This document shows positions 1 to 64,000 of a stretch of 64,000 nucleotides of DNA, one piece after another. The position numbers and the translations under genes are program-made. The stretch's first letter is position 1; every line of letters starts with the position of its first letter. Below the pieces are notes generated by a model. It saw only the letters and a list, made by a program, of their open reading frames with translations, did no database searches and had not been told where the DNA came from. The stretch spans positions 1-64,000 of the forward strand of contig NZ_JASHJC010000001.1 in assembly GCF_030733385.1 (NCBI RefSeq), written 5' to 3'. Origin of the DNA: Roseovarius sp. MMSF_3359. GTDB lineage: Bacteria > Pseudomonadota > Alphaproteobacteria > Rhodobacterales > Rhodobacteraceae.

Positions 1-44
1 CCCCCTTCCGCCACGGGGCCGGGGCGCATGAGTGAGACGCGGGT

Positions 45-461
45 CTAATTCACAAAGTCGAATTCCAGTTCGATATTGCGAAGTTCCGCAACAAGGTCGG
101 CCTCGTCCTCCGGTGACAGGCCGTCGCGTTGGGCCGGTTCAGGCCCGTCCGCAAAGAGGTTCTCGCGGTCGCCTTCGCCTTCGAAGTAGCGCATCACCTG
201 TTCATAGGCGCGCCGTTCGAGGCGTCGGATCTTGTGGATTTCGCTAAAGCCGGGATCGGTTTGAAAGCAGACATACTCCACCAGCTTGCTGCGCAGGCGC
301 TGATCCGCGAGGGCTGTGTCGTGCAGGGTGAATTCGACCAACACGGCACCGCTCAGGAGGCGGCCCTTGTTGGCGCTCCAATGGTGCAGAATTTGCGCGC
401 TGTGGCATTCGATATGCATATCGCCGGAACCCCGCGGATGATGGTCAACCTGTTTGCGCAT
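45..461 (-). CDS. Conserved-looking hypothetical protein, 138 aa
   Basis: I do not recognise a family. The reading frame has strongly GC-rich third codon positions, typical of real genes here, and ends in TAG. The protein is hydrophilic, with a His/Cys-containing N-terminus, an Arg/Glu-rich middle (around HKIRRLERRAYEQVMRYFEG) and an acidic C-terminus ending in EFDFVN. There is no signal peptide or membrane segment. An internal ATG at 419 would give a 124-aa product and is an equally possible start. It is divergent from the formate dehydrogenase gene, so the roughly 260 bp between them should hold both promoters. Confidence 0.6.
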   Translation of the reverse strand: MRKQVDHHPRGSGDMHIECHSAQILHHWSANKGRLLSGAVLVEFTLHDTALADQRLRSKLVEYVCFQTDPGFSEIHKIRRLERRAYEQVMRYFEGEGDRENLFADGPEPAQRDGLSPEDEADLVAELRNIELEFDFVN

Positions 462-720
462 TCAGTATCAACTACTCAACCTAAAAGAGAATCTCTTGAT
501 TCGCTAGAGTGCGTTGAATCCGTTAACGAAATCCAGCCCGTTGCCGTTAGGTCAGCGAATATCTGCCGGGTGTCGGCGGCAGATCGCCAACGTAGAAAAA
601 CAGGTCGTCGCGGCGATCACTTGTCGCGGCATGGCGCAAAACAAATGGGAGGTGTCGGGATTTGCAGACTCCCTTTTTGCCGGGCATGATTTAAGATGGC
701 TCGAACGAGGAGTAAGGCGC

Positions 721-3486
721 ATGTCCGAGACGATCAAATTCACCCTGGATGGCAAGGAAGTCGAGGCCGAAGCCGGTCAGACGATCTGGGAAGTGGCGCA
801 TGGGCGTGGGTTGGTCATTCCGCATCTCTGTCATAAACCTGCGCCGGGCTATCGTCCTGATGGCAACTGTCGCGCCTGCATGGTCGAGGTTGAGGGCGAG
901 CGCACCTTGGTTGCCTCCTGCATTCGCGAGGCCGCGGACGGCATGGTGGTGACCACGAACTCGACCCGCGCCGAATCCGCCCGCAAGATGGTGGTCGAAA
1001 TGCTCCTGGCCGATCAGCCAGAGCGCGACCAATCGCACGACAAGTCGAGCCACCTCTGGGACATGGCCGAGGCCAATGGTGTTAGCGGAAGCCGCTTTCC
1101 CAAGCTGGAAGAGGGGCGCATCCCGCTTTTGGATGACAGCCATGTGGCGATGAACGTCAATCTGGATGCGTGCATTCAATGTGGCCTCTGCGTGCGTGCT
1201 TGCCGTGAGGTGCAAGTGAATGACGTGATCGGTATGGCGGGGCGCGGCCATGACGCCTATCCGACCTTCGATTTCGCCGATCCGATGGGCGCCAGCACCT
1301 GTGTCGCCTGCGGCGAATGCGTGCAGGCCTGCCCGACGGGCGCGCTGATGCCATCGAGCGTGGTGGACGCGGGCCAGGTGGGCGACAGCAAGGATTACGA
1401 CAGTGAGGTTGACAGTGTTTGTGCCTTCTGCGGTGTCGGTTGCCAGATCAGCATCAAGGTCAAGGACGGCAAGGTGAAATATGTCGAGGGGATCAATGGC
1501 CCCGCGAACGAAGGCCGCCTGTGCGTCAAAGGGCGGTTTGGATACGATTATATCCATCACCAGCATCGCCTGACCAAGCCGCTCATTCGCCGAGAGGATG
1601 CGCCTGCCAAGGGGCTGAACGTGAGCCCTGACAACTGGCAGGAGTTTTTCCGCGAGGCGAGCTGGGACGAGGCGTTGGACTTTGCCGCCGGGGGCCTGAA
1701 GGGCCGGGGGCGTGAAGTCGCCGGGTTCGGGAGCGCCAAATGCACCAACGAAGAGGCGTATCTGTTCCAGAAATTCATCCGCCAGGGCTTTGGTCACAAT
1801 AACGTGGATCACTGCACGCGGCTTTGTCACGCGTCCTCGGTGGCGGCGCTGATTGAAAATGTCGGCTCGGGCGCGGTGACGGCCACGTTCAACGAGATCG
1901 AAAACGCCGATGTGGCGATTGTGATCGGTGCGAACCCGATCGAGAACCATCCTGTGGCGGCGACCTATTTCAAGCAGTTCACCAAGCGCGGTGGCAAGCT
2001 GATTGTGATGGACCCGCGCGGCGTGGGCCTGCGCCGGTTTGCGACCCATATGCTGCAATTCCGTCCCGGTGCGGATGTCAGCATGCTCAACGCGATCATG
2101 CACACGATCGTCGAAGAAGGTCTTTACGATCAGCAGTATATCGACGCCTATACCGAGAACTGGGAGGCGGAGAAGGCGCATCTGGCGGATTTCACGCCGG
2201 AGAAGATGGAAGAAATCTGTGGCATCCCAGCCGAGACCCTGCGCGCCGTGGCCCGTGATTTTGCCACCGCCAAGTCGGGCATGATCTTCTGGGGTATGGG
2301 CGTTTCGCAGCATATCCACGGCACGGATAATTCGCGCTGCCTGATCAGCCTTGCCTTGATGTGCGGCCATGTGGGGCGTCCAGGCACCGGGCTGCACCCC
2401 CTGCGCGGTCAGAACAATGTGCAAGGCGCATCCGATGCGGGCCTCATCCCCATGTTCCTGCCGGATTATCAGACGGTGACCGATGACGGCGTCCGCTCGG
2501 CCTTTACCGATGTCTGGAAATCCGGTGATTTCTCGAACGAGAAGGGCCTGACGGTGACCGAGATCATGGATGCGGTTCATGACGACCAGATCAAGGCGAT
2601 GTATATTCTGGGTGAAAACCCGGCCATGTCGGACCCGGATGTGGAGCATGCCCGCGATGCGTTGGCGAAACTCGATCACCTGGTGGTGCAGGACATTTTC
2701 ATTACCGAGACGGCCAACTATGCCGATGTGATCCTGCCCGCCTCGGCGCTTTATGAGAAGTCCGGTACCGTGTCGAACACCAACCGTCAGGTGCAGATGT
2801 TGCGGCCCGCCGTGGCCCCTCCGGGCGACGCGAAAGAGGATTGGCAGATCGAGGTCGAATTGGCCAAACGCTGCGGGCTCAACTGGACCTATTCGCATCC
2901 CAGCGAAGTCTTTGCCGAGATGGCGATCAACATGCGCTCACTCGACAACATCACCTGGGAGCGGCTGGAAAATACCGCCGTGACCTATCCCAGCCTCAGC
3001 CCCGAAGATCCGGGCCAGGCGGTGGTCTTCGGGGACGGCTTCCCGCGGCCCGAGGGGCGCGCGCGTTTCACCCCCGCCAATGTCATCGCGCCGGACGATA
3101 CGCCCGATGCCGAGTATCCGATGATCCTGACCACGGGACGCCAGTTGGAACATTGGCACACCGGGTCGATGACGCGCCGGGCCACCGTGCTGGATGCGGT
3201 CGAACCCGAGGCCAATTGCTCTATGCATCCGTCCACCCTGCGCAAGCTGGGCGTGGAGCCGGGCGATCACGTGCGCCTGACGACCAAGCGCGGCAGCATC
3301 GTCATCATGGCGCGCGCCGACCGGGCGATTTCGCCGGACATGGTGTTCCTGCCGTTCGCCTACGTGGAGGCAGCGGCCAACATCCTGACCAACCCGGCGG
3401 TTGATCCCTATGGCAAAATCCCCGAGTTCAAGTTTTCGGCAGTTAAGGTCGAGGCAATGGAACCCGGTGCCGTGGCGGCGGAGTAA
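721..3486 (+). CDS. fdhA: Formate dehydrogenase, alpha (catalytic) subunit
   Basis: Cytoplasmic molybdenum/tungsten enzyme subunit oxidising formate to CO2, 921 aa. In order: an N-terminal 2Fe-2S ferredoxin domain (Cys near residues 37-67), two 4Fe-4S ferredoxin motifs (CIQCGLCVRAC and CVACGECVQACP, about residues 150-210), the molybdopterin-domain 4Fe-4S motif CAFCGVGC (about 235), and the bis-MGD domain to the end. The active-site segment VDHCTRLCH carries Cys, not selenocysteine. The frame stays open upstream to 514, but ATG 721 has a GAGG ribosome site just before it and begins the ferredoxin fold. No beta or gamma (NAD-binding) subunit gene and no fdhD lie within the window, which is unusual for FdsA-type enzymes. 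Confidence 0.93.
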   Translation: MSETIKFTLDGKEVEAEAGQTIWEVAHGRGLVIPHLCHKPAPGYRPDGNCRACMVEVEGERTLVASCIREAADGMVVTTNSTRAESARKMVVEMLLADQPERDQSHDKSSHLWDMAEANGVSGSRFPKLEEGRIPLLDDSHVAMNVNLDACIQCGLCVRACREVQVNDVIGMAGRGHDAYPTFDFADPMGASTCVACGECVQACPTGALMPSSVVDAGQVGDSKDYDSEVDSVCAFCGVGCQISIKVKDGKVKYVEGINGPANEGRLCVKGRFGYDYIHHQHRLTKPLIRREDAPAKGLNVSPDNWQEFFREASWDEALDFAAGGLKGRGREVAGFGSAKCTNEEAYLFQKFIRQGFGHNNVDHCTRLCHASSVAALIENVGSGAVTATFNEIENADVAIVIGANPIENHPVAATYFKQFTKRGGKLIVMDPRGVGLRRFATHMLQFRPGADVSMLNAIMHTIVEEGLYDQQYIDAYTENWEAEKAHLADFTPEKMEEICGIPAETLRAVARDFATAKSGMIFWGMGVSQHIHGTDNSRCLISLALMCGHVGRPGTGLHPLRGQNNVQGASDAGLIPMFLPDYQTVTDDGVRSAFTDVWKSGDFSNEKGLTVTEIMDAVHDDQIKAMYILGENPAMSDPDVEHARDALAKLDHLVVQDIFITETANYADVILPASALYEKSGTVSNTNRQVQMLRPAVAPPGDAKEDWQIEVELAKRCGLNWTYSHPSEVFAEMAINMRSLDNITWERLENTAVTYPSLSPEDPGQAVVFGDGFPRPEGRARFTPANVIAPDDTPDAEYPMILTTGRQLEHWHTGSMTRRATVLDAVEPEANCSMHPSTLRKLGVEPGDHVRLTTKRGSIVIMARADRAISPDMVFLPFAYVEAAANILTNPAVDPYGKIPEFKFSAVKVEAMEPGAVAAE

Positions 3487-3997
3487 GCCTCTTACATCGT
3501 TTGGGGACGTCGGAGAGGTCGCATTTTTGCTTTGCGGAAGGTGAAGATTTGCCAATGGCATAGCTCTTTTGCGCTTTCGACGGTTGTGCATGGGCCGGGT
3601 GGGACTGCCGGCCTTGAGCGCCATCGCCAGACGCCGGACAGTTGGCAACGCCACTACCGCCAACAAGTCCGATGACCTCGCCCGGGTGTCAATATTTGCA
3701 TTGAGCCCGCTGCGTGTATTCGGGTTTGCACCTCGCGCGGTTTCAAGCCCGCAGGGCGCCGCGCATCGACGGCGCGCTCCCACGCGGCGGCGATTTGGCG
3801 AGGTTCCGGCAGTATTTGAGGTTCTTCGGATGTGGCATGGATAAAGTGCATATCACATACGACAGGTCGCCACCGCGGGCGCCGTCGATGCGCCACTTCC
3901 AAGCTAAGTCAAGAATGGCCGTTCCGCCCACAAAGGCGCCGTCAGAAGGCTAACGGCGCAGGCATTTACCGACCGATGGCGGCTTGTAACCGGTCTG
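3487..3997. other. Gene-poor interval, 511 bp
   Basis: Short open frames of 60-90 codons exist on both strands, but none has a convincing ribosome site, recognisable motif or supporting context. Near its right end is the inverted repeat listed separately. I see no insertion-sequence ends and no RNA gene. It could be a decayed gene, but nothing recognisable remains. Confidence 0.5.
3936..3959 (-). terminator. Possible terminator of the DUF1835 operon
   Basis: Perfect 7-bp inverted repeat GCGCCGT/ACGGCGC with a 10-nt loop, 38 bp beyond the stop of the regulator gene. On the minus strand it is followed by a short CTTTG tail, so it is a weak factor-independent terminator candidate. Confidence 0.4.
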
Positions 3998-4306
3998 CTA
4001 CGATTTGAGAGGCATCTCATCCGCGAGATTGAGGATGTCACGCAACGCATCGAGATAGGTCTCGAAGGCGTGCAACCCGCTCTCTGAAAGCTGGTAGACG
4101 GTATGTGGCCGTGCGTCCAACACCATCCGGCTGTGAAGATATCCGGCCGAGCTCAGTTTCCGCAAATGCGCATCCAGGTTTCCATCTGTAATCGCAAGCG
4201 AGGACTTCAGCTGCGAAAAGCTCGGCTCACCAACATAGAGCAACATCGCGATACGGGTGCGTACCTGTTGGTGAAACATGGGGTCAAGTTTGGGCAGCTC
4301 ACGCAT
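3998..4306 (-). CDS. Winged-helix transcriptional regulator (ArsR/MarR-like)
   Basis: 102-aa DNA-binding protein. It begins MRELPKLDPMFHQQVRTRIA, then a winged helix-turn-helix of the type that keeps a single such domain (around LKSSLAITDGNLDAHLRKL, residues 35-55), a wing ending in HTVYQLSESG, and a C-terminal helix probably for dimerisation. The frame extends 30 codons upstream, but the start at 4306 sits 2 bp after the stop of the DUF1835 gene and matches the family's usual length of about 100 aa. It is the second gene of a two-gene operon and the obvious candidate to bind the twin palindromes in that operon's promoter. Confidence 0.8.
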   Translation of the reverse strand: MRELPKLDPMFHQQVRTRIAMLLYVGEPSFSQLKSSLAITDGNLDAHLRKLSSAGYLHSRMVLDARPHTVYQLSESGLHAFETYLDALRDILNLADEMPLKS

Positions 4307-4308
4307 GT

Positions 4309-5313
4309 CTAGAACGCCCGGAGAACGGGTTCTTGCGTCTCCGGATCCCAGGCCCAGGAGCTTTGGCCAGATTGAATATGCACACCGCCAAGCCACTCAT
4401 CCCGCGCGATTTCGCCAGTGGCATCGACTTTGCCAGACCTCACCTCCTGGCCGAAATCCGTCAGCATCAGCCGCTGTTGCCGGAAGACAGGCTGCTCTTC
4501 CGGCGAAGCAGGCGGGTGCCAGAACGTGCCCGGCTCGGCGGTGAGCAAACCCGCCTTGCAGAGCCTGTCGATGATCGAAAACGTGCGCCAATCACCGATG
4601 TAAAGCGCGGTCTCACGGTCCATGTTCTGCCAGAAAAGCTCAACGGGTCCGTGAACACCCCCCGCCACCAGCGAGAGTATTTGTTGCTCGGTGCGGTTCA
4701 AGCCAGTGGTCGTGAAGGGAAATTCTTCAAGATGACGCGAAAGCGCGGCTTTCAGAAAGGGCAGGGATGACAAGTCGGTGTTGATAAGGGCGCTGAGAGC
4801 CGTTGGATCATTTGACCGGAACGCGGCCCACCCCCGTTGGGCCAGTTTCAGCATGTCATCAGTGACCGCGATGCTCTGGTCCAACAGAGAGAACATCTGG
4901 GTGGGGTCAAGCTCTCCGATCCCACGAAACCGGTCCATCCCGGGGAATTGGTTAATGCAGATTATCCGTAGCTCAATGTGGGTCAATTGCGCCGCCGCGA
5001 ACCAATCCAGGAGCTGCAAAATCTGTAACTGGTCAAGCAGATCATGCTCAAACCACAGCACCACACGGTCATAGGTCGCAGCGGCCTTCAGATGGTCATC
5101 CCGCAAGCGCAGGTCTCGCTCGGCTGCGCGCGCGTCCCCTTTGGGCCCCACGAGATAGCGCGCCCGAACGGGTCGCAGCTCGTCGAGGGATAAACCGGCG
5201 GGAAAGGGGCCGTGATGCATCGGATCCCGCCATGGCAGGACATCACCCGGAACGGAACTCGCCTTGAGAATTCCTGCCGCACCGTCGCCATTTGTAATGT
5301 TGAGAATGCGCAT
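4309..5313 (-). CDS. DUF1835 domain-containing protein
   Basis: 334-aa cytoplasmic protein. The N-terminus (RILNITNGDGAAGILKAS, then a segment with PWRDPMHHGPFP and WFEHDLLDQLQ) matches my memory of DUF1835, a family without an assigned reaction. The C-terminal half carries a helical region with PEEQPVFRQQRLMLTDFG. It is the first gene of an operon with a winged-helix regulator, and its promoter contains two palindromes. Substrate and activity are unknown. The conserved Asp/His segments suggest an enzyme or nucleotide-related fold, which is inference only. Confidence 0.75.
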   Translation of the reverse strand: MRILNITNGDGAAGILKASSVPGDVLPWRDPMHHGPFPAGLSLDELRPVRARYLVGPKGDARAAERDLRLRDDHLKAAATYDRVVLWFEHDLLDQLQILQLLDWFAAAQLTHIELRIICINQFPGMDRFRGIGELDPTQMFSLLDQSIAVTDDMLKLAQRGWAAFRSNDPTALSALINTDLSSLPFLKAALSRHLEEFPFTTTGLNRTEQQILSLVAGGVHGPVELFWQNMDRETALYIGDWRTFSIIDRLCKAGLLTAEPGTFWHPPASPEEQPVFRQQRLMLTDFGQEVRSGKVDATGEIARDEWLGGVHIQSGQSSWAWDPETQEPVLRAF

Positions 5314-5334
5314 TTTTAGGCTCTGCTCCAGATG

Positions 5335-5377
5335 AACTCTGTTTTTCAGAGTTACGCTCTGTAATGCAGAGTGTCAA
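5335..5377 (-). promoter_or_regulatory. Promoter with twin CTCTG-N5-CAGAG operators
   Basis: Two palindromes share the form CTCTG-N5-CAGAG. The one at 5335-5353 has 7-bp arms (AACTCTG/CAGAGTT), and the one at 5357-5371 has 5-bp arms. Their centres are 20 bp apart, about two helical turns, so two dimers would sit on the same DNA face. On the minus strand a TTGACA -35 box (5372-5377) abuts the second palindrome, which fills the 17-bp spacer. The -10 (TAACTC, 5349-5354) is weak and overlaps the first palindrome. This arrangement suits repression of the DUF1835-regulator operon by its own regulator. Confidence 0.65.
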
Positions 5378-5448
5378 GCTAAAGCGGAATAACAGGCGGC
5401 CCACCTTCGACAACATTTTGGTTTCATCAATCGCGCATCAGCGTGGCG

Positions 5449-6150
5449 TCATCGCCAGGTGACATCCCCTAGGAAGATGTACCCCGCGCCGTATATCGTC
5501 TTGATAAGGCGAGGGTTTTTGGGATCTTCGCGGAGTTTCGTCCTGAGCCGTGAGATACGGACATCCATCGCCCGATCGAAGCTGTCCCCGGCGACGCCAC
5601 CAAGAGTTTCCTGCATAGACTGACGCGAAATCAGGCGTTTCGGTCGGTCGAGGAAGAGGCGCAAAACCTCACCCTCGGCATGGGAAAAAGGGATTTCTTC
5701 ACCCTTGTCGTCTTCCAGGACATAGCGGTCGAAATGCGCCACCCAGCCTTCGAACGCTGCGGTCTCAGCGACCTGCCGCACGGGGGTGTCGCGGCGCAGG
5801 CGGGCGCGGATACGGGCCACGACCTCGGCAGGGTCGAACGGCTTGATGATGTAGTCATCCGCGCCAAGTTCCAACCCCGTCACCCGGTCCTGCACCTGCG
5901 CCCGGCCCGAGATGATGATGACCGTGGCCCCCTGCTCCAACGCCAGCCGGTGCACCAATGTCAGCCCGTCCCGATCCGGCAGCGACAGGTCCACGAGGCA
6001 GACATCGGGCGTGACGGATTTCAACGATGCCTCGAACTCGGTCGCGCGGGCGAAGGTCAGGGTGCGAAACCCGGCCTCTTCGAGCGCATCGGCAAGCATG
6101 GTCCGGATCGCCGGTTCGTCGTCGAGGATTGTCACAAGCGGGGCGGTCAT
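5449..6150 (-). CDS. OmpR-family response regulator
   Basis: 233-aa two-component output protein. The receiver domain (residues 1-120) has the acidic pair ILDDEP, phospho-acceptor Asp in CLVDLSLPDRDG, Ser in IIISGRA, and Lys in YIIKPFDP. The C-terminal OmpR winged helix (about 140-228) ends with TIYGAGYIF. Its start shares one base with the stop of the hybrid kinase gene upstream (TGATG), so the two are translated together and very likely form a cognate pair. The input signal is unknown. Confidence 0.93.
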   Translation of the reverse strand: MTAPLVTILDDEPAIRTMLADALEEAGFRTLTFARATEFEASLKSVTPDVCLVDLSLPDRDGLTLVHRLALEQGATVIIISGRAQVQDRVTGLELGADDYIIKPFDPAEVVARIRARLRRDTPVRQVAETAAFEGWVAHFDRYVLEDDKGEEIPFSHAEGEVLRLFLDRPKRLISRQSMQETLGGVAGDSFDRAMDVRISRLRTKLREDPKNPRLIKTIYGAGYIFLGDVTWR

Positions 6151-8051
6151 CAGGAGGCTCCCTGGCTGAGAAAGGCGGTGAGCTGCGCGTCGGAGAAGGG
6201 CTTGCGCAGCACGGGTGCAAGCGACAGGGCGCGCCGGTGCAGCGGGTCATCTGGCGGCAGGGACGTCATCAGGAACGCCGGGCACCGCCCGTCTGGCAAC
6301 GCCTCGATCAGATCGAGGCCGGTTTGCTCACCTTCGAGAGTAATATCGGATAAAAGTGCCGAGATTTCAGGGAGTTCCACCAGGAGCGTCAATGCCTCTG
6401 CAACGCTCGTCGCTTCGACGACGGTGTGACCGGCCTCGCGCAGCATGTCGCGTACCGTCAGGCGCAGATCGGGGCTGTCTTCGACCAGAAGCACCATGCC
6501 GGGATGCAGTGTGGCATCCGCCGGTCGCAATGGCAATTGCAGGGCCACGCGCGCACCCTGTTCGGTATTCGACAGGTCCATCCGCCCACCGGCCATCTGG
6601 GTCATGTCATAGACCATGACCAGCCCGAGCCCCGACCCGTCATCCCCCTTGGTGGTGAAAAACGGCTCCAGTGCGCGGTCTAGTGCGCGTTCGGAGAAAC
6701 CCGGACCAGTGTCAGCCACCGAAAACTCCAGCCAGGTGTCCTGCACCGGCCGGACGCTAAGGGTGATCGTGCCGGACGGGCCGCAGGCATCCCGCGCGTT
6801 CAGCACGAGGTTCAGAAGGGAATCCTGCAACATCCCGGCATCCAGAAGATACGCGCCGGGACCGGCGAGGTTTTCGGTTTTGAACCGGACACTTTGGGGC
6901 AGGGTCGAGCGCGCCAGCGGTTCAAGATCCGACAGGAAAGCGCCGAGATCGGTCGGGACCGGATGGTGTTTGCGGTGACCGGTCATGTCGGCGATGCGGT
7001 TGAGCAGGCTGCCGCCGCGCCGTGCCGCCGACAGGGTCGCGCCGATCAACTCCTCGGCCTCGCCCGGCAGGGCCATGCGTTGCAGCTTGGATTGCATCCC
7101 AAGGATGATGGTCAGCAGGTTCGAGAAATCATGCGCCAGCCCGCTGGTCATCTGCGCGGCCAACTCGCGGCGGCGGGTCTGTTGCAGGGCGGCGCGCGTC
7201 TGCGCCTCTTCGGTGATGTCCATCGACAGGATGTAGACACCGCCTTCGGAATCGTCGGGGGTGAAGGCCGCGCGGATGCGTCGTGTGCTGGGCTGATGGG
7301 TGAATTCAAACACCGATGGCGTGCCGGCAAAGGCATCTTCGAGCCGCGTGTGGATCGATTGATACGCAGCCTCCCCCATCGCTTCCTCGACGGTCAGCCC
7401 GATGATCTCGGACTGGCTGCCCGGCATCACCGAACTCAGCCGTCGGTTGGAATAGGTATAGCGCCGGTCGGGCCCGACATGGGCGATATGGGCGGGCATC
7501 ATCTCGGTCGTCAGCCGGGTGCGGGCCTCGGAGGCGGTCAATTGTCGCTTGGCGGCTTCAAGGGCGGTGATCGTTGCCTCGAGCTGCCGGTTGGTGGTGG
7601 TCAGTTCCTCGGAATAGCCGGTCAACTGGTCGGATAGTTCTTCGGAACGCGCCCGCAACAGCGCCTCCTGCCGTTTGGCGCGGGTGATATCGGTATAGAC
7701 CGTGACCCATCCGCCTTGCGGCAGGGGTGAGCCTTCGACGCTGATCATCCGGCCATTGGCGCGAGGACGTTCCATGTAATGCGGCTCGAACGCGCGGGCC
7801 TGCTGCACCCGGGTCTGGATGAAGTGGTCGATATCGTCGATCGGGCCGTGCTCGCCCCGCTCTGCGAGGTATCGGATCGTGTCCTCGAAATCCGCCCCGG
7901 GCGTCACCAGATGATCGGGAAGGTCGAACATCTCCTGAAATCGGTGGTTGCAGACGGCGAGCTTCAGATCGCTGTCATAGATCGACAGGGCCTGCTGAAT
8001 GAGGTTCAGTCCGGCAATCATCATCTTTTGGGTGTGATCGTTCTCAGCCAT
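6150..8051 (-). CDS. Hybrid sensor histidine kinase (PAS-PAS-HK-REC)
   Basis: 633-aa protein without obvious membrane segments, so probably a cytoplasmic sensor. It has an N-terminal PAS-like domain (about 15-125), a coiled coil (126-180), a second PAS domain (175-285), the phospho-acceptor helix with His307 in GLAHDFSNLL, an ATPase domain with GSGLGL, and a C-terminal receiver with Asp in LLSDITLEG. The frame is open for 62 codons further upstream, but ATG 8051 overlaps the isomerase stop by 8 bp and begins the protein proper. The internal receiver plus a separate OmpR regulator suggests a branched phosphorelay. Confidence 0.9.
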   Translation of the reverse strand: MAENDHTQKMMIAGLNLIQQALSIYDSDLKLAVCNHRFQEMFDLPDHLVTPGADFEDTIRYLAERGEHGPIDDIDHFIQTRVQQARAFEPHYMERPRANGRMISVEGSPLPQGGWVTVYTDITRAKRQEALLRARSEELSDQLTGYSEELTTTNRQLEATITALEAAKRQLTASEARTRLTTEMMPAHIAHVGPDRRYTYSNRRLSSVMPGSQSEIIGLTVEEAMGEAAYQSIHTRLEDAFAGTPSVFEFTHQPSTRRIRAAFTPDDSEGGVYILSMDITEEAQTRAALQQTRRRELAAQMTSGLAHDFSNLLTIILGMQSKLQRMALPGEAEELIGATLSAARRGGSLLNRIADMTGHRKHHPVPTDLGAFLSDLEPLARSTLPQSVRFKTENLAGPGAYLLDAGMLQDSLLNLVLNARDACGPSGTITLSVRPVQDTWLEFSVADTGPGFSERALDRALEPFFTTKGDDGSGLGLVMVYDMTQMAGGRMDLSNTEQGARVALQLPLRPADATLHPGMVLLVEDSPDLRLTVRDMLREAGHTVVEATSVAEALTLLVELPEISALLSDITLEGEQTGLDLIEALPDGRCPAFLMTSLPPDDPLHRRALSLAPVLRKPFSDAQLTAFLSQGAS

Positions 8052-8634
8052 GCTGCACCGCCCAGTCCAGCGCCTGTTCCAGACGATCATCGCCCCAGAA
8101 AAGCTCGTCGCCCACGGTAAAGCTCGGGGCACCGAAAAGACCGCGCCTGGCGGCTTCTTCGGTGGTCTGGCGCAGGGTGTGTTTGACCGCCTCGGTCCCG
8201 GCTTGTTCCAGAATGCCAAGGGGTAGGCCCGCGGCACCGGCGCAGGCCGAGATCACATCCGGGTCGGAGATGTCGAGCTTTTCGGAGAATTCCGCCAGAT
8301 AGACATTGTGCACGAAGGCGACCATCTGCGGACCGGGGTCCGCCGCCGTCGCCACCCGCGCGGCCAGCAGCCCGTTTTGCGGAAACGGGTCGGGCTTGTG
8401 CAGCGTCAGCCCCAGCCGGCCGCATTGCCGCGCCATGTCGCGCCACATGTAATTTCCCTTGGCGGCATAGATGTTGAAAGGTGACGTATGCCACCCCTGG
8501 GCCGCAAAGATCGGACCCAGGAGGAACGGCCGCCAGCGCACCGTGACGCCCGCCTTTGCCGCGCGGGCCGGCAGGCGCATGGCGCTCAGATAGGAGTAGG
8601 TCGAGGCGAACTCGAACCAGAAGTCAATCTTCAT
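8044..8634 (-). CDS. 2-hydroxychromene-2-carboxylate isomerase-like, DsbA-fold protein
   Basis: 196-aa member of the DsbA/GST-kappa fold. The start MKIDFWFEFASTYSYLSAMR has the family's typical strand followed by the SxYSYL segment with Ser in place of the thioredoxin Cys pair. The C-terminal GLFGAPSFTVGDELFWGDDR is the conserved closing motif. Members use glutathione in aromatic degradation (isomerising 2-hydroxychromene-2-carboxylate), but the true substrate here is unknown. ATG 8634 is preferred over an upstream ATG at 8679 because the fold starts there. It is the first gene of the kinase/regulator operon, which could link the pair to aromatic or thiol metabolism. Confidence 0.88.
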   Translation of the reverse strand: MKIDFWFEFASTYSYLSAMRLPARAAKAGVTVRWRPFLLGPIFAAQGWHTSPFNIYAAKGNYMWRDMARQCGRLGLTLHKPDPFPQNGLLAARVATAADPGPQMVAFVHNVYLAEFSEKLDISDPDVISACAGAAGLPLGILEQAGTEAVKHTLRQTTEEAARRGLFGAPSFTVGDELFWGDDRLEQALDWAVQHG

Positions 8635-8856
8635 CGCGTGGCCCCTTTTGCGGGTTGACCGGCGGTTCCGTCTCTTCACGTTTCTGGCCGCAGGTGGGTG
8701 GTGTCAAGGCTTGGTCGGCCGGTGTTACAATTCGTAAGGATTGGGAAATGATCAGGTAAAAGTTGACCTCGAAAGATAATCCAACATCCTTGAGGTTCGA
8801 GAGAATCGCCTCAAGGTGGTCATCTGTCCGGAAACCGGGCACGGGAGGATTTTGAT

Positions 8857-10830
8857 TTGGCACAGTCGCCCCAGGCGACCGGAGGGCTCGCGTCCATTCC
8901 GGCGCTTTTGCAACGCAACGCCAGCCAGTTTGGCAGCAAGGCCGCGTATCGGGAAAAGGAATACGGGATCTGGCAAAGCTGGACCTGGGCCGATACCGAA
9001 CAAGAGATCGAGGCATTGGCGCTTGGGCTTCTGAACCTTGGGGTGAACGAGGGCGATTTCGTTGCCATCATCGGGCGCAACCGGCCCTATTTCTACTGGT
9101 CGATGGTCGCGGCGCAGTCGGTGGGCGCGATCCCGGTTCCGGTCTATCAGGACAGCGCCGCCGAGGAGATGGCCTATGTGATGGACCATTGCGGTGCCCG
9201 TTTCGCGGTGGTCGAAGACCAGGAGCAGGTCGACAAGATCATCGAGATTCAGGACGCGCTCAACCAGTTCGAGCACATGATTTATGTCGATCCCAGGGGC
9301 CTGCGGAAATACGATCATCACAAGCTGCACGAGTTTTCCCATGTGCAGAACCAGGGCCGTGCGGCGTATGATGAATTCATCGGTGACCTCAAGGCGCGGC
9401 GCGAGAAGCTGGATTACGACAGCACCTGTGTCATGCTCTATACCAGCGGGACGACCGGCAAACCCAAGGGCGTTGTCCTGTCGAACCGCAATATCATCGA
9501 GGCGTCGAAATCATCCGCCGAGTTCGACAAGCTGGGTATGGGCGAAGAGGTTCTGGCCTATCTGCCGATGGCCTGGGTTGGCGATTTCATCTTTTCCATC
9601 GGGCAGGCCTATTGGACCGGGTTCTGCGTGAATTGTCCGGAAAGCGCGGACACGATGATGACCGACCTGCGCGAGATCGGCCCGACATATTATTTCGCGC
9701 CGCCGCGGGTTTTCGAGACTCAGCTGACCAACGTGATGATCCGCATGGAAGACGCGGGCCGTTTCAAGCAATGGCTGTTTCACAAGTTCATGGCGCATGC
9801 CCGAAAAGTGGGTCCGGCCATCCTGGACGGTAAACCCGTTGGGGGCCTTGACCGGCTCAAATACCTGCTGGGCAAGCTCTTCATTTTTGGACCGCTCAAG
9901 GACACGCTGGGCCTTGGTCGGGTACGGGTGGGCTACACCGCCGGGGAGGCGATCGGCCCGGAAATCTTTGATTTCTATCGCTCTTTGGGGATCAACCTGA
10001 AACAGCTCTACGGGCAGACCGAAGCGTCGGTGTTCATCACGTTGCAGCCCGATGGCGAAGTGCGAAGCGATACGGTGGGCGTGGCCGCCCCCGGGGTTGA
10101 GTTGCGGATCGCCGAGAGTGGCGAAGTATTTTACCGCAGCCCCGGCACATTCGAGGAATACTACAAGAACCCCGAGAGTACGGCGTCGACCAAGGATGAA
10201 GAGGGATGGGTCGCCACCGGCGATGCGGGGTTCTTTGACGACGAAACCGGGCATCTCAGGATCATCGACCGAGCCAAGGATGTCGGCAAAATGGCCGACG
10301 GGGCGATGTTTGCGCCGAAATATGTCGAGAATAAACTGAAGTTTTACCCCAACATTCTGGAGGCGGTCGTCTTTGGCAACCAGCGCGACGAGTGCACCGC
10401 CTTTATCAATATCGACCTCAATGCCGTGGGTAACTGGGCCGAGCGCAACAATATCGGTTATGCGTCTTATCAGGAGCTGGCCGGGAACCCGCAGGTGCTC
10501 GGAACCATCAAGAGCCATGTGGAAGAGGTCAACCGGTCGCTCGCCGATGATCCGATGCTGGCGCATTGCCAAGTGCATCGTTTTATCGTGCTGCACAAGG
10601 AGCTCGACGCCGATGATGGCGAGATGACGCGGACGCGGAAGGTGCGGCGCGGGGTGATTTCGGACAAGTTCGAAGATCTCCTGGGCGCGCTTTATGACGG
10701 GTCGGATGAGATCTTTACCACCACCGAGGTCACTTATGAAGATGGTCGCAAGGGGTCGATCAGCGCCACGTTGAAGGTCGTTAGTGCCGAGGTGTCGATG
10801 CAGCAGGATCAGAAAGTGGCCGCGGAATGA
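8857..10830 (+). CDS. AMP-forming acyl-CoA ligase of a LIV transporter operon
   Basis: 657-aa cytoplasmic AMP-binding enzyme that would activate a carboxylic acid as acyl-AMP and then acyl-CoA. It has the P-loop MLYTSGTTGKPKGVVLS (about residues 190-206), the YGQTEAS motif, and WVATGDAGFFDDETG followed by a C-terminal domain. The length resembles long-chain acyl-CoA synthetases. The start is TTG, with a strong GGGAGGA ribosome site 7 nt before it and no nearer ATG. It leads an operon with all five LIV-type ABC transporter genes, so its substrate is probably what the transporter imports, such as a fatty, aromatic or branched acid. Confidence 0.9.
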   Translation: MAQSPQATGGLASIPALLQRNASQFGSKAAYREKEYGIWQSWTWADTEQEIEALALGLLNLGVNEGDFVAIIGRNRPYFYWSMVAAQSVGAIPVPVYQDSAAEEMAYVMDHCGARFAVVEDQEQVDKIIEIQDALNQFEHMIYVDPRGLRKYDHHKLHEFSHVQNQGRAAYDEFIGDLKARREKLDYDSTCVMLYTSGTTGKPKGVVLSNRNIIEASKSSAEFDKLGMGEEVLAYLPMAWVGDFIFSIGQAYWTGFCVNCPESADTMMTDLREIGPTYYFAPPRVFETQLTNVMIRMEDAGRFKQWLFHKFMAHARKVGPAILDGKPVGGLDRLKYLLGKLFIFGPLKDTLGLGRVRVGYTAGEAIGPEIFDFYRSLGINLKQLYGQTEASVFITLQPDGEVRSDTVGVAAPGVELRIAESGEVFYRSPGTFEEYYKNPESTASTKDEEGWVATGDAGFFDDETGHLRIIDRAKDVGKMADGAMFAPKYVENKLKFYPNILEAVVFGNQRDECTAFINIDLNAVGNWAERNNIGYASYQELAGNPQVLGTIKSHVEEVNRSLADDPMLAHCQVHRFIVLHKELDADDGEMTRTRKVRRGVISDKFEDLLGALYDGSDEIFTTTEVTYEDGRKGSISATLKVVSAEVSMQQDQKVAAE

Positions 10831-10911
10831 GGGCCGGTGATGCGCCGCTCGCCCGTTCCGGGCATCGCCCCGCCCACCGTCCCGTGATGGGAAGCCCAAG
10901 AGGAGTGTGTC

Positions 10912-11730
10912 ATGCTTGATGCGAGCGAGGGATATACCACCGAGGATGGCCGCAAGATCGGCGGCGTGGTGATGGAGATGAAGAACATCACCTTGCGTTT
11001 CGGCGGGGTGGTCGCGATCCAGGACATCAGTTTTGATATCCGCCAGGGCGAGATCCGCGCGATAATTGGGCCGAACGGTGCCGGTAAGTCGTCGATGCTC
11101 AACGTGATTTCGGGTTTCTACCATCCGCAGGAGGGTGAGGTCTGGTACAAGGGCGAACGGCGCCCGGCCATGAAGCCTTACGAGGTGGCCCGGCAGGGGA
11201 TCGCGCGGACCTTCCAGAACATTGCGTTGTTCGAGGGTATGTCGGTGCTGGATAATGTCATGACCGGTCGCATCCGGCAGATGAAGTCGGGGCTCTTTGC
11301 GCAGGCACTCTGGAAGGGGAAAGCCGAGCGCGAAGAGGTTGAGAACCGGGCATTCGTGGAGCGGATCATTGATTTCCTTGAGATCCAGCATATTCGCAAA
11401 ACCCCGGTGGGGCGGTTGCCTTATGGGTTGAAGAAGCGCGTGGAGCTGGCGCGGGCGCTGGCGGCGGAGCCGTCGATCCTGCTGCTGGACGAGCCGATGG
11501 CGGGGATGAATGTCGAGGAGAAAGAGGACATGAGCCGCTTTGTTCTCGACGTGAATGACGAGTTCGGCACCACGATTGCGCTGATCGAGCATGATATGGG
11601 CGTGGTGATGGACCTCTCCGACCGTGTTGTCGTGATGGATTACGGCAAGAAGATCGGGGACGGTACACCCGACGAGGTGCGCGGCAACCAGGCGGTGATC
11701 GACGCCTATCTGGGGGTGGCGCATGACTGA
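10912..11730 (+). CDS. LIV-type ABC transporter ATPase (LivG-like)
   Basis: 272-aa ATP-binding subunit of a branched-chain amino-acid-family importer. It has Walker A GPNGAGKSS (about residues 54-62), Walker B ILLLDEPMAG, the following His in LIEHDMGVV, and a C-terminal LivG tail ending in VIDAYLGVAHD. In place of the usual LSGGQ signature it reads VGRLPYGLKKRVELARAL, common in this subfamily. It has a 21-residue N-terminal extension before the ATPase fold. It lies 81 bp after the ligase gene and just upstream of the LivH-like permease. Confidence 0.92.
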   Translation: MLDASEGYTTEDGRKIGGVVMEMKNITLRFGGVVAIQDISFDIRQGEIRAIIGPNGAGKSSMLNVISGFYHPQEGEVWYKGERRPAMKPYEVARQGIARTFQNIALFEGMSVLDNVMTGRIRQMKSGLFAQALWKGKAEREEVENRAFVERIIDFLEIQHIRKTPVGRLPYGLKKRVELARALAAEPSILLLDEPMAGMNVEEKEDMSRFVLDVNDEFGTTIALIEHDMGVVMDLSDRVVVMDYGKKIGDGTPDEVRGNQAVIDAYLGVAHD

Positions 11731-11765
11731 TGAACTTGAAATCCTGATGGACGGAGGGCGGCACC

Positions 11766-12752
11766 ATGCCTGAACAACTGGTTTTTGCCATGGAGGTGTT
11801 CCTCAACGGGCTGATGGCGGGCGTGCTTTATGCGCTGGTCGCGTTGGGCTTTGTGTTGATCTACAAGGCCTCGGGTATCTTCAACTACGCCCAGGGCGTG
11901 ATGGCGCTTTTCGCGGCACTGACGCTGGTCGGGATCATGGAAGGGCAGGTGCCGTTTGCGCACCTGATAAACGCCATGCTCGGGACCGAGATTCACCATT
12001 TCGGCTGGCATGTGCCGGGGGTTCTGGCGATCCTCTTTACGATGGCGGTGATGGTCGGGCTGGCGTGGATCGTCAATACGCTGATCTTCCGGCATCTGGT
12101 CAACCAGGAGCCGATTATCCTTTTCATGGCGACGATTGGCCTTGCCTATTTCCTCGAGGGGTTCGGGGATATCATGTGGGGGGCGGATATCAAGAAGCTG
12201 GACGTGGGGCTGCCGCAGGGGATCAATCTTTGGATCGACGAGACCACGTTCAACATCTTCGATTACGGCTTCTTCATCGACAATCTCGATATCGTGGCGA
12301 CGGTGGTGGCGGCGCTGTTGGTCTGCGCGCTGGTGATTTTTGCGCAATATACCAAGCAGGGCCGCGCGATGCGGGCCGTGGCGGATGACCACCAGGCGGC
12401 GCTGTCGGTTGGTATTTCGCTGAACTTCATATGGGTGATGGTCTGGTCAGTGGCTGGCTTCGTGGCACTGGTGGCCGGGATCATGTGGGGCACCAAGTCG
12501 GGCGTGCAGTTCTCGTTGTCGTTGATTGCCTTGAAGGCACTGCCGGTGCTGATGCTGGGCGGGTTCACCTCGATCCCGGGCGCCATTGTGGGCGGGCTCA
12601 TCATCGGGGTTGGCGAGAAGCTCTTTGAGTTCGGCTTTGGCCCGATGCTGGGCGGTGCGACCGAGAACTGGTTTGCCTATGTGCTGGCGCTGATCTTCCT
12701 TGTGTTCCGACCGCAGGGGTTGTTTGGCGAAAAGATCATCGAGAGGGTGTGA
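11766..12752 (+). CDS. LIV-type ABC transporter permease (LivH-like)
   Basis: 328-aa inner-membrane permease of the LivH family with about eight hydrophobic helices. The N-terminus has the family's NGLMAGVLYALVALGFVLIY segment and the C-terminal part has ALPVLMLGGFTSIPGAIVGG. It would form half of the translocation pore with the LivM-like permease. Its stop shares a base with the ATG of the small membrane-protein gene that follows (TGATG). Confidence 0.93.
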   Translation: MPEQLVFAMEVFLNGLMAGVLYALVALGFVLIYKASGIFNYAQGVMALFAALTLVGIMEGQVPFAHLINAMLGTEIHHFGWHVPGVLAILFTMAVMVGLAWIVNTLIFRHLVNQEPIILFMATIGLAYFLEGFGDIMWGADIKKLDVGLPQGINLWIDETTFNIFDYGFFIDNLDIVATVVAALLVCALVIFAQYTKQGRAMRAVADDHQAALSVGISLNFIWVMVWSVAGFVALVAGIMWGTKSGVQFSLSLIALKALPVLMLGGFTSIPGAIVGGLIIGVGEKLFEFGFGPMLGGATENWFAYVLALIFLVFRPQGLFGEKIIERV

Positions 12753-13003
12753 TGGTTCAATTGCTGCCTTTCTTTCGTGTCCTGCCGCCGCTGCTGTTCG
12801 TTTATGGCATCGTGATGATCATTGCGAATATTGCCGAATTACGCGCGACCGCTTCAATTTCGGGTATGCAGGGCAGTTTCCTGTCAGAAATGCGGATCGC
12901 TTATCTCGCTGGAATTGCGCGTTCTTTCTATGAGCTGTTTTTCTTTGCGGCGATGGCAGCGGTAGTTACCGCAGCCAACAGATATCTGGAGAGGCAGATA
13001 TGA
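12752..13003 (+). CDS. Small two-helix membrane protein inside the LIV operon
   Basis: 83-aa protein starting MVQLLPFFRV, with ATG 12752 overlapping the LivH stop (TGATG). A GTG three bases earlier is also possible. It has two hydrophobic segments, about residues 8-28 (PFFRVLPPLLFVYGIVMIIA) and 57-75 (IARSFYELFFFAAMAAVVTA), and a basic C-terminus. No family recognised. Codon use is more AT-rich than in the neighbouring permeases. Its position between the two permease genes suggests an accessory or regulatory subunit of the transporter, which is inference from context. Confidence 0.65.
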   Translation: MVQLLPFFRVLPPLLFVYGIVMIIANIAELRATASISGMQGSFLSEMRIAYLAGIARSFYELFFFAAMAAVVTAANRYLERQI

Positions 13004-13018
13004 TGTTTTCTTCACAGT

Positions 13019-13069
13019 CCGGGCGGGGCGACTGCGTGTCGCTCTGCGCCACGACACCCGCCCGCCCGG
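13019..13069 (+). repeat. Nested GC-rich hairpin between permease genes
   Basis: A 9-bp inverted repeat CCGGGCGGG (13019-13027) and CCCGCCCGG (13061-13069) encloses a smaller hairpin GCGAC/GTCGC (13028-13042). There is no T-run, so it looks like an mRNA processing or stability structure rather than a terminator. Confidence 0.55.
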
Positions 13070-13117
13070 CACCTTCGTTTGGGCGCATGACTGACACGAA
13101 TTCGGGAGTGATCTGAG

Positions 13118-14194
13118 ATGTTTTATCGTGAAGCCGGTGACTTCAAGACATCCTATGTGGATGACAACCAGACCTTTCCGATCAAGTTCGACCGGTATCG
13201 GTATTATGTCGTGCTCTTCGCAGCTTTTGCGATCGTGCCGTTCATCATCAATGACTATTGGGTCAATGCGGTTTTCCTGCCGTTCCTGATCTATGCGATT
13301 GCGGCGATTGGGTTGAATATCCTCACCGGGTATTGCGGGCAGGTCTCGCTTGGCACCGGCGGGTTCATGGCCGTGGGGGCCTATGCCTGCTACAAGCTCA
13401 TGACCGGGTTTCCCGAGGTCAGCATTTTCATTCACATCATCCTGTCGGGCGGGATTACCGCGGCGGTTTGCGTGGTGTTCGGATTACCGAGCCTCAGGAT
13501 CAAAGGGTTTTACCTCGCCGTGGCGACGCTAGCGGCGCAGTTCTTCCTCGTCTGGCTCTTCAACAAGGTAAGCTGGTTCTACAACTACTCCGCCTCGGGG
13601 CAGATCAACGCGCCGGAGCGGACGATCTTTGGCATCGCGGTCACCGGTGCGCAGACGGCACCCTGGGCGGCCTATCTCTTCTGCCTTATTTTTACCTTTG
13701 CCAGCGCGATCATTGCCCGCAACCTGACGCGCGGGATGACCGGGCGGAAATGGATGGCGATCCGGGATATGGACATCGCGGCCGAGATCATCGGGGTCAA
13801 CCCGCTCAAGGCCAAGCTGAGTGCCTTTGCGGCCTCCGGTTTCTTCGTGGGCATCGCGGGCGCGCTCTTCTTCGCGGTCTACCTGGGCGCCGTCGAGGTA
13901 GGCGAGGTCTTTGGCATCACCAAATCGTTCCTGGTGCTCTTTATGATCATCATCGGCGGGCTGGGGTCGATCTTTGGCAGCTTTGCCGGGGCGGCCTTCC
14001 TCGTGCTGCTGCCGGTGCTGTTGAAGAACGTGTTGGTGGGGACGCTGGGCTGGCCCACGGACTTGGCGGCGCATCTGGAGTTCATGATCGTCGGCGCGTT
14101 GATTGTCATCTTCCTGATTGCCGAGCCGCACGGGTTGGCACAGCTTTGGCGCGTGGCGAAGGAGAAACTGAGGCTTTGGCCCTTCCCGCACTGA
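13118..14194 (+). CDS. LIV-type ABC transporter permease (LivM-like)
   Basis: 358-aa inner-membrane permease. It has the LivM hallmarks: AIGLNILTGYCGQVSLGTGG near residues 63-84, and an EAA-like cytoplasmic loop around TGRKWMAIRDMDIAAEIIGV, with about ten hydrophobic helices. A soluble stretch of about 35 residues precedes the first helix. It pairs with the LivH-like permease, from which it is separated by the small membrane-protein gene and a nested hairpin. Confidence 0.93.
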   Translation: MFYREAGDFKTSYVDDNQTFPIKFDRYRYYVVLFAAFAIVPFIINDYWVNAVFLPFLIYAIAAIGLNILTGYCGQVSLGTGGFMAVGAYACYKLMTGFPEVSIFIHIILSGGITAAVCVVFGLPSLRIKGFYLAVATLAAQFFLVWLFNKVSWFYNYSASGQINAPERTIFGIAVTGAQTAPWAAYLFCLIFTFASAIIARNLTRGMTGRKWMAIRDMDIAAEIIGVNPLKAKLSAFAASGFFVGIAGALFFAVYLGAVEVGEVFGITKSFLVLFMIIIGGLGSIFGSFAGAAFLVLLPVLLKNVLVGTLGWPTDLAAHLEFMIVGALIVIFLIAEPHGLAQLWRVAKEKLRLWPFPH

Positions 14195-14271
14195 GGGGCA
14201 TTGAGAGAGGTGCGGCGGGCCGAGGTCCGCCCCGCGTAACATCGGACAAAACCAAGGGAGGAATTAACCCG

Positions 14272-15552
14272 ATGAAGAAAACACTAATCACAGCCGCCGT
14301 GGCGGCCATGGTGGCAACAGGTCCGGCACTGGCCGACCTGACCATCGTCGATACGAGCTATCGGACCGGGCCTTATGCGGCGAACGGTATTCCGTTCTCG
14401 GACGGGTATCAGGATTACTTCACGCTGCTCAATGAGCGCGATGGCGGCATCGGCGGCGAGAAGATCAATATCGTCGAATGCGAGACCGGCTATAACACCG
14501 AGAAAGGTGTTGAATGCTATGAGGCGACCAAGGGCGAAGGCGCGCTTGTCTATCAGCCGCTGTCGACGGGCATCACCTATCAGTTGATCCCGAAAGCGAC
14601 CGCTGACGGCATCCCGCTTCACACCATGGGCTATGGCCGGACTTCAGCCAAGAATGGTGCGGTGTTTAAATATGTCTTCAACTACCCGGCCAACTATTGG
14701 GACGGTGCCAGCCTCGCGGTCAGCCATATTCTTGAGCAGAATGGTGGCGACATCAGTGGCAAGAAAATCGCGCTGGTCTATCACAACTCCGCCTATGGCA
14801 AGGAGCCGATCCGTACGCTGGAAGAGCTGTCGAAGAAACATGGGTTCGAGCTGAGCTTGCTGCCCGTTGACCACCCCGGCCAGGAACAGAAATCACAATG
14901 GCTGCAAATCCGCCGCGAGAAGCCTGACAATGTCCTGATGTGGGGCTGGGGCGTGATGAACCAGGTGGCCATCCAGGAGGCCGTCAACATCCGCTTCCCG
15001 ATGGAAAACTTCATCGGTATCTGGTGGTCCGGGTCGGAAAACGACGTGAAAGCCGCGGGTGACAAGGCCAATGGTTACAAGGCACTGACCTTCCACAACC
15101 TTGGGTCCGACTACCCGGTCTATGCCGATATTCAGCAGTACGTCGTGGATGCAGGCAAGGCCGCTGGCGCCGGCGATCAGGTGGGCACGGTGCTATATAA
15201 CCGTGGCATGTATGCGGCGATGCTGGCCTCAGAGGCGATCAAGACCGCGCAGGAAATCCACGGTGTTTCCGACATCACCTCGCAGCAAATGCGCGACGGG
15301 ATGGAAGCCCTGGAGATGACCGAAGCCAAGATGGAGGCCATCGGCCTGCCGAACTTCGGCCCCGAATTCAAGGTGAGCTGTGAAAACCACGGCGGCAACG
15401 GTTTTGGCGCCGTGTCGCAATGGGATGCGGCCGCCGGTGAGTTCAAGCTGATCACCGAGTACTACCAATCCGATCAGGACGTGATCCAGCCGCTGGTTGA
15501 AGAAGACAGCGCCGCCTTCGCGTCGGAAAACGGCATCGAGCCGGGTTGCTGA
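14272..15552 (+). CDS. LIV-type periplasmic substrate-binding protein
   Basis: 426-aa exported protein with a signal peptide (MKKTLITAAVAAMVATGPALA) cleaved after residue 21 or so. The mature part is a type-I periplasmic binding fold of the kind used by transporters for branched amino acids, amides and aromatic or aliphatic acids, with ISGKKIALVYHNSAYGKEPI as the hinge-proximal strand. A strong GGGAGGA ribosome site precedes the ATG, as expected for the most abundant component. Short hairpins flank the gene. The ligand cannot be read from sequence, and the co-transcribed CoA ligase argues for a carboxylic acid. Confidence 0.92.
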   Translation: MKKTLITAAVAAMVATGPALADLTIVDTSYRTGPYAANGIPFSDGYQDYFTLLNERDGGIGGEKINIVECETGYNTEKGVECYEATKGEGALVYQPLSTGITYQLIPKATADGIPLHTMGYGRTSAKNGAVFKYVFNYPANYWDGASLAVSHILEQNGGDISGKKIALVYHNSAYGKEPIRTLEELSKKHGFELSLLPVDHPGQEQKSQWLQIRREKPDNVLMWGWGVMNQVAIQEAVNIRFPMENFIGIWWSGSENDVKAAGDKANGYKALTFHNLGSDYPVYADIQQYVVDAGKAAGAGDQVGTVLYNRGMYAAMLASEAIKTAQEIHGVSDITSQQMRDGMEALEMTEAKMEAIGLPNFGPEFKVSCENHGGNGFGAVSQWDAAAGEFKLITEYYQSDQDVIQPLVEEDSAAFASENGIEPGC

Positions 15553-15565
15553 TCCAGTGATGATA

Positions 15566-15622
15566 CCCGGTCGCGGCGCGGGTCGCGGCCGGGGAATTTG
15601 AGTATTTTTGGCAAGATGAAAA
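15566..15622 (+). repeat. Hairpin followed by an AT-rich conserved-looking element
   Basis: A 10-bp stem with one G-U pair (15566-15575 with 15584-15593, 8-nt loop) is followed by an AT-rich block reading GAATTTGAGTATTTTTGGCA (15594-15613) and then AGATGAAAAC. From memory, very similar blocks recur between genes in Rhodobacteraceae. It lies between the binding-protein and second ATPase genes and may lower downstream expression or stabilise the upstream mRNA. Confidence 0.5.
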
Positions 15623-15670
15623 CAGGGTGCGGGTCCCCGGGGGACGCGCGGATCGTAACGGAGCTGAACC

Positions 15671-16498
15671 ATGCTGGATATCACCGAAGACCCCAAGGAC
15701 GCCCTGCTGGAAGTCAACAATATCGAGGTGATCTATAATCATGTGATCCTCGTGCTGAAGGGCGTGAGCCTCAAGGTGCCGAAAGGCGGCATTACGGCGC
15801 TGCTCGGCGGTAATGGCGCGGGCAAGACGACGACGCTCAAGGCGATTTCCAACCTGTTGAAATCCGAGCGTGGAGAGGTCACCAAGGGTTCGATCACCTA
15901 TCGCGGGGAGCGGGTGCAGGATCTGGTGCCGTCGGATCTGGTCCGCAAAGGTGTCATCCAGGTGATGGAAGGCCGCCACTGTTTCGAACACCTGACCGTT
16001 GAGGAAAACCTCCTGACCGGGGCCTATACACGTGGGTCGAGCCGGGGTGAGATCGACGCTGATCTGAACATGGTCTACGACTATTTCCCGCGCCTGAAAG
16101 AGCGGCGCAAGAGCCAGGCGGGCTATACCTCGGGCGGGGAACAGCAGATGGTCGCCATTGGCCGCGCCTTGATGAGCCGGCCCGAGACGATCCTTCTGGA
16201 TGAGCCGTCGATGGGGCTCGCGCCGCAGCTTGTGGAGCAGATTTTCGGGATCGTGAAATCGCTCAACGAGGAGGAAGGGTATACCTTCCTTCTGGCGGAG
16301 CAGAACACCAATGTCGCGCTCAGGTTTGCCCATTACGGGTACATCCTGGAGTCGGGCCGCGTGGTGATGGATGGTCTCGCTTCGGACCTGCGCGAGAACC
16401 CGGATGTGAAGGAATTTTACCTCGGTATGTCCGACGAAGGGCGCAAGAGCTTCCGGGATGTGCGCAGCTACCGCCGCCGGAAGCGGTGGCTGAGCTGA
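15671..16498 (+). CDS. LIV-type ABC transporter ATPase (LivF-like)
   Basis: 275-aa second ATPase of the importer, with Walker A GGNGAGKTT (about residues 46-54), signature TSGGEQQMVAIGRAL, and Walker B ILLDEPSMGLAP. It is about 30 residues longer than typical LivF, with a basic C-terminal tail (SFRDVRSYRRRKRWLS). It forms a heterodimer with the LivG-like subunit. Its stop overlaps the ATG of a small downstream gene by one base. Confidence 0.92.
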   Translation: MLDITEDPKDALLEVNNIEVIYNHVILVLKGVSLKVPKGGITALLGGNGAGKTTTLKAISNLLKSERGEVTKGSITYRGERVQDLVPSDLVRKGVIQVMEGRHCFEHLTVEENLLTGAYTRGSSRGEIDADLNMVYDYFPRLKERRKSQAGYTSGGEQQMVAIGRALMSRPETILLDEPSMGLAPQLVEQIFGIVKSLNEEEGYTFLLAEQNTNVALRFAHYGYILESGRVVMDGLASDLRENPDVKEFYLGMSDEGRKSFRDVRSYRRRKRWLS

Positions 16499-16791
16499 TG
16501 ATTGTGAATATTGTCGACAGGAGGTCCCGGAAATACCGGTGGCAGACAGTCAACGCGGTTATGGAAAACGCCTGGCAGGACAATGGATGCCCGGATTCGG
16601 ATCAGGCGCGGAAGGATTGTGAGTATCAACTGACCTATGCTGAGCGCGCCAACATTTCGGTGTCCGAGGCCGTGGCGTGGGGCATGGCCGAAAGAGCAGA
16701 AGTTACACTTCACCTCTACGACGAAGGAGCGGGGATTGGGACGACCCGATCCTTGTCTGAGCTAACCAAAGTCCCAGAGGGAGGCGCGTGA
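16498..16791 (+). CDS. Small uncharacterised protein translationally coupled to LivF
   Basis: 97-aa soluble protein starting MIVNIVDRRSRKYRWQTVNA. ATG 16498 shares a base with the LivF stop codon, and a GTG at 16486 is less likely. The middle is acidic and polar (QDNGCPDSDQARKDCEYQLT), and there is no signal or membrane segment. I recognise no domain. It is the last gene of the LIV operon, ending 10 bp from the convergent gene on the other strand. Confidence in the gene rests on the coupling and intact frame. Confidence 0.55.
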   Translation: MIVNIVDRRSRKYRWQTVNAVMENAWQDNGCPDSDQARKDCEYQLTYAERANISVSEAVAWGMAERAEVTLHLYDEGAGIGTTRSLSELTKVPEGGA

Positions 16792-16801
16792 GCAGATGAC
16801 G

Positions 16802-17650
16802 TTAGCCTTGCGTCAGCTTCGCCCGCATTTCCTCGATCAACTCCAGCGCCTCTTCGCGGGTGTTGCGGATGTTGGGGCGGAAGCCGGCGGATTCGGCCCG
16901 AAGGCGGATGTCGGCTTCGGTCTCGGATCCCGCCGCGTAGCGGACCGAGCCAAGCGATCCGGCCTCGTTCAGGCGTTTGCCGCGATGGGCGTATTGGATC
17001 CACGCGCCGGGCAGGATTTGGCAGCCGTTCATGTTCACGAGGAAAAACCAGCGCCGGTCGCTCTCCTTGATGCGCTCTTCGAGGTAGTCGTAGAAATCGT
17101 TCACATCGCGCGAATGGTTGAACGTAAAGTGCGAGAAATCCACGTCCATGATCACGCGGGCCTCGTCAAACTTCACGCGGCGGACAAAATCCGACAATTC
17201 GTAATTGCGCTCAAGCACCAGCTTTTTGCGCCGGGTCGACGGGATTTCGCGGATGCGGGCGATGGCCGCGTCGCGGTCGGAAAAGAGGTTGGGATCGAAC
17301 GCCTCGGTATTGGCGGCCCGCTCGATCTGTCGACGGGTCACGTCGGAGGCATCAAAACGCACCGAGCCCATGGAATGCGCCATGTTGAGCGCCTTGCCGC
17401 GCCGGGAATAGGCGGTCCAGGCGACCGGGTCGATGCGGGTGCCGTTGAGATTGACCAGAAAGAACCATTTTTCCTCACCGGTCGCGGCAATGCGCGCCTC
17501 GAGCCGGTCATACATCCGGTTCACGATCTCGGAACTGTCGAAATGAAAATCCGAAAAATCGGCCTCCATGGCCTGCAACGCGTCATGAAAGGCTATGCGG
17601 CGATCAAGGTCGGCATCGCTGATCGCGGTCGTGCTGTGCTGGTCCGTCAT
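16802..17650 (-). CDS. Internally duplicated protein of unknown function
   Basis: 282-aa soluble protein made of two similar halves about 129 residues apart. Residues 32-130 and 162-260 share FSDFHF/FSHFTF, KWFFLVNLNG/RWFFLVNMNG, YSRRGKALN/YAHRGKRLN, MGSVRFDA/LGSVRYAA, and a closing NLFSDRDAAIARI/NIRNTREEALELI helix. Each half looks like an alpha/beta domain of about 100 residues, possibly STAS-like, but I cannot assign a family. The start MTDQHST at 17650 has a GGAGAA ribosome site, and ATG 17665 is an alternative. It is divergent from the PaaK-like ligase gene, with 130 bp between the starts. Confidence 0.8.
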   Translation of the reverse strand: MTDQHSTTAISDADLDRRIAFHDALQAMEADFSDFHFDSSEIVNRMYDRLEARIAATGEEKWFFLVNLNGTRIDPVAWTAYSRRGKALNMAHSMGSVRFDASDVTRRQIERAANTEAFDPNLFSDRDAAIARIREIPSTRRKKLVLERNYELSDFVRRVKFDEARVIMDVDFSHFTFNHSRDVNDFYDYLEERIKESDRRWFFLVNMNGCQILPGAWIQYAHRGKRLNEAGSLGSVRYAAGSETEADIRLRAESAGFRPNIRNTREEALELIEEMRAKLTQG

Positions 17651-17780
17651 ACTCAAATTCTCCATGAAATCTCTCAGGAGTTCGCGCGGTATGCAAATGT
17701 ATGCAATTTACTGCCCGAGCCGGTGACCCAAATCAACATGTCAACCTGTCGCGCCCCCGCAGACAGGCAAAGGATGGCCG

Positions 17781-19001
17781 ATGTCCCAGTATTTTGATGA
17801 TCTAGAAACCCGCAGCGCCGATGCCCGTGCCGACGCGATTGCCCAGGATTTGCCCGCGCAGATCATACGCGCGCAGGGCCTTTCCGGCTATGGTCAGACG
17901 CTCGCAGACGTCTCGCCCGACAGCATCCGAAGCATCGAAGACCTGGCGGCGCTGCCGGTCTTGCGCAAATCTGATATGGGTCGCGCGCAAGGTGAAGCTG
18001 CGCCTTTCGGTGGGCTGACCACGCGACCGGCGAATGGGTTTGCGCATGTGTTTCAATCGCCGGGGCCGATCTACGAGCCGGGTGGGGACAGTCATGACTG
18101 GTGGCGGATGGGGCGCTTCCTGCATGCCTGCGGCGTGGGGGCGGACGATATCGTGCAGAATTGCTTTGGCTATCACCTGACCCCGGCGGGCATGATCTTT
18201 GAAAACGGCGCGCGGGCGGTTGGGGCGACGGTTTTGCCCGCGGGTACCGGTCAGACCGAGCTTCAGGTGCGCGCCGCGGCGGATATCGGCTCGACCGCCT
18301 ATGCCGGGACGCCCGATTACCTCAAGATCATCCTCGACAAGGCGGATGAGATGGGTGTGACGCTCAACATCACCAAGGCGGCGGTCGGGGGCGGCGCGCT
18401 CTTCCCGTCACTGCGTCAGGAATATGCCGATCGCGGCATCTCTTGCCTGCAAAGTTATGCCACCGCCGATCTGGGCAACATCGCCTACGAATCCCCCGCG
18501 ATGGAAGGCTTGATCGTCGATGAGGGCGTGATCGTCGAGATCGTAACCCCCGGCACCGGCGATCCGGTCGCGCCCGGCGAGGTGGGCGAGGTCGTTGTCA
18601 CGACGCTGAACCCGGATTACCCGCTCATCCGTTTCGCCACCGGCGACCTCAGCGCGCTGATGGAAGGCGACAGCCCTTGCGGCCGCACCAACCTGCGCAT
18701 CAAGGGCTGGATGGGTCGCGCCGACCAGACCACCAAAATCAAGGGCATGTTCGTTCGCCCCGAGCAAGTCGCGGCGCTGGTTGCCCGCCATGACGAAGTG
18801 ACCCGCGCACGCGTCATCGCCAGCCGCGAGGGCGAATCCGACGTGATGACCGTACAGATCGAAGCCGATGGCGGCGCGCCGGAAGGCTATGCCAAATCGG
18901 TCGTCGAGGCGCTGAAGCTCAAGGGCCGGATCGAGGTCGTTGCGCGCGGCAGCCTTCCCAACGACGGCAAAGTGATAGAAGATCAACGCAGCTACGATTG
19001 A
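17781..19001 (+). CDS. Phenylacetate-CoA ligase-like adenylate-forming enzyme
   Basis: 406-aa protein with the overall layout of PaaK-family CoA ligases. FATGDLSAL near residue 293 is the A7 motif, and IKGMFVRPEQV near 316 is the A8 hinge and start of the C-terminal domain. NDGKVIEDQR near the end carries the expected catalytic Lys region. The glycine/threonine-rich phosphate-binding loop usual in PaaK is replaced by FQSPGPIYEPGG (residues 91-102), and the YGxTE motif reads YATADLG. It may be a diverged subfamily with a different phosphate loop. The nearby LIV transporter and acyl-CoA ligase suggest aromatic or fatty acid activation. Confidence 0.82.
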   Translation: MSQYFDDLETRSADARADAIAQDLPAQIIRAQGLSGYGQTLADVSPDSIRSIEDLAALPVLRKSDMGRAQGEAAPFGGLTTRPANGFAHVFQSPGPIYEPGGDSHDWWRMGRFLHACGVGADDIVQNCFGYHLTPAGMIFENGARAVGATVLPAGTGQTELQVRAAADIGSTAYAGTPDYLKIILDKADEMGVTLNITKAAVGGGALFPSLRQEYADRGISCLQSYATADLGNIAYESPAMEGLIVDEGVIVEIVTPGTGDPVAPGEVGEVVVTTLNPDYPLIRFATGDLSALMEGDSPCGRTNLRIKGWMGRADQTTKIKGMFVRPEQVAALVARHDEVTRARVIASREGESDVMTVQIEADGGAPEGYAKSVVEALKLKGRIEVVARGSLPNDGKVIEDQRSYD

Positions 19002-19022
19002 CGAACCAGTCCGGGAGGGATC

Positions 19023-19676
19023 ATGCGGGTCGTGTCGTTCATCGCGGGCCTGCTCATGGCCCTGCCGGTTCAGGCGGCGGATGTTGCGCTGATCCTCGGG
19101 GATATCGGCCAGGTCGAGACGATGCGCGCCGAGACCACCGTGACCGCCACCGATTTTGCCATACCTCTGCGCGAGGCCGGGTTCGAGATCATCCAACCCA
19201 GAAACCGCAGTTCCGGCAACATGCGTCTGGCAGCGCGGCGTCTGGAGACATTGCTTGAAACATCCGGTGTGGATCGCCTTGTGATCGTTGCCATGGGGCC
19301 GGTCGCGCACTCCGCGCGCGAGGCATGGGTTCTCTCGAACGGGGCGACGGGGGCGTCATCGCTCAATGTCGGTGTCACGGGCGTCCCCGTTGGGGCGCTG
19401 TCGGACATGGCTGCCGCAGCACAAGGTTCCGCGGTCCTCCTGATTGCGCCCGGCCGCCGGTTCGAGGCCCTGGGCATCGGCGTGCAGCCGGGTCTGGGAG
19501 AGCTGAAGCTCAGAGAGGGCGTGGCATATGTCATCGGCCCGCCCGCATCGCTGGTCGCTGTCCTTCAAGACGGGCTCTTGCAGCAAGGACGCAGTTACGA
19601 CGCGATGGCAACGACCGCGCCGGAGGGCGTCGAGTTTCTTGGCGATCTGCCTTCCGGTGCGGGGCTGATGGACTGA
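19023..19676 (+). CDS. Exported protein, possible catalytically dead caspase-fold domain
   Basis: 217 aa with a signal peptide (MRVVSFIAGLLMALPVQA, cleavage near residue 19). The rest alternates strands and helices: DVALILGDIG, LREAGFEII, DRLVIVAMGP, then GSAVLLIAPG. This order resembles the p20 fold of caspase-like peptidases, but the His-Gly and Asp-x-Cys catalytic positions read MGPVAH and IAPG, so it would be inactive. That reading is my inference. It starts 22 bp after the ligase gene and may be co-transcribed with it. Confidence 0.7.
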   Translation: MRVVSFIAGLLMALPVQAADVALILGDIGQVETMRAETTVTATDFAIPLREAGFEIIQPRNRSSGNMRLAARRLETLLETSGVDRLVIVAMGPVAHSAREAWVLSNGATGASSLNVGVTGVPVGALSDMAAAAQGSAVLLIAPGRRFEALGIGVQPGLGELKLREGVAYVIGPPASLVAVLQDGLLQQGRSYDAMATTAPEGVEFLGDLPSGAGLMD

Positions 19677-19777
19677 TTGCAAGTTGCACCCTCGTGCGCC
19701 GCCGCAGGGATACCGGCGCTGCCTTGACCGGCTTCGGCACGCGACCTAGAAGACGCATAAACTACCGGAGATTTCCC

Positions 19778-20398
19778 ATGTTCAAGAATGTGCTTATCGT
19801 GCCGCTCATCGCGGCCCTGGCCGGGTGCGTTTCATCGACGGCGGATCAAGCTGCCAAAACGCCGAGCTTTGCGGATGAAGAAAGCGCCACGGTCCTGATG
19901 ACGGTTGGCGAAGGATGGGCCTTCCAATCCGGGCAGGCCTTTGCCGTCCTTTCCGGCGCAGGTGAAAGCTACACGCTGCGCTCGATGACGGACCGTCGCG
20001 GTGGCCCCGGAAGTGCTGACCTCGTCGTCGGAAAGAACAAGGCCTATGAACTGAATGCGATTTCCGTCAAGCCCGGCGCCTATGCGATCACCAACTGGGG
20101 CTTCAGAATGCGGCGGGGCAGGGCAACCGACCGCCAGACCAAGAGCGTCAATCTGGCGGCGGGCGAGGTTTACTACCTTGGATCTTTCTATGCCAATAAC
20201 TTCACCCAAACGACCAAGATCTATGACCGTTGGGGTGCAGAACAGGCGAATTACCTGTCGAAATTCCCGGAGTTGAACGGCAAGCCGGTCAAGAACGTCT
20301 CGGGTACCCTGAACACGCCATGTTGGAAGATGGATGTCACCGATGAGCTGGCTAAGGGATCGCCCGTGATACAGAAAACGCTCAAAGGGTGCCGCTGA
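19778..20398 (+). CDS. Lipoprotein of unknown function
   Basis: 206-aa protein with a lipoprotein signal, MFKNVLIVPLIAALAGC, lipid attachment expected on Cys17. ATG 19778 has a CCGGAG ribosome site. The mature domain is rich in beta-strand-like segments (ATVLMTVGEGWAF, ESYTLRSMTDRRGG, AGEVYYLGSFYAN). I do not recognise the family. It sits 101 bp after the putative caspase-fold gene in the same direction. Confidence 0.8.
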   Translation: MFKNVLIVPLIAALAGCVSSTADQAAKTPSFADEESATVLMTVGEGWAFQSGQAFAVLSGAGESYTLRSMTDRRGGPGSADLVVGKNKAYELNAISVKPGAYAITNWGFRMRRGRATDRQTKSVNLAAGEVYYLGSFYANNFTQTTKIYDRWGAEQANYLSKFPELNGKPVKNVSGTLNTPCWKMDVTDELAKGSPVIQKTLKGCR

Positions 20399-20428
20399 TC
20401 CGCTTGTAGGCGGCACGGCCCTTAGGAG

Positions 20429-21673
20429 TCAGAACCTCCGATTGGCGTCATAAGGTGCCATGTCAATGTTCGGGCGCCTTCCGTCGATCATGTCGGCGAC
20501 AAGCCTGCCGGTTTTCGGGCCTGCGGTCAGGCCGATATGCTGATGCCCGAAGGCCGCGTGAACGCCGGTCTGACCAATTTCGCCGACCAAGGGCAGGCTG
20601 TCGGGGGTCGATGGCCTGAAGCCCAGCCATTCCTCGGCGCTGTCAAAGGTGAGGTCGGGACAGGACCGCCCTAGGTGGTATCGGATCAGCTCAAGCGGTT
20701 TGCGCGACGGGCCTTTCTCGATGCTGCCAAGCTCGACCGTTCCGGCGCAGCGCAGCCCGTCATTCATCGGTGTGAAGCCAAATTTCCCGGTTGTGATCAT
20801 GATGGGATTATTGGGCATCTGCGAGGGGTTCTTGAGATGAAGGTGATGGCCCCGCTCGGCCTCCATCGACACCTTCAGCCCCAGTTTGCGCATCAGCGGT
20901 TTTGACCAGATGCCCGCCGCCAGCACCGCATGATCGCAGGGCAGGCTTCCTTGCGTGGTCTCGACACTGGTGATGCGACCGCCGGTCAGGGTCATGTCCC
21001 TGACCTCCGCCTGCCGGAATGCGCCGCCCTCTTCGATCAACACTTGTGTCAGCGCCTCAACATAGCCCCCGGGGTTGAGGATATGGCCATGACCCCGCGT
21101 CACGGCCAGGCATTTGATCCGTGGGCCGAGGATCGGTTCGGCGTCCTGCACGGCGGGGCCTTCGATCAACTCCGGAGCCATGCCTGCCTCGCGCCGGAAG
21201 TTCCAGCCATAGCTGTCGGCCTCGAACGCCGCCCGGGTCTCATAGGCATAGCTGAAATCGCTGAGCGCCACGAAATCCGCCGCACTGGTGCCGCGCGTCA
21301 GCGCCTGATGCTGGCTCAGGCTGTCGGTCACCATCGGGATCAGCCCGTCGATCATCTTGCGTGCGCGGTCTTCGGTCGCGTGGGACATGAACTTGACCAA
21401 CCAGGGCATCAGGCGCGGCGCGTAGCTCCATTGCAGAAAAAGCGGTGATTTCGGATCGAGCAGGTATTTCAGCCCGGTCTTCATCAGGCCTGGCGTATTT
21501 ACCGGGATGATCGCCCATTGCGCCAGCAACCCGGCATTACCGAAGGACGCCCCCGCGCCGGGCCCATCCTTGTCCAGCAGCGTGACCTCATGCCCGGCCC
21601 GACGCAGCCAGATGGCGGTGGAAACGCCGTTGATGCCAGCCCCGATGACGACGATCTTCTGCGGATTGGGCAT
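20429..21673 (-). CDS. dadA: D-amino-acid dehydrogenase (FAD-dependent, DadA-like)
   Basis: 414-aa flavoprotein that would oxidatively deaminate D-amino acids to 2-oxo acids, passing electrons to the respiratory chain. It has the dinucleotide-binding motif VIGAGINGVSTAIWLRRAG at residues 8-26, the DAO fold, and a C-terminal FAD segment around GHQHIGLTAGPKTG. The length is typical for DadA-type enzymes. It is transcribed away from the DUF6522/nnrS genes, and the shared 212-bp region contains a 14-bp palindrome. Confidence 0.87.
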   Translation of the reverse strand: MPNPQKIVVIGAGINGVSTAIWLRRAGHEVTLLDKDGPGAGASFGNAGLLAQWAIIPVNTPGLMKTGLKYLLDPKSPLFLQWSYAPRLMPWLVKFMSHATEDRARKMIDGLIPMVTDSLSQHQALTRGTSAADFVALSDFSYAYETRAAFEADSYGWNFRREAGMAPELIEGPAVQDAEPILGPRIKCLAVTRGHGHILNPGGYVEALTQVLIEEGGAFRQAEVRDMTLTGGRITSVETTQGSLPCDHAVLAAGIWSKPLMRKLGLKVSMEAERGHHLHLKNPSQMPNNPIMITTGKFGFTPMNDGLRCAGTVELGSIEKGPSRKPLELIRYHLGRSCPDLTFDSAEEWLGFRPSTPDSLPLVGEIGQTGVHAAFGHQHIGLTAGPKTGRLVADMIDGRRPNIDMAPYDANRRF

Positions 21674-21696
21674 TGCGGGGCTTTCGTGGTTGGCAA

Positions 21697-21710
21697 GTGA
21701 TCGCGATCAC
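21697..21710. promoter_or_regulatory. CRP/FNR-type palindrome GTGATCGCGATCAC
   Basis: Perfect 14-bp palindrome whose core TGAT-N4-ATCA matches the FNR/NnrR-CRP superfamily half-sites. It lies 24 bp upstream of the dadA start and about 180 bp upstream of DUF6522-nnrS. nnrS genes are commonly under such regulators, so it may serve one or both divergent units. Confidence 0.45.
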
Positions 21711-21885
21711 CTAATCCCAGGTGGTTCATGGACGCAAGCATCGCCGTGGTCGCGGCCAAGGGTCGCAAATTGATTTTGGTCATTTATGGCGATCATCGGG
21801 TGGCGTATTGCCGGATCATGGACCGCGTAGGAACCAACATGCCATCAGTCTTGTACCGTCGTCGCACCGGACCGGGGCGGGCGAC

Positions 21886-22140
21886 ATGAAGCTCGACGTA
21901 TCGGGAGACAAGATAACGGTCGATGCCGGCGACCTGGCACCGTTGATCGGGTGCGCGCCGGCAGAGGTTCCGCAGTTGATGCGCGAGGGCCGGATTACCA
22001 GCACATTCGAGAAGGGTGAAGGGGAGGACGCGGGCCGTTTTCGCGTCACCTTCCGTTTCGGAACAACTAAGGTGCGGTTTACCTGTGCGGAGGACGGCAG
22101 CGTTCTGTCCCACATCCGCACCCAGGTGGCAGATGGCTGA
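21886..22140 (+). CDS. DUF6522 family protein
   Basis: 84-aa soluble protein. The pattern of a short N-terminal strand (MKLDVSGDKITVDAGDL), a helix with VPQLMREGRITSTFEKGEGE and a C-terminal FRVTFRFG strand matches my memory of DUF6522. These small proteins are often encoded beside nnrS in denitrification or nitric-oxide stress loci. The end overlaps the NnrS start by 8 bp, so the two are coupled. Molecular function is unknown. Confidence 0.75.
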   Translation: MKLDVSGDKITVDAGDLAPLIGCAPAEVPQLMREGRITSTFEKGEGEDAGRFRVTFRFGTTKVRFTCAEDGSVLSHIRTQVADG

Positions 22141-23335
22141 CGGTCGGACCTCCGCAGCAGGGGCGCGCGGCCGCGTGGTATTTCTTTCGTTCGGTTTTCG
22201 ACCATTCTTCCTGCTGGGGGCGCTCTGGGCGGCGCTGGCGATGGTGCTGTGGGTCGGCATGTTGGCCGGGCGCATCACGCTGCCGATGGTCTTCGCGCCG
22301 GTGGATTGGCATGCACATGCGTTCATCTTCGGCTATCTGGGGGCCGTCGTTTCCGGATTTCTCCTGACCGCGGTGCCCAATTGGACCGGCCGCCCGCCGC
22401 TTGCGGGGTGGCATCTGGGCCTGATGGTGCTGCTTTGGGTCGCGGGGCGCGCCGCGGTCTCCTTTTCGGCGCTTCTGCCGTTTTGGTTTGTCGTTCTGGT
22501 CGACCTGTCGTCGCTTGTCATGCTGGTTACGATCGTGACCCGAGAGATCGTCACCGCCGGAAACTGGCGCAACCTCGTGGTCGTGGGGATGTTGCTGATG
22601 CTCATCGCCGGGGCCGGGCTTTTTCACTGGCAGGCGGCGCAGGGTGAGGCTGCCGCGCGCAGCGAAGGTTTTCGCCTGATGCTCGCGGCAGCGGTGATGA
22701 TGATAAGCCTGATCGGCGGGCGGATCATCCCGACCTTTACCCGCAACTGGCTAGAGAAAACGGGAAAGGTGGCGCGCCCGGCACCTCCGATGATGCTCTT
22801 TGACAAGCTCGCCCTTGCAGTCACTCTTGCGGCACTTATCGCCTGGGTGCTGGCACCGTGGTCGGCGGTGACAGGTCCGGCACTGATCGTAATGGGGGTC
22901 GTGCAGGCCATTCGCCTCTCTCGTTGGTGCGGGCTGCACGGGGCGTCTGAGCCACTGATCTGGTCCCTGCATGCGGGGTATGGCTTTGTCCCCCTCGGGG
23001 CGGTGATCCTGGGGCTGGCACTGCTTTGGCCGGATCGGATCGACCCGGCGAGCGGTCAACATCTTTGGATGGCTGGTGCTATCGGGGTGATGACACTGGC
23101 CGTCATGACGCGCGCCACGTTGGGCCATACCGGCCAGGCACTCACCGCCGGGCCGGGGACCACGGTGCTCTATGTTGCGTTGATCGCCGCGGTTCTGTTG
23201 CGGCTGATCGCGGGCTTCAGCCCGGGCATTGCCCAGGACTTGCACATGTTGTCCGGTGGGCTCTGGTGCCTCGGTTTTCTGGGCTTTTCGCTTGCCTACG
23301 GGCGCCTGCTGGTTGGGTCTGGTTCGCCTCGCTAA
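22133..23335 (+). CDS. nnrS: NnrS family membrane protein
   Basis: 400-aa polytopic membrane protein with about twelve hydrophobic helices. It begins after a short cytoplasmic tail with VVFLSFGFRPFFLLGALWAA and contains WHAHAFIFGYLGAVVSGFLL and GRIIPTFTRNW, the His- and Arg-bearing motifs of NnrS. NnrS is a haem- and copper-containing protein that protects against nitric oxide. No denitrification reductase lies nearby. ATG 22133 overlaps the DUF6522 gene. The frame is open further upstream, but the family starts here. Confidence 0.9.
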   Translation: MADGRTSAAGARGRVVFLSFGFRPFFLLGALWAALAMVLWVGMLAGRITLPMVFAPVDWHAHAFIFGYLGAVVSGFLLTAVPNWTGRPPLAGWHLGLMVLLWVAGRAAVSFSALLPFWFVVLVDLSSLVMLVTIVTREIVTAGNWRNLVVVGMLLMLIAGAGLFHWQAAQGEAAARSEGFRLMLAAAVMMISLIGGRIIPTFTRNWLEKTGKVARPAPPMMLFDKLALAVTLAALIAWVLAPWSAVTGPALIVMGVVQAIRLSRWCGLHGASEPLIWSLHAGYGFVPLGAVILGLALLWPDRIDPASGQHLWMAGAIGVMTLAVMTRATLGHTGQALTAGPGTTVLYVALIAAVLLRLIAGFSPGIAQDLHMLSGGLWCLGFLGFSLAYGRLLVGSGSPR

Positions 23336-23432
23336 GGCAGCACCTGTTTGATTTTCCGCAAGGGTTTTGCCAGACTGCGCGTCGCGGCGGCGTTCGTGAC
23401 CAAATCTGTTGCGCTTCGCGCGCTAAGGTTAT

Positions 23433-23450
23433 ATTGACTCACCAGTCAAT
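23433..23450. promoter_or_regulatory. TetR-type operator ATTGACT-N4-AGTCAAT
   Basis: Perfect 7-bp inverted repeat with a 4-nt spacer, ending 23 bp before the ATG of the amine-binding protein. The form TTGACT-N4-AGTCAA is typical of TetR-family repressors, and BetI, which senses choline, is a TetR-family candidate. No tetR gene is present nearby, so the regulator is probably encoded elsewhere. Confidence 0.6.
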
Positions 23451-23473
23451 AAAAACACCAGGGAGAAACCAAT

Positions 23474-24424
23474 ATGAAATCGACAAGTTTGGCTGTGGCG
23501 CTCGCCTGCGCAGCAGGAATGGCCAATGCGGCTGATATGGGGGCGGTGGACGAGCCGATCAAGCTGGCCGTCAACGAATGGACCGGACAGCATGTCAGCA
23601 CCCACATCGCGGGTGAGATGCTCAAGAAAGCGGGCTATCAGGTCGAGTACGTGACCGCCGGTTACATGAACATGTACCAGGCCATGGCCGATGGTGAGAT
23701 CCACGGCGCGATGGAAATCTGGTCATCTAACGTGAGCGACGAATACGCCAAGCAGGTCGAGGCCGGTGGCGTGACCGAGCTGGGTGATCTGGGCCTCGAT
23801 GCCAAGGAGGGTATCGCATACCCCGCCCATGTCGAAGAGATGTGCCCGGGTCTGCCCGCCTGGGAGGCGCTGAAAGACTGCGCGCAGAACTTCGCCACCG
23901 CCGAGACGTTGCCCGCGGGCCGTCTGGTCGATTACCCGGCGGATTGGGGAACGCCCGGCGCGGACCGCATGACCGGTCTGGAACTGCCGTTCAAGGCCGT
24001 GCCTGCGGGGTCCGAAGGGGCGTTGATTGCCGAGTTGCGCGCGTCGACCGACAAGAAATCGCCGCTGCTCATCACCTTCTGGCAACCGCATTGGGCGATG
24101 TCGGCCTATGACGTGAAATTCGTGGACCTGCCCGTGGGCGAGGCCGCCTGTTTCGAAGATCCGGCATGGGGCCCGAACCCGAATGCGGTCAATGACTGCG
24201 ATTTCGCGCCTTCGCGCATCTTCAAAGCGTCCTGGTCGGGTATGGCCGACAAATGGCCGGCCGCTGCGGAAATCCTGACCAATTACCAGCTTTCGGTCGA
24301 GGATCAGCAGCCCCTGATGGGCAAGGTCGATGTTGACGGCATGTCTGTCGAGGATGCCGTGGCCGAATGGATGGCGGCCAATGAAGCAACATGGAAACCC
24401 GTCGTCGACGCGGCCACCAACTAA
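23474..24424 (+). CDS. Quaternary-amine ABC transporter binding protein (ProX/OpuAC family)
   Basis: 316-aa periplasmic binding protein with a signal peptide ending in GMANA (residue 19). The mature part has the OpuAC pattern: IKLAVNEWTGQHVSTHIAGE, YMNMYQAMADGEIHGAMEIW, DWGTPG, and ITFWQPHWAM. The Trp residues in EWTG, EIWS, ADWG and WQPHW are in places suited to an aromatic cage for a quaternary ammonium group. The ligand could be glycine betaine, choline or trimethylamine N-oxide. The gene order binding protein-ATPase-permease also fits TMAO systems of roseobacters. A TetR-type operator lies just upstream. Confidence 0.9.
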   Translation: MKSTSLAVALACAAGMANAADMGAVDEPIKLAVNEWTGQHVSTHIAGEMLKKAGYQVEYVTAGYMNMYQAMADGEIHGAMEIWSSNVSDEYAKQVEAGGVTELGDLGLDAKEGIAYPAHVEEMCPGLPAWEALKDCAQNFATAETLPAGRLVDYPADWGTPGADRMTGLELPFKAVPAGSEGALIAELRASTDKKSPLLITFWQPHWAMSAYDVKFVDLPVGEAACFEDPAWGPNPNAVNDCDFAPSRIFKASWSGMADKWPAAAEILTNYQLSVEDQQPLMGKVDVDGMSVEDAVAEWMAANEATWKPVVDAATN

Positions 24425-24441
24425 AACTGAAAAAGACCCGC

Positions 24442-24503
24442 GCCCCGGCCACCGTGCCGGGGCCTCCGCGTGATGGCAGGAGGCCCCGGATCAGGTCCGG
24501 GGC
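24442..24503 (+). repeat. Two tandem GC-rich hairpins
   Basis: Perfect 8-bp stems GCCCCGGC/GCCGGGGC (24442-24463, 6-nt loop) and GCCCCGGA/TCCGGGGC (24483-24503, 5-nt loop) fill the 130-bp gap between binding-protein and ATPase genes. Neither has a T-run. They probably stabilise the upstream mRNA so that the binding protein is made in excess. The second stem resembles short repeats I recall between alphaproteobacterial genes. Confidence 0.6.
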
Positions 24504-24554
24504 GCGTGTCATGCGCGTGGGCGGTTTCGCCCGCAACCAGGAATGGGGAACCTG

Positions 24555-25619
24555 ATGACGACAGAAACCGCCGATATTCAACCCGCCATCTCCTGCCGGA
24601 ATGTCTGGCAGGTCTTTGGCCAGGGCGCGAAGCAGAAACTGGCCGACGCCTTGGCGAGCACCGGCGGTGACAGTGATGCCGCTGCCCGTATTCTGCGCGA
24701 TCAGGGGCTGATCCCCGCCGTGCAGGATGCGACTTTTGATGTCCATCCCGGCGAGCTTTTTGTCATCATGGGCCTGTCGGGTTCGGGCAAGTCCACGATC
24801 GTCCGCTGCATCTCGCAGCTTTTGCAGGCGACCGGCGGTGAAATCCTGATTGAGGGCGAAAACCTTGTCGACGCCTCCAAGGCCCGGCTGATCGAGCTCA
24901 GACGCCGCAAGCTCGGCATGGTGTTCCAGCATTTCGGCCTTTTCCCGCATATGACCGTGACCGAAAACGTCGCCTTCCCGCTCAAGATGCAGGGACAGAA
25001 CAAAGCTGACCGAACCAAACGTGCGCTTGAGGTGATCGACCTCGTGGGCCTCAAGGGCCGCGAGGACAGTTTCCCGCGCGAAATGTCCGGCGGGCAGCGA
25101 CAGCGCGTCGGTATTGCCCGCTCGCTCGCCGTGAACCCCGATATCTGGTTCCTGGACGAGCCGTTTTCCGCGCTTGATCCCCTCATCCGGCGGCAATTGC
25201 AGGACGAGTTCATCAACATTCAGGCAACGTTGCAAAAATCCATCGTCTTCATCACCCATGACATTGCCGAGGCGCTCAAGATCGCCGACCGGATCGCCAT
25301 TATGCGCGACGGCAAGATCGTGCAGATCGGCACACCCACGGAAATCGTCCTAAAACCGGTCGATGACTACGTGGCCGAGTTTTCCAAGGACGTGGTCAAG
25401 GGGCGGCACGCTAAAGTGGCATCGGTCATGCGCGCCAGCACCGCCGATGACAAGACGCCCGACGATCCCGGCCTGCGGCAGAACATGACGCTTGAAGCGG
25501 CGCTTGCCAAATGCATCTCGCTCTATGACCCGGTGCCTGTCTGGGGCGATGACGGCAAGATGATCGGCGTGGTCGATCCCGCCGCCCTGGCCGCCGCCTT
25601 GCAGGCCGAAGAGGCATGA
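24555..25619 (+). CDS. Quaternary-amine ABC transporter ATPase (ProV-like)
   Basis: 354-aa ATPase. An N-terminal segment with WQVFGQGAKQKLADALA precedes Walker A GLSGSGKSTIVRC (about 73-85), the signature MSGGQRQRVGIARSL and Walker B IWFLDEPFSAL. The C-terminus has only a short CBS-like remnant (MTLEAALAKCISLYDPVPVW), less than the paired CBS domains of E. coli ProV. ATG 24555 is chosen over ATG 24543 because GGGGAA lies before it. Both are possible. The stop overlaps the permease start. Confidence 0.9.
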   Translation: MTTETADIQPAISCRNVWQVFGQGAKQKLADALASTGGDSDAAARILRDQGLIPAVQDATFDVHPGELFVIMGLSGSGKSTIVRCISQLLQATGGEILIEGENLVDASKARLIELRRRKLGMVFQHFGLFPHMTVTENVAFPLKMQGQNKADRTKRALEVIDLVGLKGREDSFPREMSGGQRQRVGIARSLAVNPDIWFLDEPFSALDPLIRRQLQDEFINIQATLQKSIVFITHDIAEALKIADRIAIMRDGKIVQIGTPTEIVLKPVDDYVAEFSKDVVKGRHAKVASVMRASTADDKTPDDPGLRQNMTLEAALAKCISLYDPVPVWGDDGKMIGVVDPAALAAALQAEEA

Positions 25620-27685
25620 TGGCCGATAGCGACATGCCCGCCAGCCGCGGCGGTATCGCGCTCAGCACCGGGGCCATCGCGGCGCTGATCGCGCTCATCA
25701 CCGGGGCCATCTGCATCGCGCTGGAGCCTGTTGCGCCCTGGCTGGTGAAATTCCCCGATGCCTGGACCCTGCCCGCGGCGGAATGGATCGGCGCGGGGCT
25801 GTCGTGGTTTCTTGACCTCATCAAACCGGCGATGCGGGGCATCTCCGCGCTGCTGGCCTACCCGATGGCCTGGGCCAATACGCTTTTCACCGGGATGCCC
25901 TGGCCGCTCCTGATCGGGCTGGTGACGGCGGTCGGGTGGTTCATCGGCGGGTTCTGGATGGCGGCGCTGGGTTTTGTCGGGCTCGGCTTCGTGCTCTCCA
26001 CGGGATACTGGCTCGAAGGGATGGCGACGCTGGCGCTGGTGGCGGTGTCGGTTCCCCTGGCCCTGCTAAGCGGCGGGTTGATCGGCATTCTGGCCAATGA
26101 GTTCCCCCGCTTCAAGTCCGCGATCCAGACTGTGCTCGACGTGATGCAGACGGTGCCGACATTCGCCTATCTGACGCCGCTTCTGTTCCTCTTTGGCTTC
26201 GGTCCGGTGGTCGGTCTGATCGCCAGCGCGATCTATGCAGCACCACCCATGGCGCGCAATGTGATCCTGGGGCTGGAGCGGGTCGAGAGCGACATCAAGG
26301 AAGCCGCGATCATGTCCGGCGGCACCCGGTTGCAGCAACTTTTCCTGATCGAAATCCCCTCCGCCAAGACGCAGATCATGGTCGGTGTGAATCAGTGCCT
26401 GATGGCCGCACTGTCGATGGTCATCATCGCCGCCGTCATTGGCGGGTTCAAGGATATCGGCTGGGAAGTGCTCCTGACCATGCGCAAGGCCTATTTCGGG
26501 CCAAGCCTGATGGCGGGCATGGTGATCGTGATCTTCGCGATGATCATCGACCGCTACAGTAGCAAACTGGCCTCCGACCGGGTGCGGTATAGCCTGCGCG
26601 TCGCGGTCGCGATTGCCATGACCGGCGTCATCTTGTCCGTGGCCACCTGGCGGTCGCTGCCCGATCCGTCCGAGATCGCGTTGCTGGATCCGGTGTCGAA
26701 CTGGCTCGATACCGGTCTGACCGCCTTCCTCAAGGACAACGGCGCGGGGCTCGACGGGCTGAAAAACGGTGCGATGTTCTATGGCCTCCTGCCGCTCAAA
26801 ATTGGCCTCGACGGCGCGGTGCTCCCCTTTACCTGGGGCTTTGCCTGGACCAAGGGCATGAGCGTTGCGCTTTACGCGGTGGCTGCGGCGGTTGGCCTGC
26901 TTCTGGCGATGCGCGGGCGCGCGACGCTCGGGATCACGTTGGTGATCCTTGTCGGCATTGTCGAGACCGGCGTGGCCGAGCTTCCCTGGCCCTTCGTGCT
27001 GGTGGGCGCAGGCGCCATCGGCTGGGTGTCGGGCGGGCGCAAACTCGCGATTTTCGCCGTCGTGATGCTGGCGTTGATCCTCTTCAGCGGGCTCTGGGAA
27101 CGCGCGATGCTCTCGCTTTACATGTCGGGCGCATCGGTCCTGACCTGCGCGGTAGTGGGCGGCGCGATCGGCCTGCTCTGCGCGGTGAGCCCTCTGGCCT
27201 GGCGCTTTGTTCTGCCCATTTGCGACATGCTGCAAACCATCCCGCTTTTCGTCTTCCTGATCCCGGTCCTGATGTTCTTCCAGATCGGCGAATTCTCGGC
27301 CTTCCTGGCCATCTGCCTTTACGCGATCGTGCCGATGATCCGTTATACCCGCCATGGGCTTATCAACACACCCGATGAGATGATCGAAGCCGCCGTGTCG
27401 TCGGGCGCAACGGAATGGCAGACCATGGTTGAGGTACGCGCGCCCTATGCGGCGCCGACCATCCTTCTGGGGCTGAACCAGACGATCCTCTACGCCTTTG
27501 CCATGCTCGTGATCGCCGCCCTAATCGGCACCACAGGTCTTGGACAGTCGATCTATGGCGCGTTGGCGCAGGCCGATGTGGGCCTCGGTATCGCTTCGGG
27601 TGCCGCCATGGCCATCCTTGCGCTCGTCGCGGACCGGCTGGTGCAGGGCTTCGCGGAAGAGCGCAGGCAGGCGCTCGGCCTATGA
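25616..27685 (+). CDS. Double-length quaternary-amine ABC permease (two fused ProW-like domains)
   Basis: 689-aa inner-membrane protein with two permease units in one chain. The first (about residues 20-340) has an EAA-type loop around SDIKEAAIMSGGTRLQQLFL. The second (about 400-689) has MIEAAVSSGATEWQTMVEV. Typical ProW is about 350 aa with one unit, so the fusion supplies the whole pore from one gene. The start ATGATG at 25616/25619 overlaps the ATPase stop, and the end overlaps the EamA exporter gene by 4 bp. Confidence 0.9.
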   Translation: MMADSDMPASRGGIALSTGAIAALIALITGAICIALEPVAPWLVKFPDAWTLPAAEWIGAGLSWFLDLIKPAMRGISALLAYPMAWANTLFTGMPWPLLIGLVTAVGWFIGGFWMAALGFVGLGFVLSTGYWLEGMATLALVAVSVPLALLSGGLIGILANEFPRFKSAIQTVLDVMQTVPTFAYLTPLLFLFGFGPVVGLIASAIYAAPPMARNVILGLERVESDIKEAAIMSGGTRLQQLFLIEIPSAKTQIMVGVNQCLMAALSMVIIAAVIGGFKDIGWEVLLTMRKAYFGPSLMAGMVIVIFAMIIDRYSSKLASDRVRYSLRVAVAIAMTGVILSVATWRSLPDPSEIALLDPVSNWLDTGLTAFLKDNGAGLDGLKNGAMFYGLLPLKIGLDGAVLPFTWGFAWTKGMSVALYAVAAAVGLLLAMRGRATLGITLVILVGIVETGVAELPWPFVLVGAGAIGWVSGGRKLAIFAVVMLALILFSGLWERAMLSLYMSGASVLTCAVVGGAIGLLCAVSPLAWRFVLPICDMLQTIPLFVFLIPVLMFFQIGEFSAFLAICLYAIVPMIRYTRHGLINTPDEMIEAAVSSGATEWQTMVEVRAPYAAPTILLGLNQTILYAFAMLVIAALIGTTGLGQSIYGALAQADVGLGIASGAAMAILALVADRLVQGFAEERRQALGL

Positions 27686-28584
27686 TGACACTAGCTGAAA
27701 GGCCGATGACACCCGTGGTCCTGGCCTTTCTGTCGGCGGCGCTTTGGGGCATCTGGTGGATTCCGATCCGATATCTGGGAACATTGGGCATGGACGGCGC
27801 CTGGGGCGGCGTAGCGATGAACGGGGGCGCGGCGCTCTTTGCGGTCCTCTGGGTGGTGGTTACACGTGTTTCCTTCCGGCTTGGCCTCAACGGCATTCTG
27901 GGCGCGGCCCTCGTCGGCGTGGCTGTATCGACCTATTCGGTGGCGATCACCATGTCGGATGTGGTCCGCGTGATCCTCCTCTTCTACCTTGCCCCGGGAT
28001 GGAGCAAGATTATCGAATGGGCCTTTATGGGCCGTGGATGGCATTGGACATCGACCCTGACCATTGCGGCCTCCTTGCTGGGGGCCTGGCTTGTCCTCGG
28101 CGGGGATCTGAGCCTTTCCGGGCTGGGCATCGGCGATTTTCTGGCGGTCCTTTCCGGGATGGCCTGGGCCGGGGGGGCGGCGCTCATTTTCGCCGGTGGG
28201 CGTTCATCGGCGGCCTCCCTGACACTGGTCACCTGCCTGTGCGCCACGGCCATCGGCGTGGGGTTCATTCTGCTGGGCAAAGGCACGGTGTTCTCTGGAC
28301 AGGCGACCTTGATCGGGTCAGGCGTCGGCGCGGTCGCCGGGCTGGTCTATGTGATGCCGATCATGGTCTTGACGCTTTGGAGCGCGCAACGCCTGCCGCC
28401 TGCCACGATCTCCTTTCTGCTCACCGCTGAAATCCTGTCCGGCGTTCTGTCGGGGGTCCTTCTGCTCGATGAACCCTTCGGCGCGATGCAGGCGGGCGGC
28501 GCTCTGCTGATCCTGCTGGCCGCCGCCGCGGAAGTGCTGAAGGGAATCGGCGGGAAAAACAAGCCGGTCTGCAGGCAGGGGTGA
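27682..28584 (+). CDS. DMT-superfamily (EamA) transporter
   Basis: 300-aa membrane protein with ten hydrophobic helices in two similar halves, the EamA layout. The N-terminal half contains LSAALWGIWWIPIRYLG, and the C-terminal half ends in LLLDEPFGAMQAGGALLILL, the conserved late helix of the family. Substrate unknown. It is the last gene of the quaternary-amine operon, with a 4-bp ATGA overlap with the permease, so it may export a breakdown product or related solute. Confidence 0.85.
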   Translation: MMTLAERPMTPVVLAFLSAALWGIWWIPIRYLGTLGMDGAWGGVAMNGGAALFAVLWVVVTRVSFRLGLNGILGAALVGVAVSTYSVAITMSDVVRVILLFYLAPGWSKIIEWAFMGRGWHWTSTLTIAASLLGAWLVLGGDLSLSGLGIGDFLAVLSGMAWAGGAALIFAGGRSSAASLTLVTCLCATAIGVGFILLGKGTVFSGQATLIGSGVGAVAGLVYVMPIMVLTLWSAQRLPPATISFLLTAEILSGVLSGVLLLDEPFGAMQAGGALLILLAAAAEVLKGIGGKNKPVCRQG

Positions 28585-28716
28585 CCACCCTCCGCAACGG
28601 CTTTCATGCAACTGACACATAAGTGGTCTTTAGTGTGCGTCGGGCCTTGCCTCCCGCGAGTCCGAGCTTGACGCGGTTGGTGGTCCGGTACAGTGAGTTC
28701 ATGATGGTGGAAGAGG

Positions 28717-28968
28717 ATGAAAGACGTCGCGTGGCCGCGTTCCCGCCCGGGCCTGAATGTGAAACCTCTTTCCGTCGCAGTATGGTTCCTGTTGCTGCTG
28801 ATCTGGGTTTACTGCGTCTACAAGATATATTTTGAAATAGGCTTCATGACGCCGCGCGTTGCATTCAAGGCAAACATCACCCTGGTCTTCATGCCGGTGT
28901 TTCTGGTGGCACTTGCCATGAGGGGCCTGCGCCAGACGACCGGACCCGGTGCTTGCGGCAAGAATTGA
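28717..28968 (+). CDS. Possible small two-helix membrane protein
   Basis: 83-aa frame with two hydrophobic segments, SVAVWFLLLLIWVYCVYKIY (about 19-38) and ITLVFMPVFLVALAMRG (about 54-70). ATG 28717 has AGAGG very close before it, and GTG 28759 is an alternative start giving 69 aa. No family recognised. It is isolated between the EamA gene and the convergent TIGR02302 gene. The hydrophobic pattern is the only support. Confidence 0.4.
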   Translation: MKDVAWPRSRPGLNVKPLSVAVWFLLLLIWVYCVYKIYFEIGFMTPRVAFKANITLVFMPVFLVALAMRGLRQTTGPGACGKN

Positions 28969-29035
28969 CCACCCGGCCTGCATGCCTTGGCAAGTAGCGG
29001 TCCGAAGGGGCTGTGCCGATCCATCGACCTCGGTG

Positions 29036-31612
29036 TTAGAAACGGTCCAGCAAGCGTTGAAGGTAGTTCCGCTCGATCTCGGGGCGGGCGCTTTCTCCCG
29101 TGCGGCGACGGATTTCATCGAGCAACTCGCGGGCGCGGCCATATACATCCTGATCCGGAAGACCCCGTTGGTCTCCCCCTGTCTGCGAGCCGTTGCCATT
29201 GTTGCGGCCCAGGGGATCGGAACCCGACTCGCCCAACTGGCTGAACGCTTCGCCCTGACCGTTTGGATTTTGTTCCTGGGCCAGCGCCTCACCCATGTTC
29301 TTCATACCATCGCGCAGGGCATCCATCGCTTCGGATTGATTGTCGAGCGCGCCCGCGAGGTCCTGATCTCGGAGCGCCTGTTCGGCACCGCGCATGGCAT
29401 CGTCTGCACGCTCAAGCGACCGACGGGCGTTTTCACCGGCCTCGCCGCCCATCCCGGGCAGGTTGCCGCGCTGACGCTCCAGCTCCCGGCGCAGCGCCTC
29501 CTGCCGGTCGGCCAATGACCCTTGCCCGCCCTGTTGCGGCGTACCCTCGCGCCCCTGCTGCGTGCCCTGGCCTTCGCCCTGACCATTCTGACCCTCGTGG
29601 CTCTGACCCTGACCCTGACCACCGTTGCGGCCCTGGTTGCCCTGGGACTCACCGGCCTGCGCGCCCGGGTTGAACTGTTCCTGCAGGTCGCGGAACGCCT
29701 GGTCCGACAGGCCCTGCTGCTGCCGCAGCGTATCGGCAAGACCTTCCATCGCCTCCCGACCCGGCGAATTGCCGCCCGCGCCTTCGGTGACCTGCATGTT
29801 CTCCATCATTTCCTGGAATTCTTCCAACGCCTGCTGCGCCTCGGCAAAGCGGCCCTGTTCCATCAATTCCTGAATCCGCTCCATCATGTCGTTGATGTCG
29901 TCCTGCGACATCTCCATGAAGTCCTGCGGCGTCTGACCACGCTGATCGGTGTTGTTGTCACGCTGTGCCTGTTGCGACTTCTGGCGCAGGTAGTCTTGCG
30001 TGGCATCGCGCAATTCCTGCATCAAACGCGCAATCTCTTCATTGCTGGCGCCGTTTTTCATCGCCTCGTTCAGGCGATCCTGCGCCGCGCGCATCCGCTC
30101 CAGCGCATCACCGATATCACCATCTTCCAGAAGCAGCGCCAGATCCCACATCGCCTGCGCGATCTCGTCACGGGCCTCGTCGTTGAGGCTGGCCGCGCGC
30201 ACTTTCTTGTCCAGATCGCTGATGATTACCCGCATCTTGAGATAGGCGCTGTCCTTGCGGAAAAGCCCGGGTTCGGGGTTGTATGAGATCGCCTTGAGAA
30301 CCTGCGACACCCGCGGGCCATTTCCCTTGGACCACAAGAGATCGCGGCGTTGTTCAATAATGGCCGCGGCCAGCGGGTCAAAGAAACGCCGCGCGGGCAG
30401 ATCAAGTTCGATGATCTCGCTTGTGCCGACCTGACCCTTGGCATCCACGACGGTCATCTGCATCGTCACCGGCAGATGCGCCCAAGGGTGTTCCGACAGG
30501 TTTTCGATCAGCGTCTCGGAAAAGACCGCCCGGTTGCCCGCGATCGGCATCGGCAGGTCCAGCACGATGGGCTCGCGCGCCTCGGGGTCGATGCGCAACC
30601 CGTGATCGCGGGCCACATGGGGAAGGTGCAGGGTGAAACTCGCCGTGCCGCTCACCACCGCGTAATCGTCGATGGCGCGGAAGGGTTGGCTCATCTGCCC
30701 GTCATAATTCGTGCGCGCGCCTTCTGGCATCAACTCGACCCGTGGTGGCACATCTCTGACAGCGGATACTTTCCAGCTCCGTCCGCCCGGGCCATCAATG
30801 GTCAGGTCCCCGTCCTGCACAATGTCGAAGCTCTGGCTTGGGTCCGTGGCGGCGCCCAACCCGTCGGTACGGTTCGAGACCGTCTCGGACACCGACAGCG
30901 CCCCCACCTCACCGTAAAGGCGTATGGTGATGCGGCTGCCTTCGGGGGCGGTGATACGGGTGTCGATGTCGCTTAGGTAAAGGCTCGGCAGGCCGGTGTA
31001 ACTTGGTGGCTCAACCCAGCCTTCCCAGGCCGGGCCAGAAGCCAGCGCGGCACCGGGGCCCGCGCCCATCTGACCGACCGATCCCACCCGCCAGATCGAG
31101 CCGAAGAGCAGCGCCACAACGAGGCCCAGAAGCGCCACGTAGCGCAAGCCAAACGGGTCGCGGTTCGAGAGCTTGAGGTCGGGTTCGACCGCCTTGGCGG
31201 TGGCGGCCCGCTCCGCCATGCGTTTCTGATGCGCCTGCCACAGGGCCTCGGACGCGGGATCGTCGGCGCCGATGGCCTGGCTATCTGCTAACGCGGCCAG
31301 CGGATGCCCGGGCAGGGCCGCGTCCATGCGCGCCATCGCCTCGGATCGGCGGGGCCAGTTGAACTGCCGGACGCCGATGACCGACGCAGCGACCACCGCG
31401 ATCAACGCCAGAACGATCACGCTCCACAGAATCTCGAAGGAAAGCACCTCGTGCAGGCCCAGCATCATCGCGCCTGCGAATGCGGCTACCAATGACCAGA
31501 GTGGCCAGAACGCGCGAACAATACGTTCCGCGATCAACCCCGCCCAGGTGAGGGTCAGGGGCCTGCGAAGCCGGTGCAAAACCGGGGTCAGGGCGTTATT
31601 CTGGCGTGCCAT
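29036..31612 (-). CDS. TIGR02302 family (DUF4175) protein
   Basis: 858-aa envelope-associated protein. It has two or three N-terminal hydrophobic segments (FWPLWSLVAAFAGAMML, ILWSVIVLALIAVVAASVIG, YVALLGLVVALLFGSIW), a beta-rich middle (about 180-430), and a long helical, Met/Gln/Glu-rich region with repeated coiled coils (about 440-640). This leads into a Gly/Gln/Asn-rich low-complexity stretch (about 680-740). The layout, length and position beside lysA match TIGR02302 in Rhodobacterales. Its function is not established. Confidence 0.88.
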   Translation of the reverse strand: MARQNNALTPVLHRLRRPLTLTWAGLIAERIVRAFWPLWSLVAAFAGAMMLGLHEVLSFEILWSVIVLALIAVVAASVIGVRQFNWPRRSEAMARMDAALPGHPLAALADSQAIGADDPASEALWQAHQKRMAERAATAKAVEPDLKLSNRDPFGLRYVALLGLVVALLFGSIWRVGSVGQMGAGPGAALASGPAWEGWVEPPSYTGLPSLYLSDIDTRITAPEGSRITIRLYGEVGALSVSETVSNRTDGLGAATDPSQSFDIVQDGDLTIDGPGGRSWKVSAVRDVPPRVELMPEGARTNYDGQMSQPFRAIDDYAVVSGTASFTLHLPHVARDHGLRIDPEAREPIVLDLPMPIAGNRAVFSETLIENLSEHPWAHLPVTMQMTVVDAKGQVGTSEIIELDLPARRFFDPLAAAIIEQRRDLLWSKGNGPRVSQVLKAISYNPEPGLFRKDSAYLKMRVIISDLDKKVRAASLNDEARDEIAQAMWDLALLLEDGDIGDALERMRAAQDRLNEAMKNGASNEEIARLMQELRDATQDYLRQKSQQAQRDNNTDQRGQTPQDFMEMSQDDINDMMERIQELMEQGRFAEAQQALEEFQEMMENMQVTEGAGGNSPGREAMEGLADTLRQQQGLSDQAFRDLQEQFNPGAQAGESQGNQGRNGGQGQGQSHEGQNGQGEGQGTQQGREGTPQQGGQGSLADRQEALRRELERQRGNLPGMGGEAGENARRSLERADDAMRGAEQALRDQDLAGALDNQSEAMDALRDGMKNMGEALAQEQNPNGQGEAFSQLGESGSDPLGRNNGNGSQTGGDQRGLPDQDVYGRARELLDEIRRRTGESARPEIERNYLQRLLDRF

Positions 31613-31649
31613 CTACCGTACCATATGGGGGCGAGATGCAATGATTGCA

Positions 31650-32915
31650 TCACAGCCACTCAGGGATGGTATCGCGATTTATCATTTCGTCAAAGGTCGG
31701 ACGCGGCCGGATGACGGCAAATTGATGCTCATGCACCAGAACTTCGGGGATCAGCGGTCGGGTGTTGTATTCGCTCGACATGACCGCGCCATAGGCCCCG
31801 GCACTGCGAAATGCGACCAGATCGCCCTCAGAAACCGGCGGCATCAGGCGCCCCTTGGCAAAGGTATCGCCACTTTCACAGACCGGGCCGACTATGTCAT
31901 AGGGGGTCTGCTCGGTTCCGGGCGCGGGCTCAATCACCGGGACAATGTCGTGGTGCGCCTCGTACATCGCCGGGCGAATAAGGTCATTCATCGCGCCATC
32001 CAGGATCAGGAATTGCCGGTCCTCCCCGGATTTCACGTAAATGACCTTGGTCACCATCAAACCGGCATTGCCCGCCACCAGACGTCCCGGCTCGATCTCG
32101 ATCTCGCAACCCAGATGGCCAAGCGTCTCCTTGATAAGCGCGCCGTATTCCGTCGGGAGCGGCGGTGCTTCGTTCGAGCGGGTATAGGGAATGCCCAGGC
32201 CGCCCCCCAGATCAAGCCGCGTGATCTCATGACCGTCGGCGCGCAGGGCTTCGGTCAATTCGCCGACCTTTTCATAGGCGAGGCGGAAGGGTTCCAGCTC
32301 GGTGAGCTGACTGCCGATATGGACGTCGATACCGATGACTTTCAGCCCCTTGAGCGTGGCCGCATGGGCATAGACGTCGCGAGCCCGGGCAATCGGGATG
32401 CCGAACTTGTTCTCGGATTTGCCGGTGGCGATCTTGGCATGTGTCTTGGCATCCACATCCGGGTTTACCCGCACGGTGATCGGCGCCACAGTGCCAAGCT
32501 CCAGCGCCACGGCATTGAGCGCAGCCATTTCCGGCTCGCTTTCGACGTTGAACTGGCGGATGCCACCGATAAGGGCCTGTCGCATCTCGTCGCGTGTCTT
32601 GCCGACGCCGGAGAAAACGATCCGCTCACCGGGTACGCCCGCTGCAATCGCACGGGCATATTCCCCGCCCGAGACCACATCCATCCCCGCCCCAAGACCG
32701 GCCAGCGTTTTCAGGATCGCCTGATTGCTGGCCGCTTTCATCGCGTAGCAGACCAGATGCGGCATGCCATCGAGCGCCTCGTCAAAAAGGCGGAAATGAC
32801 GGGTCAGGGTGGCGGTGGAATAGACGTAGAAGGGCGTGCCGACCTCTGCCGCGATATCGGCGATGGCAACATCCTCGGCATAAAGCGCGCCATCTCGATA
32901 CAGAAAATGATCCAT
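31650..32915 (-). CDS. lysA: Diaminopimelate decarboxylase
   Basis: 421-aa PLP enzyme catalysing the last step of lysine synthesis, meso-diaminopimelate to L-lysine and CO2. The PLP Lys is in VCYAMKAASN (about residue 57). Other family motifs are VSGGEYARAI, VNPDVDAKTHAKIATG, GGGLGIPY, EPGRLVAGNAG and the active-site Cys in GPVCESGDTFAKGR. Start MDHFLYRDGALYAEDV at 32915 matches family length; the frame is open nine codons further. TIGR02302 follows 37 bp downstream. Confidence 0.96.
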   Translation of the reverse strand: MDHFLYRDGALYAEDVAIADIAAEVGTPFYVYSTATLTRHFRLFDEALDGMPHLVCYAMKAASNQAILKTLAGLGAGMDVVSGGEYARAIAAGVPGERIVFSGVGKTRDEMRQALIGGIRQFNVESEPEMAALNAVALELGTVAPITVRVNPDVDAKTHAKIATGKSENKFGIPIARARDVYAHAATLKGLKVIGIDVHIGSQLTELEPFRLAYEKVGELTEALRADGHEITRLDLGGGLGIPYTRSNEAPPLPTEYGALIKETLGHLGCEIEIEPGRLVAGNAGLMVTKVIYVKSGEDRQFLILDGAMNDLIRPAMYEAHHDIVPVIEPAPGTEQTPYDIVGPVCESGDTFAKGRLMPPVSEGDLVAFRSAGAYGAVMSSEYNTRPLIPEVLVHEHQFAVIRPRPTFDEMINRDTIPEWL

Positions 32916-33046
32916 GAGCCACGCCCCCCGAAATCCAACCACAGCGTCATAGCAAAGCGCGCGGCGTTTGCAATCATTTGCAGTGGACTTTGCGCCGGGG
33001 CGGGATAGACATGATGGAGAAAGTCAAGGAATTAGGGGAAATCGAG

Positions 33047-33322
33047 ATGCGCAGAGTGCTTGTTGCAATTGCCACGGTTGGTGTCGTGGCCGGATGTGGA
33101 GGCGAGCCCGAGCCGGTTCATCAGGGATCGGCGAGCAGCATGGAGGTAAATCGCCGCGGCGCAGAGGTCTATGGGACAGCCGGGGCCGGTTGGACCAATG
33201 AAGAGTTGCGGGCGGGATTGAATGCCGGAACGGTGTGCAACAACAATGAACGGGTGCAAAACCTCGAGATCACGCGCGATGCGTCCGGCAGGATCCGCTT
33301 CACCGGCGTCTGCGCGCGCTAG
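33047..33322 (+). CDS. Small lipoprotein beside lysA
   Basis: 91-aa protein with a lipoprotein signal, MRRVLVAIATVGVVAGC, lipid on Cys17. The mature part contains WTNEELRAGLNAGTVCNNNE and ends RFTGVCAR. The two Cys could form a disulfide. ATG 33047 has GGGGA 7 nt upstream; earlier in-frame ATGs would bury the signal peptide. It is divergent from lysA. Function unknown. Confidence 0.8.
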   Translation: MRRVLVAIATVGVVAGCGGEPEPVHQGSASSMEVNRRGAEVYGTAGAGWTNEELRAGLNAGTVCNNNERVQNLEITRDASGRIRFTGVCAR

Positions 33323-33379
33323 CGCGATGGGGAGAAGTCTGAAATGATTTTCTGCTTGAACGTCGCGCGAAAGACGGGG

Positions 33380-33700
33380 TTACGTGGCGGGCGTTGACTG
33401 GGGCCTCATCCGCAAGAAGAGATAGAGCGGCAAGCCGCAGCTTACGCCGATGCAGAAAGTTGCGGGGATCGCCAGAAGACCAAGCCAGTTTCGGCGGCTG
33501 ATGCTCTCCCAGATCACCCAGACCGTGAGTGCCACCGCAGCAATCGTCAGGTCCCAGACCAGCCCGCTCGCCGCATCGTTGGCATGCCACGCATCGACCA
33601 TGGCCCAAAGGTCATAACCGTTGGCGTTGAACCAGCTCAGGAAATAATACATCGGATGGATGGCGCCCCAGATGGCCAGCGCCAGGAACAGCCACCTCAC
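33380..33700 (-). CDS. DUF2834 family membrane protein
   Basis: 106-aa protein with three hydrophobic helices ([59 protein letters not shown]), the DUF2834 pattern with a conserved helix-1 Pro and FLR near the end. GTG 33700 is the likely start because its GTGA overlaps the stop of the upstream lipoprotein gene; an upstream ATG at 33727 would overlap by 31 bp. Third gene of an argH-lipoprotein-DUF2834 unit. Function unknown. Confidence 0.82.
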   Translation of the reverse strand: MRWLFLALAIWGAIHPMYYFLSWFNANGYDLWAMVDAWHANDAASGLVWDLTIAAVALTVWVIWESISRRNWLGLLAIPATFCIGVSCGLPLYLFLRMRPQSTPAT

Positions 33701-33876
33701 AGCCCCAGACCAACCCCCAGGGTCCATTTTCCGCGTGTTGCCGAAACATGGGTATGGGCATGGGTGCCGCTGCTGCCGACGCCCACGGTTGTCGTCACCG
33801 AGGGGCGGATCGGCGGGCCGTCGGCACCACAGGCGGCGACAAGGCTCAGGATCGTCAAAACAACAGCAATTCTCAT
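33697..33876 (-). CDS. Very small lipoprotein downstream of argH
   Basis: 59-aa lipoprotein, [16 protein letters not shown] with lipid on Cys16, followed by a short Pro/Thr/Gly-rich chain and a conserved-looking C-terminus [10 protein letters not shown]. The ATG overlaps the argH stop by 4 bp (ATGA). Tiny lipoproteins after argH are, from memory, common in Rhodobacterales. It belongs to the argH transcript. Confidence 0.75.
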
Positions 33877-35264
33877 ACCAACACCTTCTTCCAACGCGCG
33901 ATCTGGGCGCGGACCTGCACCGGGGCCGTGCCGCCGTAACTTACGCGGGAGGCCACAGAATTATGCACGCCCAGTACGGCGAATATATCATCGGTGATCG
34001 CGGAATGCACGGATTGCATCTGCTCAAGGCTGAGATCGGGCAGGTCGATACCGTCTTTCTCGGCCATGGCGACGAGGCTGCCGGTGACGTGGTGGGCCTC
34101 CCGGAAGGGCATGCCCGCCACCCGCACAAGCCAGTCGGCGAGGTCTGTTGCGGTGGAAAACCCGCTGCCCGCCGCGGCCTCTAGGCTCTCGCGATTGGCC
34201 GACATGTCCCGCACCATGCCTTCCATCGCCGCGAGCGCCAGCATCAGGTTATCAGCGGCGTCAAAGACCTGTTCCTTGTCCTCCTGCATGTCCTTGGAAT
34301 AGGCCAGCGGCAGGCCCTTCATGACGGTCATCAGCGCCACATTGGCCCCGAAGATCCGCCCGATCTTGGCCCGGATCAGCTCCGCCGCGTCGGGGTTCTT
34401 CTTCTGCGGCATGATTGACGAGCCGGTGGAGAACCGGTCGGACAGCGTCACGAACCGGAACTGCGCCGAGGACCAGATGACCAGCTCTTCGGCCATGCGG
34501 GACAGGTGCATGGCGCAGATGCTGGCCGCCGACAGGAATTCGAGCGCAAAGTCACGATCACTGACCGCGTCGAGCGAATTGGCCGCGGGCCGGTCAAAAC
34601 CCAGGTCGTTGGCGGTCATATCCCGGTCGATCGGAAAGGACGTCCCGGCCAGAGCCGCGGCACCCAGGGGGCATTCATTCATCCGCGCGCGGGCGTCGCG
34701 GATGCGCGACAGATCGCGGCCGAACATCTCCACATAGGCCATCATGTGGTGACCCCAGGTCACGGGCTGCGCGGTTTGCAGGTGGGTGAAGCCGGGCATG
34801 ACCCAATCCGCACCCCCCTCGGCCTGCGTGAGCAGTGCCTTCATCAGGGCCTGCAATGCACCATCCACGGCGTCGAGCTGGTCGCGGACCCAGAGTTTGA
34901 AATCGGTGGCGACCTGGTCGTTGCGGCTGCGGCCTGTATGCAGCCTCCCCGCAGGCTCGCCGATCATCTCTTTGAGCCGCGCCTCGACATTCATGTGGAT
35001 GTCTTCGAGAGCGGTGGAAAAGTTGAAACTTCCGCCTTCGATCTCTGACAAGACCGTGAGCAGGCCTTCCCTCATCGCCTCGGCGTCACTATCACTTACG
35101 ATGCCCGTGGCGGCCAGCATGGCGGCATGGGCCCTTGAGCCGGCAATATCCTGCGCCGCCATCCGCTGATCGAACCCGATCGAGGCATTGATCGCCTCCA
35201 TGATCGCGTCCGGCCCGGCGGCAAAGCGGCCGCCCCACATCTGGTTCGAGGTCTTGTCAGTCAT
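33873..35264 (-). CDS. argH: Argininosuccinate lyase
   Basis: 463-aa cytoplasmic enzyme of the final arginine step, splitting argininosuccinate to arginine and fumarate. It has the fumarase-superfamily signature [12 protein letters not shown] (about 280-291), [13 protein letters not shown] and [10 protein letters not shown]. Start [14 protein letters not shown] at 35264 is the family start; the frame is open far upstream but covers the divergent tlpA gene. It is 21 bp from that gene and followed by two coupled small genes. Confidence 0.96.
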
Positions 35265-35285
35265 GTTCTGCCCTTCGGAGGGAAA

Positions 35286-35852
35286 ATGAAATTCTTCGCG
35301 TCGCTCGTCCTTTATATGGCCCTCGCGCTTGGTGCAAATGGCGCCTTGGCGGATATGTCGGATATTGCCGCGCTGCGCACCGGCGACATGAAGAAGCTGA
35401 ACCTGCATGCCGCTCCGAAAGAGGTGAGCCAGGCCACCTTCATCCACGAAGACGGCAGCGACGCCACGCTGGCGGACCTGAAGGGCAAGGTCATCTTGCT
35501 GAACTTCTGGGCGGTATGGTGTGGGCCGTGCAAGATCGAGATGCCGATGCTGTCGGAATTGCAGGCCGACCTTGGCGGGGATGGCTTCGCGGTGGTGACG
35601 CTTGCCACATCCCGCAATCCGCCGCCCGCGATGACCAAGTTCTTCGAAGAGCGCGGCATTGACAATCTGCCGCTGCACCGCGATCCCAAAAGCGCCGTCG
35701 CCCGTGAAATGGGCGTTTTCGGCCTGCCGGTCACCGTGATCCTCAACCCCGAGGGTCAGGAAATCGGCCGGTTGACTGGTGAAGCGGATTGGAGCTCGGA
35801 CAGTGCAAAAGCGGTGTTGCAAGCCCTTATTGATCAATCTCCAAAGAGCTGA
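35286..35852 (+). CDS. TlpA-type thioredoxin-like protein
   Basis: 188-aa exported thiol-disulfide protein. Signal peptide [22 protein letters not shown], then a thioredoxin fold with the redox pair C79-G-P-C82 in [14 protein letters not shown] and the cis-Pro in [11 protein letters not shown]. Such proteins reduce apocytochrome c or other periplasmic targets. It starts 21 bp from argH in the opposite direction, an arrangement I recall from other Rhodobacterales. Confidence 0.9.
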
Positions 35853-35980
35853 CATGCGGCGGGTTTCCGCGACCACCAATAGTTGGATTTACGGGCTGTA
35901 ACCGAATGCGCCGCCGCTGCGCAATTGACCGCTCACCCGGACTTTACAAACGCGCAAATCCGATTTACCTCAGACCTATG

Positions 35981-36083
35981 CAGGGGAGTCCCACCCAAGG
36001 GACTGAGAGGCTGATAGGGTGAAAACCCGGTGAAGCGACCCTTTGAACCTGACCCAGTTGACACTGGCGTAGGAAGCTAAGGT
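35981..36083 (+). promoter_or_regulatory. TPP riboswitch (THI element)
   Basis: Contains the conserved TPP aptamer cores: GGGGAGTCCC and GGGACTGAGAGG (35983-36008), then ACCCTTTGAACCTGACCC with GGCGTAGGAAGCTAAGG (about 36039-36083). TPP binding switches off the downstream thiamine operon. The start of thiC is 111 bp beyond. The expression platform probably acts on translation (see the anti-ribosome-site entry). Confidence 0.95.
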
Positions 36084-36138
36084 CGCCTTGCTGCATCTGG
36101 CCCGTGCGACCCGAACAGAGGGTATGTTTCGCCTTCGC

Positions 36139-38959
<2,821 letters not shown>

Positions 38960-39126
38960 CATTTCCGCCGAAACCCTTGCCGCGGCCCTTGTCGAGCTTG
39001 GCTTTACCAGCGCGGCCATCGCCACGGCCCTGAATGGTCAATTCGTCCCGGTCCCCGCAAGGGAAGCGACGCATCTGACCGCGGGTGACCGGCTTGAGGT
39101 GCTGGCCCCGATGCAGGGAGGGTAGG

Positions 39127-39894
39127 ATGCGCGTCTATGGCACCGAAATCACCCTGCCGCTGTTTCTGGGAACGGCGCAATATCCATCGCCCGCGATCCT
39201 GCAAGACGCCATCCTTTCGAGCCAATGCGAGGTCGTCACCGTCAGCCTGCGTCGGGAAACGGCGGGGGGAACAGGCGCGCGGTTCTGGGACATGCTGCGC
39301 GCAACCGGCGCCCGCATCCTGCCCAATACCGCCGGTTGCCATTCGGTACAGGAGGCGGTGACCACGGCGCAGATGGCCCGGGAACTCTTCGCCACCGACT
39401 GGATCAAGCTGGAGGTGATTGGACATGGCGATACGCTGCAACCGGATGTCTTCGCGCTGGTCGAGGCCGCGCGCATTCTTGCGACGGACGGCTTCAAGGT
39501 CTTTCCTTACATGAATGATGACCTGATTGTCGGTGAAAAACTTCTGGAAGCGGGATGTCAGGTGCTGATGCCATGGGGTGCGCCGATCGGCTCTGGTCAG
39601 GGGTTGCGCAATCCCGATGCCCTGCGCGCGATGCGGGCGCATTTCCCCGATACCCCCCTAATCGTCGATGCCGGGATCGGGCGGCCATCCGATGCGGTGC
39701 TGGCCATGGAATTGGGCATGGATGCGGTCTTGCTAAACACCGCCGTGGCCAGGGCGGGCGATCCGGTGGGCATGGCGCGGGCCATGGCCTTGGCGGTCGA
39801 AACTGGGCGTCTGGGCTTTGCCGCCGACCCGATCGACCGGCGCGATATGGCGGTGCCATCCACCCCCGTTCTGGGCCTTGCGGAGTTGATGTGA
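39127..39894 (+). CDS. thiG: Thiazole synthase
   Basis: 255-aa TIM-barrel enzyme forming the thiazole phosphate from deoxyxylulose 5-phosphate, dehydroglycine and ThiS thiocarboxylate. The Schiff-base Lys lies in DWIKLEVIG (about residue 96), with [13 protein letters not shown] and [11 protein letters not shown] for phosphate binding. ATG 39127 follows the thiS stop by one base; the frame opens earlier but inside thiS. Confidence 0.97.
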
Positions 39895-40487
39895 TGGAGC
39901 GGTTTTACTTGATTACCGGTCATGTGGGGCGGTTGGAGCTGTTGGTGCCGCAGGGTGTCAAACTGGTGCAATTGCGGATCAAGGAGGCGACAGAGCCCGA
40001 GATACGTCGACAAATTTCTCGAGCCCGCGACTTTTGCTCCGTGCATCGGACCCAACTGGTTGTGAACGACCACTGGCAGGCGGCACTGGACCTGCGCTGC
40101 AGTTTTGTTCATCTGGGTCAGGAAGACATGGACGCGGCCGATTTTCCAGCCCTGCGCCGGGCGGGCGTTCGTTTCGGCCTTTCGACTCATGACGAGGCCG
40201 AACTGGACCGCGCTTTGTCGCTCGATCCCGCCTATGTGGCGCTTGGCCCGATTTACCCGACATTGCTGAAAGAGATGAAATGGGCCCCGCAAGGATTGGC
40301 GCGTGTGACCCGCTGGAAAGCCTTGGCTGGTAACACGCCGCTGGTTGCGATCGGCGGGCTGACACCAGAGCGTGCGCCGGGTGTTTTTGCCGCCGGTGCC
40401 GATAGCGCCGCGGTGGTGACCGATATTCAGCAGGCCCGCGACCCCGAGGCGCGTACCCGCGAATGGCTGCAGGTCTGTGGTGCATGA
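39894..40487 (+). CDS. thiE: Thiamine-phosphate synthase
   Basis: 197-aa TIM-barrel enzyme that joins HMP-PP and thiazole phosphate to thiamine phosphate. Motifs: KLVQLRIKEA near residue 23, QLVVNDHWQAA, HLGQEDM, and ALGPIYPT near 110, with VAIGGLTPE closing the phosphate site. Start overlaps the thiG stop by one base (TGATG); the stop overlaps thiF by 4 bp. Confidence 0.93.
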   Translation: MERFYLITGHVGRLELLVPQGVKLVQLRIKEATEPEIRRQISRARDFCSVHRTQLVVNDHWQAALDLRCSFVHLGQEDMDAADFPALRRAGVRFGLSTHDEAELDRALSLDPAYVALGPIYPTLLKEMKWAPQGLARVTRWKALAGNTPLVAIGGLTPERAPGVFAAGADSAAVVTDIQQARDPEARTREWLQVCGA

Positions 40488-41452
40488 CCCGCTATGCCCG
40501 GCAAATGCAATTGCCCGAGATCGGCGAGGCCGGTCAGGCACGATTGTCCAACGCCCGTGTTGCCGTCATCGGGGCCGGGGGGCTTGGATGTCCGGTCCTG
40601 CAATACCTCGCCGGGGCCGGGGTCGGGCAGATAGAGATTTTCGACCCGGATCGTGTCGAAGAAAGCAACCTGCACCGTCAGCCGATCTATCGCATGGCGG
40701 ACCTGGGAAGGCCCAAGGCGACCGTTGCACGCGACACGCTGCGCGCCCTCAATCCGCAAATCACGGTAGAGGCATATGTCGAGGCGCTCGGCCCCGGCAA
40801 AGCCCCGGCGCTTGCCGCCGCTGCGGATCTGGTGATCGACGCGGCGGACAGCTTTGCGGTCTCCTACATCCTGTCGGACGCCTGCCTAGCTGCGGGCACG
40901 CCCCTCATCTCGGCAAGCGTGCTGGGTCAGACTGGCTATATCGGTGCATTTTGCGGGCGCGCGCCATCGTTGCGCGCGGTTTTCCCGGAACTGCCGGGCA
41001 CCGGGGCGACCTGCGCCACTGCGGGTGTCTTGGGGCCGGTGGTTGGCGTCATCGGGGCGCTGCAGGCGCAGATCGCGCTGCGGATCCTTCTGGACACCAC
41101 GCCATCTTCCGAGGGGCGGATGGTTACCGCCGACCTAACCAACCTGCATTTCGGCGGGTTCAGCTTCCTGAACAGCGCCGAACCCGATACCGCGACCCCC
41201 TTTATCGCGACACATATGGTGCAGGGCAGTGACCTCATCCTCGATCTGCGGGACCGGCATGAAGCGCCTGACAAGATCACGACCCGCGCCAAGCGTGTGA
41301 CCATGGCCGACCTGCCCTCGATTACCCCGTCCCCGGATCAGCGGGTTGTTTTATGTTGCCAAAGCGGTCTGCGGGCCTGGCAGGCGGCAAATGTGCTTCA
41401 CGCGCGGGGCATCGGCCATCTTGCCCTCATGGCCGCGAAAGCCTGCGCATGA
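40484..41452 (+). CDS. thiF: ThiF/MoeB-type ThiS adenylyltransferase fused to a rhodanese domain
   Basis: 322 aa. The E1-like domain (1-235) has VAVIGAGGLGCP near residues 26-37, the ThiS-adenylating site. Cys177 in TCATAGVLGPVVG matches the conserved catalytic Cys. The zinc-binding Cys pairs of MoeB/ThiF are absent: the first site reads PSLRAVFPEL (161-170). The C-terminal rhodanese domain (about 245-322) has the sulfur-carrying loop CQSGLR in LCCQSGLRAWQAA, so it could supply sulfur to ThiS directly. Operon context makes a thiamine role more likely than molybdopterin. Confidence 0.9.
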   Translation: MTRYARQMQLPEIGEAGQARLSNARVAVIGAGGLGCPVLQYLAGAGVGQIEIFDPDRVEESNLHRQPIYRMADLGRPKATVARDTLRALNPQITVEAYVEALGPGKAPALAAAADLVIDAADSFAVSYILSDACLAAGTPLISASVLGQTGYIGAFCGRAPSLRAVFPELPGTGATCATAGVLGPVVGVIGALQAQIALRILLDTTPSSEGRMVTADLTNLHFGGFSFLNSAEPDTATPFIATHMVQGSDLILDLRDRHEAPDKITTRAKRVTMADLPSITPSPDQRVVLCCQSGLRAWQAANVLHARGIGHLALMAAKACA

Positions 41453-42177
41453 AAACCGTCATGATCATCGGGGGAACCGATAGCAGCGGTGGTGCGGGTC
41501 TGACCCGCGATGCCTTTGTGGCCCGCGCATTGGGGTTTGAGGTTCTCCCCATCGTGACCGCCGTCACTGCGCAGTCGCATGACAAGCTTTTTGAAACGCA
41601 GATGATGCCGGCGGAAATGGTCACGCAACAGGTGCGTGCCGCACTGGCCGCAGCACCCCCCTCTGCCATCAAGATCGGGATGCTGGGCAGTGCCGAGATC
41701 GCCGAGGCGGTCGCCCATGCGATCAGGCAGCAGCCCTGCCCGATGGTCATTGATCCGTTGTTGAAATCCAGCTCGGGCGGGCAGCTTTTCGCGGGGGAGC
41801 TGCCTCAGGCGTTGCTGTCGCAGGCTGCGCTCCTTACGCCCAACCTGCCCGAAGCTGCGACACTGACGGGCCGTCCTTTGGCAAGTACCGAAGCCGGCAT
41901 CACCGCCCAGGCGGAATGGTTCCTTGCCAATGGTGCAAGAGCCGTTTTGATAAAGGGTGGGCACGCAACGGGCGCGACCAGCACCGATTACCTGTTCAGC
42001 GCGTCGGAACGGCATATCCTTGTGGCGCCAAGGCTCAAGGCCGACAAACGCGGGACAGGATGCGCCCTGGCCACCGCCATCGCCTGCCACCTTGCCGATG
42101 GGGCCGGGCTTTACCACGCCTGTCAGGGGGCCAAGGAATTCATTCAAGGCTGGCTCAGCGAAGCCGCCGGAAACTGA
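41449..42177 (+). CDS. thiD: HMP/HMP-phosphate kinase
   Basis: 242-aa ribokinase-like enzyme adding two phosphates to HMP for ThiE. N-terminal IIGGTDSSGGAGLTRD, LLTPNLPEAATLTGR in the middle, and the anion-hole/catalytic GTGCALATAIACHLADG near the end. The length is slightly below the usual 260. Starts with ATGA overlap on thiF and ends the thiamine operon. No clear terminator follows. Confidence 0.95.
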   Translation: MKTVMIIGGTDSSGGAGLTRDAFVARALGFEVLPIVTAVTAQSHDKLFETQMMPAEMVTQQVRAALAAAPPSAIKIGMLGSAEIAEAVAHAIRQQPCPMVIDPLLKSSSGGQLFAGELPQALLSQAALLTPNLPEAATLTGRPLASTEAGITAQAEWFLANGARAVLIKGGHATGATSTDYLFSASERHILVAPRLKADKRGTGCALATAIACHLADGAGLYHACQGAKEFIQGWLSEAAGN

Positions 42178-42409
42178 CGTCTATCACGGCAACCTTGCCT
42201 TAAGCTGTCCCGTGATCGGTTCCGAAAAGACGTACAGAACGGCGTCGAGATACACCGATGGTGGAGGCGGCAGAAAGACGCGATGTTACCCCCAACACAA
42301 ATCATTCAGGGTCGGTCGACCACGGTCCCGCAGAGCGCAATTTGACCATTGCTGAATTTCACAGCACACTCGACAAAAACGCAAAAAAGAACGGCACAAA
42401 GGGATTCAC

Positions 42410-44290
42410 ATGGAAAGCATTGCCTTCACCACGGAGATGGCTGTTGTGGTCGGGGCATTGTTGTTCACGGTTTTCCTCTTCGTCTCCGAGATTATCCGCG
42501 TCGACCTGGCGGCGGTGCTGGTGCTGGTTCTGATCGGCATCCTGTCCTACATCCCGGGGCTCGGAAATCTGGCGGATGTCAATCACCTGTTCGACGGGTT
42601 TGCCTCCAACGCGGTGATTTCTATCATCGCTGTGATGATCGTCGGTGCCGGGCTCGACAAGACCGGGATCATGAACAAGGTCGCGGCGCAAATCCTCAAA
42701 CATGGTGGCACGACCGAAGGCCGGGTGATGCCGATCGTGTCGGGCACCGTCGGGTTCATTTCGAGTTTCCTGCAAAATGTCGGCGCCGCGGCGCTCTTCC
42801 TGCCGGTGGTCAGCCGGATCTCGGCGCGCACCAACATTCCGCTCAGTCGCCTGCTGATGCCGATGGGGTTCTGCGCCATTCTGGGCGGGACGATGACGAT
42901 GGTCGGCTCGTCGCCGCTCATCCTGCTCAATGATCTTATCGAGACCGCCAATCAGGGCCTGCCGGCCGAGGCGCAAATGGAACCCTTTGGCCTCTTTTCC
43001 GTCACCCCGATCGGGGCCGCGCTGATCCTCACGGGGATCGCATATTTCTTCTTTCTGGGGCGCTACGTGCTGCCAGGCCAATCCAAGGTCGAGGCGTCAC
43101 AGGGGCAGGGGACGTCGGATTACCTGCAGCGGGTCTATGGGCTAAAGGCGTCGGTTTTCGAGGTCGATGTGCCCGAAGACAGCCCCCTGGTCGGACAGAT
43201 CCTGGCCGATATCAACCTCGAAAATAACCTCTACATCATCTCGACCTACTATCGCGGCAAGGTGTCGATGGTGCAGATCCTCACGGCCGAGATTGCCGCG
43301 CCATGCCGGCTGGCCATCATCGGCAAGGATGTCGTCGTGCGCGCCTTTGCCGAGAAATTCGGCCTGACCGTTCGGCCCGAACTTGACGTCTTCGCCGAAG
43401 AATTCGCGCCGACAAATGCCGGCATTGCCGAGGTGGTCATCCCCCCCGACAGCAAGTTGATTGGCAAATGCCCGCGCGACCTGCTGCTGCGCAAAACCTA
43501 CGGGTTGAGCCTCCTGGCCATTCACCGCGGCGAGGAAAACCTGAGCCATGTCGAATATGGCGATCACAAGCCCACGGCAATAGGCCTGGTGCCATTTCAA
43601 TCGGGCGATATGCTGGTCGCGCACACCAAGTGGGACAACCTGGTACGGATCAAGAAAGACCGGGATTTCGTCGTGGTCACCGCAGACTTCCCGCAAGAGG
43701 AACTGCGCCCCAAGAAAGTTGGTTGGGCGCTCTTTTTCTTCCTCATTTCCCTGTCGATGATCCTGTTTACGGATGTGCGCCTGTCGCTTTGCCTGTTGAC
43801 CGGTGCCGTTGGCATGATGCTGAGCAGGGTCTTGTCGATCGACGAGGCCTATCGCGCGGTCGGGTGGAACACGGTCTTTCTTCTGGCCAGTCTTATCCCG
43901 TTGGGGCAGGCGGTGCAGAATACCGGCACCGCCGAATGGATCGCGCAACAGATCCTTGTGGCTCTCGATGGCTGGCCGCTTTGGGCGTTGCAAACCGGCA
44001 TTGCGGTTCTGGCCACGGCGTTTTCACTTGTCATGTCCAATGTCGGTGCGACGGTACTGCTGGTCCCGCTGGCGGTTTCCATCGCGGTGGCCGCAGGCGG
44101 TGATCCGGCGATTTTCGCGCTGACGGTGGCGATTTCGACCTCCAACTCCTTCATCATCCCGACCCACCAGGTCAACGCGCTCATCATGGGGCCAGCCGGG
44201 TACAAGGTGACCGATTTCGTCCGGTCCGGCGGGATCATGACGGTGCTCTTCCTCATTGTGTCGATGGTGATGCTGAACATCGTGTTCTGA
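42410..44290 (+). CDS. SLC13-type transporter with two TrkA-C domains
   Basis: 626-aa inner-membrane carrier of the divalent-anion:sodium family. About five N-terminal helices (to residue 220) and six C-terminal ones flank a soluble middle with two TrkA-C (RCK-C) domains, near residues 245-310 (FEVDVPEDSPLVGQIL) and 345-420 (EVVIPPDSKLIGKC). The TrkA-C domains probably bind a regulatory ligand. Substrate could be sulfate or an organic acid. It follows 232 bp in which I see no gene. Confidence 0.9.
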   Translation: MESIAFTTEMAVVVGALLFTVFLFVSEIIRVDLAAVLVLVLIGILSYIPGLGNLADVNHLFDGFASNAVISIIAVMIVGAGLDKTGIMNKVAAQILKHGGTTEGRVMPIVSGTVGFISSFLQNVGAAALFLPVVSRISARTNIPLSRLLMPMGFCAILGGTMTMVGSSPLILLNDLIETANQGLPAEAQMEPFGLFSVTPIGAALILTGIAYFFFLGRYVLPGQSKVEASQGQGTSDYLQRVYGLKASVFEVDVPEDSPLVGQILADINLENNLYIISTYYRGKVSMVQILTAEIAAPCRLAIIGKDVVVRAFAEKFGLTVRPELDVFAEEFAPTNAGIAEVVIPPDSKLIGKCPRDLLLRKTYGLSLLAIHRGEENLSHVEYGDHKPTAIGLVPFQSGDMLVAHTKWDNLVRIKKDRDFVVVTADFPQEELRPKKVGWALFFFLISLSMILFTDVRLSLCLLTGAVGMMLSRVLSIDEAYRAVGWNTVFLLASLIPLGQAVQNTGTAEWIAQQILVALDGWPLWALQTGIAVLATAFSLVMSNVGATVLLVPLAVSIAVAAGGDPAIFALTVAISTSNSFIIPTHQVNALIMGPAGYKVTDFVRSGGIMTVLFLIVSMVMLNIVF

Positions 44291-44381
44291 GGCGAAAGAG
44301 CAACCGCCCGGCAGGTTCGATATGGTCATTGCTGCTCAAGGCGGCTTATCCTGCCATTGAAACCACCTTGGGAGACGCTCG

Positions 44382-45116
44382 ATGAAAACTGCCATCGTCA
44401 CAGGGGCCGCACGCGGCATCGGTCTGGCCGCGACGCGGCAGTTTCTGGATCAGGGGTGGCGCGTCATCATGATCGACCGGGACGAACCAGCGTTGCAGGA
44501 TGCGGTGCTGGGCCTGATGAACGTCGAACCGGTGGTTTGCGACGTGTCACAACCCGATCAGGTCGCGGAGATGGCCCGTGATGTCGGAGACAGCGTCCAC
44601 GCCCTTGTCAATAATGCGGGGGTGGCGGATTTCGGGCCGATCGAGACAACGGATTTTGACCGGTGGCGGCGGGTGATGGAAACGAACCTGGATGGTGTTT
44701 TCCTTATGTCACAGGCGTTGCACGATGCGCTCTGCGCAGCAAAAGGAGCGATCGTGAACATCGCCTCCATCTCGGGCCTGCGGGCAAGCACCTTGAGGGT
44801 GGCCTATGGCACGTCCAAGGCGGCGGTCATCCAGTTGACCCAGCAACAGGCGGTGGAGTTGGGCGAGCATGGTGTGCGGGCCAATTGCGTCTGTCCCGGT
44901 CCCGTCGATACCAAACTGGCTCTGGCGGTGCATACGCCCGAGATCCGCGCGGCCTATCACGATGCCATTCCGCTCAACCGGTACGGCACCGAAGACGAGA
45001 TTGCGGCGATGATTACCTTCCTGTGTTCGCCTGCCTGCAGTTATGTCACCGGGCAGGTGATTGCCGTCGATGGCGGGTTCGAGGCCACCGGTGTTGGGCT
45101 TCCGGCGCTAAGGTAG
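44382..45116 (+). CDS. Short-chain dehydrogenase/reductase
   Basis: 244-aa NAD(P)-dependent oxidoreductase. TGAARGIGLAATRQF binds the cofactor (residues 7-21), NNAGVA follows, Ser is in NIASISGLR, and YGTSKAAVIQ carries the catalytic Tyr/Lys (about 143-147). The C-terminus VDGGFEATG is typical of the classical family. Asp after the second strand (MIDRDEPA) suggests NAD. Substrate unknown. Confidence 0.93.
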   Translation: MKTAIVTGAARGIGLAATRQFLDQGWRVIMIDRDEPALQDAVLGLMNVEPVVCDVSQPDQVAEMARDVGDSVHALVNNAGVADFGPIETTDFDRWRRVMETNLDGVFLMSQALHDALCAAKGAIVNIASISGLRASTLRVAYGTSKAAVIQLTQQQAVELGEHGVRANCVCPGPVDTKLALAVHTPEIRAAYHDAIPLNRYGTEDEIAAMITFLCSPACSYVTGQVIAVDGGFEATGVGLPALR

Positions 45117-45133
45117 CTCTGAGCCCAAATGCC

Positions 45134-45547
45134 CTAGAAATCCGCCTGTTTGCCTTCGAGGATTTCAAACGGCTCCAGCTCGCCCCTGTTAACCCAGGCA
45201 TAGCCGTCGTTTGTCATCATGACCGTGTAGGGTGTCCAGCCGGTGTTTTCCCACCAGCTATCATACTGATCCGTGTCCTCCCGGACGCGCCATTTGCCCC
45301 GGCTGGGCGGGCGGCCAGCCTCGATATAGACCGTGAAACCGCTTTGATCGAAGTACTGGGTATAGTCCGCGCCGCTCCACGATCCCTTGATCGTGTTGCC
45401 GGACAAAAGGTGCTGGATCTGCGCGGCGGTGGCCTGAACCGTCCCGGCCTCGCCACTCGCGGTCTGCTGGGCCCCAGCGGGCACAACCAGTGCCGCAGCG
45501 GCGGTCAGTGTAACGGTGGCCAATTTGATGAAACCTCTGCGCAGCAT
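45134..45547 (-). CDS. Small protein with a probable Tat signal
   Basis: 137 aa. The N-terminus LRRGFIKLA followed by a long Ala/Val-rich core and AGAQ looks like a twin-arginine signal with cleavage near residue 27, unusual for so small a protein. The mature domain has Trp-rich beta-like segments (IKGSWSGADYTQYFD, GKWRVREDTDQYDSWW, YTVMMTNDGYAWVN). I do not recognise the family. Convergent with the SDR gene and downstream of glycerate kinase. Confidence 0.75.
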   Translation of the reverse strand: MLRRGFIKLATVTLTAAAALVVPAGAQQTASGEAGTVQATAAQIQHLLSGNTIKGSWSGADYTQYFDQSGFTVYIEAGRPPSRGKWRVREDTDQYDSWWENTGWTPYTVMMTNDGYAWVNRGELEPFEILEGKQADF

Positions 45548-45605
45548 CGGACGCCCCCTTTATCGTCGTGCGTTCAACCTGCCACCGACGCTGGCGGTTG
45601 GCCAA

Positions 45606-46859
45606 TCACGATTGCGGCGGCGAAATCAAGATCGCGCGAAAGTCGTTCACATTGGTCAATGTGGGGCCGGTCACCACCTGGTCGCCGATCCGCTCAAAAA
45701 AGCCATGGGCGTCGTTGTTCGCCAGCGCATCGGCTGCATCGGGACCTTTGGTGAGCGTTTCGGGTCCAATTACGGCGCCTGCCACCTCCGCCGCGCCGTC
45801 GACCCCATCCGTGTCGCAGGCGATCGCGTGAATGCCTTCGGCCCCATCGAGGGCCAGCGCCAGGGCCAGCGCGAATTCGGCATTTGGCCCGCCGACGCCG
45901 TCGCCTGTGCGGGTCACGGTCAGCTCTCCACCCGAAAGCAGCAAGACCGGCGCCGCTCCCGGTGACATCCCGGACCGGATGGCGATGGCCTCCTGCGCCT
46001 GCGCCCGGGCGATATCGCGCGCTTCACCTTCGAGCGCGTCGTCCAGGATGCGGACATCAACCCCCTCGGTGCAGGCCATGTCGGCAGCGGCGTCCAGTGA
46101 TTGGGCGGGAGCGGCGTAGATCACGTTTTCAACTTGGCTCAACCGCATGTCATCCGGCGGCAGCGGCATACCGCCGGCTTCGAGATAGGACAGGACCGAT
46201 TGCGGGGGCGTGACATTCCATCGGTCGAGTGCCGCGAGCGCGCGCGCCGCATCGCCCGTGTCCCCCACAGTGGGACCGCTGGCAATGTCACCGGGGTCGT
46301 CTCCCGGGACGTCCGAGATCATCAGCGTCAACATCTTCGACGGGTACGCGGCGGCGGCGAGCTTGCCACCCTTGACCGCCGAGATCTGCTTGCGGATGCC
46401 GTTGATTTCGCCAATCGGAGCGCCGCTCGCCAGAAGGGCGTTGGTCAGGTCCTGCTTTTCGGCAAGGGTAATGTCACCCGCAGGCGCGGTCAGTAGCGCC
46501 GAGCCACCACCGGAAATGAGGGCAAGGACAAAATCATCAGGCCCGGTCGCCTCCAGAAGGTTCAGCATACGGCGGGTCGCCCGCATGCCGGCCTCGTCGG
46601 GGACGGGATGGGCGGCTTCGACAATTTCGATGCCCGTGCAGGGTCGGGCATAGCCATACCGGGTGATGACCAGCCCGTCGCAGGGGCCGTAGGCGGCTTC
46701 GACCGCTTCGGCCATCCGAGCACTCGCCTTGCCGGCACCGACAACGATCAACCGGCCTTCGGGCCGGGGAGGCAAGGCAGCCCCAAGGGTGCGGATCGGG
46801 TCTGCCACCTCGACCGCGCGGTCGAAAAGCTGGCGGAGGAAGGCAAAAACATCTTGCAT
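45606..46859 (-). CDS. gckA: Glycerate 2-kinase (MOFRL family)
   Basis: 417-aa enzyme phosphorylating glycerate to 2-phosphoglycerate in glyoxylate, serine or tartrate metabolism; homologues are also annotated TtuD/hydroxypyruvate reductase. GRLIVVGAGKASARMAEAVE (about 39-58) and LALISGGGSALL (about 116) are the N-terminal nucleotide and substrate loops. LLLSGGELTVTRTGDGVGGP and DTDGVDGAAEVAGAV form the MOFRL domain. Start MQDVFAFLRQLFDRAVEVAD at 46859 matches family length; the longer open frame covers intergenic DNA. Confidence 0.9.
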   Translation of the reverse strand: MQDVFAFLRQLFDRAVEVADPIRTLGAALPPRPEGRLIVVGAGKASARMAEAVEAAYGPCDGLVITRYGYARPCTGIEIVEAAHPVPDEAGMRATRRMLNLLEATGPDDFVLALISGGGSALLTAPAGDITLAEKQDLTNALLASGAPIGEINGIRKQISAVKGGKLAAAAYPSKMLTLMISDVPGDDPGDIASGPTVGDTGDAARALAALDRWNVTPPQSVLSYLEAGGMPLPPDDMRLSQVENVIYAAPAQSLDAAADMACTEGVDVRILDDALEGEARDIARAQAQEAIAIRSGMSPGAAPVLLLSGGELTVTRTGDGVGGPNAEFALALALALDGAEGIHAIACDTDGVDGAAEVAGAVIGPETLTKGPDAADALANNDAHGFFERIGDQVVTGPTLTNVNDFRAILISPPQS

Positions 46860-47198
46860 GGGGCTGGATCCATCATTTCGGTCAGGCGAGAGAGTAACGT
46901 CGGAATGATTGCGGTAACAACCCATTCCCGGCATTTTTCCATCCGCTTGCGAAACCGCTACCAAAAGGAGCTCGCGAAGCTCACGCTGTTCAGTTTTGCG
47001 CTCAGGGCGCGCAGCCCTTGGGGGACGCCCCCCAAACCCCCGCTTGGCGGCCTGATTTCTCATGCTACGTCGACGCGCGTGGCCCGAGGAGGCGCCCGGA
47101 GGGCAACGACGAGATAACCGGTGTGCGCGATAAGCGCACGCCTTTTGATAACCGTCGCCAACTTGACAAAGCCCATGAGGCGCGCGACAGACGCGGCC
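46860..47198. other. Intergenic region with a C/G-rich hairpin, 339 bp
   Basis: Lies between divergent glycerate kinase and crcB. It contains the 7-bp hairpin TTGGGGG/CCCCCAA (47018-47035) followed by AACCCCCG, resembling C-rich repeats I recall between Rhodobacteraceae genes. I looked for a fluoride riboswitch before crcB and did not see one. No supported gene. Confidence 0.5.
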
Positions 47199-47576
47199 AT
47201 GTTGATGAGCTTTCTGTCGGTGGCCCTTGGTGGCGCGATCGGTGCCTCTCTGCGCTTTGGTACGGGGGTAGTGATGTTGCGGCTTGTCGGGTCTGGATTT
47301 CCCGTTGCAATACTATCGGTCAACATTGTCGGTTCTTTTTTGATGGGCCTGTTCGTGATCTATTCCTTCCATCGCGGTCTTGAGCATCTCAATCTCTTTG
47401 TCATGACCGGGATACTCGGCGGCTTTACGACCTTCTCTGCCTTCTCGCTGGAGGCTTTCACCCTGTTCGAACGCGGGCAGCTTGCTGCTGCCGCGCTTTA
47501 CGTTCTCTTGTCGGTCACCCTGTCGATTGGTGCGCTGATCGGTGGTGTGATGCTGGCGCGGATGATCTGGGCATGA
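47199..47576 (+). CDS. crcB: Fluoride channel FluC/CrcB
   Basis: 125-aa membrane protein with four helices that forms dual-topology dimers exporting fluoride. The conserved GGAIGASLRF near residue 12, the pore Asn in SVNIVGSFLMG, and GGFTTFSAFSLE (the Na and Phe-box segment) are intact. ATG 47199 or 47205 both fit; upstream ATGs precede the first helix. Stop overlaps the pseudouridine synthase start by 4 bp. Confidence 0.92.
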   Translation: MLMSFLSVALGGAIGASLRFGTGVVMLRLVGSGFPVAILSVNIVGSFLMGLFVIYSFHRGLEHLNLFVMTGILGGFTTFSAFSLEAFTLFERGQLAAAALYVLLSVTLSIGALIGGVMLARMIWA

Positions 47577-48616
47577 GCAGGGTTCAGACCTTGACCGTTG
47601 CCGATGATGATGCGGATCAGCGGCTGGACCGCTGGCTGAGGCGGCAGTTTCCGCATCTTGGCCAGGGGCGGATTGAAAAGATGTGTCGCAAGGGGGAGTT
47701 GCGGGTCGATGGGGGCCGGGTCAAACCCGCAGTGCGCCTGAGTGCGGGGCAGCAGGTCCGTATTCCCCCGCTGCCCGACCCGAATGCACCCACGCCTTCC
47801 CACACCACGCGTGTCTCGGATGCGGATGCGAGGATGATCCAATCCTGCGTCATCTACCGCGATGATGATGTGATCGTCCTCAACAAGCCGCCGGGCCTGC
47901 CGGTGCAGGGCGGTAGCAAGCAGACCCGGCATGTAGATGGTCTTGCCGACGCGCTGAGGTTCGGTGCGGAGGATAAACCGCGCCTGGTTCACCGGCTGGA
48001 CAAGGATACATCCGGCGTACTGGTGTTGGCGCGCAACCGGTTGGCTGCGAAGGGGCTGACCGCCGCCTTTCGTCACCGGGCCACGCGCAAGATCTACTGG
48101 GCCGTGGTCGCCGGTGTGCCGCTGCCCCGGAGCGGCACGATCCGCTATGGGTTGGTCAAGGCGCCGGGGCATGGGGCAAAAGGCGAAGGCGAGAAGATGC
48201 TTTGCCTGCATCCGCGCGATGTGGACGCGACGCCCGGCGCAAAACATGCCACCACCGATTACACCGTGCTCGAACCCGCGGGTAGCCGCACCGCCTGGGT
48301 CGCGCTGACGCCGATTACGGGGCGCACCCATCAATTGCGGGCGCACATGGCCGAGATCGGGCACCCGATCATCGGGGATGGTAAATACGGCGAGTCGGGG
48401 CAGGAGAACCTTGGCGATGGCTGGGGCGCGCAACTGGGTGGGGATATCAGCCGCAAACTGCACCTGCATGCCCGCTCGCTTCAGATCGAGCATCCGGTCA
48501 CCCGCGCCATCCTGAACCTGACCGCGCCCTTGCCGAAACACATGGCCCACACCTGGGATACGTTCCAATGGCAACCCGCTGACGCGCCGGATGATCCGTT
48601 TGAGGACCTGGAATGA
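47573..48616 (+). CDS. RluA-family 23S rRNA pseudouridine synthase (RluC-like)
   Basis: 347 aa. N-terminal S4 RNA-binding domain (DQRLDRWLRRQFPHLGQGRI, residues 11-60). Catalytic Asp in HRLDKDTSGVLVL (about 142) and the GRTHQLRAHM motif (about 250). It makes pseudouridine in 23S rRNA. Starts inside crcB's stop and overlaps the HAD gene by 4 bp. Confidence 0.93.
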   Translation: MSRVQTLTVADDDADQRLDRWLRRQFPHLGQGRIEKMCRKGELRVDGGRVKPAVRLSAGQQVRIPPLPDPNAPTPSHTTRVSDADARMIQSCVIYRDDDVIVLNKPPGLPVQGGSKQTRHVDGLADALRFGAEDKPRLVHRLDKDTSGVLVLARNRLAAKGLTAAFRHRATRKIYWAVVAGVPLPRSGTIRYGLVKAPGHGAKGEGEKMLCLHPRDVDATPGAKHATTDYTVLEPAGSRTAWVALTPITGRTHQLRAHMAEIGHPIIGDGKYGESGQENLGDGWGAQLGGDISRKLHLHARSLQIEHPVTRAILNLTAPLPKHMAHTWDTFQWQPADAPDDPFEDLE

Positions 48617-49299
48617 GTGATCTGCGCCTCGCCGTTTTCGACATGGACGGCACCCTGATGGACAGCCAGGACTTCATCGTGCGGGCGATGGAAGGGGCCT
48701 TTTCAGCATTTGACCTGCCATCGCCCGGCCGCCCGGCCATCCTGTCGATAGTCGGTCTTTCGCTCTACGAGGCCGTTGCGCGCCTGATCCCGGATCATCC
48801 CGAGGATTTGATCGCGCGGGTCGCGGAGGCCTACAAGGCGTGCTTCATCGCACAGCGCGCCGAAAGCGGTGGCGAGGCAAGCGCGCCGCTCTATCCCGGG
48901 GCAAAAGACGCGCTGGAGGCATTGTTCGCGCGCCAGGATGTGACGTTGGGCGTGGCGACGGGCAAGGCGCGGCGGGGGCTCGACCATGCCTGCGCGGCAC
49001 ATGACCTCGACCGGTTTTTCACGACGCGACAGACCGCAGACCACCACCCGTCGAAGCCGCACCCTTCCATGGTGCTGAGTTGCCTTTCCGAGACCGGGGT
49101 CGATCCGTCCCGCGCGGTGATGATCGGCGATACCACGTTCGATATCGAAATGGGCCGGGCCGCGGGGGTTCGAACGCTGGGCGTGACATGGGGCTATCAC
49201 GCCGCAAATGACCTCAAGGCTGCGGGTGCAGACCTGTTGGTGGATGGTTTTGCGGATGTGCCCGCCGCTTTGGACGATTTATGGGGGCGCACCGGATGA
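48613..49299 (+). CDS. HAD-superfamily hydrolase
   Basis: 228-aa haloacid dehalogenase-like phosphatase, Gph/PGMB-like. Nucleophile in FDMDGTLMDS (Asp10/Asp12), cap domain about 20-85, Thr in GVATGKARRG, Lys in HPSKPHPSM, and the Asp pair in MIGDTTFDIEMGRAAG. Substrate not defined; phosphoglycolate or a nucleotide are family possibilities. Coupled to both neighbours by 4-bp overlaps. Confidence 0.92.
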   Translation: MSDLRLAVFDMDGTLMDSQDFIVRAMEGAFSAFDLPSPGRPAILSIVGLSLYEAVARLIPDHPEDLIARVAEAYKACFIAQRAESGGEASAPLYPGAKDALEALFARQDVTLGVATGKARRGLDHACAAHDLDRFFTTRQTADHHPSKPHPSMVLSCLSETGVDPSRAVMIGDTTFDIEMGRAAGVRTLGVTWGYHAANDLKAAGADLLVDGFADVPAALDDLWGRTG

Positions 49300-50012
49300 G
49301 CGAATGGAAACTCAAACGCTTCTGGCAGGCGGCAAATGTGGCCGATGCCGAGGGGGGGTATGCGGTGCAACTCGATGGCCGGCCCGTCAAGACCCCGGCC
49401 AAGACGCCGCTAGTCGTGCCGACCCGTGCGCTGGCCGACCGGATTGCAGCGGAATGGGACGCGGTCGGGGAGCAGATCGACCCCGCCGCGATGCCCTTTA
49501 CCCGGTCCTCAAACGCGGCAATCGACAAGGTTGTGCACCAACGCGCCGAAGTCGCCGATATGCTGGCTGCCTATGGCGATGCGGACCTGACCTGCTACCG
49601 GGCCGATGGGCCGCGGGGATTGATCGCGCGGCAGGCCGAGTTTTGGGATCCGCTGCTGGACTGGGCTGATACAAAGCTTGGTGCGCGCCTGATTCCCGTG
49701 CAGGGCGTGATGCATGCGCCGCAAAATCCACAGGCCCTGCGTGTTTTGTCGGATCAGGTCCACGCCCTGGATGTGTTTGCGTTAACGGCCTTCCACGATC
49801 TCGTCAGCCTCTCGGGTTCGCTCGTTATCGGCTTTGCAGCACTCCATGATCTGCATGATCCTCAGACGCTGTGGCGCATGTCACGTATCGACGAGCAGTG
49901 GCAGGAGGATCAATGGGGCAAAGACGAAGAAGCGCAAGAGATGGCGGCAAGGAAAGAATCGGACTTTTTGCACGCCCATATCTTTTTCAATCTTTCGCGC
50001 CAGGGCCAATGA
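49296..50012 (+). CDS. ATP12-family F1-ATPase assembly chaperone
   Basis: 238-aa cytoplasmic chaperone expected to bind the F1 alpha subunit during ATP synthase assembly. WKLKRFWQAANV at the start, the VQLDGRPVKTPAKTPLVVPT strand region (about 25-45), and the C-terminal DEQWQEDQWGKDEEA helix are characteristic. ATP12 is an alphaproteobacterial and mitochondrial protein. Start ATG 49296 overlaps the HAD stop (ATGA). Last gene of the crcB operon. Confidence 0.93.
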   Translation: MSEWKLKRFWQAANVADAEGGYAVQLDGRPVKTPAKTPLVVPTRALADRIAAEWDAVGEQIDPAAMPFTRSSNAAIDKVVHQRAEVADMLAAYGDADLTCYRADGPRGLIARQAEFWDPLLDWADTKLGARLIPVQGVMHAPQNPQALRVLSDQVHALDVFALTAFHDLVSLSGSLVIGFAALHDLHDPQTLWRMSRIDEQWQEDQWGKDEEAQEMAARKESDFLHAHIFFNLSRQGQ

Positions 50013-50210
50013 CCTCCTCTGAGGTGGCTTCCGCAGGGTAAACTATACTGAATCGCCATCGTTTTTCGTGATCTTGGTCTTGACGTTTTGCGATGAATCC
50101 ACACAAACTCCCACGCACTGAAGGGAGAATACCCCTGTTACAGTATCGCCCCGGCCCAACTGTGGCCGTATGAACCGCCCAAAAGGGTGGACAATCAGGA
50201 AGAGGTAAAA

Positions 50211-51230
50211 ATGAAAAAATCCGTATTTTTTGGCGCGCTGACACTGGCTGGCCTTGGCGCTGGCGTTGCAGCTGCCGGTACGCTGGACGATGTGAAGGCG
50301 CGCGGCAAGCTGAACTGTGGTGTGACCACCGGCCTGGTCGGCTTTGCCGCACCGGACGCGAATGGCAAGTGGGAAGGCTTTGATGTCGGCGTATGCCGCG
50401 CGGTCGCCGCTGCTGTTCTGGGTGACGCAACCGCCGTGGAATTCGTACCGACAACCGGCAAAACCCGTTTCACCGCGCTTGCGTCCGGTGAAATCGACAT
50501 GCTGGCCCGGAACACCACATGGACCTTCTCGCGCGATGTGGACCTCAAGTTCACCTTCGTTGGCGTGAACTACTATGACGGTCAGGGCTTCATGGTTCCC
50601 AAGGATCTGGGCGTAAGCTCGGCCAAGGAACTCGATGGCGCCACTGTCTGCATCCAGACCGGTACCACAACCGAGCTGAACCTGGCCGATTTCTTCCGCG
50701 CCAACAACATCAGCTACGAGCCGGTGCCGATCGAAACCAACGCCGAAGCGCAGCAGCAATACCTGGCTGGTGCCTGTGACGTTTACACCACCGACGCATC
50801 GGGTCTGGCGGCGACACGCGCCACCTTCGAAGATCCGGCCGGTCACGTCCTGCTTCCCGAAATCATCTCGAAAGAGCCGCTCGGCCCGCTGGTCCGTCAT
50901 GGCGACAACGAGTGGGAAGACGTCGTGCGCTGGACGCTGAACGCGCTGATCACAGCCGAAGAGCTGGGCGTGACATCGACCAACATCGCCGACATGGGCG
51001 CTGCTGCCGGCAGCAACCCCGAAGTCAACCGTCTGCTGGGTACCGAAGGTAACCTGGGCGAGATGCTGGGTCTGCCTGCTGACTGGGCCAAGAACGCCAT
51101 CATGGCGGGCGGCAACTACGGTGAGCTTTTCGAGAAGAACATCGGTGAAAGCACCTCGATCGGTCTGGCCCGCGGCCTGAACGCTCAGTGGACCGATGGC
51201 GGCCTGATCTACTCGCCGCCCTTCCGCTAA
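50211..51230 (+). CDS. aapJ: General L-amino-acid ABC transporter binding protein
   Basis: 339-aa periplasmic protein with a signal peptide ending near residue 22 (GLGAGVAAA). GTLDDVKARGKLNCGVTTGL begins the mature type-II fold, and a Cys pair (C36/C62 region) may bridge. It binds polar L-amino acids such as glutamate, aspartate and glutamine in the AapJQMP/BztABCD system. ATG 50211 has GGAAGAGG before it. A stem-loop with a short T-run follows the gene, which should favour expression of this subunit over the membrane parts. Confidence 0.95.
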   Translation: MKKSVFFGALTLAGLGAGVAAAGTLDDVKARGKLNCGVTTGLVGFAAPDANGKWEGFDVGVCRAVAAAVLGDATAVEFVPTTGKTRFTALASGEIDMLARNTTWTFSRDVDLKFTFVGVNYYDGQGFMVPKDLGVSSAKELDGATVCIQTGTTTELNLADFFRANNISYEPVPIETNAEAQQQYLAGACDVYTTDASGLAATRATFEDPAGHVLLPEIISKEPLGPLVRHGDNEWEDVVRWTLNALITAEELGVTSTNIADMGAAAGSNPEVNRLLGTEGNLGEMLGLPADWAKNAIMAGGNYGELFEKNIGESTSIGLARGLNAQWTDGGLIYSPPFR

Positions 51231-51245
51231 AAACCAAAAGGTCAG

Positions 51246-51270
51246 GGGCGCGGTCAATCCGCGCCCTTTT
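51246..51270 (+). terminator. Stem-loop after aapJ (partial terminator)
   Basis: Perfect 8-bp stem GGGCGCGG/CCGCGCCC with a 5-nt loop and a TTTT tail, 15 bp after the aapJ stop. As aapQMP follow on the same strand, it probably attenuates read-through rather than ending transcription entirely. Confidence 0.75.
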
Positions 51271-51358
51271 CCTATCCAACGAACAACACCTGAGTTGGCG
51301 ATGAGCGGGGCATACCCCGCCGGGACAATCGCTCAGGGGCAATCAGGGATATGTCTTC

Positions 51359-52801
51359 ATGACAACCATTACCGACCCTCCGAAGGAGTCGTTTCGGTTA
51401 TCGCAGCTCATTTACGATACCCGTTACCGCTCTTTGACATTTCAGGCCATCGCGGCACTCGTTCTGGCCCTTTCCATCTGGTATCTGGGCAACAACCTGA
51501 TCCAGAACCTGCGCGCCGCCGGGCTCAACATTTCCTATGACTTTCTCGGCGATCCTGCCGGGTACGACATCAACCAGCGCCTGATCGAATACGATAGCCA
51601 ATCCTCGCACGCCCGTGCCGCGGTTGTCGGTGTTCTCAATACGCTGCTCGTCGCCTTCCTGGCCTGCATCACCGCCACAATCTTCGGCGTCCTCGCCGGT
51701 GTCCTGCGCCTGTCGAACAACTGGCTGGTGTCAAAAATCATGGCAATCTATGTCGAGATTTTCCGCAACATTCCGGTCCTGATCTGGATCATCATCATCT
51801 TCACGATCATGACGGCCGTCCTGCCGGGGCCGCGCGCCTTCCGGGGAGATAATGCGACCGCGTCGATGGTGCTCGACTCCTTCGCCTTCACAAATCGCGG
51901 CATCTACGTGCCGAAACCGATCTGGACGACGGGGGGCATTCTCGTTGTCGTGACATTCCTGTTGTCGGTTATTGGCGTCTTTGCTTATCGCCGATATGCC
52001 GCAAACCTGCTTTATGCGACGGGCAAGTTGCTTCCCACCGGTTGGCCTTCGCTGGCGATTTTGATCGTCCCGACGCTCCTCGTTCTCTACGTGCCCTCGA
52101 ACCCCTTGTGGCTTGTCCTGATGGCAATCGTTGGCCTCGTGCTCTTCCTCGGCGCACTGGCTGTCGCCTTCTGGGCAATCGGGCAAGCCCTCAGAGCGAT
52201 CACCAGCGCAGCAGGCGATTTCGTCGCGGTCATCAGCGTCGTCCTCGCCTTTGTCGCCTTCGTGTATTTCGGGGGTTTCAGCTTTCTCGCCTTCTTCTGG
52301 TCCCTGACCGGCTTTGGTGAGCTTGTGCCGCTGATGCAGTTCGAGAGCCCGGCTCTCAAGGGCTTCAACTTCTCCGGCGGCATCAAGGTCGGCGGTCCGC
52401 TGATCGCGCTCTGGTTTGCCCTGTCGATCTATACCGGCGCCTTCATCGCGGAAAACGTCCGCGCGGGCATCCAGGCGGTCTCCAAGGGTCAGACCGAGGC
52501 CGCATCGGCCCTGGGCCTGCGCCCCGGTCGCGTGATGAACCTCGTTGTCCTGCCGCAGGCGCTTCGGGTCATCATCCCGCCGCTGATTTCGCAGTACCTC
52601 AACATCACCAAGAACTCGTCTCTGGCGATTGCGGTGGGTTACGCGGATGTGACCGCGACACTGGGCGGCATCACGCTGAACCAGACCGGCCGCGCGATCG
52701 AATGCGTGCTTCTGCTGATGTTGTTCTACCTGACGATCTCGTTGCTGATCTCGGCGTTCATGAACGTCTACAACTCATCCATCAAGCTGAAGGAGCGTTG
52801 A
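51359..52801 (+). CDS. aapQ: General L-amino-acid ABC permease AapQ/BztB
   Basis: 480-aa inner-membrane permease, about twice the size of a minimal polar amino-acid permease. The HAAT motif (GQTEAASALGLRPGRVMNLV, about 378-398) sits in the C-terminal domain, and extra helices lie in the middle (about 185-310). Start at 51359 (MTTITDPPKESF). Followed after 3 bp by aapM. Confidence 0.94.
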   Translation: MTTITDPPKESFRLSQLIYDTRYRSLTFQAIAALVLALSIWYLGNNLIQNLRAAGLNISYDFLGDPAGYDINQRLIEYDSQSSHARAAVVGVLNTLLVAFLACITATIFGVLAGVLRLSNNWLVSKIMAIYVEIFRNIPVLIWIIIIFTIMTAVLPGPRAFRGDNATASMVLDSFAFTNRGIYVPKPIWTTGGILVVVTFLLSVIGVFAYRRYAANLLYATGKLLPTGWPSLAILIVPTLLVLYVPSNPLWLVLMAIVGLVLFLGALAVAFWAIGQALRAITSAAGDFVAVISVVLAFVAFVYFGGFSFLAFFWSLTGFGELVPLMQFESPALKGFNFSGGIKVGGPLIALWFALSIYTGAFIAENVRAGIQAVSKGQTEAASALGLRPGRVMNLVVLPQALRVIIPPLISQYLNITKNSSLAIAVGYADVTATLGGITLNQTGRAIECVLLLMLFYLTISLLISAFMNVYNSSIKLKER

Positions 52802-52804
52802 GCC

Positions 52805-54103
52805 ATGTCAGATACACATGCTGAAACCGTTGCCTTCGTACAGGACACGACCATCCCCCCGGCACCGCCCCCTGCGGCGGAAACGGGAATCGTCAAATGG
52901 CTGCGTGAAAACCTCTTTGCGACGCCGGTAAACGGCCTGCTGACGATCGCGGCGCTTTACCTGATCTACCTGGTCCTGAACGTGAGTTTGCCGTGGATCT
53001 TCGGCGGCCTCTGGACGACCACGAGCCTGGCGGAATGCCGTGAAATCCTTCAGGGGAAATCGGCGGCCTGTTTCTCGGTGCTCACCGAGCGTTGGAACCA
53101 GTTGCTCTACGGCTTCAAATACCCTGCGGAAGAGTACTGGCGACCGAACGTGGCCTTCGTGCTGCTCTTTGTTGCAGCGGCGCCGGTCCTGTTCTTCGAT
53201 CTGCCGCGCAAGCTGCTGATCTTTACCGGCCTCTACCCGTTCATTGCCTACTGGCTGATCTGGGGCGGCTCCGCGCTGATCCCCATTGTTGCCTTGCTCG
53301 GCATCCTTGGGGGCGGCCTTGTCTACAAGCAGTTCGTGAAAACAAGTTTCGCGGCAGGCTTCTTTGGCGCCATCGTCACAGCCTTCGTGATCTGGATCGT
53401 GGCCGGGATGCTCATTCCCGAAAACGCTTCGGAAAACGCCATGCTGCCTGCGGTGCCAAGCCGTGATCTCGGTGGCTTCATGCTCAACATGATGCTCGGT
53501 GTGACCTGCGTGTCGCTGTCGCTGCCGATCGGGATCGCACTGGCCTTGGGCCGTCAGTCGGACATGCCGCTCATCAAGTGGATCTGCGTGATCTTCATCG
53601 AGTTCATCCGTGGTGTGCCGCTCATCACGCTTCTCTTCGTGGCGTCGGTCATGCTGGCCTATTTCTTCCCGCCGGACAGCACGGTGGACTTGTTCCTGCG
53701 CGTGGTGATCATGATCACCATGTTCTCCTCGGCCTATATCGCCGAGGTGATCCGCGGCGGCCTCGCCGCGCTGCCCAAGGGACAATACGAAGGAGCGGAC
53801 TCGCTGGGTCTGGACTATGCTCAGGCCATGCAGCTCATCATTCTGCCGCAGGCGCTCAAGATCTCCATCCCGGGGATCGTGAACGTGGCGGTGGGCCTTT
53901 TCAAGGACACCACGCTGGTCTCGGTTATCTCGATGTTCGACCTCGTGGGTATGATCCGCGGTCCCATCCTGGCCTCGACCGAGTGGAATGGCGTCTATTG
54001 GGAGCTTCTGGGCTTTGCCGCGCTTCTGTTCTTCGTCGTCTGCTACGGCATCTCGCAATACTCGCAATGGCTGGAACGCCGTCTTGCGACCGATCACAGA
54101 TAA
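52805..54103 (+). CDS. aapM: General L-amino-acid ABC permease AapM/BztC
   Basis: 432-aa second permease, pairing with AapQ. It has an N-terminal cytoplasmic tail (about 35 residues), a long central hydrophobic region and the C-terminal permease domain with LPKGQYEGADSLGLDYAQAM (about 318-337). It ends 50 bp before the ATPase gene, which has its own ribosome site. Confidence 0.94.
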   Translation: MSDTHAETVAFVQDTTIPPAPPPAAETGIVKWLRENLFATPVNGLLTIAALYLIYLVLNVSLPWIFGGLWTTTSLAECREILQGKSAACFSVLTERWNQLLYGFKYPAEEYWRPNVAFVLLFVAAAPVLFFDLPRKLLIFTGLYPFIAYWLIWGGSALIPIVALLGILGGGLVYKQFVKTSFAAGFFGAIVTAFVIWIVAGMLIPENASENAMLPAVPSRDLGGFMLNMMLGVTCVSLSLPIGIALALGRQSDMPLIKWICVIFIEFIRGVPLITLLFVASVMLAYFFPPDSTVDLFLRVVIMITMFSSAYIAEVIRGGLAALPKGQYEGADSLGLDYAQAMQLIILPQALKISIPGIVNVAVGLFKDTTLVSVISMFDLVGMIRGPILASTEWNGVYWELLGFAALLFFVVCYGISQYSQWLERRLATDHR

Positions 54104-54153
54104 CTATCCCTCAAGTAGCGTAAGCGATAGGGAAAAAATAGGGAGGCCTGAAA

Positions 54154-54921
54154 ATGGCTGAAACTGCACAAATGAAAGTGTCCGACGAAGTCGCGATCAC
54201 GATTCAGAACATGAACAAATGGTACGGGACGTTCCACGTTCTGCGCGACATCAATCTGACCGTCTACCAGGGTGAGCGGATCGTGATCTGTGGCCCCTCG
54301 GGGTCGGGTAAATCAACGCTTATCCGCTGCATCAACGCGCTGGAGGAACACCAGCAGGGCAAGATTGAAGTGGACGGCACGGTTCTGTCGAATGACCTCA
54401 AGAATATCGACAAGATCCGGTCAGAGGTTGGCATGTGCTTCCAGCACTTCAACCTTTTTCCGCATCTGACGATCCTGGAGAACTGCACGCTGGCGCCGAT
54501 CTGGGTGCGCAAGACGCCCAAGAAAGAGGCCGAGGAAACCGCGATGCACTTCCTCGAAAAGGTCAAGATCCCGGATCAGGCCAACAAGTTCCCCGGGCAG
54601 CTTTCGGGGGGACAGCAGCAGCGTGTGGCCATCGCCCGGTCGCTCTGCATGCGGCCGCGGATCATGCTCTTTGACGAGCCCACATCGGCGCTTGACCCGG
54701 AGATGATCAAAGAGGTGCTCGACACCATGATCGAGCTGGCCGAGGAAGGCATGACCATGCTCTGCGTGACCCACGAGATGGGCTTTGCCCGCCAGGTCGC
54801 CAACCGCGTGATCTTCATGGACCAGGGCCAGATCGTGGAGCAGAACGAGCCCGAAGAGTTCTTCAACAACCCGAAGAGCGAACGGACACAACTGTTCCTG
54901 AGTCAGATCCTGGGTCACTGA
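54154..54921 (+). CDS. aapP: General L-amino-acid ABC ATPase AapP/BztD
   Basis: 255-aa ATPase of the polar amino-acid family: Walker [14 protein letters not shown] (about 46-58), Q-loop [12 protein letters not shown], signature [15 protein letters not shown], Walker [16 protein letters not shown] and H-loop [11 protein letters not shown] 54154 has GGGAGG upstream. A strong terminator follows 24 bp after the stop. Confidence 0.96.
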
Positions 54922-54944
54922 GCCAAAGTCCCATCGAAAAAAGA

Positions 54945-54976
54945 AACCCCGCTGACCAGATCAGCGGGGTTTTTTG
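54945..54976 (+). terminator. Strong intrinsic terminator of the aap operon
   Basis: Perfect 11-bp stem AACCCCGCTGA/TCAGCGGGGTT with a 5-nt CCAGA loop followed by a run of T. Symmetry and the upstream AAAA also allow it to act on the convergent lipoprotein transcript. Confidence 0.93.
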
Positions 54977-55012
54977 TTGCCCTGCATCGGGCAAACGAAA
55001 CTGTCTCAACGA

Positions 55013-55492
55013 TCAGAGTTTCAGTTCCATCTTGGTGAAGCCGAAAATTTCATTTTCTTTGGATTTCGACGCATTCGCCGCGGCGACGCCAAGGCCGCAG
55101 ATCGGGCAGAGAACCGCAACACCAACGGCCGAGCCGGTCCGCGCCTTCTTGGACAGGTTCACCGGCTTGAACGTGGCCGCCTTTGTCACGTCTTCTGTGG
55201 TGCAGGACAGCGTGGCATTGACCGCACCCTTGCTGTAGGCGGGGATGTTGACTGTCGCCGGGGCCGCGAATTTGGCGGTGTATTTCGACGACTTGATTTC
55301 ACAGTTTGCCGGGACGCTGTCGCCACTCTTGGTGACGGTCACTTCGACCGGCTGATATCCGGCGACGAACGCTTGTGCGTTTTCACTGGTGAAGGTCGCG
55401 GTAACCCCCTTTTCGTCGGCACCTTTCACCGGTGCACAGGCCGCAACCGCGACGAACGACAGGAAGAGGGCTTTGGGAAGGATTCTTTGCAT
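55013..55492 (-). CDS. Lipoprotein of unknown function
   Basis: 159-aa protein, MQRILPKALFLSFVAVAAC with lipid on Cys19. The mature part is beta-rich (VTATFTSENAQAFVAG, PVEVTVTKSGDSVPANC) with a Gly/Ala/Cys-rich hydrophobic stretch near the end (GVAVLCPICGLGVAAANA). Earlier ATG 55510 would add six residues. Family not recognised. Convergent with the aap operon. Confidence 0.78.
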   Translation of the reverse strand: MQRILPKALFLSFVAVAACAPVKGADEKGVTATFTSENAQAFVAGYQPVEVTVTKSGDSVPANCEIKSSKYTAKFAAPATVNIPAYSKGAVNATLSCTTEDVTKAATFKPVNLSKKARTGSAVGVAVLCPICGLGVAAANASKSKENEIFGFTKMELKL

Positions 55493-55664
55493 TCTTGTAC
55501 TCACTTTCATTACTCGAATCGTTCTTGACTCTGGGCGCTAGGTGCCGTGGCACTCGGGGCGGGTCAAGCGCCAAACCAGTTAAAGTTGAGTTTGACCGTG
55601 CCTGTTACCGTGAAGCCAACAGAAGTGACGTCTCTGAGCTAAAAAGTTAATGAAATGCTAAGGT

Positions 55665-56162
55665 TTAGCCGCCTGTCAGCTCCCGCGGAATGACGAAATC
55701 AATGGCCTTTCCGGTACCTTTTCTAAGGTCGCGCCAGGCGGAAACAGGGAAATCGACGACCAGCGTGGCGCAGGTGGGGTAGTCATTGAAACGGGCGTGA
55801 TCCGGTGGCAAGTCCACGAGTTCCGATGCAAACCACGCGATCCCCGGATTGTGTCCAAGCATCAGGACGCAGTCTCCGTTGGCCTGTTTCAGGATCTCCA
55901 GCATCTGCCCGGCGCCTGCGTGATAGAGACCGTCGAGGAACCGCTTGTCCGCCTCCAGGTTGAGCCCGGCGCAGGTTTCGCGGGTGCGTGTCGATGATGA
56001 ACTAAGGACTTGATCCGGAAGATAGTCATGATCGCGCAGCCAATCCCCCAACGCCTTGGCCGATCGTTGTCCGCGGGCGTTCAGAGGCCGTTGGTGATCC
56101 TCTTCGAACGGGCTGTCCCAGCTAGATTTCGCATGCCGCATCAGGATCAGGCGTTTGGTCAT
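55665..56162 (-). CDS. SixA-like histidine phosphatase
   Basis: 165-aa histidine-phosphatase-superfamily enzyme. The phosphohistidine motif is LMRHAKSSWD (His about residue 9), and the second His is in LMLGHNPG (about 103). SixA proteins dephosphorylate phosphohistidine on HPr-like or HPt proteins. Its ATG overlaps the stop of the upstream 4Fe-4S protein gene (ATGA). Confidence 0.9.
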   Translation of the reverse strand: MTKRLILMRHAKSSWDSPFEEDHQRPLNARGQRSAKALGDWLRDHDYLPDQVLSSSSTRTRETCAGLNLEADKRFLDGLYHAGAGQMLEILKQANGDCVLMLGHNPGIAWFASELVDLPPDHARFNDYPTCATLVVDFPVSAWRDLRKGTGKAIDFVIPRELTGG

Positions 56163-56800
56163 TTGAATGCTTCCATATGAAAAGCCGACTGCGCTTCGAC
56201 GCGGCCATAGGACTGGCTGACCGGGCAGGCGCGCCGGGCGGCGCAGCCTTTGGCCATGCAGTCATTGGCGGGGTTTTCGAGGTCGGCCTTGCAGGCGGCG
56301 ACGTCGTAGCCATCCGGTTGCAACGCCGCCACCGGGCAGGCCGTGCGGCAGGGCTGCGGTTTACAGCTCAGGCAGGGGTTGGGCGGTGGCGGAGGGAGCG
56401 CAACCCGCTCCTGCAGGCCGAGCGCGCCACGATAAGACACCATGAGGCCCGCGACATCATGGACCAGCAGGCCCACAGGCGAGACATGGGCTCGGCCGCT
56501 GGCCGTGGCCCAACCGATGAAGGGCTGATAGGGCGGTCCGCCAAACGGGTAAAATGCGCGCAAAGACAGGTCATGGGCCAGCCCGTCGATCACCCGCTTG
56601 GACCAGCGATCCAGCGGATCTGGCTTGCCGTCTTTGGCTTCGGGGGATGCACTGAAATAGGGCCAGAACCCCGGCTCCTGCGGCCCCAGCAGCACGAGGG
56701 TCTGAATCTCTTCGGGTGCGGTCTCCTGGGCAGGGTGAAACGCACCAAAGACGCTGAGCGCCTGTTTCTGCGCGGCGGAGGCGATGTCGTCCAGCGTCAT
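56159..56800 (-). CDS. 4Fe-4S ferredoxin-type protein
   Basis: 213-aa soluble protein. Two Cys groups near residues 150-200, CLSCKPQPCRTACPVAAL and CMAKGCAARRACPVSQ, look like two 4Fe-4S sites. The N-terminal 140 residues contain LVLLGPQEPGFWPYFSAS and SLRAFYPFGGPPYQPF, resembling the N-terminal part of epoxyqueuosine-reductase-like proteins but without the cobalamin core; this is a weak resemblance. ATG 56800 overlaps the hydroxylase stop (ATGA). Redox partner unknown. Confidence 0.8.
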   Translation of the reverse strand: MTLDDIASAAQKQALSVFGAFHPAQETAPEEIQTLVLLGPQEPGFWPYFSASPEAKDGKPDPLDRWSKRVIDGLAHDLSLRAFYPFGGPPYQPFIGWATASGRAHVSPVGLLVHDVAGLMVSYRGALGLQERVALPPPPPNPCLSCKPQPCRTACPVAALQPDGYDVAACKADLENPANDCMAKGCAARRACPVSQSYGRVEAQSAFHMEAFK

Positions 56801-57588
56801 TTGCGAAATGGCAGCAGCAGCGACCACCCCAGTTTTGACGGGCGGTCATCCTGCCATTCAAGGCCGATCTCCATCTCTTCATGCCCCTTTTCAGGTTGAG
56901 GGATGTAGGTCCGGAACATCCGGTCCCAGATCGAGAGGGCGAAGCCGTAATTGCTGTCATGTTCATGACGGTGGATTGAATGGTGCACCCGGTGCATGTC
57001 CGGTGTCACCAACACGCGCCGCAGAACCGCATCCAGCGGCAGTGGAAGACGGATATTGGCGTGGTTGAACATCGCGGTGCCGTTGAGAATGATTTCAAAT
57101 AGGATGATGCCCAGGGCGGGCGGGCCGAGCAGGTAGACAAGCCCGATCTTGAGCAGCATTGAAAGCGCGATTTCGACAGGGTGAAACCGGATGGCGGTGG
57201 TTACGTCAATGTCCCGGTCCGCGTGATGGACCCGGTGAAATCGCCAGAGGATCGGGATCTTGTGGGTAATCAGATGCTGCGCCCAGATCGCAAAGTCGAA
57301 GATCAGGATGGTGAGGATCACGGCTACCCACCCGGGCAGGTTCATGGCATTCATCAGGCCCCAGCCCTGGGCTTCGGCATCCAGGGCGGCGCCGGCCGCA
57401 AGCAGGGGGAGCGCCAGCGCCAGCAGGCGCAGCGTCAGCGTGTCGAGGATGATGATGGCCCAATTGGTTACCCACCGTGTACTGCGTGGTTGGGTGCGCG
57501 CGCGGCGCGGGGCCGCGGCCTCGACCATCGCCAGAAGGGCGAACAGACCGATGAAGATGCCAAGGCGAAAGAGGGCTTCGTTTTCCAT
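56797..57588 (-). CDS. Sterol desaturase/fatty-acid hydroxylase family membrane protein
   Basis: 263-aa integral membrane di-iron enzyme with about four hydrophobic helices and the His clusters HLITH, HRVHHAD and HRVHHS (about residues 103-200). Members hydroxylate or desaturate lipids, including ornithine lipids and carotenoids; the substrate here is unknown. Start MENEALFRLGIF at 57588. Coupled to the 4Fe-4S gene downstream, which might supply electrons. Confidence 0.88.
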   Translation of the reverse strand: MENEALFRLGIFIGLFALLAMVEAAAPRRARTQPRSTRWVTNWAIIILDTLTLRLLALALPLLAAGAALDAEAQGWGLMNAMNLPGWVAVILTILIFDFAIWAQHLITHKIPILWRFHRVHHADRDIDVTTAIRFHPVEIALSMLLKIGLVYLLGPPALGIILFEIILNGTAMFNHANIRLPLPLDAVLRRVLVTPDMHRVHHSIHRHEHDSNYGFALSIWDRMFRTYIPQPEKGHEEMEIGLEWQDDRPSKLGWSLLLPFRK

Positions 57589-57624
57589 GACCGGAAACCT
57601 AAGCCAAAAAGCCGCCTGCACAAG

Positions 57625-58488
57625 TCACTTTGCGCGGATCAGGGACCCTGCGCCATGTTCGGTGTAAAGCTCCAGCAGGGTCGCATTGGGCGCGCGCCCG
57701 TCAAGGATCACCACCGCCCGCACACCGCCGTCGATTGCCGCCAGTGCCGTTTCGGTCTTGGGGATCATCCCGCCGGCGATGGTGCCATCCGCGGTCATTT
57801 GCCGGATCTGATCGGCGGTGAGTTCCGTGACCACCGCGCCGCTCGCGTCGCGGACGCCGTCCACATCCGTGAGCAGGAGCAGCCGGTCCGCGGTCAGAGC
57901 CGCGGCGATGGCGCCGGCGGCGGTGTCACCGTTGATGTTGTATGTCTCGCCATTCCGTCCCGCGCCCAAGGGAGCGATCACGGGGATCGTGTCATCGGCA
58001 AAAAGCGTGTGCAGGAAGTCCGGTTTGATATCGGTAGGCTCGCCCACGAGGCCAAGTTGCGGATCGGCGGGATCGCAGGTGATGAGATTGGCATCCTTGC
58101 CCGAGAGGCCCACGGCCTTGCCGCCCTGCCGGTTGATTGCCTGCACGATGCGCTTGTTGACGCGCCCCGAGAGGACCATTTCGACCACTTCCATCGTGGC
58201 GGCATCGGTGACGCGCTTGCCGTTCACGAAATCCGATGTGATCTGCAGCTTTTCCAGCATCTCGTTGATCATCGGACCGCCGCCATGGACGATCACCGGA
58301 TTGACGCCAACCTGTTGCATCAGGACGACGTCGCGGGCAAAGGTCTCCATCGCCTCGTCGCTGCCCATGGCGTGGCCGCCGAATTTGATGACGACGATGG
58401 CGCCATCGTAGCGTTGCAGGTAGGGCAGAGCTTCGCTCAGGGTGCGGGCGGTGGCGATCCAGTCGCGGTTCATGTCACGTGTCTTCAT
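57625..58488 (-). CDS. argB: Acetylglutamate kinase
   Basis: 287-aa amino-acid kinase phosphorylating N-acetylglutamate in arginine synthesis. [12 protein letters not shown] (about 33) binds [17 protein letters not shown] binds substrate, and [18 protein letters not shown] is the C-terminal signature. An N-terminal extension ([20 protein letters not shown]) of the type seen in arginine-inhibited hexameric enzymes suggests feedback control. ATG 58488 has GAGGAA before it. Confidence 0.96.
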
Positions 58489-58560
58489 GTCGTTCCTCGT
58501 TCCCGCCTTATCCCCGCATGTGCGCTTGCGCGCAAGGTTTTACCTGACCCCTCCTCCTGG

Positions 58561-58582
58561 CCTCCTCCCATGGGGGAGGAGG
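58561..58582. repeat. Hairpin between engB and argB
   Basis: Perfect 9-bp stem CCTCCTCCC/GGGAGGAGG with an ATGG loop, no T-run. It lies in the 118-bp gap between co-directional engB and argB and probably acts as an mRNA processing or stability element. Confidence 0.55.
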
Positions 58583-58606
58583 AACCATCGGGCAATCGGT
58601 TTTCTG

Positions 58607-59257
58607 TTACTGAAGCGTCGCGATGGTGGCGCGCAGGGTGGTGATGCCGTCGCCCTTTTCGCTGGAGGTCAGGATCAGCTCGGGGAAGGCCGCGGGATGG
58701 GGGCTGAGCCGGTCGCGGACCTGGTTCAGAACGGTGTCAAGATCCTTGGCCTTGACCTTGTCCGTCTTGGTGAGGACGCATTGGAAGGTCACGGCGGCGC
58801 TGTCGAGCAGGGACATGATTTCTTCGTCCACCTTCTTGATGCCGTGCCGGGCATCGACAAGCACGAAGGCGCGCCGCAGGGTTTGACGCCCGGCGAGATA
58901 GGATTTGAGCAGCTTTTGCCATTTTTCCACGACGGGCAGTGGGGCGTTGGCGTAGCCGTAGCCAGGCAGGTCAACCAGGTAGTGGCTGTCCGACAGGGTG
59001 AAGTAGTTGATTTCCTGCGTCCGGCCCGGGGTATTGGAAGCGCGCGCCAGGCCTTTGCGGCCCGTGAGGGCGTTGATCAGGGTCGATTTGCCGACATTCG
59101 ACCGCCCGGCAAAACAGACCTCGATCCGGTCGGCCGCGGGCAGGCCCGACATCGCAACGACGCCCTTGAGAAAATCGGTTTGACCGGCAAAGAGCTTTCG
59201 GCCCTTTTCGGCTGTTAAGTCGTCTGGAGTTTCGGTGATCGGGAAGGCCAGTTTCAC
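58607..59257 (-). CDS. engB: Ribosome-biogenesis GTPase EngB (YihA/YsxC)
   Basis: 216-aa GTPase for 50S subunit assembly and cell division. G1 AGRSNVGKSTLIN (about 49-61), G2 TPGRTQEIN, G3 DLPGYGYA, G4 LTKTDKVK. The start is GTG 59257; its GTGA overlaps the MOSC gene stop. Confidence 0.95.
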   Translation of the reverse strand: MKLAFPITETPDDLTAEKGRKLFAGQTDFLKGVVAMSGLPAADRIEVCFAGRSNVGKSTLINALTGRKGLARASNTPGRTQEINYFTLSDSHYLVDLPGYGYANAPLPVVEKWQKLLKSYLAGRQTLRRAFVLVDARHGIKKVDEEIMSLLDSAAVTFQCVLTKTDKVKAKDLDTVLNQVRDRLSPHPAAFPELILTSSEKGDGITTLRATIATLQ

Positions 59258-60000
59258 GCCAGCACCTCAACCTCATCGCCGAGTTTGATCGTGCCGCCCT
59301 TGGACACAACGGCATAGACGCCGAAATCCTGGTGGTCCCATTCGGCGTTCAGCGCCCCAAGTGTGTCGGCATCGCGTTGCCCTGTTTCGGGGTTGGCGGT
59401 CGTCGCGAGGCAACGGACAATCCGTTCCCTGACCTGGAACTCGACCGATCCGATCCGGAGGCTCTTGCCGATCCAGCTGAATTCTTCCCACGGGGCGACC
59501 CCGTCGAAATGGATGTTGCAGCGCCAGCGCAGGGGCGAAAGCTCCTGCCCCATACGTTCGGCAAGGTCCCGGTGAGAGGCCATGTTGATCAGGCTGATGG
59601 ACGGGAAATCCGTGTCCGTCATGCCGCGCCCCGGTACGCGGTGAATATGGGTGGATTGGGCGCGGTTGGGGGGCATCAGGGGGCGGACCCAATCGAGGAA
59701 GCTGGCGGTCTCGGTGTCCGGATCGAAGGTCAGTTCCGGGCGTTGGGGATGGGAGAGAGTGACCGTGCCTGTGGCTTCGTCTACCTGCGCGTTGATGGCC
59801 ATCAGTGCCGCCACCTTGGAGCCGCGCGAATAGTTCGCGCAGGGCGCCCATTCGCTGCCATCGGATTTTGTCGCCTCATGCGCGACAGCCCACCGGCGGT
59901 CCCAGGGCATCGTTTGCCCTTCGGTCAAATCGACCGTCTCAAGCGCCTCGCGTCCGTGGCCCTTGATCGGATGCCGCCAGAGCGCGCAGACCTCAGTCAT
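59254..60000 (-). CDS. MOSC domain protein
   Basis: 248 aa. An N-terminal MOSC beta-barrel (VCALWRHPIKGHGREALETV, then DRRWAVAH) is followed by the MOSC sulfur-carrier domain with the conserved Cys in RIVRCLATTANPETGQRD (about 198). Such proteins handle molybdenum-cofactor or pyridoxal-linked sulfur. ATG 60000 overlaps the yidC stop (TGATG). The order yidC-MOSC-engB-argB is, from memory, common in Rhodobacterales. Confidence 0.9.
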   Translation of the reverse strand: MTEVCALWRHPIKGHGREALETVDLTEGQTMPWDRRWAVAHEATKSDGSEWAPCANYSRGSKVAALMAINAQVDEATGTVTLSHPQRPELTFDPDTETASFLDWVRPLMPPNRAQSTHIHRVPGRGMTDTDFPSISLINMASHRDLAERMGQELSPLRWRCNIHFDGVAPWEEFSWIGKSLRIGSVEFQVRERIVRCLATTANPETGQRDADTLGALNAEWDHQDFGVYAVVSKGGTIKLGDEVEVLA

Positions 60001-61802
60001 CACGTGTCATCCGGTTTGGGCTTCTTCTTGAAGCTGGATTTGATGTTGCCGAAGACGTCGGGTTTGTACCCCTGGCTGCGCATGATCAGGTATTGCTGGC
60101 TGAAGGTGATCATGTTGTTGGCGATCCAGTAGACCACCAGCCCGCTTGCAAAGCTGCCGAGCATGAACATGAAAATCCAGGGCATCCAGGCAAAGATCAT
60201 TTGCTGCGTCGGGTCCGTGGGCGCGGGGTTCAGCTTCTGCTGCAGCCACATTGAAATGCCGAGGATGAGCGGCAGGATACCGATGAATATCAGCGCCATG
60301 ATCGACCCCGGTTCGGGGCCCGCCCAGGGGAAAACGCCCCAGAGGTTGTAGATCGACGACGGATCGGGTGCCGACAGGTCCTTGATCCAGCCGATCCAGG
60401 GGGCGTGGCGCAATTCGAGCGTCACGAAGATCACCTTGTAGAGCGAGAAGAAGATCGGGATTTGCAGAAGGATCGGCAGGCACCCCGACGCCGGGTTGAC
60501 CTTTTCCTTCTTGTAGAGCGCCATCATCTCTTTCTGGAGCGCCTGCCGGTCGTCGCCGGCGCGTTCCTTGATCTTCTCCATCTCGGGCTGAAGTTCTTTC
60601 ATCTTGGCCATGGAGACGTAGGATTTATACGCCAAGGGCAGCAGGATTGCCTTGATGATCAGCGTGAGGGCGATGATCGACCAGCCCATGTTCCCGATCA
60701 TGGCGTTCAGGTTGTGGAGCAGCCAGAAAATCGGCTTGGTAAGGAAGAAGAACCAGCCCCAGTCGATCGAATCGAGGAAACCTTCGACACCGTCATCATT
60801 CTGGTAGTTGCGGATCGCTTCCCATTCCTTGGCGCCGGCAAAGAGCCGCGTGTCGACCGAGACGACCTCGCCAGGCGCGACGCTCTGCGAGCTCAGAGTA
60901 GCGTCGGTCTGATAGATGTCGCGGCGGGCGTTGTGGAAGGTGCGGATCTTGGCACCGGTTTTGTCGGCGGGGATGAGCGTGGTCATCCAGTAGTGATCGG
61001 TAAAGCCGGTCCAGCCGTTTTCGGCGACGGCGATCTTTTCCTGGGCGTTGGCGGGTTCCAGGTCGTCGTAATCGGTTTCGGTCAATTCGCCATCAATCAT
61101 GCGAATGGCGCCTTCGTGCAGGATGAAGAAATTCTTCAGATCAACCGGCACGCCATGGCGCGCAAGGACGCCGTACGGGGCAAGCGATACGGACCCATCG
61201 CCCGTGTTTTCAACGGTTTGGGTGATGTCGAACATGTAGTCGTCATCGACGCTGATTTCCCGTGTGAATGTCAGCCCGGCGCCGTTGTCCCAGGTGAGTA
61301 TGACGGGCGTGCCGGGGGTCAGGATACCATCGCTTTCAACCTGCCAGATCGTGTCGGATCCTGGTACCTGTTCTGCGGTCAGGCCCTGACCGGGCGCCCA
61401 ACCAAAGAGCGCGTAATATGGGGCGTCGCTGCCGACGGGCTGCAACAGGCTCACGATGTCTGAGCCGGGGTTGAGGGTTTGGCGGTAGTTCTTCAGTGAC
61501 AGTTGGTCGATCCGGCCGCCTTGCAGCGAAAGCGATCCCTTGAGGCTGGGCGTGTCGATCTCGATCCGCGGGGCGTCAACGGCCACGGCCTCGGTAGCGC
61601 CCGCATCGGCGGCGGTGCCGGTCTCGCCCGTGGCGTCGGCGGTGGGCGTGTCCACGCCATCGGCAGGGGCCGTTTCCTCGGTGGCCACCGCGTTCGGGTC
61701 AACGACCTCTTCGGGCGGCGGGAACAGCACGAACCATGTCATGATGACAAGGAAACTCAGCACGGTTGCGAGAATGAGATTTTTGTTCTGGTCGTCCATC
61801 AC
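60000..61802 (-). CDS. yidC: Membrane protein insertase YidC
   Basis: 600-aa inner-membrane insertase. N-terminal helix ILATVLSFLVIMTWFVLFPP, a large periplasmic beta domain (about 60-350), then the conserved five-helix core with the cytoplasmic hairpin MAKMKELQPEMEKIKERAGD and SGCLPILLQIPIFFSLYKVI, and a basic C-terminal tail that binds ribosomes. The low-complexity Ala/Thr/Asp linker after helix 1 is typical. Confidence 0.97.
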   Translation of the reverse strand: MMDDQNKNLILATVLSFLVIMTWFVLFPPPEEVVDPNAVATEETAPADGVDTPTADATGETGTAADAGATEAVAVDAPRIEIDTPSLKGSLSLQGGRIDQLSLKNYRQTLNPGSDIVSLLQPVGSDAPYYALFGWAPGQGLTAEQVPGSDTIWQVESDGILTPGTPVILTWDNGAGLTFTREISVDDDYMFDITQTVENTGDGSVSLAPYGVLARHGVPVDLKNFFILHEGAIRMIDGELTETDYDDLEPANAQEKIAVAENGWTGFTDHYWMTTLIPADKTGAKIRTFHNARRDIYQTDATLSSQSVAPGEVVSVDTRLFAGAKEWEAIRNYQNDDGVEGFLDSIDWGWFFFLTKPIFWLLHNLNAMIGNMGWSIIALTLIIKAILLPLAYKSYVSMAKMKELQPEMEKIKERAGDDRQALQKEMMALYKKEKVNPASGCLPILLQIPIFFSLYKVIFVTLELRHAPWIGWIKDLSAPDPSSIYNLWGVFPWAGPEPGSIMALIFIGILPLILGISMWLQQKLNPAPTDPTQQMIFAWMPWIFMFMLGSFASGLVVYWIANNMITFSQQYLIMRSQGYKPDVFGNIKSSFKKKPKPDDT

Positions 61803-61909
61803 CGATGGCCATCTGTCTGTTGCGTATCATGGGGGTTCAACAGAGTGCGGCGGCAAAGGTCAAGGGTGTTTCGATGAATAGACCAGTTGCAAAGGGGATA
61901 AGCCCGGAT

Positions 61910-63454
61910 TTACCCGGTCCTGAACCGAATTTCCGGCGGTTGGGATAGTTTCGACAGATGCTCCGAGACCCAGGCTTCGGTCTTGGCGAGTGGCATTGGT
62001 TTGCCAATGCCGAACCCCTGCACGTGCCGGCACCCGAGTTGAGACAGCATCACATGTTCTCCGGCCGTCTCCACACCCTCGGCCAGCGTATCAAGATCAA
62101 GCCGTTCCGCCATCAACAGGATGGCGGACACCATGCGCTGTTGCTCCTGGTCCTGATCGACTTTCATGACGAAGGAGCGGTCGATCTTGAGCCGCTGGAT
62201 GTCGAACCGGCGGATCGACGAGATCGAAGCATGACCGGTGCCGAAATCATCAAGGTCGATCTGACAACCAAGATCGGAAAGACCGCTGATGTTGCGCGCA
62301 ACCATGTCGTCGGGGGATGTGGCCACAACGGTTTCCAGAATTTCAACAGCCAGCCGATCGGGCGTCAGGTCGAACTTGTCCAGCTCCCACTCGATCTTCT
62401 TGATGAGGTTCGGATTGCTCAATTCGTCGGGCGAGAAATTGACGCCGACCCGCGGGACGTCGATGCCCAGATCGTCCCACATCTTTAGCGCTTCAAGGGC
62501 CTTGGACAACATCACCTCGCCCAGCCGTTCCATTTTGCCGGCTTGTTGAATCTTGGGCAGAAACTCCGCCGGGGAAATCGTTCCACGCTCCGGGTGTTCC
62601 CATCGGGCGAGCGCCTCGAACCCGGTGACAAGCCCGGTATCCGTCGAAATCTGCGGCTGGAACCACGGTAGGATTTCGCCTTTTTCCAGGGCCTTGTCGA
62701 TTTCGGACGACATAACATCATTGCCGGGTTTGATCTTGTGCATGTCCGGAGAGTAGGCGCGAAGCGACGATGGCCCGTTACGCTGAGCGGCGGTCAGCGC
62801 CAGCTCTGCGGCCTCGACCATCCTGCTGCCATTGTCCTCGCGGAAATGCGTATCGAGGGAGATCCCGATCGACGCCGAGATGTAAATTGTCGCTTCACCC
62901 AGGATAATGGGCTTTTCGATCGCCTCTTGTAGACGCCCTGCGACCTGCAGCGCGATGTCGAGGTTCAGATGGGGGACAGGCGCCATCACGACACCCATTT
63001 TCCGTTCACCATGTTTGGACACCAGATCACGCGCCCGGACGGTTGCGCTCAGACGTTCGCATAGCTGGTTGACAACGTCCTGGGCGACAGACAGGCCATA
63101 ACGGTCAACAATCGCGTCGAAGTCATCCGGTGCCAGTAGCAAGCAGGCCGTATGCTTCCCGTCGATGCGGGCCTGCTCCAACGTCCGCCCCAGATCGTCA
63201 CTCAACCGGTCTTTTCGCGGGCGCCCCGATCCGCCCACGTCACTTTTCAGACGTTTGCGCATGGGTTGCAGCAAAGCAAAAAGACCCAGTGCCGCCGGAA
63301 ACCCGACGGCCATCAGGGCCAGGCCGAACTCACCACCCATCCAATACCCGGCGAGGACAAAAGACGGCAGAAACGCCAACATCAGCGGACCGGACAAAAG
63401 CGATTGCGATGTATTGCGCGCGGCTGCAGAGACACGTTTCAGATGGCGGTTCAT
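61910..63454 (-). CDS. EAL-domain c-di-GMP phosphodiesterase with degenerate GGDEF domain
   Basis: 514-aa membrane-anchored protein: two N-terminal helices (about 20-70), a GGDEF-fold domain (about 90-240) whose GGDEF loop reads KHGERKMGVV and cannot make c-di-GMP, then a full EAL domain. All EAL metal and catalytic residues I look for are present: GFEALARW, NFSPDEL, EILETVV, DDFGTGHAS, KIDRSF, AEGVE, QGFGIGKPM. Predicted to degrade c-di-GMP, perhaps with GTP-binding control by the dead domain. Start MNRHLKRVSAAARNT at 63454. Confidence 0.92.
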   Translation of the reverse strand: MNRHLKRVSAAARNTSQSLLSGPLMLAFLPSFVLAGYWMGGEFGLALMAVGFPAALGLFALLQPMRKRLKSDVGGSGRPRKDRLSDDLGRTLEQARIDGKHTACLLLAPDDFDAIVDRYGLSVAQDVVNQLCERLSATVRARDLVSKHGERKMGVVMAPVPHLNLDIALQVAGRLQEAIEKPIILGEATIYISASIGISLDTHFREDNGSRMVEAAELALTAAQRNGPSSLRAYSPDMHKIKPGNDVMSSEIDKALEKGEILPWFQPQISTDTGLVTGFEALARWEHPERGTISPAEFLPKIQQAGKMERLGEVMLSKALEALKMWDDLGIDVPRVGVNFSPDELSNPNLIKKIEWELDKFDLTPDRLAVEILETVVATSPDDMVARNISGLSDLGCQIDLDDFGTGHASISSIRRFDIQRLKIDRSFVMKVDQDQEQQRMVSAILLMAERLDLDTLAEGVETAGEHVMLSQLGCRHVQGFGIGKPMPLAKTEAWVSEHLSKLSQPPEIRFRTG

Positions 63455-63509
63455 TAAGTGATTCCCGTGATTGCCGGTGAAAGCTAATCTTTTGGGCCTC
63501 AAAACCGTG

Positions 63510-64000
63510 TTAACGCAGCTTTGGCGGCGCCTCGGGATTTGCGTCGAATTTTATCGTTTCGCGGTGCAGCCCGGCGAAATCGAACAGCTTGGGGTCAAGC
63601 AAATGCGATGGCCGCGCATTCATCAGCGCGCGAAACATTACCTGCCGGCGGCCGGGGCTATTGGCCTCCCAGCCATCAAGGATCTGCTTGACCTGCTGGC
63701 GCTGCAACCCGTCCTGCGAGCCGCAAAGATCGCAAGGGATGATCGGATAGTTCATTGCGGTGGCGAATTTCTCGCAATCGGCTTCGGCCACATGGGCGAG
63801 CGGACGATAGACGAACAAATCGCCCTCTTCATTCACCAGTTTCGGCGGCATCGTGGCAAGCCGTCCGCCATGGAAGAGGTTCATGAAGAAAGTTTCAAGA
63901 ATGTCGTCGCGATGATGACCCAGGACGACCGCGGAACACCCCTCTTCACGCGCAATCCGGTAAAGATTTCCGCGTCTTAGCCGGGAACAAAGCGCGCAAT
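63510..64000 (-). CDS. ttcA: tRNA 2-thiocytidine synthetase TtcA (partial, 5' end beyond window)
   Basis: C-terminal about 163 residues of the iron-sulfur enzyme that thiolates C32 of tRNA. Reading back from the edge gives [16 protein letters not shown], the conserved second Cys pair, then [20 protein letters not shown] and [11 protein letters not shown], all TtcA hallmarks. The frame continues to the right window edge without a stop, so the gene is truncated only by the window. It lies 55 bp upstream of the EAL gene on the same strand. Confidence 0.95.

Follow-up and report, generated by a model that had tools for sequence, protein, structure and literature searches.

What is the role of a gene that stands on the opposite strand between an importer ATPase gene and a CoA ligase gene in Roseovarius sp. 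MMSF_3359? We analysed a stretch of 64,000 nucleotides (contig NZ_JASHJC010000001.1, positions 1 to 64,000; hereafter the window) in which this gene accompanies a cluster whose products appear to take up an organic acid and join it to coenzyme A. A response regulator, a hybrid sensor kinase and a DsbA-like gene on the minus strand are followed by plus-strand genes for a FadD-like synthetase, LivG, LivH, an 84-residue protein, LivM, LivK, LivF and a 101-residue protein, then by the gene in question on the minus strand and a PaaK-like ligase on the plus strand:

5449..6150, minus strand: OmpR-type response regulator (NCBIfam models for OmpR, VirG and the like reach E 1e-45 to 1e-42, short of their cut-offs)
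6150..8237, minus strand: PAS-PAS-HisKA-HATPase-receiver hybrid sensor kinase (Pfam; HisKA below cut-off)
between the hybrid kinase and the FadD-like gene, minus strand: DsbA-like gene (labelled by reading)
8857..10830, plus strand: FadD-like acyl-CoA synthetase (NCBIfam FadD11 model, E 4e-79, below cut-off)
10912..11730, plus strand: LivG-like ABC ATPase (labelled by reading)
11766..12752, plus strand: LivH-like permease (labelled by reading and operon order)
13118..14194, plus strand: LivM-like permease (labelled by reading and operon order)
14272..15552 (start approximate), plus strand: LivK-like periplasmic binding protein (Pfam Peripla_BP_6, E 2.1e-39)
15671..16498, plus strand: LivF-like ABC ATPase (Pfam ABC_tran, E 2.4e-26; the name LivF by reading)
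16802..17650, minus strand: tandem protein of 282 residues with two predicted STAS-fold units (other possible start 17665)
16811..17203, minus strand: its C-terminal predicted STAS-fold unit (residues 150-280)
17237..17611, minus strand: its N-terminal predicted STAS-fold unit (residues 14-138)
17651..17780, no strand: divergent intergenic region between the tandem gene and the PaaK-like gene (from coordinates)
17781..19001, plus strand: PaaK-like AMP-dependent CoA ligase (NCBIfam PaaK models, E 2e-47 and 3e-33; Pfam AMP-binding, E 1.3e-5; all below cut-off)

The 101-residue open reading frame (16486-16791) overlaps the end of livF, has no family and recurs only in L122 and L127 among the 80 loci of the tandem gene that we compared.

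The 282-residue protein is an internal duplication. Its reading frame spans 16802-17665, with the stop codon at 16802-16804, and the length is counted from the second methionine (17650), the other possible start lying 15 bases upstream. In a self-alignment, residues 13-136 and 153-275 match over about 124 positions with a BLOSUM62 local score of 256, compared with a mean of 29 (s.d. 5.3, maximum 58) when the second half was shuffled 1000 times, which bears out the tandem duplication and shared motifs described in the initial annotation; the CoA ligase gene from which it called this gene divergent is the PaaK-like gene on the opposite strand. Comparison with five Roseovarius relatives gave dN/dS values of 0.08-0.18 with substitutions mostly at third codon positions, so the reading frame is under purifying selection. 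Across 64 half-domains, R5, R71, R85, R113, W65, N108 and A116 (N-half numbering) are invariant. The earlier claim of conserved Asn and Arg residues in both halves thus stands for arginine, with these four invariant positions, and for the Asn of RGK-LN and of PN(L/I), which are conserved over both halves together, but not for the Asn of FLVN (N67), which is at least 90% conserved in the N half and not across both halves pooled. The conserved residues, which had been taken to suggest a ligand site, could equally be structural or form a protein interface.

Neither Pfam nor NCBIfam holds a model that accepts the protein, in agreement with its initial description as a member of no known family. 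Weak, scattered matches were all that a Pfam scan of the 65 aligned members returned (best E 0.0006), and searching solved structures with a profile produced a single match, meaningless at E 0.3. The Pfam STAS and SpoIIAA-like families were absent from the hmmscan matches of the window protein at E <= 1, and from the 25 of 39 families listed for the 65 members. With hhalign, the domain profile reached probabilities of 1.0 percent against 20 STAS sequences and 0.2 percent against nine SpoIIAA-like sequences, both shallow profiles, the same level as the 0.2-1.6 percent obtained with five unrelated controls. ULD_2, the weak best match in Pfam (E 0.0035, short of the cut-off; 29 of the 65 members match it at E <= 1, with 0.0006 as the lowest value), was set aside because it covers residues 59-91 only and because the fold matches are to STAS domains.

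Those fold matches came from AlphaFold2 models. The model of the whole protein (pLDDT 87.4, pTM 0.49) contains two copies with the same order of strands and helices, and the low pTM leaves their relative placement open; the N-terminal unit modelled on its own reached pLDDT 94.8 and pTM 0.86, while the C-terminal unit was taken from the whole model. In comparisons with solved structures (VIA), the N half matched 2q3l with Z 9.7 (rmsd 2.8 over 100 residues), essentially tied with SpoIIAA (1tid, 9.6) and 4xs5 (9.4), and the C half matched 4xs5 with Z 12.5 (rmsd 2.5 over 116 residues), SpoIIAA (1tid) with 11.9 and RsbS (6jhk) with 10.9. Matched separately, both halves thus retrieve the same STAS structures, and the sheet and helices of both models follow the STAS order. 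Foldseek gave best E values of 0.026 and 0.004 with probability 1.00 and none at or below 0.001; lower rows of the fold lists are partly non-STAS (8sxg, Z 8.5 and 6.9, and several low-probability Foldseek rows), and a viral fold library returned weak matches only, some of them STAS-like. That each half adopts a STAS fold is therefore well supported at the level of predicted models, and the earlier suggestion of a STAS-like fold is borne out by the leading solved matches for both. The predicted fold is shared with SpoIIAA, RsbS and the STAS domains of SulP/SLC26 proteins (PF01740), from which the protein differs in its lack of profile similarity and of a conserved phosphorylatable serine, in its tandem units and in its own invariant residues. 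SpoIIAA-like proteins (DUF3478, PF11964), represented by 2q3l, head the matches for the N half and likewise show no profile similarity, in this case to a shallow profile of nine sequences.

A single copy is present in the source genome, and the closest named relatives are Roseovarius proteins with 92% and 94% identity. A match at E <= 0.001 is present in 65 of 394 genomes belonging to the same family; by our own reading of the listing, 57 of these carry a full-length tandem copy, and in eight the match is partial, broken or distant, including other builds of the domain in G004, G388 and G340. A half-domain profile matched 8 of 385 genomes of the class and 6 of 378 in a phylum sample, the source genome included in both; all six belong to the same class, and the share of other classes in the sample is not stated. 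A mobile origin is unsupported: phage and plasmid records contain no match, and no match to a viral contig was confirmed. Among the 80 loci, L137 was untranslated and L127 and L140 carry an in-frame stop in the given range, that of L140 falling beyond the natural end; the alignment joins 64 of the remaining 77 to the window protein, and two L039 rows were dropped at a further step. The stop in L127 (10001-10804, Tropicibacter naphthalenivorans) falls in the first half, and this copy is apparently a broken gene in place.

The setting of the gene is conserved. Requiring LivF and PaaK to lie no more than 2.5 kb away, on whichever side, and on the strand opposite to the gene, we found the tandem gene reversed between livF and a PaaK-like ligase gene in 62 of the 72 loci with room on both sides, mostly within a fadD-livGHMKF-paaK cluster; FadD was present in 58 of these 62 and LivG in 59, beyond LivF and within the stretch available. 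The other ten comprise one with LivF slightly farther away (L134), two with PaaK only (L135, L141) and seven with neither. In 20 clusters without the tandem gene, livF runs straight to paaK, with a gap of 24-192 bases in 18 and of 320 and 785 bases in two; these were the top of the PaaK list, hence a non-random set, and in one of these genomes (G277) another contig holds a fragment of the tandem gene. This direct joining makes the tandem gene look like a reversed insert in the operon.

Related units also occur in other builds. Single-domain homologues, the search for which the initial annotation had proposed, do exist: one is bare (L043) and four have an N-terminal extension (L041, L160, L161 and L162). 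Five YdiF-type CoA transferases (L045, L163-L166) carry an extra C-terminal unit, unnamed by Pfam and distantly related to the half-domain. A profile built from tandem proteins only matched four of the five significantly (E 2e-11 to 1e-5, Z=5000) but not the fifth, L166 (0.02), while 4600 shuffled sequences gave no match at E 10 or better. The solved structure of E. coli YdiF covers residues 5-498 of the 647 in L163, so the C-terminal unit is an addition; this unit alone gave one match among solved structures, at E 0.95. In contrast to the window protein, the unit in these fusions is single and covalently part of the enzyme, and that of L163 lacks the AW and RGK motifs. A 651-residue frame in G1115 may be a further CoA transferase fusion.

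STAS domains generally act by binding partners. Our tentative reading, which we favour while holding it short of an even chance, is that the protein is soluble and non-catalytic and binds partners as a regulator or scaffold of carboxylate-CoA activation, the partner most likely being at the CoA-activation end of the module. Its two units would act through partner binding, on the PaaK-like ligase (17781-19001), the FadD-like ligase (8857-10830) or both; binding would tune ligase activity or assembly, perhaps in answer to an acyl-CoA or receiver-type signal. We infer that the role is regulatory, and likewise which protein is the partner, in which direction the effect goes and whether a ligand is involved. 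Units fused to CoA transferases and two CoA ligases alongside make control or scaffolding of CoA activation the likeliest role, with an ABC ATPase next as partner, and the fusions are separate evidence for acyl-CoA metabolism. By the title of its entry (3ny7), the YchM STAS domain was solved with ACP. By hand tally, 55 of the 57 genomes that hold a full-length tandem copy also encode PaaK at E <= 1e-100, compared with 231 of 337 others (p 1.4e-6 in a naive Fisher test that ignores species history and shared ancestry). Counting against this reading, 231 of the 286 genomes with such a PaaK have no full-length tandem copy, two genomes (G065, G145) carry the tandem gene in another setting with no PaaK match and no FadD at E <= 1e-100, and 10 of 72 loci are without the full setting.

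Should the partners instead be the ABC ATPases LivF and LivG, with the STAS units controlling assembly or activity of the importer, the protein would resemble MlaB, a small STAS-fold protein whose gene neighbours that of an ABC ATPase; this ATPase, MlaF, is bound by MlaB and depends on it for stability (PMC7367683). We consider this unlikely. The tandem gene does adjoin livF in the 62 loci, and L162, with its kinase-like part, is encoded downstream of a gene for a Peripla_BP_6 binding protein and of frames that we read by eye as Liv permeases and ATPase. Across 58 loci, however, its pairwise distances follow those of the ligases (Spearman 0.54 for PaaK, 0.50 for FadD) more closely than those of LivG (0.38), LivF (0.29), LivK (0.26), LivM (0.21) and LivH (0.16), in correlations that take no account of shared ancestry and in which LivF, highly conserved at a mean distance of 0.12, carries little signal. 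The known fusions are to CoA transferases, and none to ABC proteins was seen among the ten distant members looked at. The transporters differ too: MlaFEDB moves phospholipids, whereas the gene here lies not in an MlaFEDB operon but beside a Liv-type importer, with a Peripla_BP_6 protein and an ABC ATPase, and two CoA ligases. The window protein is moreover tandem, and its models end in a helix, while MlaB is described as being without the fifth strand and last helix (PMC7367683).

The LivHMK cassette (11766-15552 in the window; loci L071-L150) was itself of two types, LivK being about 45-50% or 65-90% identical to that of the window, with the second type in 17 of 58 loci. LivG, LivF, FadD and PaaK stay alike across both types, so that on sequence comparison the permeases and binding protein were apparently exchanged within the operon. 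The distances of the tandem gene do not track this exchange in the 58 loci.

Distinctly unlikely, in our assessment, is an independent regulator without a particular link to the cluster, its position reflecting one old insertion kept by descent. On a PaaK and LivF tree of 114 rows (taken from 141 locus entries; 97 distinct sequences, with several genomes represented twice), presence of the gene requires 10 changes, at least six of them on well-supported branches, and remnants persist at the same place, one with a stop (G390) and one degenerate (G316); the gene is therefore dispensable. Judged from sequence, this pattern would fit one old arrival followed by repeated loss. The 16 loci compared outside the cluster are heterogeneous, their scanned neighbours being of unrelated function, and the only settings shared among them are that of six or seven loci (Histidinibacterium, Salibaculum halophilum, Octadecabacter and kin), again with genes of unrelated function, and that of L070 and L142, which look like one genome met twice. 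The two genomes without either ligase also agree with independence from the cluster. Such independence sits poorly with a place kept in 62 of 72 loci and with the strong purifying selection among Roseovarius copies, and the related unit on CoA transferases points separately to acyl-CoA metabolism. Two of the most diverged tandem copies (L038, 8306-9172; L039, 8120-8971) lie outside the fadD-liv-paaK cluster.

We regard as quite improbable an output or adaptor role in two-component signalling, in which receivers would read the family and the tandem form would relay a signal from the hybrid kinase (6150-8237) and response regulator (5449-6150). This idea arises from L041, L161 and L162, in which a HisKA-like domain precedes the unit (Pfam E 7e-6, 4e-5 and 1e-4, just below the curated cut-off) and has its phospho-acceptor His replaced by Asp or Glu in all three; the tandem form, however, has no such domain. 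A lone receiver gene adjoins the unit gene in L041 and in L160, which has one unit behind an N-terminal part that is shorter and, as recovered, lacks its start, and one lies elsewhere in the locus of L162, but by eye L161 has no receiver-like frame within its 12-kb stretch. The L162 locus also encodes a short-chain fatty acyl-CoA regulator (ScfRs) and an 892-residue histidine kinase, in which Pfam names only HisKA and HATPase and whose N-terminus we take to resemble the SLC5 type of CrbS. Relatives of the window kinase occur in 41 of the 80 loci, regardless of locus length, yet also beside 7 of the 20 chosen clusters without the tandem gene, several others of which end early. SpoIIAA and RsbV have a cognate anti-sigma kinase; the kinase near the tandem gene is of the HisKA type. 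That the protein is an anti-anti-sigma factor of the classic type, under the control of an RsbW/SpoIIAB-type kinase, is highly improbable even though SpoIIAA and RsbS are among the nearest solved folds, given the lack of profile similarity to STAS families and a phosphorylatable residue at the start of helix 2 that, in a correspondence set by eye against STAS sequences of the genome, is not conserved among 65 members (Ser/Thr in 18 at residue 76 and in 1 at residue 215, and in 11 each at the positions just before).

Returning to the preferred reading, control at the level of CoA activation, we found by title in the open-access papers searched no such STAS protein together with a CoA ligase, branched-chain amino acids or Roseobacter; tandem STAS wording led only to SLC26 or SULTR proteins, and no paper among them joined at least three of the four terms STAS domain, degenerate histidine kinase, DHp domain and response regulator. 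The protein belongs to a family that is new in sequence but known in fold, built here in tandem and encoded in a metabolic context that is conserved, and a predicted fold is now assigned to a family unnamed in Pfam and NCBIfam. It is possible, if on the whole somewhat doubtful, that this undescribed STAS-fold family links signalling to the joining of carboxylates with CoA in Alphaproteobacteria through its three builds, one in tandem, one with the unit behind a His-less kinase-like domain and often close to a lone receiver, and one fused to CoA transferases; STAS modules would then control the formation of acyl-CoA directly, at the protein level. Sigma factors, stressosomes, anion transporters and one ABC transporter are already known to be switched by STAS domains. 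If our suggestion is true, CoA ligases and CoA transferases would join that list, and the family would offer a handle on how marine roseobacters control the uptake and activation of organic acids.
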